A stretch of DNA of 64,000 nt from the NCBI GenBank assembly GCA_034406715.1, contig CP137880.1, forward strand, positions 488,501 through 552,500, read 5' to 3'. The translations under genes were made by a program, and so were the position numbers. The DNA is from Rhodotorula mucilaginosa. Its lineage: Eukaryota > Basidiomycota > Microbotryomycetes > Sporidiobolales > Sporidiobolaceae. The notes beneath the pieces are model-generated. The model did not search any database, had not been told where the DNA came from, and was given only the letters and a program-made list of their open reading frames with translations. Shown here one piece after another: positions 1-64,000 of this stretch. The number at the start of each line of letters is the position of its first letter. The stretch's first letter is position 1.

Positions 1-3000
1 GGGTTGAGTCACTCAGGGACAGACGCGTTTGAGCTATGAAGCAAAGATCGGCTGGGAACGTACGGAGTGGGAAAGCGACGTCGGACGCGTGGAAGCGTTG
101 GCCGAGCTGCGTCACCTTGGCAGAAACAGCGTCGATGGGGTGATCCGAATTCTCCTCTTGGGCTGCGGGTGAGCGGGAGCTAAGAGTCAGTAGGCGTACG
201 ATGCGAGTGGCCGCTAGAGTTGACGAATCTCACCTCTCGACAGAATCGCCTCCCAGGTAGCGGTGACGAGGAACGGGTCCCGGTGGTCCGAGACGTGGAA
301 GATGAGGAGGATGACTTCGAGCAGTTCGAGCGGCTCGGCAAAGTCCGAGTACAGCTGCAGCAGCGCAGTGGAGGACCATAGTCAGTCACCAGGTAACCCC
401 GAAGGGCAGCGAATGACGTACCTCTGAAATTGTGAACAACCGATCCTCGACCTTGTCGAGCCACTGCTGCTTCTCGTCTTGGGGCAGGTTGCCTTCCTCA
501 ATCGCCCGAAAGATCTCGATCTGGACCTGGGCGACCTCGAGCTTCTCCTCGACCTCGGTCAGGAACTGCACCGTGTCTCCCCGGCTCGTCGACGGAACCT
601 GCGACTTTGCATTGCCGACGGCGAGCGAAAGGTACTCGACGCGCTGGTGCAAAGCGAGCGGGAACGCGCTCGTGTCGGCAAGAGCTGCAAGGACGGATGC
701 CGCGGCGGCGAAACGCCCAGTTCGGACGTAGTACTGCCACAAGAGGTCGGTCTTTTCGAGCGTAGTCGGCTCGCGCGAGAGGAAAGCTTCGAGGTACGAT
801 GTCCGAGTCTGCAACATTCTCGTTTTCGTTAGTGCGTGGTGTCGCGATGTCTGAGATCCAGGTCACGTACCTCCAGCAACTGGTTGGAGAGTCCTCGCGA
901 GAGGTACCAGTCGTAAAGCTCAAAGTGGAAGAACTCGTCCTTGACGGAAAGCGCCTTGTTGTAGGCATTCGTCCGGAGACTGTCTGCCTCTTCGTCTGCA
1001 GAGCGTTCCCGTGGTTTAGCTGGACGCTGCACGTGTCGACCAAAAGATAGCACGAAAAGGCTTACAGGACATCGAGCCCGCCGGTCGATTCGGCTTGGCG
1101 GCTTCGTCGAGAAGGTGGTCCATCGCTTCCAGCGAGTCGAACACGAGCTGATGACACGTTCTCCGCTGCTTGTACGCACTCTCCCGCGCGTCACCAGGCG
1201 GGCAGTCGTCGAGCCAGTATGCGACGGCGCGATCGGCCTGATCCCATCGGTGGGCGCACGCAAGGGCGAGGTCGACCACACCTGTCAAGGGAGGCGAGAC
1301 CAATGAGTCGAGAGGTTCCGAGCCATGTGGGGGTGCACAAACTCACCGGCCGTATACCGCATCGACGTGTACTCCTTGCAAATCTCTTGCAGCCGTTCCA
1401 GAGAAAGGTGGCCAGCCGCCTTCGTGAAGAGCCTGACGGACGAACGCGATTCAGTCCGGTCCTCATTCAGACAAAAGCTTAGAACATGCGACCCACCTGA
1501 GACTCTCGCGAAGGCACTCTGTCCGCTCCGAGCTGTCGTACGTGTCCTTGGCTCGTCGCATGGCCTCGATCGCTTTGTACAGGAGGACGTCGTCGGCGCT
1601 GCAGAAGCTGCCGCATCGCTGCTGGAGCGTCTCGCTGATTGCGTCGACAGAGAGGTGACGCCCGATCTGCTGATTGATGACGGCGCTGACGAGACCGCGC
1701 GCAACGCTTCTGCCGCCCTTCGTGGTGAGGAGGTTGGCGTAAGTGAGTTGTGCGAGCTCTTGCTGCAGTTCCGGCTGGCAACTCGCGACGATGTCGGATA
1801 GCTTGTAGTCGATGAGCAGGAGGATGAACGAGATGGCTTCGACAGACTGAACGAGGAGGAGGCGAAGGGCAGAGAGAGACGCCTGCTCGGCGGCGTAAGC
1901 AGCCGCGTTGTGACCGGCACGGCTCGAATCGGGGATGTGGGTAAAGAGGTGTTGTTCGCTGCAGGCGGCAACAGTCAGCTACGGCACAAGAACGGTCAAG
2001 AGATGCCCCCCACTGCGAACTTACTGCTCCACGAATGTCCGCAGGGCGATCAGGTCGCGCTGGACCGCGCTCAAAACCGACTCTGGCATGTTGGACATTT
2101 GCTGCGCCGGGGTCGAGCCCGAAATGGTGATCTTTTGACGCCAAATTGGTCGCAGCAAGCGAGCGAGGTAGAAAGCCAGTCCCTCGTGGCGACCCGAGAA
2201 GATAATCTTGGCGTCCGAAGTCGCGCTCGACGAGGCGCCGCCTAGGGAGAAAAGAGTTTCGTCAGTGAGCAGGTCAAAAATAGCCCGTCTCTTCCGGCTC
2301 ACCGCCGTAACCTCCGCGATCGATGCTGACGGGACGTCCACCGCCCTCGAAAAAGAGGGCCTTGGCGCGCTCGGCGGTAGCAGCGCTCGTGTGCCGGGCA
2401 CCCGCCTGCCCAGCTTCGTGCGAATCGGAAACGGCCAAATGCGAGTTGGATGCCGCGATCGGGAGCAGCATCGCACAAGATTGGTCGCGTCCGTAGCTGT
2501 TTCCATGAAATGTCTGGAGGTCAGCAACTCCGAGACGCAAGTGAGCAGAGGGCATCCGACCGGAGGGGTGGGCGCACCTCTCGAAAAAGACGCCAATCTC
2601 TCCGTGGCCGCCCGAGTTGCCATTCATTCCCATCACCTCGAGCACATCGACGAGCGTGTCGACCGGTCGCTGACGACTGATGACGCTCGCGCCCATGTTG
2701 GTCAAGATGACCCACTCGCGCCTCGCCTGAGTCGGCTGCGTCGCGAGCTCGTTCAGAGCCGTACCGCCTCCCGGGGTGACGATCGCGCGCGGAGTAATCT
2801 CGGCGACATCCCACGTGCGCCCGGAGATTTCGATCGTTCCGGCCACTTCGGAGAAGGGCCGAGTTTGCTGCGACACGGTGCCGGTCGCCGTGGCGGCGGA
2901 TGAGAGCGATTGAGACGAGACGTCGGGAGCGGTCACGAGGAGGACGTCGAGGTCCTGGGTGAGGTTGTTGGCGGCGATGAGAAGTCCTCCCGAGGCGTAC

Positions 3001-4543
3001 TTGGCTTGGCTGATGGCGTTGAAAGGGATCGAGTTGGCGCCGCCGCCGCTGCTGTTGTTGTTGTTGCCGTTCTGCGACTGTTGCTGCGTCGCGACCACTT
3101 GCCCGTACATCCCGTTCGCGGTCGGGTTCGGAGCCTGCTGCGATGTCGGTGCCGGCGGCGGACGAACGTGGCACAATTCGAGCGTCGCGGCCGACCCGGA
3201 CGGAGCGTAATAGTACCCGCGACGCTGGTGCGTAAAGTAGAGTCGCACGCCCGTCGTCGTCACCGCGACCAAGGCAATCTTGGCATTCCCGCCTTCCTTG
3301 GCGCTGATGACCTCCATCTCGGCGATCCGGAACGAGCGCAACATGGGGTTGTTGGGCAGGAGCATGTTGGCGGTTCGCTGCAAGTCGCCCGACTTGGCGA
3401 CGCGGTGCGGGGGTCCATCGAACGCCTTGCCCGATCCCGACGACGGCAACTGGTACATCTCGATGGTCGAGTTGCGCAGCAAGGTGTACAACAGGCCGCG
3501 CTCGTTGTCGACTTCGATCGAGGTGATCCACTCGTTCTGCGGGATCGCCGACAGGGACCGCAGGAACGACGGCACGACCGACTTGACGATGCCTCCCGAG
3601 GTGAGGTTGTTGAGCGTGCAGCGCTTGACGAACCACCCTTCCTGCGCCTGGTACGCGAGCTCGTACAGGCAGCCGTCTCCGCCGATTCCTCCTGGCGTAA
3701 GCGGTTCCGGCGAAGACGAGAGGAAGATGCGGCCGCTGGAAGTCCCTCGAACCGTCGTGAAAGAGATGCCGTCGGTCGGGACGGAGAGACCGGTGAGGTA
3801 GAAGGTGACCTCTTTTTTGGCGCCGGGGGACGGGGCAGCGTAGCCGAGTCCGACGAGGGTGACTTGCGCCGGCGTCGCGAGGACGAGCAGGTGCGAGATG
3901 GAATCGACAAAGACGCCCGGGCGGGGTTTGACGAGAGCGACGCCGACAATGACATCGGTCAACTCTTCAAACGTCGAAAAGGAGGATCTGCGGGGGCGAG
4001 AATCCGTGAGCACTCCTTGGGAGTCGGAGCCCGCTTGGGTCCTCGGGCGGCGCTCTACTCACCCGTCTGACCAGTCCCACAGCAGTAACCGGTGGTCGAC
4101 TGTCACCCATGCCCGCTCAATTTCGGGCAGCAAGCCCATCGAACACCTCGAGCGCGTCACTGCGAGCATGTGCAAATGGGAGCGAGTCAGCTCTGCGCCC
4201 GCGCGCGCGTGTGTGATTTCGCGTACTCACAGTCGTGTTCTTCGAATAGCCGGTCGGGCAGCAGGACGGTGCGAGTCTTGGTGAAGGGAGCCCACGCCGG
4301 AGTCGGCGGGAGGACATAGTCGGACGAGGAAGCGCCTGGCCCAGGCGAGGGGCGGTTCAGTGATCTGGCAGTACGAGTCCTAGCAAACAGACCACTCACC
4401 GACGAGGCTGTCGCCTATGCCGACCCACTTGTCGTCCCTCGCCAGCCGCTCCTCGACGACCTTGCCCGCCTTGTCGAGCGGCCCGTAGAGCGAGTCGACC
4501 GGCTCTGCAGGCGCGCTCTGAGTACCCTTCTGCGAGGATTGCA

Positions 4544-4577
<34 letters not shown>

Positions 4578-4661
4578 TGCGGATGATGACGAGCTGAGAG
4601 AGCGAGTCGGCGGCGCGTCGCTATGGTGCGCCGACGACGTGGACCGCGTCAGAGAACTCAT
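1..4661 (-). CDS. NUP155: Nucleoporin NUP155/NUP170 (3'-partial)
   Basis: Large scaffold nucleoporin of the inner ring of the nuclear pore. The first exon (ATG at 4661) encodes a Ser/Gln-rich leader with a polyglutamine run. After an intron follows the diagnostic stretch PEIERAWVTVDHRLLLWDW, the start of the Nup155 beta-propeller. The largest exon (about 4000 to 2313) carries family hallmarks such as DSISHLLVLATP, SVPTDGISFTTVRGTSSGRI and CLYELAYQAQEGWF, interrupted by a Gln/Asn/Gly-rich insert. The helical C-terminal half follows in several short exons: FSGRHEGLAFYLARLLRPIW, LFTKAAGHLSLERLQEICK, DEFFHFELYDWYLSRGLSNQ and VEYLSLAVGNAK. Each frame change coincides with a GT...CTGAC...AG intron. 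The coding sequence is still open at the left edge, where a branch-like TGACTCAACCC suggests another exon just outside. The identification is firm; inner exon ends are approximate. Confidence 0.93.
4541..4579 (-). repeat. CAG/CAA tract encoding polyglutamine in NUP155
   Basis: A CAG/CAA triplet run in the first NUP155 exon encodes about 11 consecutive Gln after a Ser-rich stretch. It lies in the unstructured N-terminal leader before the beta-propeller and is expected to vary in length between strains (inference). Confidence 0.85.
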
Positions 4662-4971
4662 TCTCCGAGACCGTGTCCCTTGGTCAGCGTGCGTGTAGCA
4701 GGTTCACTCGAGTGTAGCTGCAGGCAGAGTCGTTCAGGCGAAACAGATCATCTTCTCCCTTGAAACTTGCAAACAACTCGAAAACAGTATATCTCGATTC
4801 TGACGACAGGTATACTCGCGAATCATATGCAAAAGTCTAGTAGGAAAGCCTACGAATCGTCCGACGCGGGAGAAAAGATGATATCGCCCGCTTCACTTGG
4901 TGGAAAGCGACCATTCCCTCCATCGTACAGTAGACGTGCAACGGCATGGAGTTTTCGACAGGTTTCCCGCG
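4662..4971. other. Intergenic: NUP155 promoter side and ureohydrolase 3' flank
   Basis: About 310 bp between the NUP155 start and the stop codon of the upstream same-strand ureohydrolase. It must hold the NUP155 promoter and the terminator of its neighbour. I see no further gene; it is more AT-rich than the coding sequence on both sides. Confidence 0.6.
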
Positions 4972-6754
4972 CTACAGCTCATCGTGCGCCGCCTTGTCCG
5001 CCGCTTCCTCCCGCTCGTCGTGCAGAACCATCTGCTTGACCGCCGGCGCCCACTGCTCCTTGCCCTTCGGTCCTTTCCCTTTGAGCAGCATCCCCAGGAA
5101 CTCTTGCACCAAATCCGCCGCCGCCATCGCCGTCAATTCGGCGTTCGTATCGAACGGCGGCGAGACTTCGACAATGTCGAGCCCAACGAGGTGGAGCGTA
5201 GAGAGGCCGCGCAGGATCGCTTTCAGTTCGCGCGTCGTCCAGCCGCCCGATTCGGGCGTACCCGTCGCGGGGGCCATCGACGGATCGACGACGTCAATGT
5301 CGAGACTCAAGTCTGCGGAGCGCGGGGTTTAGCATCATGAGTGCTGCCCAAGCGGGATAAAGTCGGGTTCTTGAGAGAAAAAAGACTCACAGACCGGCAT
5401 GTCACCGACACGTTCCTTGATGGCCTTGATGATCCCGCTCGGCTTGAGCTCGTCAATGTCTTCAGTCGTCAACAGCTTGAAGCCGACCTCCGAGTCGTGC
5501 GTCAGGTCCTCGAATTCCGAGAGGCGAGTCCGGATCCCGGCGTGGATCGAAGACGTGTTGGAGATGAGGCCTTCAGTCGCCGCCTTCCAGAAGAAAGAGC
5601 CGTGGGTCTGTCGGAGTAAAGGTCAGTTGCAGCCCTTCTGTTACTGGCTTCAAGTTCCCGGGACGCACGACTTGGGACTGCGGCGTGAGGGCGCCAGTGT
5701 ACATCGCGCCGTTCCAGGTGTCTAGCGGACGCAGTGCGGGAATCAGCTGCTGAAGAAGGCGGCGGATATCCATACTTCTCTCACTCACCGAGGTGCGCGT
5801 CAAAGTGGATGACTGCGACTGGGCCATACACCTTTGCGAGCGAGCGCAGAATCGGCAGCACGATCCTGTGGACGAAAGGCCGGGGTCAGCCCTCCTGCGA
5901 ACTTTGATGAGCGAGAGTGAGCTACGCACGTGTGATCGCCTCCGAGCGAGATGATTTTGGGATGCTCCTTGCCGTCGAGAGCGAGCGACTTGGTCCCGCC
6001 ATGTTCTGGTGGCGGCAGACTCAGTCTCTTTTGTTCACGAGTCATTCGCCGCCTTCTGGGGCTCACCCTTTGTAAAGTCAGTAGCGACTTCTCGTGAGAG
6101 CAGAGTCGTATAGGCGGTCTCGATCTGGTCGAGCGCGAGCGTGTTGTCGTAAGGGGAGATGGGGACGTCGCCGCAATCCATGATGCTGGCGCCGGTCATG
6201 AACGGGTTGAAGTTCCTGCGGCGGTCAGCAATACATGTCAGTACGAGGACACATGCATCAGGTCAACGCAGCGCCAACCCACCAGGGGATAGAGTATCCG
6301 CGATTCTTGGCCATTCGTCGAGAGCCCTGCCGGATCGCGTTCGGACCGAAACGAGCGCCTGGTCGGTAGGACACAGAGGTCTGGGAAGGGCCGAGGGGCA
6401 GATCAGCGACATGACTACGGTGCGTTCATCGGGAACTTGGGACGGACGTCGAACGGCATTCCCAGGATGACAATGTCAGCGAGGCTGTTCGGCTCATCGA
6501 GGCATCGCGCATGCGGAGTCCGCGCAAACGTCGTGATGCCGGAGAAGCTCAAGTCGGGCGATCCGCCGTACTTGGATGCTGTTTCCGAGGCGCGCAAGGT
6601 ATCAGCGCTGGATCCTTCAAGGTTCAAAGGTGGGGAGAGCCGACGCCGCACCCCAGGCTTCTTCCGACGGCGGCAGTGCGTCATGATGAGCAGCGTGTGC
6701 GGCAGCAACGCCGATAGCAGCAGCAGCAGCGAGTGCGACAGAGACGGAGCGCAT
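4972..6754 (-). CDS. Agmatinase/ureohydrolase family protein with signal peptide
   Basis: Binuclear-manganese ureohydrolase (arginase/agmatinase/guanidinobutyrase superfamily), expected to release urea from a guanidino substrate. ATG at 6754 begins [20 protein letters not shown], a typical secretory signal peptide. An intron follows, then [19 protein letters not shown], which matches fungal agmatinases. Metal-binding motifs are present in order: SLGGDHT; HFDAHLDTW (an intron splits it before the last Asp); HAGIRTRL; and [19 protein letters not shown], followed by a Gly-Gly pair. The protein is roughly 400 residues from about nine exons and looks complete, with the stop at 4972. Family membership is firm. 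The exact substrate (agmatine, guanidinobutyrate or another) cannot be read from the motifs, and secretion or vacuolar location is inferred from the leader. Confidence 0.9.
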
Positions 6755-7571
6755 CTTCACTCGTCTTTGGTGGAAGCAGAGCCTCAGCAAGCGAGGGTTT
6801 GCTTGATCGGCTCATCTTCGGCGGGCGGGCGGTAAAAACTCGCGCAGGCGGCTGCCGCCACGCCTTTGCGAGCTGCGCGCCCTTACCGCAGGCGGACTGG
6901 CAGCGCCAGGCAGCTCAAGAATCCGCCGCTGGATGAGAAGCTTCGGGCGTCAGAATGGTCGACATGACGCACGAGCCTGCTCCGCGGAGGTCGGTCGAGA
7001 TGGCGGCGGCTCGAGCGGCGAGGCGGACGGGAAAGATTTTCACCCACCGCTCCGCTTTACGTTCATGCACATTGGTCATTCTTCGTTACAGCTACGGTTT
7101 CCGCTCTGCTTGCATGGACTCTCCAGTGGCTCCGAACTCTTCTCCGGATCAAATTCGCGACTTCCGACGAGCCTGGGTCGATCCAGCTCTGCCGCCGAAT
7201 GCTTCTCCCCCTGCTTCTGTATTTGCATTTCTTTCTGTTACATGGCGACGGCAGTCTTGGCGTCTCCTGAAAGCCCGCACGTAGGCCTGCTATTCCTCGT
7301 AAACGAAGCCATACCGCCGCTCGCCGCCTGCTGCGGCTGCCTTCTCAAGCGTGGCGAACTCACCGCACCGCTTCTCATGCGCTCAGCGAGCTCACGGACG
7401 CTTTCGCCTGTCTGTGCACGGTTCGCGGTCCTTACCGGCCCAGAAGCGCTTACGGTTTTCCCTACGGCACTTTCGTTTCTTACGCTCCTTGACTCCCGCT
7501 TCTACCCTTGTCGCTCACTTGCCTTGAACGTGCTTCAAGCGACCGCTCAGCATCAACACACCCTGGTCAAC
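6755..7571. promoter_or_regulatory. Divergent intergenic region
   Basis: About 800 bp upstream of the ureohydrolase start. The right half (about 7060-7560) is strongly pyrimidine-rich on the + strand, like the leaders and promoters of other + strand genes here. Open frames run through it but none has recognisable protein character. Confidence 0.45.
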
Positions 7572-8509
7572 ATGTCTGAGACCGATACCCTCGACGAGGT
7601 GCGTGCTAAGGTGGGTCTCCGAGGACAAGCCGAGAGTCACCGCCTCAGCTCAAATTCCCGCTTCCCTGGGTCTTCGGCGTAGTTGACAACCCCCTTCCAG
7701 CGTCCGCCTACGCTAGCACGACGGTGGAGGAGATGAAGGCTTTCCTCAAGAGGTGTGAGATGCCTTGGCCAGACGCTGAGCAAAAGGGTTTGTTGACAGC
7801 TTGCAGGTCTTTTGCTTTGGCTCACACTGACCGCCCTACACGCAGCCTTTCTCTTCCATCCATGAGGGCCGACGATTGTGCTTCGAACTCTTCGGACGAG
7901 GAGGGGTCTGTGGAGTATGTCGACTTTCACATCGGTACTGATGACGAGGACCTCGGATAGCCAACGACGAATCGTCCGCCAAAATCCACGAGAAAGAAGC
8001 GTCCTCGACCGCTCTACCAGTCGAACCCGCCGCTCCTGCCGGAGCCGAGCACGAAATGACCGAGACTGCCGCCCAAGTCGAAGGCCCTCACGACAAAGTG
8101 GCGCTATCGGAACTTTCGATTGACCGTTCGGCGGACTCGGACTGCTTCGAGACGGGAACCCTCCTCTCGTCCTTGAACTCGGCTGCGACTTCGAGCGATG
8201 TCGGTCAAACGACCGAACCCTCCAATGCCTGCTGACGCGCGTGGAGTTGCGGCCAAAAACATGGCTCTCGAGATTTTGCGTCGGCAGGCGCAGTCGTCCG
8301 CCCCCGGCTCTACCGACAAGTTGGTTTTCGAGACGATGAAGGACGTTATCGCGTCATTCGATATCTTTCCGTCGGATGAATCCCTCGGCATCATCTGTGC
8401 TGCCTTACCCTGCCTGGTAGCGACATGGCTCAAGTCGTTCGTAATCGGCAGCCAGCTTGACTCACTCCTTTCACCTCCGTTCCACTCATCTGAGATCTTG
8501 AGTAGCTAG
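7572..8509 (+). CDS. Doubtful small gene(s) of unknown function
   Basis: ATG at 7572 opens a short frame (MSETDTLDEVRAK) that runs into GTGGGT and GTGCGT donor-like sites. Downstream are stretches that look coding by composition: EEMKAFLKRCEMPWPDAEQK near 7730, an acidic Ser/Asp/Glu segment ending at 7960, an open frame of about 90 codons to about 8233, and another (LVFETMKDVIASFDIFPSDE) from 8198 to 8509. I could not join these with good splice sites into one continuous product: the obvious acceptor after CCCCCTTCCAG leads quickly to a stop. It may be a fast-evolving lineage-specific gene, two small genes, or a decayed gene. I recognise no domain. Confidence 0.25.
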
Positions 8510-8879
8510 CCAAACGTTTGATTGTCGATAGATTCCCTGTGAAGTTTGACTCACTTCGGACCTCCAGGTCTGCTTCTCGAATTCCGGCAAAGTAGTCTCG
8601 TCTGGCCTGAAAAGCTATTCGAGCTTTGAACCGGTACGAGTGCAGCAAAGCAAGCATGCACCACCCTGCATGTATACGATCGAAGGCGGACAGTCTTTCT
8701 TCTCTGCGAATCCTGCTTCGCTTTCGACTTCTTTTCGCCTCTTTGCCGAAAACCAGGTTCACCACACCTTATTTCTGACCCAGAGAGCCCTCTAGACTCT
8801 GAAACCGATACAAGTGCAACAAAGGAACATCTACTACAGTATAAGAAGGCACAATCGAGACCGGACATCGTCGGAGGGT

Positions 8880-11825
8880 TCAAGCGGCGATGTCGTCGTC
8901 GACATGCGCGACTGTGCTCGCCGGTCCCTTGTAGTGCCTCCGAACTTCGGCATACCAGGCAATGGTGCCGAGCAAGACGGCCACGGCTGCAATCGCACTT
9001 GTGTAGTTCATCTTCATCGGAGTCAAGAGTGTCATGTCAGTACGTTGGGCGGTGTGCAGAAGCGGGACAGAACTTGTGAGCCTCACGTTGGATCTGCGAG
9101 AGGAGAACAAGCTTGGTCAGTTGCCGCAAAAGCTTCTGTGCTTTGATGTAAGAAGTTCAGACTCACGCAGTCACCGGGTAGTAGTTGGGCAAGCAGAACA
9201 AGACGCAGATAAAGACGATGTACAGCAGCGAGACGACGTTGCAGAACTGCAGTTTCGAAGGTCCGTCAGTGACCACCTCCCAAGGGACTCCTCATAGGTG
9301 AGGTCGAATTGCGCCGCAAGGACTTCTGACGTACCTTGGCAACGGAATCTGGCAGGCGCCAATACGCGGGCGGGAGCAGATCGCGACCGCGGAAGAGTCC
9401 GAGCGCGATGGGGATGAAGTAGCTCGCCAGGTAGCCGATGGTCGTGAGCTGTACACGAGCAAGCGTCAGCAAAGCATCTCCCGACGAGAGCCTGGCAGTG
9501 GAATGCACCTGGAAGAAGGAGTAGAAGATGATCTCCGATCCGAGGTAGATGATGCCGAGAATGATGGGGACGATGGTCTGCAAGGCGACAGCGTATACGG
9601 GCACTTTGAGTTGCGGGTTGACGCGGCGGAATCTGCGGGTGTAGCGGTGTCAGTCGAGGCGCCCGACCGCCATGCCTTGGTCAGGACGTACACTTTCGCG
9701 AGCGGGAAGCCACGGTCGCGCGACATCGACCAGACCGCGCGCGATGAAGCGCAAATGATTCCGACGCAGGCGAGGAAGAGGATGAGCAGGTTGAAAGCGA
9801 AAGCGGCGGCGGCGCCGTTGAGACCGAACGAATCCTGTCCGCATCGAGGAGATCGTGTCAGCGCAGAGACTTCGACTTTCCGACTTGATTCGCATCCCCT
9901 CCAGCTGAGCCTACAGACCTGAGCCTTGGAGCAATGAATGTGAGACATAGTGTAAGGGAGGACTCACGGTGAAGATCTTGATGACCGGAACCGGCGCAGC
10001 GAGGACCGAGTCGACGTCGGAGACTGAGAACAACAGAGCAATGATGTATACGAACCCGACAATGCCGACAATGCTGACGCCCCCGACCACCGCAATGGGC
10101 GCCAGGCGACCAGCGTCGTGGGCTTCTTCACAAAGGTGAGTCGCAGCGTCCTGTACGAGGCAGGCAGGCTCCTTAGTAAGAGAGTGTGCTGATCTTCAAG
10201 AAGCGTTCCGAGACTTACGTATCCGATGATCGTGAAGCTCGACTGCACGTGGCGCAAAATGATAGGTGTCAGTGAGGTAGACTTGACTCTAGTCCGGAAG
10301 CTGCGGAGCCATACCTGCAGCAGACCGAGGAGGAAAGCGAAACCGCTGCTCGACCATCCTGTCTCGTTGATGAAGCCTGTAAAGACGGCCGACGGCGTCG
10401 CGTGGACCGGCGCGCAGGCAGCGAGCGCTATGATTGTGGCAACGACGGTCGAGATATTGATAAGGGCGAAAGTGGCGGTCATCCGGTCGAGAATGCGGAC
10501 GAGGAAGATCTAGGGACGAGGAAGTTCAGCTGGCATGCCCTGCGCGGACGGCTTTCATGAGCCACTCACATTCATCACGAAGCAGGTGAGCAACATAGCG
10601 ATGTAGACGAGGACAAGGTGCCACCGTTGCTCGACGTAAGACGGATGGAAAGCGGCGACGAGAGCGAGAGTGCCGCTCGAAAAGATGTAGGCTCCGGCGG
10701 CCATGAGAGCTGCATGAAGAGTCTTGTGTCAACTCGAATCTTGAGGCAAATCAGAATCTCTCTAACGCACCCCATCCGCCCTGTGGTGCGTGCGAATGAG
10801 CGTCAACAACAGTTCTTCATTCGGGACTTTGGCGCACCGCGAGACTTACAGCAATGTTGAGCCAGGCAGTCCAGAAGGAGAGGAACGGTGCCCACTTGGG
10901 CGGCGCAAGATTATACGCCCACATGGCTTGACCGGCACTGTGCGGCCAGGCACTGCAGAGCTCGGCGAGACTGGCGGCGATCGCGAGCGAGATGATCGCG
11001 ACGATGAACTGCAGGGATGACGGTTCTCAGCTCGGTTTCTCATGGAGGTAGGCTCGAAGCATGTGTAGAGACGTACCCAGCCCCACAGGACTGCTATCGG
11101 CCCTCCAGAGACGAGCGCAGCTGCAGCAAATTGCGACGGTCAGTTCCCCGGGCCTCGGAGACGGCACGAAGGGGAAGTACACACTGTACAATGATCCATC
11201 TGTTTCAAAGTTGCGGTAGTCAGCAGGGAATCAGCGGGGCACCAGCGGAGCGCGGCGAGACGAGCGCGAGCTGTGGCGAAGCGTTGCGGACGCAACGGCT
11301 TCTAACTCCAGTAGTTCACGCATGAATGCCTTACTAATCGCTGTCGTGGGCGCCATGTTGGCGTACTGTAAGCAGGGCGCCTGAGTTAGTCTCCTGCCCG
11401 AGAAAGAGGACGGCGCAAGAACAAATACTCACGGCGAGACCCAACAGCGCCTGAATTCGAGCGAGAGTCGGTGGTTTTCCAGGCCATGGCGAGAACGTCG
11501 TATGGATTGAAGAGGTGGCATGGCGGACGAGCGGAAGGCAGCAGAGGGTAGAGCGGAAATAGCAGTCAGTACAGATGCAAGAAAGAAAATTGGGTGCAGG
11601 AACCGCAGATCTCGATAGCTTCCGACTCACCCATACGCTCATCGAGACCTTCAACTCTTGCTTGTGGCCCGTCAGCTCTTCGTAGGTGCCCGAGACGCCG
11701 CCTACGGCAAGCACCTTGCTGCGAAAGTCGGCCGGCTTTGCATGATTGCCGGCAGCAGCGAAGCGGTCGTCTTCCTTGCCCATGGAGGGAGTGCTGGACA
11801 TGGTCTTGCTTAGCGAGTCGCTCAT
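8880..11825 (-). CDS. APC-superfamily amino-acid/choline-type permease
   Basis: Multi-pass plasma-membrane or vacuolar transporter of the fungal amino acid/choline (GABA-permease-like) branch of the APC superfamily. ATG at 11825 starts a Ser-rich cytosolic leader followed by YEELTGHKQELK, the usual lead-in to TM1. Later exons carry AALVSGGPIAVLWGW (TM1/2), AIAASLAELCSAWPHSAGQA, DRMTATFALINIS, CASSRAVWSMSRDRGFPLAK (the conserved SR-W-RD loop), and NPQLKVPVYAVALQTIVPII. The tail is hydrophilic and ends HVDDDIAA. There are about a dozen exons, consistent with 12 TM segments. The + strand open frames across this region are antisense shadows. The family is secure; the substrate (choline, GABA or amino acid) is not determined. 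Confidence 0.88.
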
Positions 11826-13337
11826 GCTCGAGCGGGAGCCGTGCGAGTGGGTGATGATGGAGGAGAAGAAGCGGCTGAAGTTGCGTATCGAAAGAAGGCG
11901 GGCTGGGCGTGCGGAGGCCAGCCCTGATAGCAGCACGACGAAGCCGCGGCGGTTATTGCGTCGCGAAAAGAAGCGCTGCAAGCGCCGAGAGTGATCGAGA
12001 CCGCAGCGTCAAGCAAGAGCGGGACCGGGAAGGCCGTGACCAAGACTGGAGGCCCTGCCCGCACCCTGGCAGTCCCCCTTGCCGCCCTTGCGCCGCCTGG
12101 CAGGCGCTGTGCTCGCCGGGCGGATGGCAGAGATAAGGCGCCCGACTGATGAGAATCGCCCCGCGAGGAAGAAAATCGTGGAGGCCGGCGATCTCGTTGA
12201 CGTGTCGGCGGCTGTCTCCTCCCCAAGCTCCTCCCCCTTGTCCTCCCCCGCTCACATCAAGCGGGCGCCCTCGACATCCTGTACAGCTTACATAGCATGC
12301 GAGCATGACCGACGCTGCCAATTGAAGGGCGTATGGCGGGCTGCAGCGCTGTCAGTCCGGCAAGGAGACTCCTCTCCTGCTCGTCAGCGGTACTCTGCAT
12401 GCGGAGATGGCCCAAGACAGACGCTTCATCGACCGCCGCTGTTGCCTATAGAGCTGCTGGAGGGGCTGAAGCCAGGCAAAGGGGGGCTCAGAGGGTTGCT
12501 GCATCCCGGCAACTGCGTGAAGGAGGAAGGGAACGGCTCGGTCGCTCAGAAAGGCATCCTGAGCGGATTTGCGGCTCCTCGCGCGAGCCGCACTTCTTCT
12601 CTGCGCATATAGGGTGTGTCTGCTGGGCAGCAAGAGCCGTCACCACGACGAGATGTCTGAATTCAGCATCAAAATTTGACGCCAGTGTCGCTCCGCCTCG
12701 GACGCCAGTGTCGCTCCACCTCGACGGTTGTCGAGAATGCGAACATGAGCTAAGCCAGCGCGTTTCATTGCTGCCGGAGAGGCCTTGACCGCCTCCTGCG
12801 CGGCGCTGCACGGCGTAGATGCGTTTCCCGTCGCGAGGCAGGTGAAAGCGAAAGCTTGTGGCAAAGTCTGTCATCTCCGAGCAAAGTGGCCGCACCGACG
12901 GCGAAATCTGCAGCTGAGCGGTCCTCAGACAAGGCATCGCTGTCCTTTGAGGGCATCTGCCACGGTGCGCGTGTTAGCAAAAGACTACAGAGAGCGGGAG
13001 AGATGTTTCGCCAACGTGTTGCCGCAGTCCGCGGAATGTCCGGCGCCGGATCGCCTCACACTGGTTGACGAGGACGAGAGAGAACGCCCTTCTGTCTTCC
13101 CTCGCTTCTTCGTCAGCCAGCAGACGGGGACCATGGGCAAACAATGACGAAGCAACCTCCCAGACACGATAAGTGATTCCGCCGCAGACAGAAGCAGCCG
13201 AGATGACCACACGACTAACTTAGCCTCGAGCTGCGGCCTGGCTCGGTGAACAGGAACCGTGTTGCAAAATCATACTGCTGCTCTTTTTTTTGGGGTATCC
13301 TCACGACTCACGCTGAAGAAGGACGAGGAGCGTGATT
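11826..13337. other. 1.5-kb intergenic region, no gene recognised
   Basis: The gap between the permease start and the LeuRS stop. It must contain the permease promoter and the LeuRS terminator. Open frames of 80-180 codons occur on both strands, but they overlap each other and read as Arg/Ser/Pro-rich translations of GC-rich DNA. None has a motif or splice pattern I can support. It holds one tandem 23-bp duplication, listed separately. Confidence 0.5.
12678..12723. repeat. Tandem 23-bp duplication
   Basis: Two adjacent copies of a 23-bp unit beginning GACGCCAGTGTCGCTCC: 12678-12700 and 12701-12723, differing at one base. It is intergenic, with no coding role seen. Confidence 0.8.
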
Positions 13338-16300
13338 CTATGCTGCGGTGTTGAAGAGGACAATGCCAGGAGCGCCCGGCTCGGCCGCCTCGACAATCTG
13401 CTGAACGTAACCGGGCTGACCTTCCTTGGCTCGCTCGGCGTCGTCCGAGAAGCAGACGTCGATCGTGTCCATCTGCAGGGACCGCTTGATGTACGGCATC
13501 GCGGCGGCGAGTGTCTCGACCTCGTCGAACGTGATCTGGCGGTCGATCGCCTCGTCAAAGCCGAACTGCGCGATCCGCTTCTTGAGCTGCGCGATGAACG
13601 GCATGTACCGCTTGTCCTTGATCAGGCCCTGCTGGACGAGCGACTCTTTGATCTTCTTGTCGTCGACGGCCTCGCCCGTCCACGCTTGCTTGACGAGATC
13701 GACGGCGCTCTGCTGCCATTGCGGGAAGCCCTTGGCGACCCAGACCATGCACGCCTTGGGTTTGGCCGGGTCAAAGCCACCGGCGCCCGCACCTTTGCCC
13801 TTGGCCTTCTTCTTTGCGAACGAGAGCTCGGCGTCACGGATCTCCTTGGTCTTGGAGCGGACGTAGGTGGCGGCGTCCGAGACGGAGCGGTCGACCGGCT
13901 TGGACACGGTCGGGTAGCGGGCCGTCTGGATCGAGGACGACTCGCCGAGGATGCCAGACCAGAGGTGCTCGGCGACGTGCGGCGCGATCGGAGCGAGGAG
14001 GAGAGCCTGCACCCGGACGAAGCGCAGGGCGAGGTCGACGTGCATGCCGCCCTCGGAAGCGGTCGCGAGCTGGTACAGGTCGCGGGCAGACAGGAGCTGG
14101 TAGAACCCAACCTTGAGAGCGTCCTTGTACATGGCCTTGTCGTACGCCTCGTACGAGAGCTCGATCGCTTCGTTGATCTCGTTCTCAAAAATCCGGTCCC
14201 AGATCAACTCGTCCGACGCGCCGCGACGGAGCTGACCCTGGTTCTTGACGAGCTCGTCGCACCACTCGATCAGGGTGTGGAGACGGAGGATGGCGGCGTT
14301 GGCGGTCGACTCCTCAAAGTTGGCGTCCTCGATCGAGTCACCGGCGTCGGCGAGGGTGACGCGGGTCGCGTCGGCACCAAACTTGAGGAGCGATTCGCGG
14401 AGGGTGAGCGAGTTGCCGGTCGACTTGGACATCTTTTCGCCGTTGAGCATGAGGTGACCGTTGGCGCGCATCGAGCGCGGCCAGTGCTCCTCGCCAAAGA
14501 GCGCCGCGTGGACGTAGATGCAGAACGTCAAGTGGTTCGGGATCAGGTCCTTGCCCGACGACCGGATGTCCATTGGGTAAAAGTACGAGAACTCGGCCTT
14601 GAGGTGGTTCAACTTGTCCTGCGAGATCGGCGCCGACGGCGGGTACTCGCCGTTGGCAAAGATGTACTCCCACATCTCGTCCGTCATCTGGTCCGCCGTG
14701 ATCCCGAGCGGTCCGACCTTGGACCCGTCGATGGGCGGACCGTGCAAGAGGTGCGCGATCGTGTAGTAGGCCATGTAGATGGTCGAGTCGGACAGCGACT
14801 CGACGAGGAACTGCGGGTCCCACGGCAGCTTGGAGCCGAGGCCGTACGAACGCGCGCACGCCCATTGCCGGAGCCAGCCGAGCGTGCGCTCAAAGCCGTG
14901 CCGAGTTTCGGGCTGGTACGTGTTCATGCGCGACAGCAGCCTATCCCCCACACACACCTCGGTCAGCTTTGTCCCGTCCATTTTTCGGAGAAGCGAGTTC
15001 CAACTCACAGCTCGGCCTTCTTGAGCCATCCCGCCTCGCCATAGTCGAGGTACCACTGGTCGCAGAGCGCGACGATGCACTCGTCTCCCGATCGACTCAT
15101 GACGAGGTTCTCGGGCTCCGAGTAGACGAACGCGCAGTTCATCGCGACGAGCTCGTCGCGGACCTTGGTCTTGACGTCTTCGACTTTTTCGCCCTTGAAC
15201 TTGCCGACGACCATCGTCCCCCCGTAGAACCCTTCCTTGTACGCAATCTCTTTCGCCTCGGCGAGTTGCTTGACGTCCTTGGGCGAGTTGATCTTCATCT
15301 GCTCGACGAGCGCGATCGCCGTCAAGTTGCCGTACGTCGGCGTCGTCAAGACCGAGACTGGCTCGGCGGCGACCCACGACGGGTCAATGTTGTAGTACTC
15401 GGGCTTCTTGCGGAGGTCCAGAGTCGTGACCCAGTCGTCCGGCGAATCGGCCGGCATGCAAATGACGATCGCGGTACCCTGTCAAGAGGGCGAGCATCAG
15501 TTCAGGGAAGTCACCTGACGCTGCGGGAAACACACGCGACCCACCTTGTTGTCCTTGATCGTCTCCATCGGGACGACGTAGACCTCCTTGTGGGCCGACA
15601 GAGCCGGGTGGACTTTGGTACCGAGGAGTTCCTTGCCATGAATCTCGCCGAGGCACTCGACCTTGTCCTCGTCCTTCAGGAGACCCTGGTACGCCATGTT
15701 GCGCGCCGCACGCGGCGTGCAGATGTACAGGGCCTCTTCGCCGGTCGAGTTGCCCTTGGAGGTCGAAGCGCGGTAGAGGCCGTACTTGACGGTCGGGCTG
15801 ACAAAGACGTTGGTGACGCCGTACATGGTCTCGGATCGGAGCGTCGCCGCGAGCATGTACACCTTCTGCTGCTGACCTTGCGACTGGGCCGAGGCGGACG
15901 CGACGAGGTCCTTGACGCGGGAAGCGCGCTCGCCCCACTGCGTGACCTCGAGCTTCATCGCGATGTACTCTTGCGGCCCGACGCCCTCGCCCGACTGGCG
16001 GTCGTGGTCCATGCATGGTTGACCGTCCTTGGGAGAAAAGATGGTGTACCGCTTGCCAAACTTGATGTACCCGAGCCCGTGGAGCTTGTTCATCTGCCAC
16101 CGCACAAACGCGTCGTAGTACGGGTTGATCGGCGTCGTGATGAACGACCGGCGCCAGTCGATCCTCGCTCCGAGCGAGTTGAGGTCGGTCTCGGCGATCG
16201 GGGGGAAGTAGCCGAGCCAGTGTTGCGGGTCGGCAAACTTTTTGATCTCGTGCCGCGGGACGCCGATCGACTCCATGATCTGGAACTGGTACTGCAACCC

Positions 16301-17102
16301 CGTCGACTTGGCGGCGAGCTTGCCCTTCTTGGCCTTGCTCGGGTCGCTCGAGGCCGTCGTCGTCGTGGTCGAAGTCGTAGCAACTGCAGTCGCGTTGCCG
16401 GGCTCGTCGGTCGGAGTGACCTCCTGTTCGCGGCGCGGGCGGGTCGAGTCAGCCACAGGATCGCGAGAGCACACACATGCACATGCCCCGACCACTCACG
16501 TCGGCCTCGTTCGGCTTGCCGTAACCCTCAAAGTCTGGACCAAACATTTCCATCTCGCGGATCAACTTGTCGGCGGCGGCTTTGATCGGCATTCCGGTCT
16601 TTGTGCGGTTCGCTCGCGGGTCAGCACAGCCGAATCTCAAACAGTGTTCAAAGTGAACGGGGGGCAACTGACGGCGTGGAAGCCAAAGGGCCACAGGGCG
16701 CGCTTTCCGCGCATGCGCTCAAAGCCAGTCAGGAACTCGATCTTGGAGATGGAGAAGCCGTGTCCGAGGTGGAGCGAGCCGTTCATGTACTGTAGAGGGG
16801 GTAATGCGCGGGTCAGCAGTGGCGCCCAACTGGTGCGAGATGGCAAGACTGGTCCGACTGACGGGGTAGGGCATGGTGGCGAGGACCTTGGGGTACTTTT
16901 CCCTGAGGTCGGCGGCGTGCTTGGCAAAGTCCTCGTGGGGGATTTCGGCCTCTCCGGTCGAGTAGGGCGAGTCCTGCTGGAACAGGTGGTCTTGCTGCCA
17001 TCGCTGTTGAGCCTTGGCCTCGAGCGCGATCAGCAAGTCGCGCTTGGCCGTGTTCTGCGCGGGAGGCGCGGTCGCCGTCGTCGGCGCTGCTGCTGCTGCC
17101 AT
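13338..17102 (-). CDS. CDC60: Leucyl-tRNA synthetase, cytosolic (eukaryotic) type
   Basis: Class I aminoacyl-tRNA synthetase that charges tRNA-Leu. ATG at 17102 begins [16 protein letters not shown], then [20 protein letters not shown]. The HIGH-type signature is [15 protein letters not shown] near 16765. The Leu-specific core follows ([17 protein letters not shown], then [17 protein letters not shown]). The CP1 editing region contains the threonine-rich and MPADSPDDW segments. The catalytic KMSKSTGN loop lies near 14420, and the anticodon-binding and C-terminal regions end FNTAA at 13338. There are about seven exons and roughly 1,100 residues, the normal size for eukaryotic cytosolic LeuRS. 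It is divergent from the Zn2Cys6 gene across 440 bp. In-frame codons upstream of the ATG could encode a mitochondrial presequence (see findings). Very secure. Confidence 0.96.
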
Positions 17103-17540
17103 GTTGGATGTTCGTTGGCTGTAGCTCGCAGTGGCGTGAAAGAGGCGGCGGGTGAAGGTGGAAAGCGGTGCAGGACGCGAGAGCGAGAGCGAGAACAGCG
17201 AGGCGAGTCGCACGGGCGCCGTGATGGTTGCTGTAGATTCGCAGAGAGCCGCAGCGCTCTTCCCTCGTCGCTAATCAACAGCACCTGACTGTGGTCGAGG
17301 TCGAGGCTCGCCATCGACTCTGAAAAAAAGTCCTCGGCGGCCCTGCAGAGTCAACGACTCTTCTCGCACGAGATCGAGATCCGCCCGCCTGGCAAATCGT
17401 GTAATGATCTCGCTTGATTTCACAGGCTATACTCGGTCCAGTCTGTGTCGAGAAAGTCGACGAGGTGTGGAGCTGCATGCAGCCGCGATTGTTCGGCTCT
17501 CTGTCTCTCCCGTGCTGACCTCTCGAGTCTCAGGCGAGAG
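17103..17540. promoter_or_regulatory. Divergent promoter LeuRS / Zn2Cys6 factor
   Basis: 438 bp between two divergent start codons. On the LeuRS side, an out-of-frame ATG at 17314 opens an upstream frame of about 94 codons that overlaps the LeuRS start. The LeuRS frame itself is open back to a TAG near 17270 without any ATG. No clear TATA box was seen. Confidence 0.5.
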
Positions 17541-20500
17541 ATGCAAGCCGAGGCTGCAGAGCCCGCAGCGTCCACTTCACGCTTATCCGGAGCAGCGTCG
17601 TCCCTCATCGCTGCTGCTCACGCTCACGCTGCCGCGCCCTTGTCGCTGTCGCCGCCGCAGCTGCCAACTCGACGAGACGGCAACGGCGGAGCGCACAGCG
17701 ACGACCAAGGCGAGGAAGAAGGAGACGCCGATCGCAAGGGCAACAAGGACCGCGACAAGGAACAGGAAAAGGAAAAGAAACGGAGGACCAGGAACGGCTG
17801 CCTCGTCTGCAGGAAACGGAAAAAGGTGTGCCATTGACTCTCTCTCTCTATGCAATGGTTGAGACCTTGTTTCACGACTGCAAGTCGCTGACAGTGAATC
17901 TTCTCTCTCGCCCGCGCCACAGCTCTGCGACGAACAGAAACCGACATGCGGCGCGTGTAGTCGCCTCTCGCTCGCGTGCGCGTGGGAAGACCGCGTCCAG
18001 GCCGCGCTCGAACGACGGAGGCGCCGCATCGAACGCATGAAACTCAAAGAGCAAGAGCAGGAACAGGGAGGCGGTGGCGGCGCGGCCGGAATGTCCCTGT
18101 CGTCGCCGAGGCCTCAGAACGCGGCGGCGAAACGGAAATCTGGCAAACTGGATGTACTCGGAGCGGGCGGCGGCGGATGGGATCAACAAGCGGCGGCGGT
18201 CGAGATGATGCAGCTGGATCCTCTAGGTGAGGGAAAAGAGTACTGACGAGGTGTGGGAGTGTGTCGAGCTGATCAGGACTACTAGTTCGATCAGCCTACC
18301 ATCCCGCCGCTCCGGGAATCTACCCGCCAACCTCCCCTCCCGTCTCCTTCCAAGGAGCAAACTCTCTCCCCGAACCCACAACAAAAGGTACGGTCATGAC
18401 GCCAGTCGAGGGGGATCCGGCACGAGGAGGAGGAGCTCCTCTCGACTCGTCGTCCCATTCGTGGATGCCCTTTTTGGGGTCCTTCGCACCTGCAGGGTAC
18501 GAGCCGGCGGCGGCGCCGGATCCGCTCGCGTGGAGTATGAATTGGCCGATCGGGATGGGCTACTCGCCTTATATGTCGGCGATGGCGATCGGAGGCGGCG
18601 GTGGCGGTGGTGGTGGTGGTAGCCTCGTCGGCCCGCCGCCGAGTCACTATCTCCCCGTCATCGGAACAACGGCATCAGCAGGCGAGACTCCCGCCGCCGT
18701 CGAAGGAGCCGGTTCGAGTGCGCGTCCGTCCGCGGCGGAGGGCGACGAGTTGGACCTCGATGCGCTCGCCCAGTTGGAGCAAGTCCAGTCCGACTTGCTC
18801 CTTCAATCTCATGCGGTCGCGGATGCGGACCTTGTGCGAACATCAACATCGCAGGAGGAGGAGGAGCGCTTCCCCGCCGCCACCGCCTCCGCTGCTGCTC
18901 CGAACGGCTCGAGTCCACCCTTCGACCTCTTTGCCTTGCTGCGATCGCCTTCGCCCGTGCATCCTTTCGCAGCCGCCACCGGTAATGTGACCGCCAGCGT
19001 CCCATTCGCTTTCGACCCGTGGGGACCGGCGGCGATTACGTCGCCGATCAAACTACATCCTTCGAATTCGGTCCCGCAGCAGCAGCAGCAGCAGCTTTCG
19101 ACTAGCTCGGTGACGAGTGTCGAGCGTGGACGACAACTCCAGGTGGGGGTCAAGTCCGAATTGCTGCCTGCCACGGTCGGGCACGCCGCGAACTTTCTCG
19201 CTTCGTCCGACTGGGCTTTTACGCAAGCGTATCTCCTCTCTCACTGTGAGTTGTTTTTTTCGCCCTTCTTCTGTCGGCGTGAATTATCTCTGACCGCTCA
19301 TCCCCGCCCTCTACAGATACCTCGTCTCTCGCCCGCCTTGTTTCGATCGCGTCTTCGCCGGCCGCGAGCGACTCGACCTCATCCGGCGGCGGCGGCTCGG
19401 ATCGTTCGCGCAGTCGCCGCGGCGGCCGTCCTGCAGAGCAACGACACCACTTTTCTTCCCGCCCTTCCAGCTCGCACTCTCACTCTCGACCTCGTGGCGA
19501 TTCCGCCACGGCGCGATCGACCCGCGCCTCGGCCAACTTGTTCCTCTCGCTCGTCCCGCTCGCGAATCGTCACCCGTACTTGCTGCACGCGATTCTTTCC
19601 TGGTCGGCTGCGAACCTGGCAGCGGCTTCCTCGAGCAGCAACGGCGGCGGCGGCGGAGGAGGAGGAGGAGGAGGTGCCGGTTCGGCTTCGTCGGGGTCGG
19701 GCACGGGTCCGGGAGGGAACAGCATTATGGCGACTTTGTCGGATCAGCTTGGGCACTTGGCTGATGAGGAGATCTCGGCTGCGTTGCCTGCGCTGGAAGC
19801 GTATGCCGCGAGGCGAGCTAACAACGCCGGCTGCGCGTCCTTCGATCGCGACCGAGACCGATCCTCGGGAGAGGAGGAAACTCCCCCCGGGAATTGGGAG
19901 GTCCTCCTCGCTGCGCGGTTGATGCTCACGCAAGCCGCGATCTGTCAAGGCGCCGTCGACCTCTGGCGCGTCCGCCTCGGCGAAGCCGCGCACGTGATCG
20001 ACCTCGTCGGCGGCGTCGCGCAGTGCCGGACCCCGCTCGCGCGCCAACTCGTCAAGAATTTGTTGTACCATGACGTGTTGAGTTCGACCAGTCGGAGGGA
20101 TGGGTTGCTCCTTGATTACAGTTTCTTGAGGCAAGGAGGCGGGGGAGGAATGGGAGCGACGCCAGGATCGACGACGACAACTGCGAGTGGGACGAGTCCG
20201 GCGACTACGGGGGGTGCGACCCCGACGATGGGTGGAAAAGAAACGGATGAGGAACGTCGTCGTCGCGAGGCGGACGAAGACGAAGAGGACGTCCTCGACA
20301 CGCTCATGGGTTGTGCAGAGTGTGAGTAGTCTCTTGACATGGTGCTCCCTTGTTCCGACCCCTGACTTTTTGATTCGTCACGCCCACCGCAGCCGTGTTC
20401 CTCCTCGTTGGGCGGATCACGTCCCTCGCCAAGGAAAAGCGCGAGAGCCTCCTCGCGAGCACGAGCACGAGCACGGGGGGCGGCGGAGGTGGAATCCCCG

Positions 20501-21493
20501 AGGACAAGCTCGACGACTTTATGCGCCAGGTGGACGAGCTCCGGATCGAACTCGAGCGCGAGAAGGAGCGCATGGACGCCTTCTTGATCGGTGCGTGTTT
20601 TTCTTGTCCTCTACGCCGCTGTCCTTTCGGGAATCGGGCTACTCACTCACCCACCGCATGGCATTCACAGAACGACCGGACCTTGAACCGCACCGGTATT
20701 TCCACGAGGTGTTTCGCCTCGCGGCGCTCGTCTACCTCCACATGCTCCTCGAACTCCCGCCGACTTCGTACCCGATCCTGCTCCTCGTGCGCAAGATGCT
20801 CAGCTTGGTGCGTCTACGATTTCGGTTCCGTTCGCTTGAGGCTATGGTATCCGGCCACTCTCTCGGTCTGTTTTTTTGAAGACTACCTACTGACCCCTTT
20901 CCTTGGCCGGGGAACTCGAAACTCTTGCGCCCTCGCTCTCTTTCTCTCTCTCTCTTTTCATGCGTCTTCAGACCGAGGTGATTGTCAGTGAAGGCTTGCC
21001 CGGTTTGTGCTCGATGCACTGGCCGCTTTTCCTCGTAAGCTCTCCACCTTTCGTTCTTTGAGCTGCTGCTGCTGCATCCCCTCCTCCACCTACAAAAGAA
21101 ACTTATGATTTGACTTTTCAACCCCTTTGACGCTGCCTCCCTTGTGCTCCGCTTCAGATGCACTTGAATTCGACGCCGCTCGTCTCGCCTCATGCGCCCA
21201 CTACTACTTCAACAACAACCGCGCCTCCCTCCTCCTCCTCCACCTCTTCGAGTTCCAACTCAAAGGAGCAGGCGACGACTTCCCACCCCCAACCACCTGC
21301 TCCTGGCCTCCTCTCGGACCGTGCGCGCTCAACCGCCCTCTTTGACGCGCACATGCACGAGTTTACGTTCATGAACACAAAGCGGAGCCGGTTGTTGATC
21401 GACGAGGCGTGGCGGCGCAGTCAAGGCGGATCGCGGTTCGTCGACCCGGATTGGATCCTCGACGAGTGGGAATGGGACTTGAATTGGGCGTAG
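17541..21493 (+). CDS. Zn2Cys6 fungal transcription factor
   Basis: Nuclear DNA-binding regulator. ATG at 17541 opens an Ala-rich then Lys/Glu-rich leader. The binuclear zinc cluster is split by an intron (about 17827-17922): GCLVCRKRKK joins LCDEQKPTCGACSRLSLAC, giving C-x2-C-x6-C-x6-C-x2-C-x6-C exactly. A basic linker with Arg and Glu repeats follows. The middle is low complexity (Gly, Ser and Gln runs near 18600, 19080 and 19650). The C-terminal half (SLVPLANRHPYLLHAILSWS, LLAARLMLTQAAICQGAVDL, YFHEVFRLAALVYLHMLLEL) resembles the fungal-specific transcription factor domain of the Fungal_trans_2 type. It ends WEWDLNWA at 21493 after about nine exons and is roughly 1,000 residues. The target pathway is unknown and not implied by its neighbours. 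Confidence 0.88.
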
Positions 21494-21806
21494 TCGGTCG
21501 GTAGAAATCCCTTGAATCTCCTTACTTACGAAATGTCTACTCCCGCTCCGGAGCGCGCCCGGTTTCTTCTTCTTTTTTTGAGAGCAACCATCGAGTAAAT
21601 AAAAAAAGGCCGCCGAGTTTTGAGTCCGTATAGAGACGAAAGGTTTTCCCGCCAACTCTCCGAGCTTGCAGAGAGCAAGGACTATCTGATATATATACAA
21701 TAGTCTTACACGAGAGAAGGCAACATGAAAACAGCTCGAGCGCTGATTCCACTGCATGCATGCATGCATGCCGCCGCCGCAGACGTCGGCACCGAGCGCT
21801 GCTAGT
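21494..21806. other. Convergent 3' intergenic region
   Basis: 313 bp between the stop codons of the convergent zinc-cluster gene and EMC2. It holds T-rich and A-rich runs near 21570-21605 that could serve 3'-end formation, and the TGCA repeat listed next. Confidence 0.5.
21753..21772. repeat. (TGCA)n short tandem palindromic repeat
   Basis: Several copies of TGCA in a row, self-complementary, in the convergent intergenic region between the zinc-cluster factor and EMC2. Confidence 0.8.
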
Positions 21807-23110
21807 CTAGTTACCGCTCAACCAACTGCGGAGTTCTGCTGCCGCCCCTCCCGTTGTCGTCCCTTTGCGCGAGGAAATGGCAGTCGAAGCATCGTCGAGG
21901 AGTAATCGAGTGAGGAGGAGGTCCATCTTGTCGAGTTGGTCGGGTGTAATGACGGCCATTTCTGTTGTTGAAGAAGGGGCCTTTTCATCGGTCGTCGTTG
22001 ATGCTGCTGCTGCTGTTGGTCTGGTTGCTGCTGATGATGTGGATGTTGATGCTGAAGCCCGGAGGCGTGGGATGCACTGCGCCAGGACGGGGAATGAAAA
22101 GGTCAGATCAAGACGGCGGGGGGACCAATCCTGAAGAAGAAGTGCCGCTCCAGCGACTGACCAACTTGGCTCCGTAGGCGGCCCTCCTCGCTGCGCCTTG
22201 CAACACGACCGAGTCCCGCGACGGCTCCAAGCTCATCTCGACGACTCTTGCGAACCCTTTCCACGCGAGTTGGACCTCTCCCGCCGTGTACGCCGTCTCT
22301 GCCGCCTTGAGGTGCACGAACGGGTCATGCGGACTGAGGACGACGGCGTGGTCGAGGCAGGTCAGGGCGGCGGGGTACTGGCCTAGCGAGGCGTACGCGG
22401 TCGAGAGGGAGAGCCAGGACGAGAGGTCGAGGTAGTAGGTGTCGAGGTACGAGACGAGGAGCGAGATGCCTTCGGTGCGGGAGAGCGAGGCGGAGAGGTA
22501 GGGGTTCCCGTTCCCGGCTTTGTTACTGGGCGGAGAGGAGGCGGAGGGCAATTCGATGATTGGGGACGAGAGGTGCAATGCGGCGAGGCGTTTCCGCATA
22601 GCCTGCGAGGGGGGGAATGCGAACGAGGTCAGCTCCTCGCGGGAATTTGGCTCACGAGGACGAGGACGAGTGAACTGACGACGTCGGTTTCGTCGTCCCT
22701 GAGTCGTTGTCGGTAAAACTCTTTGGCGTCGGTGACGAGACCTCTGGCTTCGAGGGCCATGCCGTGGAGGTAGTTGACGCGGTGCAGGCCGTGCGGTTGT
22801 TCGCGATAGTGGCTCGACAAGCGCGCGATGAGGACGTCGGCGAGGTCGAGATGAGCCGTCTCGAGAGCGGCGATGGCGACTTGCTCGACCGCCTCTGCGA
22901 CTGCGCGCCGAGGGGATGTCAGTACTAGCATCTCTGCTCTGCTCTCGCCCGAAGACCCGACTGACCATCGCGGTTGTTGAGGGTTTCGAGTTTGTGCGCG
23001 CGTTCGAGTTGGAGACCGATGCGAGTGACGAGGTCCGGACGGCGGGATGGGGACGCGCGGAGGTCGCGGAGCTCGGCGAGCAGCTGAGACGGAGACGTGT
23101 AAGACTCCAT
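21807..23110 (-). CDS. EMC2: ER membrane protein complex subunit 2 (TPR protein)
   Basis: Cytosolic TPR subunit of the EMC insertase for membrane proteins at the ER. ATG at 23110 begins MESYTSPSQLLAELRDLR. Family-typical TPR segments follow: LDLADVLIARLSSHYREQP, then RVNYLHGMALEARGLVTDAK, FYRQRLRDDETDVV, SYLDTYYLDLSSWLSLSTAY and HDPFVHLKAAETAYTAGEVQ. The frame runs through an intron at about 22085-22166 into a Thr/Ala/Gln-rich linker and a last helix ending LRSWLSGN (TAG at 21807-21809). The HGMALEARG...AKEFY...DDET block is the most diagnostic. The start may be slightly upstream, because the frame is open there, but no better ATG is obvious. It shares a 289-bp divergent promoter with ATG5. 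Confidence 0.85.
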
Positions 23111-23399
23111 TCCGTTCCAAGGGCTCCCGGTGTGCAGAGTGAACGGCGAGAGAGAGAGACGACGACGGAACGAGTCTCTCTTTCGACTCTGCCGCACCAC
23201 GCGGATGCTGACGAGCTTGAGCAGTGAGACGATTCATAGAGCTTAGAACGTCCCCTGCCCAGCCGTGCTTGTCCTCCAGCCCTCGGCCGCCTGTTCCTCA
23301 TTCCCGTCTACCCCACTTCGCAGACCAACTCCGACTCGACTCTCTGCTCTCAAACCACGCCGATTGAGCTACTGAGCTGCAGCTGCCCTAAGTACAAGA
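23111..23399. promoter_or_regulatory. Bidirectional promoter EMC2 / ATG5
   Basis: 289 bp separate the two divergent ATGs, so both core promoters must lie here. The ATG5 side is C/T-rich. No named site was recognised. Confidence 0.6.
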
Positions 23400-25724
23400 A
23401 TGTCGGCCGCCACCCCGTTCCGCTCGCTCGTCTTTCGAGGAACGGTGCCCCTCCAAGTCCAACTCGAGCCGCAAGACTTGCCCCTCTTGGCAGACCGCTC
23501 CGTCGAATACTACTACGTGCGCGCGCCACCTTTCCATCCATCCATTCATTTCATCATTAGACTAATACCCACCCGCGTGCAGCTCCAAGTCCCGCGGATC
23601 AGTTACCTCGCCCTCTGCCTCGACGACATCAAACGCAACCTCGTCCAGCTCGTCCTCGACCACGCTGCCTTCGCCGCGCTTAAGGACGACGACTTGTGGT
23701 TCGAGACCCTGCCCGAGAATCAACATCATCAGGCAGAAGAAGGGATCCCGCTCAGGTGGTGAGTCCGAGGGGGGGATCGAGGCTGTCTCTCCCCTTCTCT
23801 TTCTTTCGGACTCAGAGAGATATAGGACCTGGAACTCGCTCCCTTTTTGCCGACCGACTGACTGGACAAGCACCACCACCCCACACAACACAACACAGGC
23901 ACTGGCCCATCGGACTCTTGTACGACCTGCACGCCACCTCGCGTCACCTCGGACTCTTACCCCCCAGACCTGTCACCATCCCCCCTTCATTCGCGAGCGT
24001 GTTTGCCCCCTTTGACGAGGATGGATCTCAAGGTCAAGATGCGGGTGCTGGTGGGGTTCGATCGCAGGAATTACCGGATTTGTTGAGCCTTTCCGTCGGA
24101 GGAGGAGGTGCGACCAGTCGACGAGGGAGCAATGCCCTCGCCTCGAGCAGTAGCAGTACTACCCTCCGAGGAGGAGGACCGTTGGGTTCAGGCGGCGCTT
24201 CTTCTCGACTCCGAACGCCTTCAGCTCCGCCGAGACAGCAAGGCGGCACTGCTCCCTCCTCCACGAGTATGAACCGAGCTCGTTCCGCCGCCGCCGCCGC
24301 CGCCTCCGCTTCTACCGTACCAGCAACGTCGTCGACCTCGTCCTCTCCCTCGACATCAATCTCGTTTCAACCTTCTTCTTCTTCCACAGTTTCCTCTCCA
24401 ACGACTGGAGGGGGGGTTACCAACGAAGTCACGATGGCCACCCGACCTTGGCGGATCAGGCTCCGGATCCGGAACTTGAAGGGAGGTGCCAACGGGGGAG
24501 GAGGGGACGCGTCGTCGTCGAGTCGAACAGCGGCGGCTGAAGCGGCGGGGGTGCTGGACGGAGGAGGGGGAGGGCGGAATAGAGTCGAAGAGGTTAGGAC
24601 GGGGTTCATGGCGCTCGTCAAGGTGCGCGCCCCTCGCGGTTTCCTTCCCTTCTCCTCCACCGCCGGCCGGGGCGGATCGCTCGCTCGCTCGGACTGACTC
24701 TGTTCGTTCGTTCGCCATCCCTCGCTTATGCCCCCGCGCGCGCGCGCTCACACGCAGGAAGCGGACTATGTTAGGTGGGGGAGTACCAAGAGGGTGATGA
24801 ACCTCCGCAAGGAACTGCAGGATAACCTCTGGGAGGCCGTCGTCGAGAGTGCGTCTTCTCTTCTTCTCTTCTCTCTTGTTGTCCCTGTCCCTTCTTCTCT
24901 CTCTCTTTTCCCACATTTTCGTCACCTTCATATCGATTCCAAACTATGTCTCTTTTTGGAGGAAGCTGACTTCGATGACCCGGACGCCGCAGACGATTTC
25001 GAAAAGTACTGGAACGTCGCGGCGAAATTGGTCCCTCTGCCCGCGCCGCCATCGGTCGGTTCAAAGAAACCGACGAGAACCACCCCGCTTTCTTCCTCGG
25101 GGGAAGGAGGTCGATCAGGATCGTCGTCGTCGTCGTCGCAGGAACCGGACGCGAATGGGGTCAAGCACGTCCCGCTGAGGGTGTACTTGCCCGCGCCGCC
25201 GCCATCGCCTTCAGGAGGAGGAGGAGGAGGAGGAGGAGGAGGAGGAGCTGTGAATGGTGCAGTCACGGTCGTACAGGAGCCGGTAGCGCCAACGAGGAGG
25301 GACGGTGAGTACCTTTGCTCTGCTTTGCTTTTCCTTCTCGCTTTCTTTCCGAGCGCGCCAAAGTCTCGACTTTTTCGCGCTGATTGATGATGTTATTCAA
25401 TTCATCGGACCCCGACGACGCCCGACGCCCGACGCACGCGCAGGAACACCTACCACTCTCCGCCAAGCGCTCTCGCAACTCGTTCCGCTCCTCTTTCCGC
25501 CCCTTCCTTCCCTCTCTACCTCCTCCTCTTCCTCCTCCTCTCCCGCAGCTCCGCCACCCCCGCCGCCGCTCGCCTACCCGCTCATTCACGGGATCTATCC
25601 CCCCTTCGAGACAGAGGTGGGATGGCTCGGAGCTTGTATGGCCGGTCCGGATGGGTGGGTCAACGTTGTCGTCGTCCTCGACGAGAGGGGTCAGTCTAAC
25701 GTGTCGCAGTCGTCGTCGTCGTAG
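23400..25724 (+). CDS. ATG5: Autophagy protein ATG5
   Basis: Core autophagy factor; it becomes conjugated to Atg12 and, with Atg16, promotes Atg8 lipidation. ATG at 23400 begins MSAATPFRSLVFRGTVPLQV. After a 65-nt intron come PRISYLALCLDDIKRNL and WFETLPENQ...GIPLRW, then HWPIGLLYDLHATSRHLG, the classical Atg5 UblA region. A long Ser/Gly/Arg-rich segment (about 24030-24560) follows. Next comes VKEADYVRWGSTKRVMNLRK, the Atg12-acceptor region, whose acceptor-position Lys codon (24620-24622) is the last codon before an intron. The C-terminal Ubl part is recognisable in VPLRVYLPAPP, LRQALSQLVPLLFPPLP and YPLIHGIYPPFETEVGWLG. The stop is at 25724. The estimated length of about 570-580 residues is roughly twice that of human ATG5 because of low-complexity inserts. 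Confidence 0.93.
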
Positions 25725-25761
25725 GGTGGTGGTGGCCAAGGTTGGCAGCGGGAAAGGCAGT

Positions 25762-26935
25762 ATGTATTACTGCGAGACGGCGGTGTGGTGCGAGGTGGAA
25801 AAAGGCGCACAGACCGCTCTTCGACAAAGGCCCCCGCGGACAAGCCGGAGCCTGCTGCTCTTCTTCGCTTTTCACGACAGTCTGTATCGCTTTACGGCTT
25901 ACAACCCGACGACGTGTATCCTCGATCGCAGGCTGGTCGACCCGGCGCTACTCCTGTCGACTTCGGTATCGGCACTTCCTCTTCCTCCTCGCCCTCGATG
26001 CTCCCGTCACCTCGCCTCCACCGCCGACGCTCTTACTCGACTTTGACCTCGCTCACGTCAGACTCGCCGGACGATGAAAGGACGGACGCGGCTTCTTCTT
26101 CCGACGAGCCAGAGACGGCGAATGCTCGTCGCTTGCTCAGCGCGCCTCTTCTTGATGAGAAGGGTCCTTCGCTGAGTGGTGAAGCGGGGAAGCGACTCTG
26201 GCGTATGCAGAGTCATGGAAAGCATCGTCATCACCATCACCAGCATGACAGCGACGGGGACGACTCGAACGGCGACGACGATGACCGCCACAACGCAAAG
26301 GACACCTTGGTGTGTGAACTTTTCCTCCCATCATTCCGCCTCTCCCGATGACTGACCTCAGCTCGACCCCGTGACCGCAGCACCTCAGCAAACGCACGAA
26401 AGGCTTCATCACCCTCGGCGTCCTCGTCCTCCTCTGCGCGGTGGGAGGGTTCGTCGCCTGGAAATGGGGCACCCAGCTCTACGCCGACGCGAAAGATTTC
26501 TTGTTCTTCCCCGAACTCAAGACGCGTGAGGTTTCTATCGAGTAATGGTGGGCGAAACATTGGCTGACGGTCGAGGGGAAAACATGACAGCGGTCGATAT
26601 CACGGGCGTGCTTGGAAGCGTTTGGGGCGAGGCGACCGAGCGTGAGTCGTTTCTCGAGGTTCCGTCTTTCTCCAACGCGTCCTTGGTGGTCTAATGCAGG
26701 CATGAGTGCAGACATCGTCGGGGCGCAGCGGACGGCGACATCAGCTGTGGTGCAAGCGGCCGAAACGGCGGCTGCGGCGGTGACCAAAGCAGCGGACGAT
26801 GCCAAGAATAAAGTTGAAGGTAAAGCTCCTTGTCCTTGGTGTATGGGCGCGATTGAGCTTCCCGACATTTGACCGTGCTCCCTCTTCTCTGCTGCAGACG
26901 TCGGCAAGAAGATTGGAGGAATCTTTGGTGGTTGA
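25762..26935 (+). CDS. Predicted single-pass membrane protein, unknown function
   Basis: The coding frame is clear from about 25815 (APADKPEPAALLRFSRQS, then LYGLQPDDVYPRSQ). It continues through a Ser-rich stretch, a His/Asp-rich stretch (KHRHHHHQHDSDGDD) and, after an intron, one strong transmembrane segment: KGFITLGVLVLLCAVGGFVA, then WKWG. After the membrane come DITGVLGSVWGEATER and an Ala-rich amphipathic helix (VVQAAETAAAAVTKAADDAK), then KKIGGIFGG and TGA at 26933-26935. The first exon is uncertain. I chose ATG 25762 with a short intron reaching AAAG before GCCCCC; the in-frame sequence upstream of 25815 has no ATG back to a TAG at 25722. No family was recognised. The start lies about 40 bp after the ATG5 stop. 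Confidence 0.5.
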
Positions 26936-27071
26936 GATTCCATGTACATGTAGGAGTATTGCAAAAACGTGTGTGTGTACATCGACAAAGACAAAACAAA
27001 GCGTGTGCCGAAGCGTGTTGGTATACATCCACCAAGACAAGCGTGATTCCGAAGAGAGCAATCCTCCCGCT

Positions 27072-29626
27072 TTACCGCTGCTCGTCCGTCACACCGGGAG
27101 CGACCTCGCCGTTCGGCATCGAGGTCATGAAGGTGACTTGAGGAGCGCCTGCAGAAGCACAGAACGTCAGCGTGCATCGAGTCGGAGAGAGTCTTCCAGC
27201 GCCCGTACCTCTCGCCGCGCGCGCCTTTTCCTCTTCTTGCAAGCGGATCGCTTCCGCCTCGCGGATCGGGGCAAAGTACTCGTGCTGCATCGCTTCGGCC
27301 GCCGTGAGCCGCTCCGTGTGCTCGTACCGGAGCAAGCGGTCGATCAAGTCGATCGCGGCGTTCGAGACCAGGTGCTGGTTGTCTGCGGAGGGGAGGAGTA
27401 TGAGTCGGTCAGCGACATAGAAATTGTTATCCTAGATAACTGCGGTTGAGGGAGCGCAGAGCATGCTAAAGGAACAGATGAGGCGCCTCTGACCGACCGG
27501 AAGTGACGAATTTGGCCCAGGGCTTGCGCGCGTGCGTTCCGATTTGAGCCTCGAACTCGGGGTCCAGGTCCAGATTGTACTGCGATAGAGTGAATCAGGG
27601 TCAGTCGACTCGCTGCTCTGGGTAACGGAAGTGCTCCTGCTGCGCCGCCTAGTGGCGAGCGTCGAGTCGAGCCGTGCGAGAGAAACCGAGTGGACTGACC
27701 CGATCGAGGTACTGCCACAAGTCGTCCGTGCCGAGGACGCGTGCAATCTTGACGAGTTGGTCTTCGTTGCTCGAGCCGTGGAACAAGGGGTCGCGGTGGA
27801 AGATCTGGGAGAGGGGGAGGAAACGAGTGGTGAGCTGGCGGAAGACTTGCGCGCATATCGGCGCACGGATCACTTGAGAGCAGTCACGCTTCGCCAGTAC
27901 GAAGATCATCCAAGAGACTCACCATGGTTCCGAAGGTGCAACCGACGCTCCAGACTGTGTGAACCAGCAGGGCAACGCTCAGTGCGGTCAGCTTGAGAAG
28001 GTTCGCCATAGCTTCGGCACATCTCTCGGATTCCTGCTTCGGTGACGCACGATCGAGAGAGTAGTCGTAGTGCGTGTATTCGACGAGAAGCTCAGGAGCT
28101 GTGCAGCGACGACAGTCAGGAGAATCAGCCCTTGGTGCCCGAAATGAGGCGTAACAGTTGGGCGGAAGTGAAAGTGCGCCCATGCGCACCTTTGTAGTAC
28201 CGCGAGGCGACGCGGACGTTGAGTTCCACACCGGGATGGTAGAACTCGGCGAGGCCCCAATCGATCAGGCGGAGCTGTGAGGGTCGCGGCAAGGCGGGTC
28301 AGCGATTCGTGCGGGGAGGACGGATAATCATTGGAACACTTGCCTTGCGCTGGGAGTGGTCGATCAGGATGTTGAGCGGTTTCTGTGCGGCAAACGGCGC
28401 ACATTTATAACAATCTCCCCGCGAGCATAATTGCCACTACCCGAGGGTGTCATCGAAATGCACGAAGGAGAATGCCACGCACCACATCGCGGTGGATGAT
28501 CCCCTTCGAGTGGCAGAAATCGAGCGCCTTGAGGAGCTCCTACATGTAGTAGCGGACGTCGTTGTCGGTGAACTTGGGGTAGAGCAAGCGCGACTCGAGG
28601 TTGTCGACGTGCTCGGTGATGATTGCCGGGGTTTTGCTCTGTGCGTCAAGGAACCATAATCTACTATCAGCATATTGTCTCGGGGGCCCGAAGCCGCTAT
28701 GAAGAGTCCTCGGAGAAGCTGATGTTCATCTCGAGTCGACGGACGCACCTGCGGATCACGAACGACATCGAGCAACTCGATGATGTTGGTCCCGCCGCGC
28801 AGATTGCTCAGGACTTTCAACTCGCCCTTGACTTTTTTCTTCTTGATCGGTTTCAGGACCTTGATGACGATGAGCTCGTTCGAGTTGTAGACGTCGACGC
28901 CTTCAAAGACTTCCGAGTACTGTGAACAGCGTGCAAAGGGAAGCAATCAGAATGCGTCTCGTGCAAAGGGGTGTTCGGCCCCGTGCCGTGGTCTGGCCTC
29001 CAGATGGACTGTATCGCGTCACCTCGAACCCAAGAGGCGGAGCGATGTGGCCGATAGGAAACAGGTAGGAAACGCACGTTGCCCCTCCCGAGTTTGCGAG
29101 TAATTTCGTACTGCTGTTGCGTACCCTGCGTGGATGCCGGTTATTTCGGGTGTCAATTCAAGATTCGTTCGGCAACTCCAACGCGCCTCTGCCGAGCTCC
29201 TGCTTCGAGAGCGGTTTGCAGCGCAAGTAAGTGCCGGGAAGCGAACCACTCACCCATCGCAGCTGGAGGTCATCGTAGTGCCACCAGCTCGGACCGAGTT
29301 CGGCGTTCACGTGGGCGTACTACAAGGGGGCGAGGAGTCGACGCCAGTTAGCTGTTATCCGATTGCACGCGCTGGTGCCTGGTGACTTGGACCAGATCGA
29401 GTTGGATGACGCGGGCAAAGAGTGGCGTCACTGCGCTGTCACGGCCCTCGGATTGGCCCGGACTGGCCGTTGGTGCCTGGCCTAGGTGGGTTGGGTGCCC
29501 GAGAGGCCCAGACCGAGCCGGACTTGGGCGGAGGGCAGGCGATGTTTCCGTGAGCGAAGGAGGAGAAGCAGAGGGACGCACGACTCGCGAGACGGAAGGC
29601 GGGTTCGGATTGACTGGGCCGTCCAT
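27072..29626 (-). CDS. CKA1: Casein kinase 2 alpha catalytic subunit, with in-frame TAG
   Basis: Constitutive acidophilic Ser/Thr kinase. Exon 1 (ATG 29626) encodes [15 protein letters not shown] and is cut by a GTGCGT donor. The next exon starts [19 protein letters not shown], the CK2 alpha N-terminus. Then come [33 protein letters not shown] (Lys-rich loop), [46 protein letters not shown] (the CK2-type DWG), [56 protein letters not shown] and [20 protein letters not shown]. The stop is at 27072. One codon breaks the frame: TAG at 28540-28542 replaces the Tyr expected in [13 protein letters not shown]. The intron after QRK needs a GC donor (28342-28343). Odd residues are Leu where HRDVKPHN has His, and Ala for Gly before PELLV. 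It could be a sequencing error, a fresh pseudogene or readthrough. Confidence 0.88.
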
Positions 29627-30926
29627 CTCGGGCAGCGTTCCAGGTGATCAAGAAGGGAAGGAACCAAGCAAGAAGGAGCAAGAGAGCAAGGGGAGCTAGC
29701 GCAAGAGTAAGGAGAGGTCCGTCCGCCAAGTCGCAGCGTGCGTCCGGAACAGGAGCGTGCACTCGCCACGGACTTGCTTAGACTGTATATGTTGCGAATA
29801 TCTGAGTGATTTCCAACCATCAGCGCGAGTATAGGACTACTTTGGGTGCTTTGCTGAATTTTCATGGTCAGCTCGAGAGCTGAACATCGAAAGAAAGCGG
29901 GTGAGTGCAAGCAGTTGAGCTGCGCGTGAGGCCAGAACTATGGGTGCTCCCGAGTAGCTGCTGGTATCAGCTGCAGTCAGCTTGCTAGCCCTCGCCATGA
30001 AAGGCGGGACAGCATGGGGTTGACGTTTCCGAGGCGAGCGCGCTGCAGCGGAGGCTTTCCCTCCTTCCACTCACTCGCTCGCCGGCAAATGCTCGGCTAT
30101 GACCGAGGCAGGACTATGGCATTGCCTAGACGACCCGACACGACCACCTACGCTTACCCCCGCCCTTCGAATCACGTTACTCGCCTCGCCAGGGCGCGTC
30201 TCGACTCGTCCGCGGCGGTGCAGCTCGAGCGGTCGAGTCGGGGACAGCCATGTAAGGCTTGTATCGAGAGGAATTACCCATGCAGACACATGCCTACCCT
30301 GGGAAGAGGGTATACGCAAAATTTGCTTGGCCCGCCGCTCATCGAATCGTCGGCGGACTTTCGGCGGATTGCCATCAGCTGTGTCGACTGGCGCCGCGCC
30401 TCTCACGCTCTATTGTCTACTGCTGAGCTCCAAGCTTCTCCTCCGCTCCATCTCCGTCCATCCTTTGCACCATCAAGAGTGCTGTCGAGGGTTGACAAGA
30501 CCACGCGCTCCCTCTCCCTCCCCCCCTCACACCCACTCCAAGCATGTTCATTTGCTTTCACTCGTCGAGCGGCTCGGGGTCCTCTCTGCATTAGGGAGGC
30601 TCCCGAGCCGAAACCCGAGTGGAACTTCACAGGCATGCGAGATTCCCATCCTTTTTTATTTTACTGCTTTTTGTCTTCTTCCCGAATCTCGGCTTGCTCT
30701 CGGGCCTCTTGCCATCGCTGCTGCTGTTTCCTGCTCCTAGCCCACTGCTTCTAAACGCTTCTGCGAGCCTGCTCTCGTACCGCTGAGCCAGACCCTCCGT
30801 CCACTTTGCCCGCTCGAGCCTCTTCTCTCACGCAAACCTCCGACGGACAAGCCGGCCGTCCGTCTTTCTGCTTCCTTTCCCTCATCTCAGTCAGAGGCCT
30901 TTCTCTGCGGTCGGAACGGCAGGCGA
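29627..30926. other. 1.3-kb divergent intergenic region
   Basis: The gap between the CK2 alpha start and the next + strand gene. The right part (about 30400-30870) is very pyrimidine-rich on the + strand and probably belongs to the promoter and leader of the gene at 30927. It contains one odd open frame with a Cys motif, listed separately. Confidence 0.45.
30089..30754 (+). pseudogene. Possible remnant of a zinc-cluster gene
   Basis: An open frame from ATG 30089 contains QPCKACIERNYPC (Cys codons at 30251, 30260 and 30281). The spacing C-x2-C-x6-C and the sequence resemble the second half of a fungal Zn2Cys6 cluster. The first half is not present upstream in any frame I can see, and downstream the frame becomes Ser/Arg/Pro-rich without character. 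It may be a decayed regulator, a gene whose first exon I failed to see, or chance. Confidence 0.2.
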
Positions 30927-31837
30927 TGGTGTACAAGCCCCGTGTATGAGTACGTGTCGACCGGGAGTGTGCTCGTAGGCTCCGAATGGAATGAGCTGAT
31001 CTCGCGCGCTCTTATCTTGTAACAGCGTCGACCATCAATTACGCCGCGTCGACACACTTCGCATCTCTTGGCGCACCAGCTCCGACACCCGGTCAACTTG
31101 CCTCCTCCATCCTTTCGTCCACTCCTTCGACCTCGACCGACACCGCCGACACTGCCGCCCTCGCCGCCGCCTCCGCCGCGTCTGCCGCCGTCGCGCGGTT
31201 CGAGGCCGATTTCTACCCCGACTGGTTCGACCACGTCACCTACACGTTCCTCGCCCTGTTTGCGACTTTTATCGTCGTCTGTTACGGCATGGCGTGGTAC
31301 AAGATTCGAGTGGCGGATCGCAAGATGGAGGAGAGAGAGCGGTGGCTTGAGAGCGGGAAAGAGGGAATGGGGGGAAGGAGGAGGGAGGACGAGGGGAATG
31401 GAGTGCGGCGGGACGACGACAGCAGCAGCGGCGCGGATTCGGATCTGGAAAGAGGAAGGCACGAAGGGCCCCGTCGGTGGTCGTCGGTGTCTTCGTCTTC
31501 GACGTCGGAGTTGGCAATGCGGTCGCTTGGGCAGTCACGGTCCAGCGCGTCCTACTCCGAGGAGAGCGACCTCGAGTCGGCGCCGAGGCGGAGGCGGACA
31601 CGCACTACGAGTTCAGCCTTTGATACGGACGGTACGGATTTCTCCTCCTGCTCCTCCTCCGCGGACGATACCGCCGCCTCGACCGACGACGACTTGTCAC
31701 CAGTCCGACCGAGCACGACAAGACGACCCTTACCGCGGCGAGGGAGGACAGCAATGGCAGAGTGGGACCAAGTCCGAGCGGTTCGACATTCCCGACGGTC
31801 GGGCAGGAGCAGCGAGAAAACGAGGGTCTTTGGATGA
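30927..31837 (+). CDS. Predicted single-pass membrane protein, unknown function
   Basis: Exon 1 is tiny: ATG GTG TAC AAG CCC C, cut by GTGTAT. The intron ends TAACAG at about 31025. Exon 2 continues STINYAASTHFASLG, a Thr/Ala/Ser-rich lumenal or extracellular stretch, and FEADFYPDWFDHVTY. One membrane segment (TFLALFATFIVVCYGMAWY) is followed by a basic cytosolic start (KIRVADRKMEERERW) and a long Ser/Asp/Arg-rich tail ending SSEKTRVFG at 31837. The positive-inside rule places the long tail in the cytosol (inference). No signal peptide and no recognised domain; about 285 residues. I do not know its function. Confidence 0.6.
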
Positions 31838-32143
31838 TGAAGTCGGGCGGGCATAGCTAGGCAGATGCAAGGTGGTCCGAAGCAACCCTGTCAATGCGGT
31901 CGGTGCACCTGAGCCCAGTGATGATGCTCATTGCGCGATGGAAGCGATTTTTTCGAAGAGAAAAGGGTTTGCTCGCCTACAGGGAATACGGTGCTCGCTA
32001 CTCTGCGTGCCTCGGTTACCGGAAATCGTGAACATGTCCCTCCTAGTATCGAAGATATAGTCGCCCTTGTCAAGACGAAGCGCGTCATCGACGGATTGTT
32101 CGACATCTCTCCCTCTTCACTACAACCTCGGACGTGTACAGAA

Positions 32144-33077
32144 ATGTTTGCTGCAAGGTGGCCTACACCGTTCGCTGCCGTCCGGCGCGCCGCTGCGCCC
32201 GCCAAGCTCCGTTCGCAGGTCCTCCCCCACTTGCCATCATCACCGCTTCGATCCAACCTCTTCGTCGGACGCACCGTCTGCTCGACGACGACAGCGACTC
32301 GCACGGCGCACTCGACGAGCTTCTTGTACTCGTACCGCCTCGCGATCGCGCTCGCGCTGCCTACGGGAGCACTCACCCTCGGCGCGTTGGGAGGTTCGGC
32401 TCCGCACAAACCTGTCCTCGAGTGCGCGTCGGCCGAACGCGCATACGCGACCGCCGCAGCTCCAACACGTGCGTATATCCTCGTCTCAATGGAGCCGTCA
32501 TCATGAGGGAACTGACAGGAACGTTCACAGTGTCGCCGGGCGAGACAGAGTTGACCGAGGCGGAGAGTATCGTCAACCTCCGCGACCTCAGCTTCGGAAC
32601 CGTCAGCGGGATTTGCGTCGGCGTGTTTGTCAAGAAGGGTCTCAGGGTGCGGCGGCAGCAATCTCCTTCTCCACTACAACCGTTGCTCCGAACCAAAAAC
32701 GAAGCTGACAACCGAAACTTCTCTCTCTGTCCGTGCAACCTGAACAGGCACTCGCTTTCGCTCTCGGCGGCGTCTTTGTCCTCCTTCAGGTGCGTACCAC
32801 CTCACACTCTCGAGGGCAAACACTCTGAAGCTGACGAGATTCTGATGACCGCGCGCGCGCGCAGTACCTCTCGTCTCGCAACTTTGTCACCGTCGACTGG
32901 GGCAAAATCTCCCGCACGTACGACTCGAACGTCACCTCCCGGTTCGGTCCGCCCGCCGCCAAGGGAGGCAACCGCCTCCGCGGGCTCGGAGCGTGGTTCC
33001 TCGACTTTGTCGGCGCCAACATTCAGAGCAGGGCGACGTTTGTGCTCGGCGTCATGCTCGGGCTGCGACTCGGTTAG
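32144..33077 (+). CDS. FUN14: FUN14 family mitochondrial membrane protein
   Basis: Outer-membrane-type mitochondrial protein of the FUN14/FUNDC1 family. ATG at 32144 opens an Arg/Ala/Ser-rich leader without acidic residues (FAARWPTPFAAVRRAAAPAK), consistent with mitochondrial targeting. A hydrophobic stretch follows (LAIALALPTGALTLGALGG). After an intron at about 32470-32531 comes LSFGTVSGICVGVFVKKGLR, the FUN14 signature. A short exon (ALAFALGGVFVLLQ) and the last exon (YLSSRNFVTVDWGKISRTYD) match the family C-terminal half, ending in a further hydrophobic helix and TAG at 33075-33077. About 210 residues. In animals FUNDC1 is a mitophagy receptor; whether this fungal protein binds Atg8 cannot be seen here. 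Confidence 0.85.
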
Positions 33078-33239
33078 AGCCCATCTCTTGCAGAGCGGTG
33101 CTATGCGGGCGGCGGTATGGAATAACTATATAGTCTTGTTGTGCACTGGTTGTTTCGCGTTGCAGGAGGGAGACGTTACCAATTTACAGGGAAAAAAACC
33201 GCGACGGTCTGGACCAGCCAAGCCGAGACCTGCACTTGG

Positions 33240-35630
33240 CTACATACACGACCGCTCTACTTTGCTCGGCGGGGACGGCGCTGGATCGTCCGTCCCGATT
33301 GCAAGGCTCGCCGCCACCCAATCCTCAATCACATCGTCCCGGACCGTATCTTCCCAGCTGGGCGGCGGCGCTTCCTGTTCGGGTGCCGGAGCAAGCGCGG
33401 TTGACGTCGGCGGCAGAGACATAGGAGCCGAGACGACGAGGGGCCGCCGAGCCGTTGCGGTTTCAGCTCGCGCAGCAGACGCTCTGCCGACGGAGGACAG
33501 CATTCGAGAGAAACGGCCGCCTGGGTCAGTCCTCGCGCTGCTGGACGCCAATGTTTCGCCGGCGTGTCCTGCGGTAGACTCGCGGCTGGCAGGATAAGCT
33601 GGCGGTGGCACGGGTTCACTTTCTCCCGTTCCATCGGTTGCGGCGGTTCCTGCTCGTCGCTTCTCGTCCCGATGGTCAGCCGCCGCCGGCGACGCTGAGG
33701 ACGATAAAGTCGACGGCTCGTATGCGGGAAGCTGAGCTCCCTCCGACTCGACGGCTGCTCGGTAACGGCGGCTTGGACCTGCTCGCGCAGACGCCGTCGC
33801 CGGAAGGAGACTCGCCAGAGTTTCGCTCGACAATCCAGACATCCACTCGTACTGACTCGGGTTGACGAGCCCCGCCTCACGCGCAATCGAGAGCATCCTT
33901 GTCGGGAAAGTCTCGGAGGTCTGCGTCGGCACGGATGGTCGAGACTGTTGTTGCAAGCCAGTCAGGAGTGAAGCCGGCAGATCGATTCGGACGTCTTGCG
34001 CGCGGATGGAGGAAGTCGAGGGAGCGCTCGGATCGGTCAGGTCGGCGACGAGGTCGTAGCTGTCTTCGTGGCGATGTATCAACGCTAAGACATCCCCCTT
34101 TTCGCTGAGAGTCGCAGTTTGACCCACCGGACCTCGGCATTGCAAGCTTGCACCCTAGACGGGAGAGCAGACTGTAATTCTGATTCCCTCGTTTTGGCGT
34201 CGACTGTGACTCCGCAGGCAAGAACGAGATCCCCGTCGAATTTGAGAAATAGCTCTTGCGCGCGCTCTTTGACGCCCGGAGGACCGACAAGTCGCAAGTC
34301 GGTCGAGATGTACGGCTTGTCGATTTGCAGCGGAGCACCAAACGTGTCGCTCTCGACGAAAGGTGAAACCGCGACGCCGTGCGGGAGGGAGGTCGACTTC
34401 GCTTTCGCCTTCCCTTTGCCCTTTCGGTCTTCTGGCTCTGGCGCCGGCGTCGGCGCGGGCGGGACAATCATTGTTTGTCGGACGAGGTGGAAGGTGACGC
34501 TCAAATGAGTCTTGGCGAACGAGTCGCATAGCTCTCGGTACCGCGGACCGTCTTGATATATTCCGAGCGAGACCTCCAAGCGGACGTGCAGAGAAGCGGG
34601 GCCTTCGTTAGGAGTCGTGATTCGATACACCAGCTGGGCGTCAAGCTGTCAGCTCTATGAAGTAGCGGAAGTATGAGTCTGAGGAGAGAGATGCCGACCT
34701 TGAGGCTCGAGACGTCGAACCCGGCCAGCTTTGGCCGCTCGTCCTCCAGGAAGTATCGCGTCGTCAAAGTCTCGTCACCGCGCTGCGAGACCGATACAGG
34801 CGGCTCGTTCCTGCTTGTGCCCGCCATGGCGAGATCGTCCGGAGACGGAATGTACCGCGGCGAGTACCGCTCGGCGGTGATTCGGACGGGGATGGCGAGG
34901 ACTTTCGCCGAATGCCGTTCGTCCATATCGGGCAGGCGGTTCTTGCCCTTCCAGCGGAGCCGGCTCTCTGACGAGTTGAGGCGCTGTCCAACAATCTCGA
35001 ACCAGTACCGAATTTGAACCCGACCATCGGCGCACGAGGAAGGCAGCAAGAGAGTTGAACCGCACGAGCAAAGGGCGCGTTTCGGGAGAAGGTACGTTTG
35101 CCGGAACGGGTTCGAGACGGGGTCGTCGAGCGTGCGGGCTCGCTTGCCGAGGTAGGTCATCTCGATGACCGGACTGTCGAGCAGGAGTTGGTGTCGGGGT
35201 TGCTCGTCTTTCGGGGCTTCTCCCTTCTCGCCGCTGAGGTTGCCCTCGCGTGATGTCGATGCCGGCATGGACGTCACGACCTCGCCGCGTAGTCGCGTCG
35301 TGAATCGCATCGGAGCGAGCGACTCGTTCGCCGTGATCTCGAACGCAAAGAGCTGTCCGGCGCGAGAACCGGGCAACTTGTTCGGGTCGGGGTTGACGAC
35401 GACGTTGACCCAGCCGTTGCCCTCGTAGGTTGCCTGCGCGGATGAGCTTCAGCGTCGAGCCCTTGCTCGGCGTCCGACTCGGTTCTTGCACGCACAGCAT
35501 GTTTGCGGTCCGTCCAGAGTCCTTCATCCGGTTTCGGCGGAGTCGGCGTTGCTGCCGCCGAAGCCCAAGCCCGGTCGAAAGCGTCGTCGGGCTTATGTAT
35601 GACGTAGAACGACGACTCTTGTTTGCCCAT
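33240..35630 (-). CDS. Arrestin-like (alpha-arrestin/ART-type) adaptor candidate
   Basis: ATG at 35630 begins MGKQESSFYVIHKPDDAFDR. After an intron comes ATYEGNGWVNVVVNPDP, then RAGQLFAFEITANESLAPMR and FTTRLRGEV, which read like an arrestin N-domain. Further beta-rich stretches follow (VIEMTYLGKRAR, RVQIRYWFEIVGQRL, VLAIPVRITAERYSPRYIPS, LHVRLEVSLGIYQD, LSVTFHLVRQTM). The C-terminal 300 residues are low complexity and contain a PPAY (PPxY) motif and LPAY and PPSW variants. Fungal alpha-arrestins use such motifs to bind the WW domains of the ubiquitin ligase Rsp5 (established for the family). The stop is at 33240. The arrestin fold is inferred from pattern only. The frame is open upstream of the chosen ATG and includes a hydrophobic stretch, so the start is uncertain. 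Confidence 0.45.
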
Positions 35631-36171
35631 CGCGGAGGGTAGCCGTCTTTGGAACCGGCGCGCGTTCGGAAGCACGTGGGCAAGAGAAAGCAGGAGAGCA
35701 GCGACGACGCAAGCTGTTGGTGCGGTCCAAAGCGGGGCCCACCAGACGGTGTCGATGGAGGTCTCTAGCCAGCGGCCTGCATAGTCTGAGCAGGTAAGAA
35801 AGGCTGGAGAGTGGCGATTGATGAGAACGTTCGTTGGCGCCAAGTGCGTGGCCTGACAGAGCTCGAGCCTCCCCTCGAGCAGAAGAGCTCCGGCTTCTCT
35901 GAGCGCTGCAAGCCGGACACGCCTCTCTGCTTGGACTACGTTACAGCCAGGCCGTCCGACGCCTTCGCTTGGCACACTTGCGCGACTCCTTTGCATTCGG
36001 AGCAGCTTGGCCCTACTCCGAGTCGGAATTCCCGCCATCTTGTTTCGACCTTTGTCGTCCTTCGCCCTCATCCAACTTCATCCCAAGTGACCATCGTGCG
36101 TAATTTGTGCTCTTTGACAGTCACGGCAGCCGCTGACCCATGTATCCCTCTCCTGCAGCGTACGCGTTCTG
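35631..36171. promoter_or_regulatory. Divergent promoter arrestin-like / F-box
   Basis: 541 bp between two divergent starts. On the minus strand part of it is open and encodes a hydrophobic stretch (APTACVVAALLLSLAHVL) that might be extra N-terminal coding sequence of the arrestin-like gene. Otherwise no feature is recognised. Confidence 0.4.
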
Positions 36172-37463
36172 ATGCCCGTTCCTGCTATCCCACTCGATGT
36201 GGTCCGCCTCATCCTCGAGTACCTTCCGCCGGATGTCATCGCGGCAAGATATTCCCAATACCAATCTATGGCGCCGCTCATGCTCGTCTGCAAGGGATGG
36301 ACATCGCTCGTCCTCGACGTCGTCTGGCGCGAGGTTTGCCTCTCGCCCTTCGACATGCATCGACTGGTTCCTTTGCTCCTCTCGAGGCAAGACCTTTTGG
36401 ATCGCGTCCGCGTGCTCCGGATCAAGTTCGACCACGCCCAGACGATCTACTGGCAACGCGTAGAAGAGAGCTCGTACACCATGACCGACTCCTGGGACGG
36501 CGTGACTCTGCTCCTTCACCGCGCTACCCGAGTCACGACTCTCGACCTGGACGCCACCCTGCCGTACAGCTCGCTCCTGGCGACAGCCGCCTACGCCTCG
36601 ATCGCTACAACGGTAACCGCACTCGAGCTCGACCTCCTTGCCCGCGATGACATCCATCCTCGCGACCTCGACTCGTTGTGGACTTGTCTGTCGCGCTTCC
36701 CGCACTTGACACGACTTACTATTGTGGACGGAGCCGAGCGCACATACGCGGACCCGACAATCGCAAGACCGAAGCTTCGAGTTCAGCACTTTACCCTCCA
36801 CTCTTACGAGGCAGAGGATCCCGACCCCGCGGGAACGCTCCGCATGCTCCAGCAGCTCGACCCGGCGCCATTGCACTCGCTCGAGCTCACGCATCCCGGC
36901 ATCCGCGTCGAGGGATCAATGGACCCGCTTTCGGGGCTCCGTGACCTGATCAACCTCAAACGTCTTGCGATCTGGACGGCGAATGACGAGGAACTCGTCG
37001 ACGCACTCCCGCGCTTATGCGACATTCTCCCTCGGCTGACCCGGCTCGCTGAGCTCGAGTTGAGCTCCGACGGACCTCCTCAGATAGTGTCCCCAGCGAG
37101 GCCGGCGGTGGTCGTCAGGAAGAAGTCGCCAACACCGGTGCGTCAGCTGCTCGACGCGCTGCCGCCGTCGATCCGACGATGCACGGTCAACAATATCTAT
37201 TTCGACGACTGGAAACCCACAAGATGGCTCCTCGACACGCGACACGATTTACAAGATGACACAGTTGCGACGGTCTTTCTTCGGGTCCCGGCGCAGCACA
37301 AAGAAGGAGGAATGGAACTTAAGCAGCATCGACTCGTTCGTTCGGCAGCCGAACCTTCCGAGTGGCGAGCCATGGTTCCGGTGAGTCTTTTGTACTGAGC
37401 TCGCTGTGGTGGAGTGTGAGCGCTTTACTGACTTTGGTTTGCACGCTCCTGCAGACTTCCTAG
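36172..37463 (+). CDS. F-box protein with leucine-rich-repeat-like C-terminus
   Basis: ATG at 36172: PAIPLDVVRLILEYLPPDVI with LVCKGWTSLVLDVVWREVCL is an F-box, the Skp1-binding motif of SCF ubiquitin ligases. The rest has Leu-rich strands spaced like irregular LRRs (LRIKFDHAQ, TRVTTLDLDATLP, FPHLTRLTIVDGA, LHSLELTHPGI, LINLKRLAIWT, LTRLAELELSSDG), probably the substrate-binding part. The main exon is uninterrupted to MVP. A last intron (GTGAGT at about 37381, acceptor ending at 37454) adds Thr-Ser and a TAG at 37461-37463; without splicing the frame would end at 37398. About 405 residues. Substrate unknown. Confidence 0.75.
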
Positions 37464-38209
37464 GTAGCGCATTCTTTAGGCGAGACGCATGATCTGCTGT
37501 AATGATTGTTCACCTTCCTTCCGCACTTTCTCGAGCTCTTTGATGCAACTCGACAAGACAGAAGTCATGTTGTTCGAGATCCTCGGGCCGACGCAAATCA
37601 CGGCGCCGGGAAAAACCGAGGAAACGGATGTGAAGCCCCGGATGCGGATGCGTAATGTATGTCAAAGAAAGATTTTCTGAGCGTCTGAATAGACAAGTGC
37701 GATGCTCTGTGAAAAGCTTGTAAGCATGTATACAGATCGATTCTCGAGCGAAATCTCAAGGAAGAGCGTCCGCGCGATCCGACTTGACTTGCTGCAACGG
37801 CATTCCACTTGACTGTCATGCTTCTGGCGGCTTTGTCTGGTCTTTCTCTGTGCAGCAGCGTGAGGTGCGATTTGGTCGCAAGAGAGCATCTCCCTGGCAC
37901 CCCAAACAGCGACAAAGGCCGACTCGCTGCTTGCACGCTCTGCAGGCTGTTTGCGTTGCGCGTCCTTACACTCGCTTCTTTGCCGAGATTCGAGCGCAAA
38001 GTCACTACCGCAGATACTCCTGAAAATGTTCTGAACGACGTAGAAAGGGGAGTCTTGTATAGCACTTGATGATCTCACGGGGATTTTACGCCGCGGGAAA
38101 AAAACTCGATCGGGGAACGAATGCGAATGCAAGGAATAAGGGGTATCAACAGACAGGTGGGGATAAGTCTATGGGACAGGCGATAGTGCATAGGATACAG
38201 GTTAAGGGT
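37464..38209. other. Convergent intergenic region, no gene recognised
   Basis: About 750 bp between the convergent stop codons of the F-box and histidine-kinase genes. Open frames of up to 156 codons exist on both strands, but they overlap one another and show no motif. It is less GC-rich than the flanking genes. Confidence 0.45.
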
Positions 38210-41200
38210 TCACCTCGCGGTGCCGACGAGCTCGACTTGTCGCCAGATGGTCGCTTCGAGCTGTTTTGGAACGCAGCGATCAGTGAGCGAGCGGAACCCA
38301 AAGACGGGACGCGGAGCAAACTCACCTCGGCGGCTCGAACCGGTTTCGCCAAGTAGGCGTCCATACCCGAGTCGAGGCAGCGCTCGCGATCTCCCTTGAT
38401 GGCGGAGGCGGTGAGGGCGACGATGCGAAGGTTGCGAATGCGCGCTTCGTTCGATTGGCGAATGATTTTGGTGGCTTCGCTGCGGGTGTGGGCGGGAGAT
38501 TAGCGGCTGGGAGGGTGAGAGAAATGGAGGGACAAACGCACTAGCCGTCTAGATGAGGCATTTGTCCCTGAGCGACGATAACGGGAAAGTCAGCTCTGGA
38601 CCTCGGACAGCTGCGCAGATTCTCCACTCACATCCATGAGGACGATGTCGTAGTCTGCGATCTGAAGCTGCTCGAGGCACTTGCGGCCATCTTCCACCGC
38701 GTCGACCGAGAACTGCACATTGGCCGTCAGCTCGGCGATTCTTCTTCCACCGGATAAGACCCTCGACCCACCCCTTTACCCTTGAGGGTCCGAGTCACGA
38801 TCTGCCGGATCAAGTCGTTGTCTTCGGCGAGCAGGATCCGCACGTCATGCGGGCAAGTTTCGTGCCGACTCTGTTCGACGAAATCTTCTGCTCGCTGCAC
38901 TTTCGCAGCTTCTCGCTTGGTCGGGATCGGAACGTCTTGCGTGGTACCGACAAAGTCGACGACGTCGACGAGCGGAGCTTTGGCGAACGAGACGGTGATG
39001 GCGACGGTCGATCCGGAGCCGAGTTCCGACGAGAGCGAGATGGTGCCGTCCATGAGCTCGACGAGCTGCGGTCCGGCGGGAATCAGTAAGACAAAATTTG
39101 ACTCCGCATGCAGGTCAGGCGTACCTTTTTCGAAATGGACAAGCCGAGTCCGGTTCCGCCAAACTCGCGTGCCGTACTCGGATCGGCTTGGCGGAACGGT
39201 TCAAAGAGCGTGGGCAAGACAGTCGGGTCGATGCCGATGCCGGTGTCGCGGATCTCGAACCGGATCACGACGCGCTTGTCGTCTTCGTACAGCTGGTTGC
39301 AGGCCAAGGTGACGGAGCCTGTCGGGTAGTTCCGAATGGTGAGCACCGGCGAGAAATGACATGCAACCAAACCCCAACCCACCAGACTTGGTAAACTTGA
39401 CGGCATTGCTCAGGCCGTTGGCGAGGATCTGACGCAGACGGAGACGGTCGCCGAGGAGCGTCCCTTGGTAGAACGGCTGAACGTCTTCGCCAAATTCGAG
39501 TCCCTTCTTCTGAGCGATGACGCTGAAGAGGCGAGCGTCGTTGAGCGCTTCTGCGATCAGGAACGGGCCCGTTTCGAGCGAGAGAGCGTTCTCTTCGACT
39601 TTGCGCAAGTCGAGGACGGCGCCAATCAGTTCCAGCAGCGTTTCGGCGCTCCGCACTGCTTGCTGAACGAGCGAGCGTTGATCCTCGCTCAACCGGCTCG
39701 AGTCGTCCAGCAAGAGTTCGCAGATGCCGAGGATGCCGGCGATCGGGGTCCGGATCTCGTGCGTGATGGTCGTCAGGAACTGCGTCTTGAGGCGGTTCGC
39801 TTCGCGCGCGGCGTGCTCCGAAGCGGCGCTCTTTTGCAACGCCATCTCGGCTTCGACGAGCTCGGTCACGTCCGAACCGACGATGATGCAGCCCGTGATG
39901 GCGTTGGCGTCCGGGTGGATCTGCGGAATTGCCGGATCGCCGCGGAGGGCGATGAGCTGATGGGGGCGGTAGTCGTCAGTTGTGCAGACGCGGATGTTGA
40001 GGGCAAGACGACTGGCACTCACCCGGCAGCGATGGTGAACATTCTGGCCCGAAGCGTCCTGCTCGTTGACGTGCACATAGTCGCGCTCGACTTCGCCGTC
40101 GAGGATCCGCTGCACCGCGTCTTGGAGATCGGCAGGAGGCCACAGTTCGGCAAAGTTGCAGCCGACGAGCGAGCCGGACGCGTTGAGCGGCACCGTGGTC
40201 GGCTGCTTGCCTTCAAAGAGGACGACTTCGAGGCGCGGGCTGATGGTCATCAGGAAGATGTCTGTGGGGCGCGGTTTCGAGAATCAGGCTTTGTGCGCTC
40301 CTCCCCCACCACAATCGGAGGCAGACCCACCGGAACCCTCCAAGACGGCTTTGGTCCGTTCCTTGACCAGCAGCGCGTCGTGCCTCGCCTCGGTGTCTTC
40401 ATGCACGTCCGACACGCTGCACATCCAACTCTGGATGTTGCCTTGCGGGTCGCGCACCGGAGCGCCGCGGCAGGCGTGCCAGCGGAGGCAGCCGTCGCGG
40501 CGCTTGATGCGATACTTGAACCGAAAGTCGCTGCCGGTCTGCATCGCCGAGAGGTACGTCGGGAGGATATCCTGCAGGTCGTCCGGGTGGAACATGGCTG
40601 TCTCGGTGGGGTGTCAGCCCCGAGCGCTCCCCGATCCCGATGCGAGGCTGACTCACACATCCACTCCTCGAACGTCATGTTGTATGCGGGATCGGCACCG
40701 GTGTAGTCGTACCACGCCTTGTTGAGCCAAGTCACCTGCCCGTTCAGGTCCGCCATGAACAAGATCTGCCGGCAACAAGGCGCATGTGTCAGCGGGTCTC
40801 TTTAGCGAGAGGCCAAGGGACACTCACCATCGGCACAGTCTCGACCATGTCGACCAAGTTGTGCAGCGTGAGGGTCTGTCGCCTCGCTGCTTCGAGAGAG
40901 CCGTTCAGGGACAGAGTCGGCGAAGCCGGTCTCGTGCTCGCGCTCGCCGGGGTTGCAGCGCCACTCGTAAAGGGATCGTCCTCAGCCGTGCTCGATTCTG
41001 GCTCAACAGGCGGGCTCGGGATTGGACTCGAACCCGGACTGTGCGCGTCCCGCTCGGCGGGGGTCGGGACTCGGAACGGCAGCGGTTTACCCGCGCCGCG
41101 ATCCGTCCCATCCGAGAGGGCTTCGATCCCTCGATCGAGTGACTGGGTGCGTCCGACGAGGACGCTGACCGACGGCGGCAGCTTGTCCTCCAGGGTGGTG

Positions 41201-41991
41201 CCGTTTGTTCCGGCATCGTCCGAGTCGTGGATCGACGTTCGCCGCGTCGAGGGATGACTCTTGCCCGTGACGAGGCCCGTCGCGTGCGCGAGCATGCTCG
41301 TCGTTTCCGGACTGAGGGGCAGGTTCCTCCGCTCGAGTCCGACGGCGGGGCGATTCGCCGCCTTTCGACTCGACGCTGAGAATCCGGAGCTGAACGAGGC
41401 GGATCGCGAGGCGTCCGAGCCGCTCAGGCCGCTGAGTAGAGGGGGACTGATGGCGGGTGCTGGAACCCCGCTGGGAGACGAGCTGATCGAAATGGGCGCG
41501 GTGGCGCCGGTGGCAGCGGCGGCGGCTGCGACGGTGTCGAGTTGCGGCGGCACGCGAGATGCGAATCGGCGTGGCGGACCCGGCCCGACTGCGTTGGTTT
41601 CCGGTGGCGTAGCTGGTCTTATGAGCGTGAGGGTGTAGACGGTCTCGTCGGATTGATTTCGAGTGGCCGAGACGAGCACCTCGGCTGCAGCTGGGGTCGG
41701 TCCGACGCTTCGGTACTTGAGTATTGGCGGGTCATTCTGGCCCCATCTGTACGCTCTAGAGTCTTGCACGAGTCGGTCCAGGATGGCGTGTGCGTCGACC
41801 TCGTCGTCGCCGACCCGGAGCCATTCCGTCGCCGAGAAGTCGTCCGCGGCTTTGGGCTGGAGCGCGTCGACCGCCGCCTCGTTGAAGTTCCCGAGTCGCA
41901 GGTGCGGCCCGACCAGAGACAGCGTCGGCAGGCCATGGCCAGGCGGCGGCGGCGGTCGCTTTCTCGGCGACGCCGACGACGATGCGGTCAT
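38210..41991 (-). CDS. Hybrid sensor histidine kinase with PAS domains and receiver
   Basis: Soluble phosphorelay sensor that would feed a histidine phosphotransfer protein. ATG at 41991 ([20 protein letters not shown]). A PAS-like N-terminal part ([16 protein letters not shown]...) is followed by a long Ser/Pro-rich linker. Next are a PAS/PAC ([54 protein letters not shown]) and a further divergent PAS. HisKA carries the phospho-accepting His in [13 protein letters not shown] near 39760. HATPase boxes follow ([44 protein letters not shown]). The receiver has [16 protein letters not shown], phospho-Asp in YDIVLMD (codon 38632-38634, the last before an intron), the MPHLDG loop, [18 protein letters not shown] and YLAKPV. 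The last exon ends VELVGTAR at 38210. About 1,100 residues, no membrane segment seen; all catalytic residues are present. Confidence 0.92.
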
Positions 41992-42236
41992 GGCGACCGA
42001 GGCGACAGTTCTATAGGTGAGGGGCTGCTTCGTGTATATGGCAGGCACCTCCTCCTCTATATCCTCATCCAGTCGCTATCGTCCCTATGCAAGCTCATGC
42101 GTCGCACTCTGTCCGGGCTTCGCGGTGCCGAAGATTCCCCCGCGTGCGCCGATCCAATCTGTCGATCCAAATGCGTCGATCTCTTTGCGGAATGACGCAC
42201 GTTTAAGCTCAAGTTTGCATAGAATAACTGCCGGAA

Positions 42237-45200
42237 CTACCGTCTCGACGACGGCGATGCCCCCACCTTGCTCTCCTTGCTGCTCGACCCGCCAAACAGC
42301 TTGCGGACAAAGCCTGTGGACCGACCCGCAGCCGGGACCGTCCTCGCCGCCTTGGGCACTTTCTGCTCCTCCTCCTCGCGCTTCCTCCGCTCCTCTTCGA
42401 CTCCGTTCCGAGTCGAGATCTTGCCGCCGTTCGCGTTCGAGGGACCGCCGCCGTTGCTGCTGCTGCCGCCGACGACCGAAGCGAGGTCCCGGTCCGATTG
42501 CGACTTGTCGCTGCTCCGAGCCGTCCGAGAGCCGTTCCGAGTGTGGGCTGGACCATCTTTGCGATGATTGCTGCTGCTGCTGCTGTGGTGGTGGTGGTGG
42601 TGATGGTGATGGTGGTGGTGATGACTCCGAGTCGGAGGCTGAACTCCGACGTACGAAACGCCACCGTGGCCTTGACCCAAGACCGGTGCCGCCGCCGCCG
42701 CCGCATCCACCGCCTCGGCTGTCGAAGCAGACTGGTTGGATCCCGATCGGGTCGAGCTCGGCGAAGAAGCGCGGACCTGCTCCATGTGCGGAGACCGAGC
42801 TTTCATGGCGGCGGGGAGAACGTGGGAGGACATGTTGACCTCGCGAGCGGGGGCACGAGGAGTCGTTGTCGCGGTTGAGCCCGGTGACCGACTGCGGCGA
42901 CTCGAAGGTGGAGACGGTGGAAGCAACAGTCTCCCGCTGCCGCGCGTGGTCGACGCGTTGAGTGGATTGGGCGGCGCACTCGAGCGGGCTGAGGGTGGTG
43001 GCGCTGTTAGCCGATTGACCACGCTGACACGGGAAGCACACGCTCGACTCACCTTTCGCAACACCCGAGGTGCTGATCGTCTCGATCGTATAACCCGAAG
43101 CAGCCGGTGTCGAGGACTTGACATGCCGTTGTCGCTCCCGTTCCTCCTTCTCGACGAGTTCCCGCTCTGCCCTCAGGCTCTTGCCATAAGCCGCCAGCTG
43201 GTCCTTTAGGCTCTTGTTTGGAGCGGCAGCCGTCTCGCGAAGTACGGAAGTCGGACCCGTCGAAGCCGAAGCCGACGAGGGCGCGAGCGATCCCATCAAT
43301 TCGCGCTCGGCCTTTTTGACCCTCGATCGGGCCTGAGCTCGCGTCTTGGGTTCGTGGTCGTTTGTGCTCGTGTTCGCTTCTTCGGTCCGTATCGTCGACC
43401 GAGGGGTCGTCACGATCCCGGGCGAGTGAGCTTCGTACAGCGGTCCGAGGTGGCGACGACGGTTCGAAAGATCAAGCGCCGTCGTCGCTGCTGCGGCGCT
43501 GAAGTAGCCCACATCGGGAGTGACAGTGGTCGACTTGGTGCGCTTCGTGGGGCTGTGAGGAGGCGCGGTCGTCGGAGCTGTACTGGTCGAAGCGGTCGAG
43601 AACGTCGGACCCGACCAAATCGAATCGCGCGAGGATGCAGTCGAGACTGTGTAGGACGCGTCGGTCGAAGTCGAGTTGCTCCTTGCCCTCCCGTCGGACT
43701 GAGTTGCGCGGGCGGGAGGCGGGCTGGGGACCGCGAGGTTCTGGCCCTGTTTCGCAGGCGCGTTCGTTTCGCTCTGGCTACTCTCCCTCGAGCGGGGTGA
43801 TCGAGCGCCCGAGTACTGCGTCGCATGGAGGTGTTGCAGCAACGGTGATCTCGAATCTGGGTTCGAGACGGCTCGCGGTCGATTCGGTTTCGCGGAGGTG
43901 GTTGTCTCGTCGGGAATGGTGATGGCGACTGGTTCAACCACCGGCGGCGGCTCGTCGTCTTCGAAGACGCGAGTTTCCGAGTCTTCGTCGATCGAGGGTC
44001 GGCTCCCCGTGAACGAACCCCGCGAGAGCCCGCTGCTCTGCCGAGGTCGATAGAACCGCTGCGGCGGGAGCGTCCTCGTCGGACTAGGGGGCGCACTCGT
44101 CGGCAACATCAGCGCCGTCTTGGAGTCTGTCGGAGTCGGATCTGGGTCGTTTGTCGAGTCGTTCAGAGGTGGGAGGGAGGCCATGTCGAGCGAGGCGAGG
44201 GTCGGCAAGCCCGTTTGGAACGAGTCTTGCCGCCAGGGTCGGTTCACGTCCATGCTGCGCCTCCGCTCGGCTCGTTCGACCACCGCATCTTCTCCCTCCG
44301 CAGCGTCTTGCTCGGGAGCCTGGGGTGCGCTCGTCGTAAACGCGGTCGACATGGACGCTTGCTGACCCGAGCCGCCGCTAAAGGTGGCAGCGCGGACTCG
44401 CCCATCGTTCCCGACTTCGAGGACAGGCTGCATTGTCCCGCCCGGTAGAGACGGTCTCCTCCGCACCGGGACCGTTACTAGCGGAGCGGGTCCATCCGCC
44501 GCGCCGAGCGAGATCTGGCTCGACGAAGCGAGCGGGGTCAAGCCGCCGCGGAGGGAATTGACCGACAGGGACGAGGACAAGCTCGCGCGGTGGGCGTGGT
44601 GGGCGAATTTGGTCGCGAGGGCGTCAAAGGACCTTTGGGCTTGCATCGCCGGCGTCGACCCGCTCGACGTCAAGGACGACTTTCTCCGCAGGCTGGCAAA
44701 AGTGCGTCCGCTGCCGTGTCGATGCGATCGTGTGGATGATGAGCTGGCAGCAACTCTGATGTTCCCGCCGTTCGCCTCGGCTGCTGCCTGGTCGAGCTTG
44801 ACGGAGTAGGAGTGGAGCAAGTCCGCCGCATCGAGGAAGCCGTTCTGGGCGGCCATTTGTTCGGCGGTCGCGCCGTGCTTTTCGGGCACGCGTGGGTCGG
44901 CACCGTACGAGAGGAGGAGGCTCAGAATGAGGAGGTGACCGTTCGCGGCGGCGAAATGCAGCGGGGTCGAGCCTGTCCGCTGTCTCGTCAGTTGTGCTGG
45001 ATTTCTTCCCGAGACCGTTTGCGGGACGACACTCACCTCGCGTTCCGACCGACTGGCCATTCGACTTGATCCCTTCGCGCGTGTACCTGCGCGACAAGCG
45101 CGGACTGTTGACGTCGGCACCGGCTTCGACGAGCATGCGGACGACGGTCTCGTTCCCGGACGAGGCGGCGGCGTGGATCGGCAAGACGCCGTCGAGGACC

Positions 45201-45560
45201 GAGTTGACGGGTTGGCCGTTCGCCAGCGCATATTGCACCAGGCCTGGGTTGGATTGGGGGAGGGGAGCGGGTCAGGGTTAGGTGATTCGAACCTGGTGAC
45301 GTCTTGACTGCGCCCACAAACTCACCGACGTTTCCCTTTGCGGCTGCCGAGTGCAAGTTCAAGTCTCTGTAGCTGGTGACGATTCCCAGGCGTGCGGCTT
45401 GCCTCGAGAGAGCGGTCGCGCTGTGGCTGCTGCTGCCCCCACCTCCTCCTCGGGACGACGACGACAGCGACGAGGCGAACGACGAAGTCCGGCGCGGCGG
45501 AGGAGACGGTTCGGCGGCGGGGCGTGCCATTGCAGAGGGTCCCGGCGAGAGCGTCGACAT
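42237..45560 (-). CDS. Ankyrin-repeat protein with low-complexity tail
   Basis: ATG 45560 (MSTLSPGPSAMARPAAEPSP) opens a Ser/Gly-rich leader. Ankyrin repeats follow: TSYRDLNLHSAAAKGNVGEF, VLDGVLPIHAAASSGNETVV, RMLVEAGADVNSPRL and, in the next exon, GSTPLHFAAANGHLLILSLL and LSYGADPRVPEKHGATAEQM. The remaining roughly 700 residues are disordered (Ser/Thr/Pro/Arg-rich). A short conserved-looking helix is ELMGSL...KSLKDQLAAYGKSLRAE near 43200, followed by an intron at about 43050. The tail carries a polyhistidine run and a basic end (GRSTGFVRKLFGGSSSKESK); stop at 42237-42239. Upstream of the chosen ATG the frame stays open for about 145 codons with protein-like character but no ATG, so a spliced 5' exon may exist. 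Function unknown; a scaffold is a guess. Confidence 0.75.
42585..42622 (-). repeat. CAC/CAT tract encoding polyhistidine
   Basis: A run of CAC and CAT triplets encodes about 13 consecutive His in the disordered tail of the ankyrin protein, followed by Ser repeats from an AGC run. Confidence 0.85.
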
Positions 45561-46121
45561 GCTGGGCTCCCGGTATAGCTTGTGTGCGTACGGGATCGGA
45601 TCGGGCGATTCTTCGGTGATCGACACGCGGGCGACACCAGCTGGTCTCCACGTCGGCGAGGTCGGACTTGAAGGAAGACGCAGGGCGGGTCTGGAGGAGC
45701 GCCTCTCCAAGTGGGTAGCGTAGCCTGCAGTGCCAATTTGTAGCTGGTCGGAGAGAAGCGACCTCGGCCTCGTCGATCTCGGCGAGTCGACGTCGGGCGG
45801 GCGATGAACGACGTCGGTTTCGAAGGCAGGCGCGGTCCTCGGCTCAGGCTGGACGGCGAGCCTGGGAGGGAGTGCTCGCTCGTAGTCGATAGCCTGTCTA
45901 GCACGTGGCTCGGCCTGTCCCTCTTGAACTGCTGTAAGGCGAGCGAGTGTGTTTACAGCTGCTGCCGAGTGCGAGCCGGAGTCCCGCAGTTTCAAGGCGC
46001 GCAACTTCCCCCTGTCGCGGCTCTCAGCCCGAGACTTGCCTTCTCACCTCATCATCTCGTAACTCTGCTCGCTCTATAGCCTTCGCTTGGTATAAGAACA
46101 GCCAGCTGTCAATCGCCTGCC
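45561..46121. promoter_or_regulatory. Divergent region ankyrin gene / rhodanese gene
   Basis: About 560 bp. The part from 45561 to about 46004 is open in the ankyrin frame and may be partly coding in a longer isoform. The right part should hold the rhodanese promoter; a TATAAG-like sequence (GGTATAAGAAC) lies at about 46089-46099, some 25-30 bp before the rhodanese ATG. Confidence 0.4.
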
Positions 46122-47115
46122 ATGTCTGCCCTCTCCCGCCACGCTGTTTCCGCTTTCAAGCGCACCACCGCCACCGCTCTTCGCACCTCGGCCATGTCGA
46201 CGCTCCGCCCCACTTCCTGCGCTCCTCGCCACCTCGCAGCCTCTTCACAGCTGCCGACGCGGACGTTTTCCGTCTCGGCTGCAGTCCGGAGCGCGACCGC
46301 CACCGTCCAGAACGACCCCAAGTGGAAGAATGGCGAAAAAGTCACGTATGACGAAGTCAAGCCCCTCACTCAGAGTCCGAGCGACGTGCGTACAGTCACT
46401 GTTCGGTGCGATCTTGTTGCGGTGCTAACTCTGTATCTTCCTGTGCGCAGAAAATCCTCTTGATCGGTGAGTTTCGGTGGCTGCTCGTCTGAGGATCAGT
46501 TCGCGCCCAACCATCCAGAGTGATCTCCTAGTCAAAGGTGCCCGGAACTCACTCAAATCCCCAAATGTCCCTACCCGCAGACGTCCGCGAACCGAACGAG
46601 GTCGCGCTCGGCTCGATCCCTTCCTCTGTCAACCTGCCCCTCTCGACCTTTGAAAAGAACCTCTCGATGGACGAAGGTGCGTTCCTCCTCGCCTTTTCTG
46701 GCGTTCGAGGCGGCCGTTCCTCCTACGTGGAGCCCTGTCTCGTGTACCGAGTGGGTGATGAAGACTGACTCTGCGATGTGCCCGCCCCTGCAGGCGACTT
46801 TACCCGCGTCAACGGCTTCCACAAGCCGACCAAGCAGCAGCCGATGATCTTTTACTGCCGCTCGGGCGTCCGTGCCCAGACTGCCGTCGACTTGGCCAAG
46901 GCCGCCGGCTACAAGTGGTCAGTCCTGTGGCGCCATGTCTTTGTGCAGCCTTTGCTGGAGGGGAAATGCGGTTTCTCTCCCAAAGGCGGCTTGAGGTTTG
47001 CTGAGCCGTTGATTGACTCAGAATCTCTCTACACTCGCGCAGGGCCCGCAACTACGAAGGCTCGTACACCGATTGGCAGAAGCACGAAGAGTCGAACCCG
47101 AACAAGGATGACTAG
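46122..47115 (+). CDS. Mitochondrial rhodanese-domain sulfurtransferase
   Basis: Single-domain rhodanese. ATG 46122 begins a classical mitochondrial presequence: Arg/Ser/Ala-rich, no acidic residues (SALSRHAVSAFKRTTATALR), ending around RTFSVSAAVRS. The mature part reads WKNGEKVTYDEVKPL, then KILLI + DVREPNEVALGSIPSSVNLP, ending in the catalytic loop FYCRSGVRAQTAVDLAKAAG with the active-site Cys in CRSGVR. The end is NYEGSYTDWQKHEE...NKDD (TAG 47113-47115). KILLI is encoded by a 16-nt micro-exon (46451-46466). The layout resembles the HSP67B2/TSTD-type single-domain enzymes that transfer sulfur from thiosulfate or persulfide; the natural substrate is not determined. Confidence 0.88.
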
Positions 47116-47650
47116 GTTTCGTCGCTCACAAACTCTCCTCCGCATGCATAATCTCCTTTCTCAAAGTTCCATTCGTGCTGTCCGTACCCTCTTCATTGTA
47201 AACTTCCCCTCCCCTTCGATGCAAACTCCCATGCAGTAAGGGCGAGAGCGAGAGCGGCAAAATGCGGTGAGAGAGCGCTCAATGAGAACGCAGCGGGGTG
47301 GCGACCTCGGATCTCGACGAGTACGGCCTTTCAAGCCGTGGGACTTGTCTGCACGGCTTCGTTTGAGCGTAAACTATCCCCCTAGACCTATCGCGCACTC
47401 GGTGCGGCTTTGAAGCGAGCGAGATCTCGGTCGTGCTCCTCGTCCGCTCGCCTCTTTCCCTCCTTCCCTTCACTCGCTCACCCCCTAATCTCCCCTTTTC
47501 CGAGTCTTTCGGTGCTCAGAGTCTTACTCGGGAGCCAGTCCCTGTATCCCCACTTATCTCCCTCCCTTAATTCCCGAGTTCGAGACGCTGGTCGTCCACC
47601 GCCCTCGCCCTCTGTCAGCTCTTTCCCCTGCTCCTCCTCCAACTTTCACG
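47116..47650. promoter_or_regulatory. Promoter and leader of the secreted-protein gene
   Basis: 535 bp. From about 47440 to 47645 the + strand is strongly pyrimidine-rich (CCTCCTTCC-type runs), ending directly before the ATG at 47651. Comparable C/T tracts precede other + strand genes here. No TATA box was seen. Confidence 0.45.
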
Positions 47651-50381
47651 ATGCGCTTCTCGACGCTTTTGTACTCTTCCTCAGCTATTGTCGTGTTCGC
47701 CCTCGTCGGAGCCGGCGCGCTCGTCGATGCGGCTGACGGCGCCGTCGCGAGTGCTGCTTTGGCTGCGTCGGCTGAGGTCGAACCTGCTTTGCTCGCGAGG
47801 TCGGACCAAGGTGAGTCTGCTGGCGTTCTCTGCGTATACATTCTTCGCTTCTCGGGCTCTCTCCTGGAGCCTGACAGCGGTGTGCCTCTTGCAGGGTTGC
47901 TCACTCTCTTCTTGCCTTACCCCCGCGTCAACTTCCACCGCTCGACAACAGACTCGACCCTCGTCGCCCGCGCTCGTGGTCGTGGTGGCAACCAAGGCTT
48001 TCAAAACCTTCGTCAAGCCCTCCACCAGATCGAGGACCCGAACTTGAACCCGGGGAACGCGCCCGGTCAAGGCCAAAGTCAGTCGTTCGCCGCCTCTCGC
48101 CTAGTTCGGCCATGAAGCCTCGGACCACCTCGGACGAGGCTTGGGCCGATATATACGCTGGAATGTGAGACTGACACAGCGGAACCCGCATCGCCCGCAG
48201 ACTCGGGCACGCAAGGAATCGGCCAGAAGAGCATCAACGGCACTTCGGGGTTGCCGAACGGCATCGCCGACATGAGCGACCCGCAGAAGAACCTGTTCCT
48301 CGATCCGAGCCAGATCGCAGACGGCCTCGCGTCCGACGGGAGTGACGGTGGCAGTGAGTCGGGGCGCTCAAGGTTGTCGTTGCTGCGGTCTGTTTCCCGC
48401 AGTTTGCTGACTGCCGGAAATCGGGCGCTGGTTTGTACCTTTCACTCGGACTCGACAGAGTTTACCCCGAGTCTGACCAGCACGAACAACTATATCAACT
48501 TTTGCTTGACCCGCAACGATCTGGTGGGTCGTCCGTATACCCGAATGCCTATTGCGAATGAAGCGCTAACTCTTGACGCTTTTCCGTCTCGCAACAGCCT
48601 CTCACGAACGGAAACCAGGGTGAGTCGGCACGTGCACTGTCTGCAGAGCTTAAGACTCGCTGACACGGCTCGGGATACTCGCCCCCTAGTCAAGACGGGC
48701 TCGTGCAACGCGGTTCCGATGGGCATCATCGCTGCGGCCAACTCGGCTCCGGCGAGCAAGTTTGTCAACCCCAAGAACCTCGATGTGCGTGGCTGCCTGA
48801 CCCTCATTTAGGTCTGTTCAGGCTCCTGGAAGCTCGAGCCGTTCTGATTCGTGCACATCGCCTTGGGACGCGCAGGTCATCCCGCCGAACCAGGACTTTA
48901 CGATCGAAATGGCCATCAACAACGTACGCCGAGTCCCGGCTAGTCTTTCTTGCTGGAGACGAGACTGACGAGTCTGCTTCCGCACCCGACCATCAGCTCG
49001 AGACTGGCAACTTTGTAAGTTTCCGAAGCCGTTTCGTCTCCGGCTTTTCGACTGACTCATTCGATGCCGGAGTGACTGACTCGCTTTGTCTGCCTGCAGG
49101 TCAACGCGCAGACGAGTAGGTCAAACGGGCTGTACTCTCGGTTCATTGTTTGGCACGCTGACTTGCGACCTCCGCCTTGATTTTCCAGATTACTTCAGTG
49201 GTGAGCTTTTTCGTTTCTTCAGCTCGTCTCCCTCTCCGCGTGATCTCCATCGGCTGGTCAAGGATCCGGTGCGTCGGGTATGATGTCGAAGAGCTCACGC
49301 GCACTTTCCTGATGACAGCTCCGCAGGCGACCAACGCTCAGGGTCAGATCATCGGTGAGTCCTGCCGTGTTCTCTTCCCAACTCATCCCTTTGACGCCCT
49401 TCTGACGCACACCCCTGACGGCACCCCACAGGTCACTCGCACGTCGTCATCGAGCTGATCGACTCGCTCACGTCGACGACCGTCACCGACCCGACCAAGT
49501 TTGCGTTCTTCAAAGGCCTGAACGACCCGGCTCAGAATGGCGTCCTGTCGGCGACCGTTCCGGGTGGATTGCCTGCTGGAGTTTACAAGGTGCGTCTCCT
49601 GTGGCAATGTCTTTGATGGTCGCCGTTGATCCTTATCCCACGGCTGACCTGTCGACATTTGGGAGGAATCGCAGATGTCGAGGTGAGCCTTCCCAACGAT
49701 CTCACCTGGCTGAACCCTCTTCGGACCGTATGGCGAGCTAAGCTTTGACTCGAATCACCGCATACACAGCATCAACGCCGCGGCGAACCATCAGCCCGTT
49801 CTCGTCGGCGTGAGTTTTCGTTTTCTCGTTCGCGCACGGGGTTGTCCGCCGGAAGAACACTTTTCAGCGCACCGCTCACATTTCCATCGCCGCCATCGCT
49901 GTTGCAGGTCGCGCAACACGGATCGCTCGACGATGCCGTCTACTTTGTGAGTCGACTTCGTCCTGAGTTTCGCGGCGAAGTGAGCTTGATCTCACGCCGT
50001 TCTCGAATTCGTCATCCAGACCGTCTCGAGTGACACGAACGCCAACGATTCGGGCACTTCTTCCTTGGCTGCGTCGGGATCGACTGCGAGTACCGCGAAC
50101 GAGTTGGGTTCGGCAAGCAGTTCGGCGGCGAGTTCGACGGCGACTTCAAGTAAGCAGGTTTCACAGCCAGCATTCCCTGTTCAAAGCATGGCTCGGCTAC
50201 AGGCGTGAGCATGAGCATGTTTTGATGAACACTCTCGCGTAAATCTGCAGCCAACGGCGGTCGCCAGCGTGCTGTCCGTTCTCGCTCGGACTCGATGCCG
50301 CGTCGTCGCCTCGAGCAAGATGCTCCCGGACGCCGCCTCGAAAAGAGGCTCGCCGCCATCGTCCACGCCGAGCAGCTCTGA
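47651..50381 (+). CDS. Secreted protein of a conserved fungal family, function unknown
   Basis: ATG 47651 begins MRFSTLLYSSSAIVVFALVG, a clear signal peptide. A Gly/Asn/Gln-rich stretch follows (GRGGNQGFQNLRQALHQIED). Then comes a domain I recognise as recurrent in basidiomycete secretomes: CNAVPMGIIAAANSAPASKF, VIPPNQDFTIEMAINN, LETGNFVNAQT, NYFS + APQATNAQGQIIG, HSHVVIELIDSLTSTTVTDP, KFAFFKGLNDPAQNGVLSAT, SINAAANHQPVLVGVAQHGS and LDDAVYF. The C-terminus is Ser/Thr/Ala-rich, then basic with RR and KR pairs (PRRRLEQDAPGRRLEKR), ending AEQL (TGA 50379-50381). Very intron-dense (about a dozen, several exons under 30 nt). Conserved His residues (GHSH, NHQP, QHG) might bind metal (inference only). 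Confidence 0.75.
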
Positions 50382-50825
50382 TCGTGCACCCCTGTGCTGT
50401 CCCTTTCTATCTCCTGCTGGTCCTCGATTCGCCTGTCCACCTTTTGTCGTTTTGCCCCACCGCACCCGTCTGAGCGAGATTGTCCAGGCTGGCCCTGGAG
50501 TTTCGCCGTACGGCAAGGAGTCTCGTTCCCCTGTTCTCATGCGTGATGCAATTGTACCGCTTGATCCCTTCGACACGTTCGGTGAGGTGGGTGAGCAGAC
50601 TCGAGGGCGAGCAGCCCGGAGCGAGCGAGCAGTCTTGACTGAAGAAAGCGGTTCAGACTCGCCCGGAATGGCTGATTAGACTGTGAATGTAAGCGCGAGT
50701 ACGGTCAAGCAGGCGAGCAGCTGTCAGGGGTCGATAGAGGAGAATCGTCAACTTTGTTGGCCGACTCTCGACTTGACCACCTCTCGCGCTCCCTCTCACT
50801 CGAACGAAGGCAAGAGCAAGGAGAA
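50382..50825. other. Intergenic region upstream of NIC96
   Basis: 444 bp between the secreted-protein stop and the NIC96 ATG, holding the terminator of the former and the promoter of the latter. Nothing else was recognised. Confidence 0.5.
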
Positions 50826-53800
50826 ATGGCCTCGCTCGCTTCGCTGCTCGAGCAGTCGCAGCGGCTGCAGGCGTCGCTCGCGGCGTCGTCGTCGGCGGCG
50901 CTCTCGTCTCAACCGGGCGTCGACTTGCCGACGATTCAACTCGGCCTCGACCAGATCGAGAGCCAGTCGCGGAGGATCGCTGGAAGGTCCCTGAAGGAGG
51001 CGGGCCAGGCTGGCAATGCGTGAGTTCGCCTCGCCCTTTCGACTCGGTGGATGGTTTCACCTTCACTACCGCGGCGCACCCTGCGTCCCTGGGGAGCGGC
51101 CAGGAGCCTGCACGAACTGCTTGGACGCTACTGATGACCCAGGCCCACTACCGTGCTGACCCGGACTCGCTCGCAGGGCCTACTTGCTCGCTTCCGGCGG
51201 CGTCAACGCAGAGCAGCTCTCGTCCAACATCAACTCGGTCAACCTGGCAGGCACCTTTGAGCCCCTGGTTCCCCTCAGCGACACGGACGTCGAGGTGCGT
51301 GGGGCCACAGTCGGTGGTGCGGTTCTCGAGAGACTCTTTGTGACTGAACCCTCGCTTGGTCCTGGGGGCGCAGGGCTACATTCGACACACGCACGAGCAG
51401 GCCATCATCTCGGCCATCGAGGAAGGTCGCCGTGCCACGACGGCCGATTTCTACCGCAACCTCGATACCAAGATGCGGCGCGACTGGGAAAAGCAAAAAG
51501 ACAAGCTCTTTGAGGAGCTCGGCAGGCACCAACCCGCGGCCGGACCGAGCACCGAGAGCACCTCTTCTTCCTCGTCGAGGCGCGGCAACTCGTTCGAGCG
51601 TGCGGTGAGTCGGCGTTCCAGAGCGTGTTTTTCCCCGAGTGGGCTTTCTTGACAATGCGCTGACCGACTTGGATCGAACGATCGGCAGCCGACTTCGTTC
51701 CCGTCGACGCCAGCCTCGGGAGGAGGTTCGCTCCAGATGCACTCCAAGATGATGCGCTACGACCGCGTCATCCGCCGCCTGAACGAGTTCCGCAAGGAGG
51801 GTTTCGCGTTCGGACTCGTGTCGGCGTTGGGCGAAGCCAGCATCGGTTCGACCGCGGGAGATTCGGTGCGTTTGGGCGCTGTGGCCACTTTTTCCGGATC
51901 ACAGCTGATTCTATGACCGTCCCCAGCGCTCGGCTCAGACGACCGAGACGTGGCGTCTCTTGTCCCACCTCGTCCGCGAATGCGATGTCCTCAACGGCGA
52001 ATTCCAGCGCACGGCGCTGCAGGAACGGCAATACGCGCAGGGTTACTTGCTCGCGGACCCGGAGAGCCAAGCCGCTGTCGAGGTTCGCAAGATGATTGGC
52101 GACGGCGCGCGAGAGTACCTCGAGGAGCAGTGCGTTTGTCGCGTCCTTCCGTTCGAGTCGTTGCAGTCCTCACGCCACTTCCCCCAGATTCATGACGTAC
52201 ATCGAAAAGACGATCGCTTCGCGTCCCGCCGAAGCCGCACTCGGTGGTGTCCCGTCCGTCCAGAACAAGATTCGCGGCTTCCTCAACGTCAAGTACCAGA
52301 AGAACGGCCAGTGGTCCAACCAGGCTCTCGAGGTGGGTCGTCGCTCACTTGCCAGGTGTCTCGACTACCCTCACTGACCTGCGACACCTCGCAGATCGCC
52401 AACAACACCCCCGTGTGGGCTCGGATCTACTACCTCTTGCGGAGCGGTCACGCGAAAGAAGCGCTCGCATTCGCGACCGAGAACGAGGCCGCCCTCCAAA
52501 AGCTCGAAAAGAGTTTCGTGCCGTACTTTAAAGCCTGGCTCGACTCGCCCGACCGTCGGTTGCCCAAGCTGTTGCGCGACCGCTTCCTGTCCGAGTACAA
52601 CCAGCGGATTCGCTACTTGACCGACACGTCCGACCCGTACAAGCACGCGCTGTACAAACTCATCGGCCGAGTCGAGATCAACCGGAGGAACGTTCCCGGC
52701 GTGACGCAGACGACCGAAGACTGGCTCTGGTTCCAGCTCAGTCTCGTGCGCGAGACGGAAGGCCAGGGCGAAGCGCCGCACGAAAAGTACGGCTTGCGCG
52801 ACTTGGCGGCTGTCCTGCTCAAGTTTGGAGAGGCGCACTTTGACCCCAAGGGCACGAGGCCGCTGCTGTACTTTCAGGTCCTGCTCCTTAGTGGGCAGTT
52901 TGAGCGGGTGGGTCTTCTTTGTTTTCGCGCGGTGTGCTTTTTGACCGTAGCTGACTTTTCGACGTCTACGCAGGCCATCGCGTTCTTGCAGCAGCACTCG
53001 CAGTACCAGGCCGACGCGGTCCACTTTGCGATCGCGCTCGCGTACTACGGTCTCTTGCGCGTGCCGGCTCGAGGACATGCCGCCGACGTCGAGTTCCGTG
53101 AGTTCGAGCGTCTGCGGTGTGTTTTCGTCTACGATCTTGCTGACGACCACATGCAGTCACGGACGCCAAGACTGAAACCCCGTCGATCTCGTTCGCGCGC
53201 CTCTTGCACCGCTACACTCGCCTGTTTGCCCAGTCCGACGCTGCCGAAGCACTCCAGTACCTGTACCTGATCTGCCTCAACGCCGACCTGCCTGCGCCGC
53301 GCGGAGAGGAACAAGTGGCGCTCGCGCACCAGTACGTGCGCGAACTCGTCATGGAGACGAGGCAGTACAGCCAGCTGCTGGGAGACGTCCGGAACGACGG
53401 GACCAAGGTGGTGAGTCGGCGGTACTGACGCCCGATATTGGCCTGCCTGCTCACGCTCCTACACGCGCAGGCCGGTCAAATCGAGCGCGACTTGAAGCTC
53501 CTGCACCTCGCCGACTCGCGGACGTACCTGCTCGACATTGTCAAATCCGCCGCCGAACGCGCCGACGTCGAGCAGCGGTTTAGCGAGGCGATCCTCTTGT
53601 ACAACCTTGCCGAGGAGTACGACGCCGTGATTGCGGTCCTCAACGTCGAACTCGGCAACTCGCTCTCGCGGCCGGCGGCGTCGTCGTCGTCGACTCCTTT
53701 GCGGAATTTCCCGGCTCAGACGATCGGGATGGCGGCGGGGCAGGAGGACGTGGCGCAGGTTGCGCGGAGCATCCTCGAGCACTATGACCGGAGCGCGAGC

Positions 53801-54340
53801 ATGGGCGGCAAGGTGTCGCGGAAGCGGAGAGAGACGTGCGAGACGCTGATGCGGTTGAAGGAGGCCTTGTCGGCGTACGAGAACGGTCACCTCGAGCAGG
53901 CCCTCCAGGTGGGTTGGTTGTTTGCGTGATTGAGCCGAGCTGACTTTTTCGGTGCGCGCGCAGGCGATCGAGTCGACGAACTTGATCCCGCTGCACTCGG
54001 ACTTGGTGCACCTGATCCGCGCCGCCGAGGACGTCAACTCGGTCGACGACGCGATCGTCCGGAACCTCGACATTGTCCTCGTCGCGACGATGACGATCCT
54101 GTACAAGCTGCACCAGCAACTCAAGGAGAGTCCGTTTGGCGGCGACGCGTCCAGGCAGCAGCGCATGCAGGAGTACCGCGCCAAGGCTCGCAGCCTCATG
54201 ACCTTTGCAGGAATGGTGAGCGCGAGGTTTTACCATCTAGGTAGGTATTTTTCGCTGACTCTCTCTGCACACAGCTCCGATACCGTCTCTCGAGCGATAC
54301 CTATTCTCAACTGACCCGCCTCGACGTCTTTATCAACTGA
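50826..54340 (+). CDS. NIC96: Nucleoporin NIC96/NUP93
   Basis: Linker nucleoporin of the nuclear pore inner ring. ATG 50826 begins MASLASLLEQSQRLQASLAA; the N-terminal helical region contains IQLGLDQIESQSRRIAGR, as in Nic96/Nup93. Next come AYLLASGGVNAEQLSSNINS, HTHEQAIISAIEEGRRATTA, MMRYDRVIRRLNEFRKEGFA, TETWRLLSHLVRECDVLNGE and TYIEKTIASRPAEAALGG. The large ACE1-type helical core includes TPVWARIYYLLRSGHAKEAL, DPYKHALYKLIGRVEINRRN, TEDWLWFQLSLVRE, HFAIALAYYGLLRVP and AKTEQIERDLK-like segments. The end is LRYRLSSDTYSQLTRLDVFI + Asn, TGA at 54338-54340. About 14 exons, near 850-900 residues, normal for the family. A second inner-ring nucleoporin (NUP155) opens this window. Confidence 0.93.
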
Positions 54341-54702
54341 GTCGGGAGAACGTTCGCGCCAGTGCAATCCTAATCAGTTGCCTTTCTGTTCGTGTGCGCG
54401 TGCGGGGTCGTTGATAGGTCGATACGGAGAGCGGTCGAGAGAGTGCGGAGCGCGGGTGAGCCGTCGAAACTCGCCCGCGGCTGGTTCTCGTCCTCTCGCT
54501 CCCGTAGCTCCGTTGCTTCGGATCTCGTTACCACATACTCTCGCTCTTCGACGTCGGCTCCTACGCTCTCCTCGCCCTTAAGCTCTCAAACTCGCTCGAT
54601 CGGCTCGACTCTGCTCTTCTCTTCCCCCACTTCTCCGACGACAAACGACGCATCCGCACTCTCGCTCACTCAGCCTAGACCGCCTTCCAACACCTGATCG
54701 CC
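54341..54702. promoter_or_regulatory. Intergenic region upstream of UPRT
   Basis: 362 bp, C/T-rich in its right half (about 54490-54640), leading to the ATG at 54703. Confidence 0.45.
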
Positions 54703-55798
54703 ATGTCTGTCAACCTCGTCTCGCACCCTCTTGTCCAGGCCAAGCTGTCGGAACTGCGCTCTGTCGAGACGTCGTCGCACCGATTCCGCGCCCTCGTCAA
54801 GGAACTGTCGACCCTCTTGGGCATCGAGGCTTCGAGGGATTTGCCCCTCAAAGATGTGCCTGGTGTGCGTACACTCACTCACTCTGTCGTGGACTACCTC
54901 GTCTGCCACGAGCGTGGACAGCTCTCGCGCCGCTGTCTCTCCCCCACATGGGCTTCTCTCGAGGCTCCTGCGCTGGAGCGAGCGACGCTTTACGGCCTGA
55001 CAGCTGACACGGTGTACTGGCCTGTGGACAGCTCAAGAGCCCGATCACCGAGTTTACCGGCAAGGCGATCGCGCCCAAGATTGGCCTCTCGCCGATCCTC
55101 CGTGCAGGAATCGGCATGACGGAGCGTGAGTGCTGGAGTCTTTCTCGTGTTTCCTCCGAACTGAACTTACTCTTTTCCAACCCCCAGCCATCCTCGACCT
55201 GTTCCCGGAAGCGAGTGTGTTCTACCTCGGCCTGTTCCGAGAAAAAGTCTCGCTCCAGCCCGTCGAATACGTGTGTTCTACCCGCGCTCTCTCTCCCTTT
55301 CTTTCTATACTGACGTCCTGAGAGCGATGCCGTCAGTACCAAAAACTTCCGCCGACGCCGACGGTCGAGACGCTGTACCTCTTGGATCCGCTGATCGCCA
55401 CCGGCGGAACTGCCGTCGCCGCCATCTCGATCCTTGTGAGTCGTCGCACGTTCGCTCCGGATCATTTACTCCCACGGGAGAACTTTGAAGCTGACAGTCC
55501 CGCGCCCGCTTCGCACAGCTCGACTGGGGTCTCGAGATCTCGCAGATCAAGGTCCTCTCGATTCTCGGTTCCAAGCCTGGTCTGACTCGCGTCGCCGAGG
55601 CATACCCTGGACTCGAGATCTATACCTGCGGCATCGACGATGTGGTGCGTTCGGCCTGGCCTTGGTGTCTTTTTTTGTTGTCCGAAGCTCGCGCCGCCGA
55701 CGCTGACTTTCGCTTGACGCTGGCAGCTCTCGGAAGACGGCATGATTGTGCCCGGACTTGGAGACTCGGGTGACCGGTTGTTCAACACGGCGTCGTAG
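54703..55798 (+). CDS. upp: Uracil phosphoribosyltransferase, bacterial (Upp) type
   Basis: Pyrimidine salvage: uracil + PRPP to UMP. ATG 54703: VSHPLVQAKLSELRSVETSS, then RFRALVKELSTLLGIEASRD and LPLKDV, which is the N-terminus of bacterial Upp. Then ITEFTGKAIAPKIGLSPILR with AGIGMTE (substrate loop), ILDLFPEASVFYLGLFREKV, LQPVEYYQKLP, the PRPP loop LYLLDPLIATGGTAVAAISI, LDWGLEISQIKVLSILGSKP, YPGLEIYTCGIDDVLSEDGM and IVPGLGDSGDRLF (uracil-binding end). TAG at 55796-55798. About 210 residues, the bacterial length; six short introns. The yeast FUR1 protein has a different N-terminal half, so this looks like the bacterial branch (see findings). All catalytic motifs are intact. Confidence 0.93.
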
Positions 55799-55881
55799 AC
55801 GTGTTCTGAATGTGATCTCAAAGTATTGTTGTAAAGCACGTGCTCAGGAATCGAGCGTTTTGTTACAAAGCGAAAGCGCCT

Positions 55882-57059
55882 CTACAACGAGTGGACCTTC
55901 CAGAGGTCGTCGCCGAGGAAGGTGACGTTCTCGACGCCAATGTTCTTGTTGAGGCTGCGGATCTCGTCGGTGCTCATGGCGAGCAAGCCGATCGCGAGGG
56001 CGTGCTCCTTGCCGTACGCGTGGACGGCGACGGGCGAACCGGACGGGATGTTGGCGGACGAGGGGGGCAGGTAGCCCGTCGGCGAGGTCATGCCCGGGCT
56101 GGCGTGCACTGAGTCAGTTCTCTTTTTACTACGGGGCTGTCTGAGGAAACGTGGGCATTTGTCGGGGATTAGAGAACGCGAGACGGACCACATGATGTTG
56201 GCACCGGCGAGGACAAACTTGATCGCGCCGCGGTCGACACCGACGCGAGGGAGCATATTCGGGACTGCAGCGTCGAGAGACGTCAATCAGCACGTACTTT
56301 GAAGAAAATGGCCGTGGTGCGAACTCACAGCGGTGGAGGACCTTGAGGGTCGGGTAGAAGGGGCCGTCGAAATGTTGGAAAAAGATGGGCTCGCCGTGCA
56401 CGGTGTAGATCGAGATGTGATCCCGGCTGTTGGCGCGCACATTCGTCAGTGTCGCTTCTGAGATTACGAGCGCCCTCCCGCAGAGATGCACCACTTGACG
56501 AGCGAGAGCGTCTCCTTTTTCGGCCAGATCAGGTCCAACACGGTCAACGCCTCGTCCTCCTGGTCTTCTCCTCCGAGGGGAGGTTGGGCGGGTAGACTCG
56601 TCGGCTCTTCGTCTTGGTCGTCACCGCCGCCTCCTCGCTTGTTGCCGCCCTTTTTGCCGCCTCCTTTGCCAGACTTTCCTGCCGCTGCTTTTCCCGCCCG
56701 CTTGTCCTTTCCGGCTCCCTTCTTTCTCTTTCCCGCATTGTTGTCTTCCTCTTCTTCGTCGCTGTCGTGTGCTGCCTCTGTCGGTTGCTGGGCTGGTGTG
56801 GAGGCGGCGAGAGGAGGAGGAGGAGCGGCGGCGGGGTGCGAGAGGAAGGGGATTTGCTCGAGGACCTTGGCGCGGATCTGCCGTTGGGCGGACGACTTCA
56901 TCGGCGCGTTGCCGGCCACGTGCTCCTTGGGCGTGAAGCTGTGCGGCGGTTACGGTCGCGGTCACGGTGTCATCGACGAGGTCGAGGTCGAGAGGAGGCG
57001 ATTGAAAGAGTCAGTTCGAGCAGGCGGGCGGTTCTACTCGACGCTTACTTTTTAAACAT
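55882..57059 (-). CDS. TMA20: TMA20/MCTS1 translation re-initiation factor with Lys-rich insert
   Basis: Ribosome-associated factor; with its partner Tma22/DENR it acts in recycling and re-initiation (family knowledge). Exon 1 is only 11 nt (ATG TTT AAA AA, from 57059), followed by GTAAGC. Exon 2 continues FTPKEHVAGNAPMKSSAQRQ, then IRAKVLEQIPFLSHP. A low-complexity insert of about 80 residues follows (Ala/Pro, then DSDEEEEDNN, then Lys/Gly-rich, then acidic), before the fold resumes with VLDLIWPKKETLSLVKW. Next come HISIYTVHGEPIFFQHFDGP with FYPTLKVLHRC, NMLPRVGVDRGAIKFVLAGA + NIM, and the PUA end SPGMTSPTGYLPPSSANIPS, AVHAYGKEHALAIGLLAMST, NKNIGVENVTFLGDDLWKVH. Stop TAG at 55882-55884. The insert makes it clearly longer than the usual roughly 180 residues. 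Confidence 0.92.
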
Positions 57060-57458
57060 CTTGGCTGCTCTTGTACCCTGGAACAGTCTGCGTCCAAGGC
57101 TTGGAGAGCTTCGAGCGAGCGGAGGACGAGTTTGAACGGCTCGAGGGGAGGCTTTCACAAGAGCGCGCGACTTGGGACTTGAGAATTCTTCACTCTGCTT
57201 CCCTCACCAGACAACTTACACGCGAGACTGGGCAAGACGGCACACGAGCTCGACTTGCTTCAGCTGTACGCCATTTGCAGCCTCGCCGTGCCAAGACTCA
57301 CCCCTCGCCTCGCCCTTTTCGTGCCGTCGACTTTTTTCGCTCGTTCCCATCGCAACGCTCGCCTAGTCAGTGCGAGTCTGCGCCCAGACAGCTGCAGTGC
57401 GCGTGGCTAATCCCGCATACCATCGATAGACTGCGCTCCGCTTTCACGAACGCCCCCG
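57060..57458. promoter_or_regulatory. Divergent promoter TMA20 / ETT1-like gene
   Basis: 399 bp between two divergent ATGs of translation-related genes. Nothing else was recognised. Confidence 0.5.
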
Positions 57459-58900
57459 ATGCCGCCGAAACCGCTCGGCAAGCCCAAGGGCCTCAAGGCC
57501 TCGAAGCGCGCCGCGCCCTTTGACCCGTCGGCAGCAGCAGCCAGTACCGGCCCAGCCCTGAACAAGGAAGGCACGATGCCGCTCGACGAAGACGCCCTGA
57601 CCGTCGCCGACCTGTTTGAACTCGCCTCGCGCGTCCTCGAGATCCTGTACCCGTTCCCGACCTCGCTCCGCTTCGAACCCGTCGAACCCGCCGACTCGGG
57701 AGCCGAAGACGCCCGCAACTTGCTCCGAGGCATCTTGCACGGCTGCGACGTCCTCGCGCCGTATCTCAACGACCCCCGCCGCGCCGAGATGGAGCAGGAC
57801 AAACTCGACGCGCTCGGGTTGGGAGAGGCGGGCGTCGCGGCGGTCCATGTGCGGTACCTCCAGGCGTTTGCGTTGAGGCACCTCGGCGAGCTGTTCCAGC
57901 CCGCGCCCCCCGTGGCCGTCGTCGCCGGCTCGAAGCGTCGCAAAGTCGACCTCCGCGAACCGCAATCGGCCAGCGAGTGGTTCGAGGTCGCCGAGGAGCG
58001 CTTGTCGGGCGACGTGTCGGCGTCGGACTCGATCCTCGCCGTCCTTGTGGCCGCCGAGCGGGCGCACGTGTTGGCCGTTTCATCTCCGTCGCCCCACTTG
58101 AGCGACCTCAAAGACCGCCTCGCTGGCGTGATCGCTTCCCTCGGCTCGCTCGAGCCCGAGTCCACTTCGCCGCCCTCGGCCGACGTCACCGACGCCTGGT
58201 ACGCCGCCCTGCGCGCCCTCACCGCCGGCGTCGTCGCCCTCGAAGGGATCCGCGATCCTGAAGGGGTATGCGCGGTCACCGCTTCCTCCGTCGACGTGCC
58301 GCTTTGTTCGTCGTTTGGAGTCGCGGTCGAGCCGCCGAGTCCGGTCCTGGGTTGGCTTCGCGAGGTGCTGGCGGCCGATGTGCAGCTCGCACGGTTTGGA
58401 ATCGCCGAGGACTGGATCGAAGAGCGGTACCGAGCCGATGCGGACGACGAGGACGAGGACGGAGAGGTCGCTGCCTTGCCGGACGAAGCGCAACCTTTTG
58501 TCGAGGTCGTGCAGGAGTATGGTCGGCAGGGTGCGTTCGTTTTCGCAGTTTCGCCAGGGCTGACGTTCTGACTTTTTTTCCCGCCGACAGCCATCGCTTC
58601 TCTCCGGAGTACTCTCGCCGGCGAGGTTCCGCATCCGTCGGCGCGGACAGCGCAGTATCGCAAGGTGCGGCGGGTGCTTTCTTGGATGCGATTTGCTGTC
58701 TTTTCCTGACTTTAAGCCTCTCGCCGCAGCTCGAGGAGGCGCTCTTGCTGTCTTCGGCTTTGATCGACCCGTCCGACGAGGAGGCGCTTGACAAGCTCGA
58801 GGCCGAGGTGGAGCAGGTGCGCAAGGATGGCGGGTTGAACGAGAAGGAGGAGGAGGAGGCGGATAGCAACGAGGCGGGCAAGCCGGACGCTTCTTCGTAG
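57459..58900 (+). CDS. ETT1: ETT1/NRO1-like TPR protein (probable)
   Basis: ATG 57459 begins MPPKPLGKPKGLKASKRAAP, a Lys-rich start like that of ETT1 (enhancer of translation termination; Nro1 in fission yeast). The rest is helical and acidic: TVADLFELASRVLEILYPFP, NLLRGILHGCDVLAPYLNDP (similar to the family's ...IIHECD... helix), VHVRYLQAFALRHLGELFQP, SEWFEVAEERLSGDVSASDS, ILAVLVAAERAHVLAV, WYAALRALTAGVVALEGIRD and FVEVVQEYGRQ. Two introns lie near 58531-58591 and 58663-58730. The last exon starts LEEALLLSSALIDPSDEEAL and ends in a Glu-rich tail with TAG at 58898-58900. About 430 residues. The family call rests on length, ends and pattern, not on a sharp motif. It is the last gene before the telomere-like tract. 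Confidence 0.5.
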
Positions 58901-59137
58901 AGGTGCGTGGCAGTCTCTTGTCGATCTTTCGCTTCTTTCTCGCTGACTTTTTCCCTCTCCAGCTGGGCTGTCCGACTTTGGAACGCCACATCCCCTTGAC
59001 TGGCGCCCCGTCGTTGCCCGCGGAGCGGGCCAGATTGTTGTTCGGAAAGGACCGCGGAAGCTTGCCGCGAAGCGGCTGTCTGTGCGCTTCCGCGCACGTG
59101 AAAGCGAGCGACCTCGTGAACGTGAGCCAGGATGACC
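58901..59137. other. Short spacer between the last gene and the telomeric repeat
   Basis: 237 bp with normal GC-rich composition and no recognised feature; it connects the ETT1-like stop codon directly to the TTAGGG tract. No subtelomeric gene family, helicase or X/Y-type element is present. Confidence 0.7.
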
Positions 59138-59196
59138 TTAGGTTAGGGTTAGGGTTAGGGTTAGGTTAGGGTTAGGGTATGGGTTTCGGCGTTAGG
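59138..59196 (+). repeat. Telomere-type (TTAGGG)n tract
   Basis: From 59138 to 59177 the sequence is two TTAGG and five TTAGGG units in a row. Degenerate units (TATGGG, TTTCGG, CGTTAGG) continue to 59196. TTAGGG on the strand running rightward is the orientation expected at a right-hand chromosome end. It is very short for a whole telomere and is followed by 4.8 kb of other sequence. Confidence 0.9.
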
Positions 59197-62100
59197 TGAT
59201 AGACACGAGTATCCCCCCCCAACACCAGTGAAGCTACTCCACAACCTTCTTCCCGCAGCCCAATACCACTCCCCTGCTTCAACCTGTAGCACCAATGATC
59301 CTCTTAAAGTGATCATCGATCACTCATCACCTTTTCCATCCCCACTCAACAACAACACGCCAGAACACAGCATGTAACACACGCACCAACACAACATCCC
59401 AAACCACGGTACCACAAAAAAATATCACAAACAACAACACACTTAACAGGTGCAAAACTTACCACCATCGACCAAACATACCATCCAAAGTCGCTATATC
59501 AACAAAAATAAACAAACACAACAACCACGGAAGATTCGTCCGGCCACCTCCGCTCCTACTCCCAAGAGCTACCTAACACAACAACCCCCCCAACACCCAC
59601 CACTTCCCAGACCTGTTACCCATTAAGACCTCAGAAACCACCACCCCACCCCCCAACCCCACCCATAACCACCGTCCATATGCCCGACCCTCTATTCCAA
59701 TACAACCCACCCACTCACCCAAGCACACCGCAAGGCCAACCCCCATCCGGCCGCACCCTATCCGGACCGGTAAAACCCAACCCCTAACCAACCCCTCCCT
59801 ACCCAAACGCAACCCCCCAACAAAGAAACAAAAAATAAAAAAACACACCTAACAAACGAGACGCACCCACCTAGTTCCTGCTACCGATACAGAACAAACG
59901 AAAACGACAAAAACCGAGTGAAAGCAGAGAGCATACGTACAGCCCGACACCCCTACGAAAACGAATACACCAGGACCGAAACAAAACAACACACAACTTT
60001 CATACCAGGATCCACAAAGCCAAACAGCAGACAAAACCACACAACAAACTACGCTCAAACAAACACCACGACCACACAAGCCCCTAGCAAACAAACTCTA
60101 ACAGAAGCGAAAACGCAACCTATGAACCACAAACAACAAAAGACATAACGCAATCCCAACTTAAGAAACAGGCAGAAAACAACCAAAAAAACAGAAAACT
60201 GACGCGTGATAAATACAACTCCAAGCCAGGATACAAAAAACACTAGAAAAATATAGAGCCCGCACACACTAACAACAACAACCCCACAGACAGAACCTAC
60301 ATAACGGAACAAACCACACGCTCACACTACACCAAACACAAAAAAAATAGAAAGCTAACAACGACACCCATACTTAATGCAAAGAACAAAGTAGCTACAC
60401 GCTCAACCCGGAGACAAACACTACGGGAAGAAACAAAAAAAGGCCACCACAACAGAACGAACTGGAGGAACAACACTAACCCGACGAAAGAAGAGAACAC
60501 GTTAACAACACCTAACGACAGCAGTACATGGAAGAAACACTAAAACCATACTCCTACCAAGTAAACGAAACACCATATTGCAGAAGCCCCTACCTACCGA
60601 TAAAAACCACCAGCAAACAGCAAAAAATATAAAAGTCAACACCTTATAAAAAATCAAAAAACACACCTAGTAATCCGTAACAACGAGCCTATGAACGACA
60701 GAAACGGCATACACGAAGGAAATGAAACGAAGCCCAAAAAAACCCACCTACAAATAGAAACGCACGACAACCAGATATGACATAGATACACCTACTCAAA
60801 ACCAGATCATACCCAAGCCAATGAAATCGCAAAAAAAAAATAAAAAAAACCACAACAAGCAGAAACTCCAAACAAAAATAAAACAATAGTGCGTACTAAA
60901 CTAAAAGCACGCCAACCCTACAATACAACAAACCTACGCCGGAGAAGACACGACAAAACCTACTCGCGACTTCAATTAACCAAACCAAGAACACATAGGA
61001 CCAAACACGAAAACAAACCAGGACACTACCAAACAAAACCACCTCTTAAACATAACAAAACCAGAACATACAAGAACTAAGAGAAAAACACTAAAGAACA
61101 AACCGCGAAACACACAGACACCCTCGAGAAGAAATAAACAACAAGACCCACGAAACACTAACTAACCATAACGCAATCAAGATCACCTAAAAACCCTAAC
61201 CGACAACCAATGATACCCTAACAAGACACACCTCACTAACACTAAAAATAGGGAATCTCTACCCGCAAATCCTGAACAACCAGACATAAAACAACAATTA
61301 TACTATCGAGCAAGCGAGCACAGACAAAACAAACACAAGCGACCGACAGAAAAAAAGTTAGCACAAACTACACAAAACCAAGTCGTCGGTAAACAGCGAT
61401 CGATACGGTACAACCCGAAAAAAGATAAAAGTTGCCACTCACTCAAACCGCAATCCAAACGACCAAACAACCCCACCCAGAACAACAACACCAACCCTAA
61501 CCCAACACACAAAACATAATAAGACACACCTAATGAACACTAAAAACCAAAGAGAAAAGAAGCCACAAAACACCAGCACACCCCTGGACCGAAGGCAATA
61601 ACGACATCAATACAATCACAAAAAAGAAAAACCAAAACACATCCCACAAACCACGCTCAACTCTAAACTACAGCCACAAACACATATCCATACATAATGG
61701 GCAACCAAAAAAACGGAGTCCACAGAGCAAAACAGGCCAATCCCCAACACACAAGTAAGAAAAAACGACCACCAAATCAAAACAAACACAATCAGACAAA
61801 AACCTAAGGGGAACCGCAATCAACTACAAAAAAACGAACACTAGACCGTAACCCCACAAGCAAACACCTAAGAAGGACCCAACCATACCAAGCGACTTCT
61901 TACCACCACAACACCTAAATTATCTACGCAACAAGAGACATCCTGTATTACGACCCAACGCAAGCTCAGCAAAACCCAATCCACCCCCACGACAGCACCA
62001 AGAACAACAAGCCCGAAACACACCAAACAGAAATAAAAAACTTAACCCACAAGGTTTGCATACGAACGAGAGACCCTAACCCTAACACAATCACAAGACA

Positions 62101-64000
62101 CACCCCATCCAGACCCACCCAGTTAAAAAGACAAACTCCAACCTCAAATAACATGAAACCCGAGCATTACAAAACCACGAACAACAACGTCAAAGCCTCT
62201 GTCAGAAAGAGGCAAACAACTACCTCCATACCGCAACACAGCTAAAAGAAGCCTTTCCTAACCCTATTCTAACCCACTAAAATAACCCAACCGCAGAGAC
62301 CCTAGGAAACACACCGGCCCCTAGGGCAAAAACAGCAAAAGAAGCCCTACAGCCACACAAAGCACACCAAACAACCAGAAAAGTATAAACAGGCCACGGC
62401 GACCGACTAAAAACCCCAACTAGACCAAAAACGGTTATAAGAACCCAGTCACGGCCTTACGGCACCACCCCACCCCGAACCTACAAATATCAGCTACATC
62501 ATATCCCCCGAACCAAGAGGACAAAAAAAAAAGGACTTCACAGTCCACAAAGCGAAACTCGCCTCCCAAAAACAAACAACCATCAATCCCAAGAAATCAA
62601 CAAAGAAACAAGGAAACACCCTACACGAACTCAATCGAAGATACCTACAATAAACACCATAGGATACGAGGACCAGAAAAGGCCCCAGCCTGCACATCAC
62701 ACAGACAAACCCACCATCCAAAAACAACGCCTAACCAAAAACAAACACCCCGCGGGCAACGAGACAAAGAAAGTACCAACAGACCAGGAACCTAAACAAA
62801 AGAAACAAATGTAGGAAACCTGACATAGCAACACCCAAACTACAGCAGCCACTAACCCCCACACACAAACCAACAAAATAAACCCTAAAAGGGACAGCCA
62901 AACAACCCCGTAACCACGCCCCAGTCATGACGAACAACAACAACCGTAGAAAAATTTAGGAACCCTAAAGAATACATTCCTACCCGAGAGAAAAAAACCT
63001 ATAAATAAACTTCCAAACAAACCTTAATCTAAAAAACAAACACGCAATACAGCGCGGCACCGTGACAGCGAGACCCTAGAAAAAACCTAGAACGGCAGCC
63101 GCCGACAAAAACAGGAACAAAAAAAGAATAACCAAAAGAGCCAGATAACCATCCCAACGCGGGCGATCCACAATAACACGCATAGACAAATACCAACAAG
63201 TCCAAAAGAAGCATCATAAAAAACAGAGTACCCCTCAACAACAGATCAATACTCCCAATACCACGACATCTATCCAGCGACCCCACACAGCAACAACAAA
63301 CCTATAGACAAAGAACACACTACAGAGTCGATGGATACAACCCAACCTACACCAATACGGCCTAATCCAGACCCAACAACCAAGAACACCCCCACACGCA
63401 CGCACAACACGCGAACAACACTACGAAAGCAAGACCTAAAAGAAAACTATCAGAATGACGCCTAAACACACCTAAACCCACCAGGACCCGCAAAAAAAAC
63501 AAGCCACTAAATAATCAGAACCCCAAGACACCACGAACCCTGAAACGAAAAAAACCCACACAACACCGCTTAACCAACAACAGACTCCACAACCCTACAA
63601 GGAATAACAGACCACCCAAACCTAGAGGCCGCAGAGAAGGCCACAATACACAAAGAGGAACCCGAATATCCCAAACAGCAGTAAACAGAAAATAGACCCT
63701 GCAAGACACCCAACCCTGCCACACATTGACACCAGACCACGAACGTAAATCAGGCAACGAAAGAACACAACTTGACAAGGGAGCAGCTCCGAGGAAAAAA
63801 CAGACAACAAAGCACAAGAGAACCAAGCACCAACACTAACCAGCCAATCAACCTCCCACCCAGACCACCAAAAGACAAAACCCTACGACACCCACACTTA
63901 TCCCGATACCTAATTACCAGAAAAGGACAAGCCCAGAGCCAACGGAAACCCAGCCACACCCCCAAGCACCAACTGTCTCACCACACCTAAGACCCACCTC
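59197..64000. other. 4.8-kb A+C-rich, gene-free tail
   Basis: Composition changes abruptly after the telomeric tract. In two 60-base lines I counted by hand, A+C was 46/60 (60181-60240; A alone 33) and 51/60 (63841-63900). C dominates in the left part (about 59580-59830), A further right. T occurs mostly as CTA/TA, and whole CCCTAA-type units recur, for example 59780-59790, 61195-61200, 61494-61503, 62074-62086 and 62259-62265. Minus-strand open frames of 60-103 codons exist only because T/G-rich translation rarely meets stops; they read as Val/Gly/Phe/Cys/Leu-rich nonsense without introns or motifs. No gene, RNA gene or known transposon was recognised. Confidence 0.8.

Follow-up and report, generated by a model that had tools for sequence, protein, structure and literature searches.

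Long reads in which an adapter has been missed, or which fold back on themselves, can flip strand past a chromosome end, and unpolished contig ends are rich in errors where no reads overlap. Base-calling noise is, in fact, the more usual thing to find at a contig end. Telomere-specific miscalls are also known from nanopore reads, in which, according to the available text of PMC9414165, CCCTAA is turned into tandem CTTCTT or CCCTGG, and TTAGGG into TTAAAA. In Rhodotorula, scaffolds capped by telomeric repeats are described in the available text of PMC5922974 (PacBio RS II), PMC9027234 and PMC12509554, the last of which names the repeat as TTAGGG.

The window analysed here, which is the whole stretch of 64,000 nucleotides, consists up to 59.0 kb of ordinary GC-rich DNA, with a GC content of 0.55-0.68 per kb. 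Its body encodes the eukaryotic-looking N-terminus of a Nup133-like nucleoporin, as well as a leucyl-tRNA synthetase fragment, likewise eukaryotic-looking, whose best matches among solved structures are cytoplasmic leucine--tRNA ligases; the source may be a basidiomycete yeast. A search of Rfam gave 0 matches across the window. A 370-aa ORF without a Pfam match (57459-58571, + strand), the start of which may resemble fungal Ett1-like proteins, adjoins the telomere, and the stop of a + strand ORF lies at 58900, about 240 bases before the telomeric repeats begin. Tandem Repeats Finder reported no subtelomeric repeat array in 58900-59138. Second copies of exact subtelomere patterns were sought in viral contigs and in prokaryote genome contigs, with 0 found in either collection, which is the outcome that a eukaryotic window would give.

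The telomere itself is a short TTAGGG tract (59138-59185, + strand), delimited by Tandem Repeats Finder and direct reading. It comprises only 48 bases and looks genuine. The units are arranged in tandem on the + strand and adjoin the subtelomere, and the G-rich strand on + is what a right-hand chromosome end should show. The tract is followed by a transition (59186-59200, + strand) of telomere-like, G/T-rich letters in which the repeat fades, placed by direct reading and by the change in composition at 59199. This last position is the single maximum-likelihood change-point in a scan of 58000-63000, and from there to the end of the window A+C amounts to about 78%, which bears out the observation of the first-pass annotation that a TTAGGG tract gives way to an A+C skew on the + strand. 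The A+C fraction of the + strand lies between 0.72 and 0.825 in 24 of the 24 blocks of 200 bases in 59201-64000. This tail reaches the window edge and continues beyond it, its 4.8 kb being a lower bound.

Within the tail, a composition change-point at 59821 separates a first, C-richer part (59201-59820; C 0.431, A 0.340, G 0.090, T 0.139) from the main part (59821-64000; A 0.467, C 0.312, G 0.125, T 0.096), which is nearly memoryless and homogeneous. In these last 4,180 bases, divided into 20 blocks, the test for homogeneity of composition gives a chi-square of 51.9 (57 df, p 0.67); the same statistic ranges from 52.7 to 224.7 in 14 body segments, one of which comes close to the tail value. 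A drift from C-rich to A-rich with distance from the junction had been described previously, and had been taken to fit a gradual loss of quality, but also divergence with distance. Instead of a gradient, one step is seen near 59820, past which A falls slightly, from 0.497 to 0.443, and C rises from 0.281 to 0.331 over four quarters. Nor is a gradual loss of quality over kilobases observed, as the composition changes no more than tens of bases away from the telomere, and once more at that step.

The letters of the tail are also nearly independent of one another. The mutual information between adjacent bases is 0.0044 bits in 59201-64000, versus 0.0218-0.0409 bits in every one of 12 body segments of equal length. 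Markov models were trained on one half and scored on the other half, in both directions, with plain base frequencies as the reference; for orders 1-4 the held-out gain in 59821-64000 was -2.7, -11.8, -67.7 and -129.4 nats, whereas order 1 gained 37.2 to 111.8 nats in all 14 body segments. As the gain is also negative in some body segments (3/14 at order 3 and 7/14 at order 4), it is the low orders that carry the contrast between tail and body. In 59201-59820, dependence at lags 1-6 stays within chance (G 4.2-12.9 on 9 df). The lengths of single-letter runs in the tail resemble, by eye, those of independent draws, and the longest exact repeat in 59821-64000 has 14 bases (mean of random controls, 14.5). 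Since the tail resembles random draws from an alphabet rich in A and C, it most likely represents an artefact of sequencing or assembly that was left at a chromosome end, and not a new kind of DNA.

A single ORF in the tail reaches 100 aa (103 aa, 63515-63826, minus strand), and it has no Pfam match. When 500 random sequences were drawn with the composition of the tail, 99.4% contained an ORF of at least 103 aa, and the longest ORF of the tail is shorter than theirs, a possible reason being that CTAA-rich traces add stops. The earlier statement that no believable gene is found here is upheld in that no ORF exceeds chance length.

Several departures from independence have nevertheless been detected. 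Residual dependence is seen at lag 1 (G 38.4 on 9 df), where CT and TA are over-represented. Two stretches of 22 bases, 59830-59851 and 60648-60669, match each other with 95% identity; the E value of 3e-4 is overstated, given that it comes from uniform-composition statistics, and the match is possibly due to chance in A+C-rich sequence. A short near-palindrome is visible by eye around tgatcatcgatca (59311-59325), in the C-richer part, and may be the source of the raised inverted-repeat score of the tail (18, versus 14-16 in 5 shuffles). The lag-1 dependence, the shortness of the longest ORF, the self-match and the inverted-repeat score were all counted against noise, and none of these departures suggests a function.

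Searches for homology gave no match to the tail among 72,556 plasmid records or 50,697 phage records. Against the rest of the window only 14-base telomere matches appeared at E up to 1, and against the upstream 5.2 kb no match was obtained on either strand. A fold-back was sought by aligning 59187-64000 locally with the reverse complement of 54001-59186. The score of 171 is within that of shuffles (178 +/- 16 in 40 block shuffles, 28 of them at or above 171, with 10 further shuffles in agreement). In simulations, the test recovers a fold-back with 40% substitution (631 vs 438), and barely one with 50% (445 vs 419). A fold-back onto 54001-59186 was thus not detected by a test sensitive up to about 40% substitution.

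Traces of the telomeric C-strand in the tail are real. Counts of CCCTAA words were compared with 300 simulations of 59201-64000 at each of orders 1, 2 and 3. Cyclic 8-mers of CCCTAA were observed 21 times (expected 3.4, 5.0 and 6.8, respectively) and cyclic 10-mers 9 times (expected 0.31, 0.49 and 0.72); no simulation reached either count, and CCCTAA ranks first of 700 hexamer classes for both word lengths and all three orders. The signal is weaker for shorter words, as CCCTAA 6-mers rank 11th against order 3, with 18/300 simulations at or above the observed value. Other classes are in excess as well, AACAAC most of all (32 8-mers vs 10-15 expected), and 7-mers of TTAGGG are absent from the tail. 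An exact copy of CCCTAACCCTAA is present at a single position of the tail, 62074, and 5 other places there match it with 2 mismatches. The stretch richest in CCCTAA traces is 61190-62275 (+ strand), where the telomeric C-strand is read on +; 24 of the 36 cyclic 7-mers fall in 61192-62269, an interval picked after the hits were known. A local-alignment scan for CCCTAA gave a weaker signal, with 8 overlapping windows scoring at least 10 (simulated mean 1.2, maximum 9, in 40 simulations). The first-pass annotation had reported recurrent CCCTAA units and suggested testing for a period of 6. Over-representation holds, with the 8-mers leading their 700 classes, but the units are neither tandem nor even, being clustered in 61192-62269; Tandem Repeats Finder reported no array after 59185, and the autocorrelation at lag 6 (2.2 sd) equals that at lag 4.

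Judged from the letters alone, we are confident that the tail is error-dominated base-calling noise that was kept as an unsupported, unpolished contig end; its letters are real in the record, and very probably do not represent real DNA. This reading rests on the near-memoryless letters, their homogeneity, the lack of homology in the collections searched and the CCCTAA traces, and it also fits the presence of these traces without TTAGGG and a start no more than tens of bases away from the telomere. The true sequence of the chromosome would stop at or shortly past the TTAGGG tract. One or a few long reads would reach the chromosome end and then continue in a low-quality state, or turn onto the C-strand, by way of a fold-back or of a hairpin adapter that went unrecognised. 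Nearly all the letters would then be A/C-biased noise calls, with short, correctly read bursts of CCCTAA between them, and the errors would be left uncorrected at a contig end where no reads overlap. We infer the sequencing platform, the fold-back and the lack of coverage that form part of this account. In PacBio chemistry, A and C would be on a common colour channel, and noise calls would then lean towards A+C; a literature search found no paper on this shared channel. A search covering part of the possible wordings found no description of an A+C-rich noise tail, which was counted against noise. Among the three hypotheses put forward previously, an artefact is the best fit to the memoryless and homogeneous letters, while for its fold-back component the CCCTAA traces are the one line of evidence.

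A sub-case of the artefact would be that the whole tail is telomeric (CCCTAA)n C-strand, reached through a fold-back or a missed hairpin adapter and sequenced in a single, very noisy pass that got about half of the letters, or more, wrong. The excess of cyclic 8-mers, first among the 700 classes, would be accounted for in this way, and simulated (CCCTAA)n with at least 50% substitution plus indels loses the held-out Markov gain as the tail does. However, simulations at 40% substitution keep order-1 gains that the tail lacks (32 and 44 nats in the two runs listed, of three), and those at 50% yield only 8-13 cyclic 8-mers in three runs, fewer than the 20 counted for the tail in this comparison. 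A uniform CCCTAA model ranks 36-94 of 700, with a negative log-likelihood ratio in 8/8 settings; as a full description of the tail it was rejected, and it was kept as a partial trace only. Training a model seeded with CCCTAA gives held-out gains of -8.5 and +0.4 nats for the two halves. Moreover, the matches are clustered and not spread, and kilobases of C-strand would be needed where the clean G-strand tract has only 48 bases. These data make an evenly noisy C-strand unlikely. Freely trained cyclic models of periods 4-8 were also tried and rejected; the best-trained model of each period gained -6.5 to -1.6 nats when halves were tested one way and +2.0 to +8.8 nats the other way. Period 4 gains most among them, which gives no support to period 6, and the positive gains of these five best-trained periodic models in one held-out direction were counted against noise. 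A tail made mostly of noise and interrupted by short bursts of C-strand would fit better than errors at an even rate.

It is very improbable that the tail is a decayed head-to-head telomere fusion, in which TTAGGG was fused with the C-strand of a different end and then worn by mutation. The orientation, TTAGGG followed by CCCTAA traces, would agree with such an origin, but after mutational decay the dinucleotide habits typical of the genome should still be there, and they are missing from the tail; a second subtelomere would be expected and none appears before the window edge, nor is there a reverse-complement match to the subtelomere present here. Least probable of all are kilobases of genuine, untemplated A+C-biased DNA with C-strand units, made beyond the short telomere by an unknown process as if a near-random polymerase activity had extended the chromosome end (which is what this would mean if true). 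Untemplated synthesis would also give near-memoryless, biased and homogeneous letters, and the tail starts at a chromosome end, but base-calling noise predicts the same statistics and is the commoner finding at a contig end. No positive evidence was seen either for this genuine asymmetric sequence or for a decayed fusion.

Under the preferred reading as base-calling noise, the tail probably has no biological significance. It is a caution, as noise tails inflate assemblies and can pass for strange subtelomeric DNA. A near-zero dependence between adjacent bases, tested here in one window, may flag such tails quickly and without the reads.

With respect to the known systems, the tail would share with missed-adapter and fold-back reads the strand flip after a chromosome end, and with unpolished, low-quality contig ends an error-rich sequence in a place that no other reads cover. 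It differs from a plain fold-back in that the reverse complement of the subtelomere, expected there, was not detected. It would join the nanopore telomere miscalls, as presented in the available text of PMC9414165, among the telomere-specific base-calling artefacts of long reads. In contrast to those miscalls, it holds no tandem array and its letters are A+C noise, an unlikeness that was counted against noise; Tandem Repeats Finder reported no arrays of TTAAAA, CTTCTT or CCCTGG after 59185, and CTTCTT is found twice in the tail as a 6-mer. The available text on the Rhodotorula scaffolds (PMC5922974, PMC9027234, PMC12509554) mentions no A+C-rich tail, and what those scaffolds share with this locus is the presence of telomeric repeats at their ends, as in the tract at 59138-59185.
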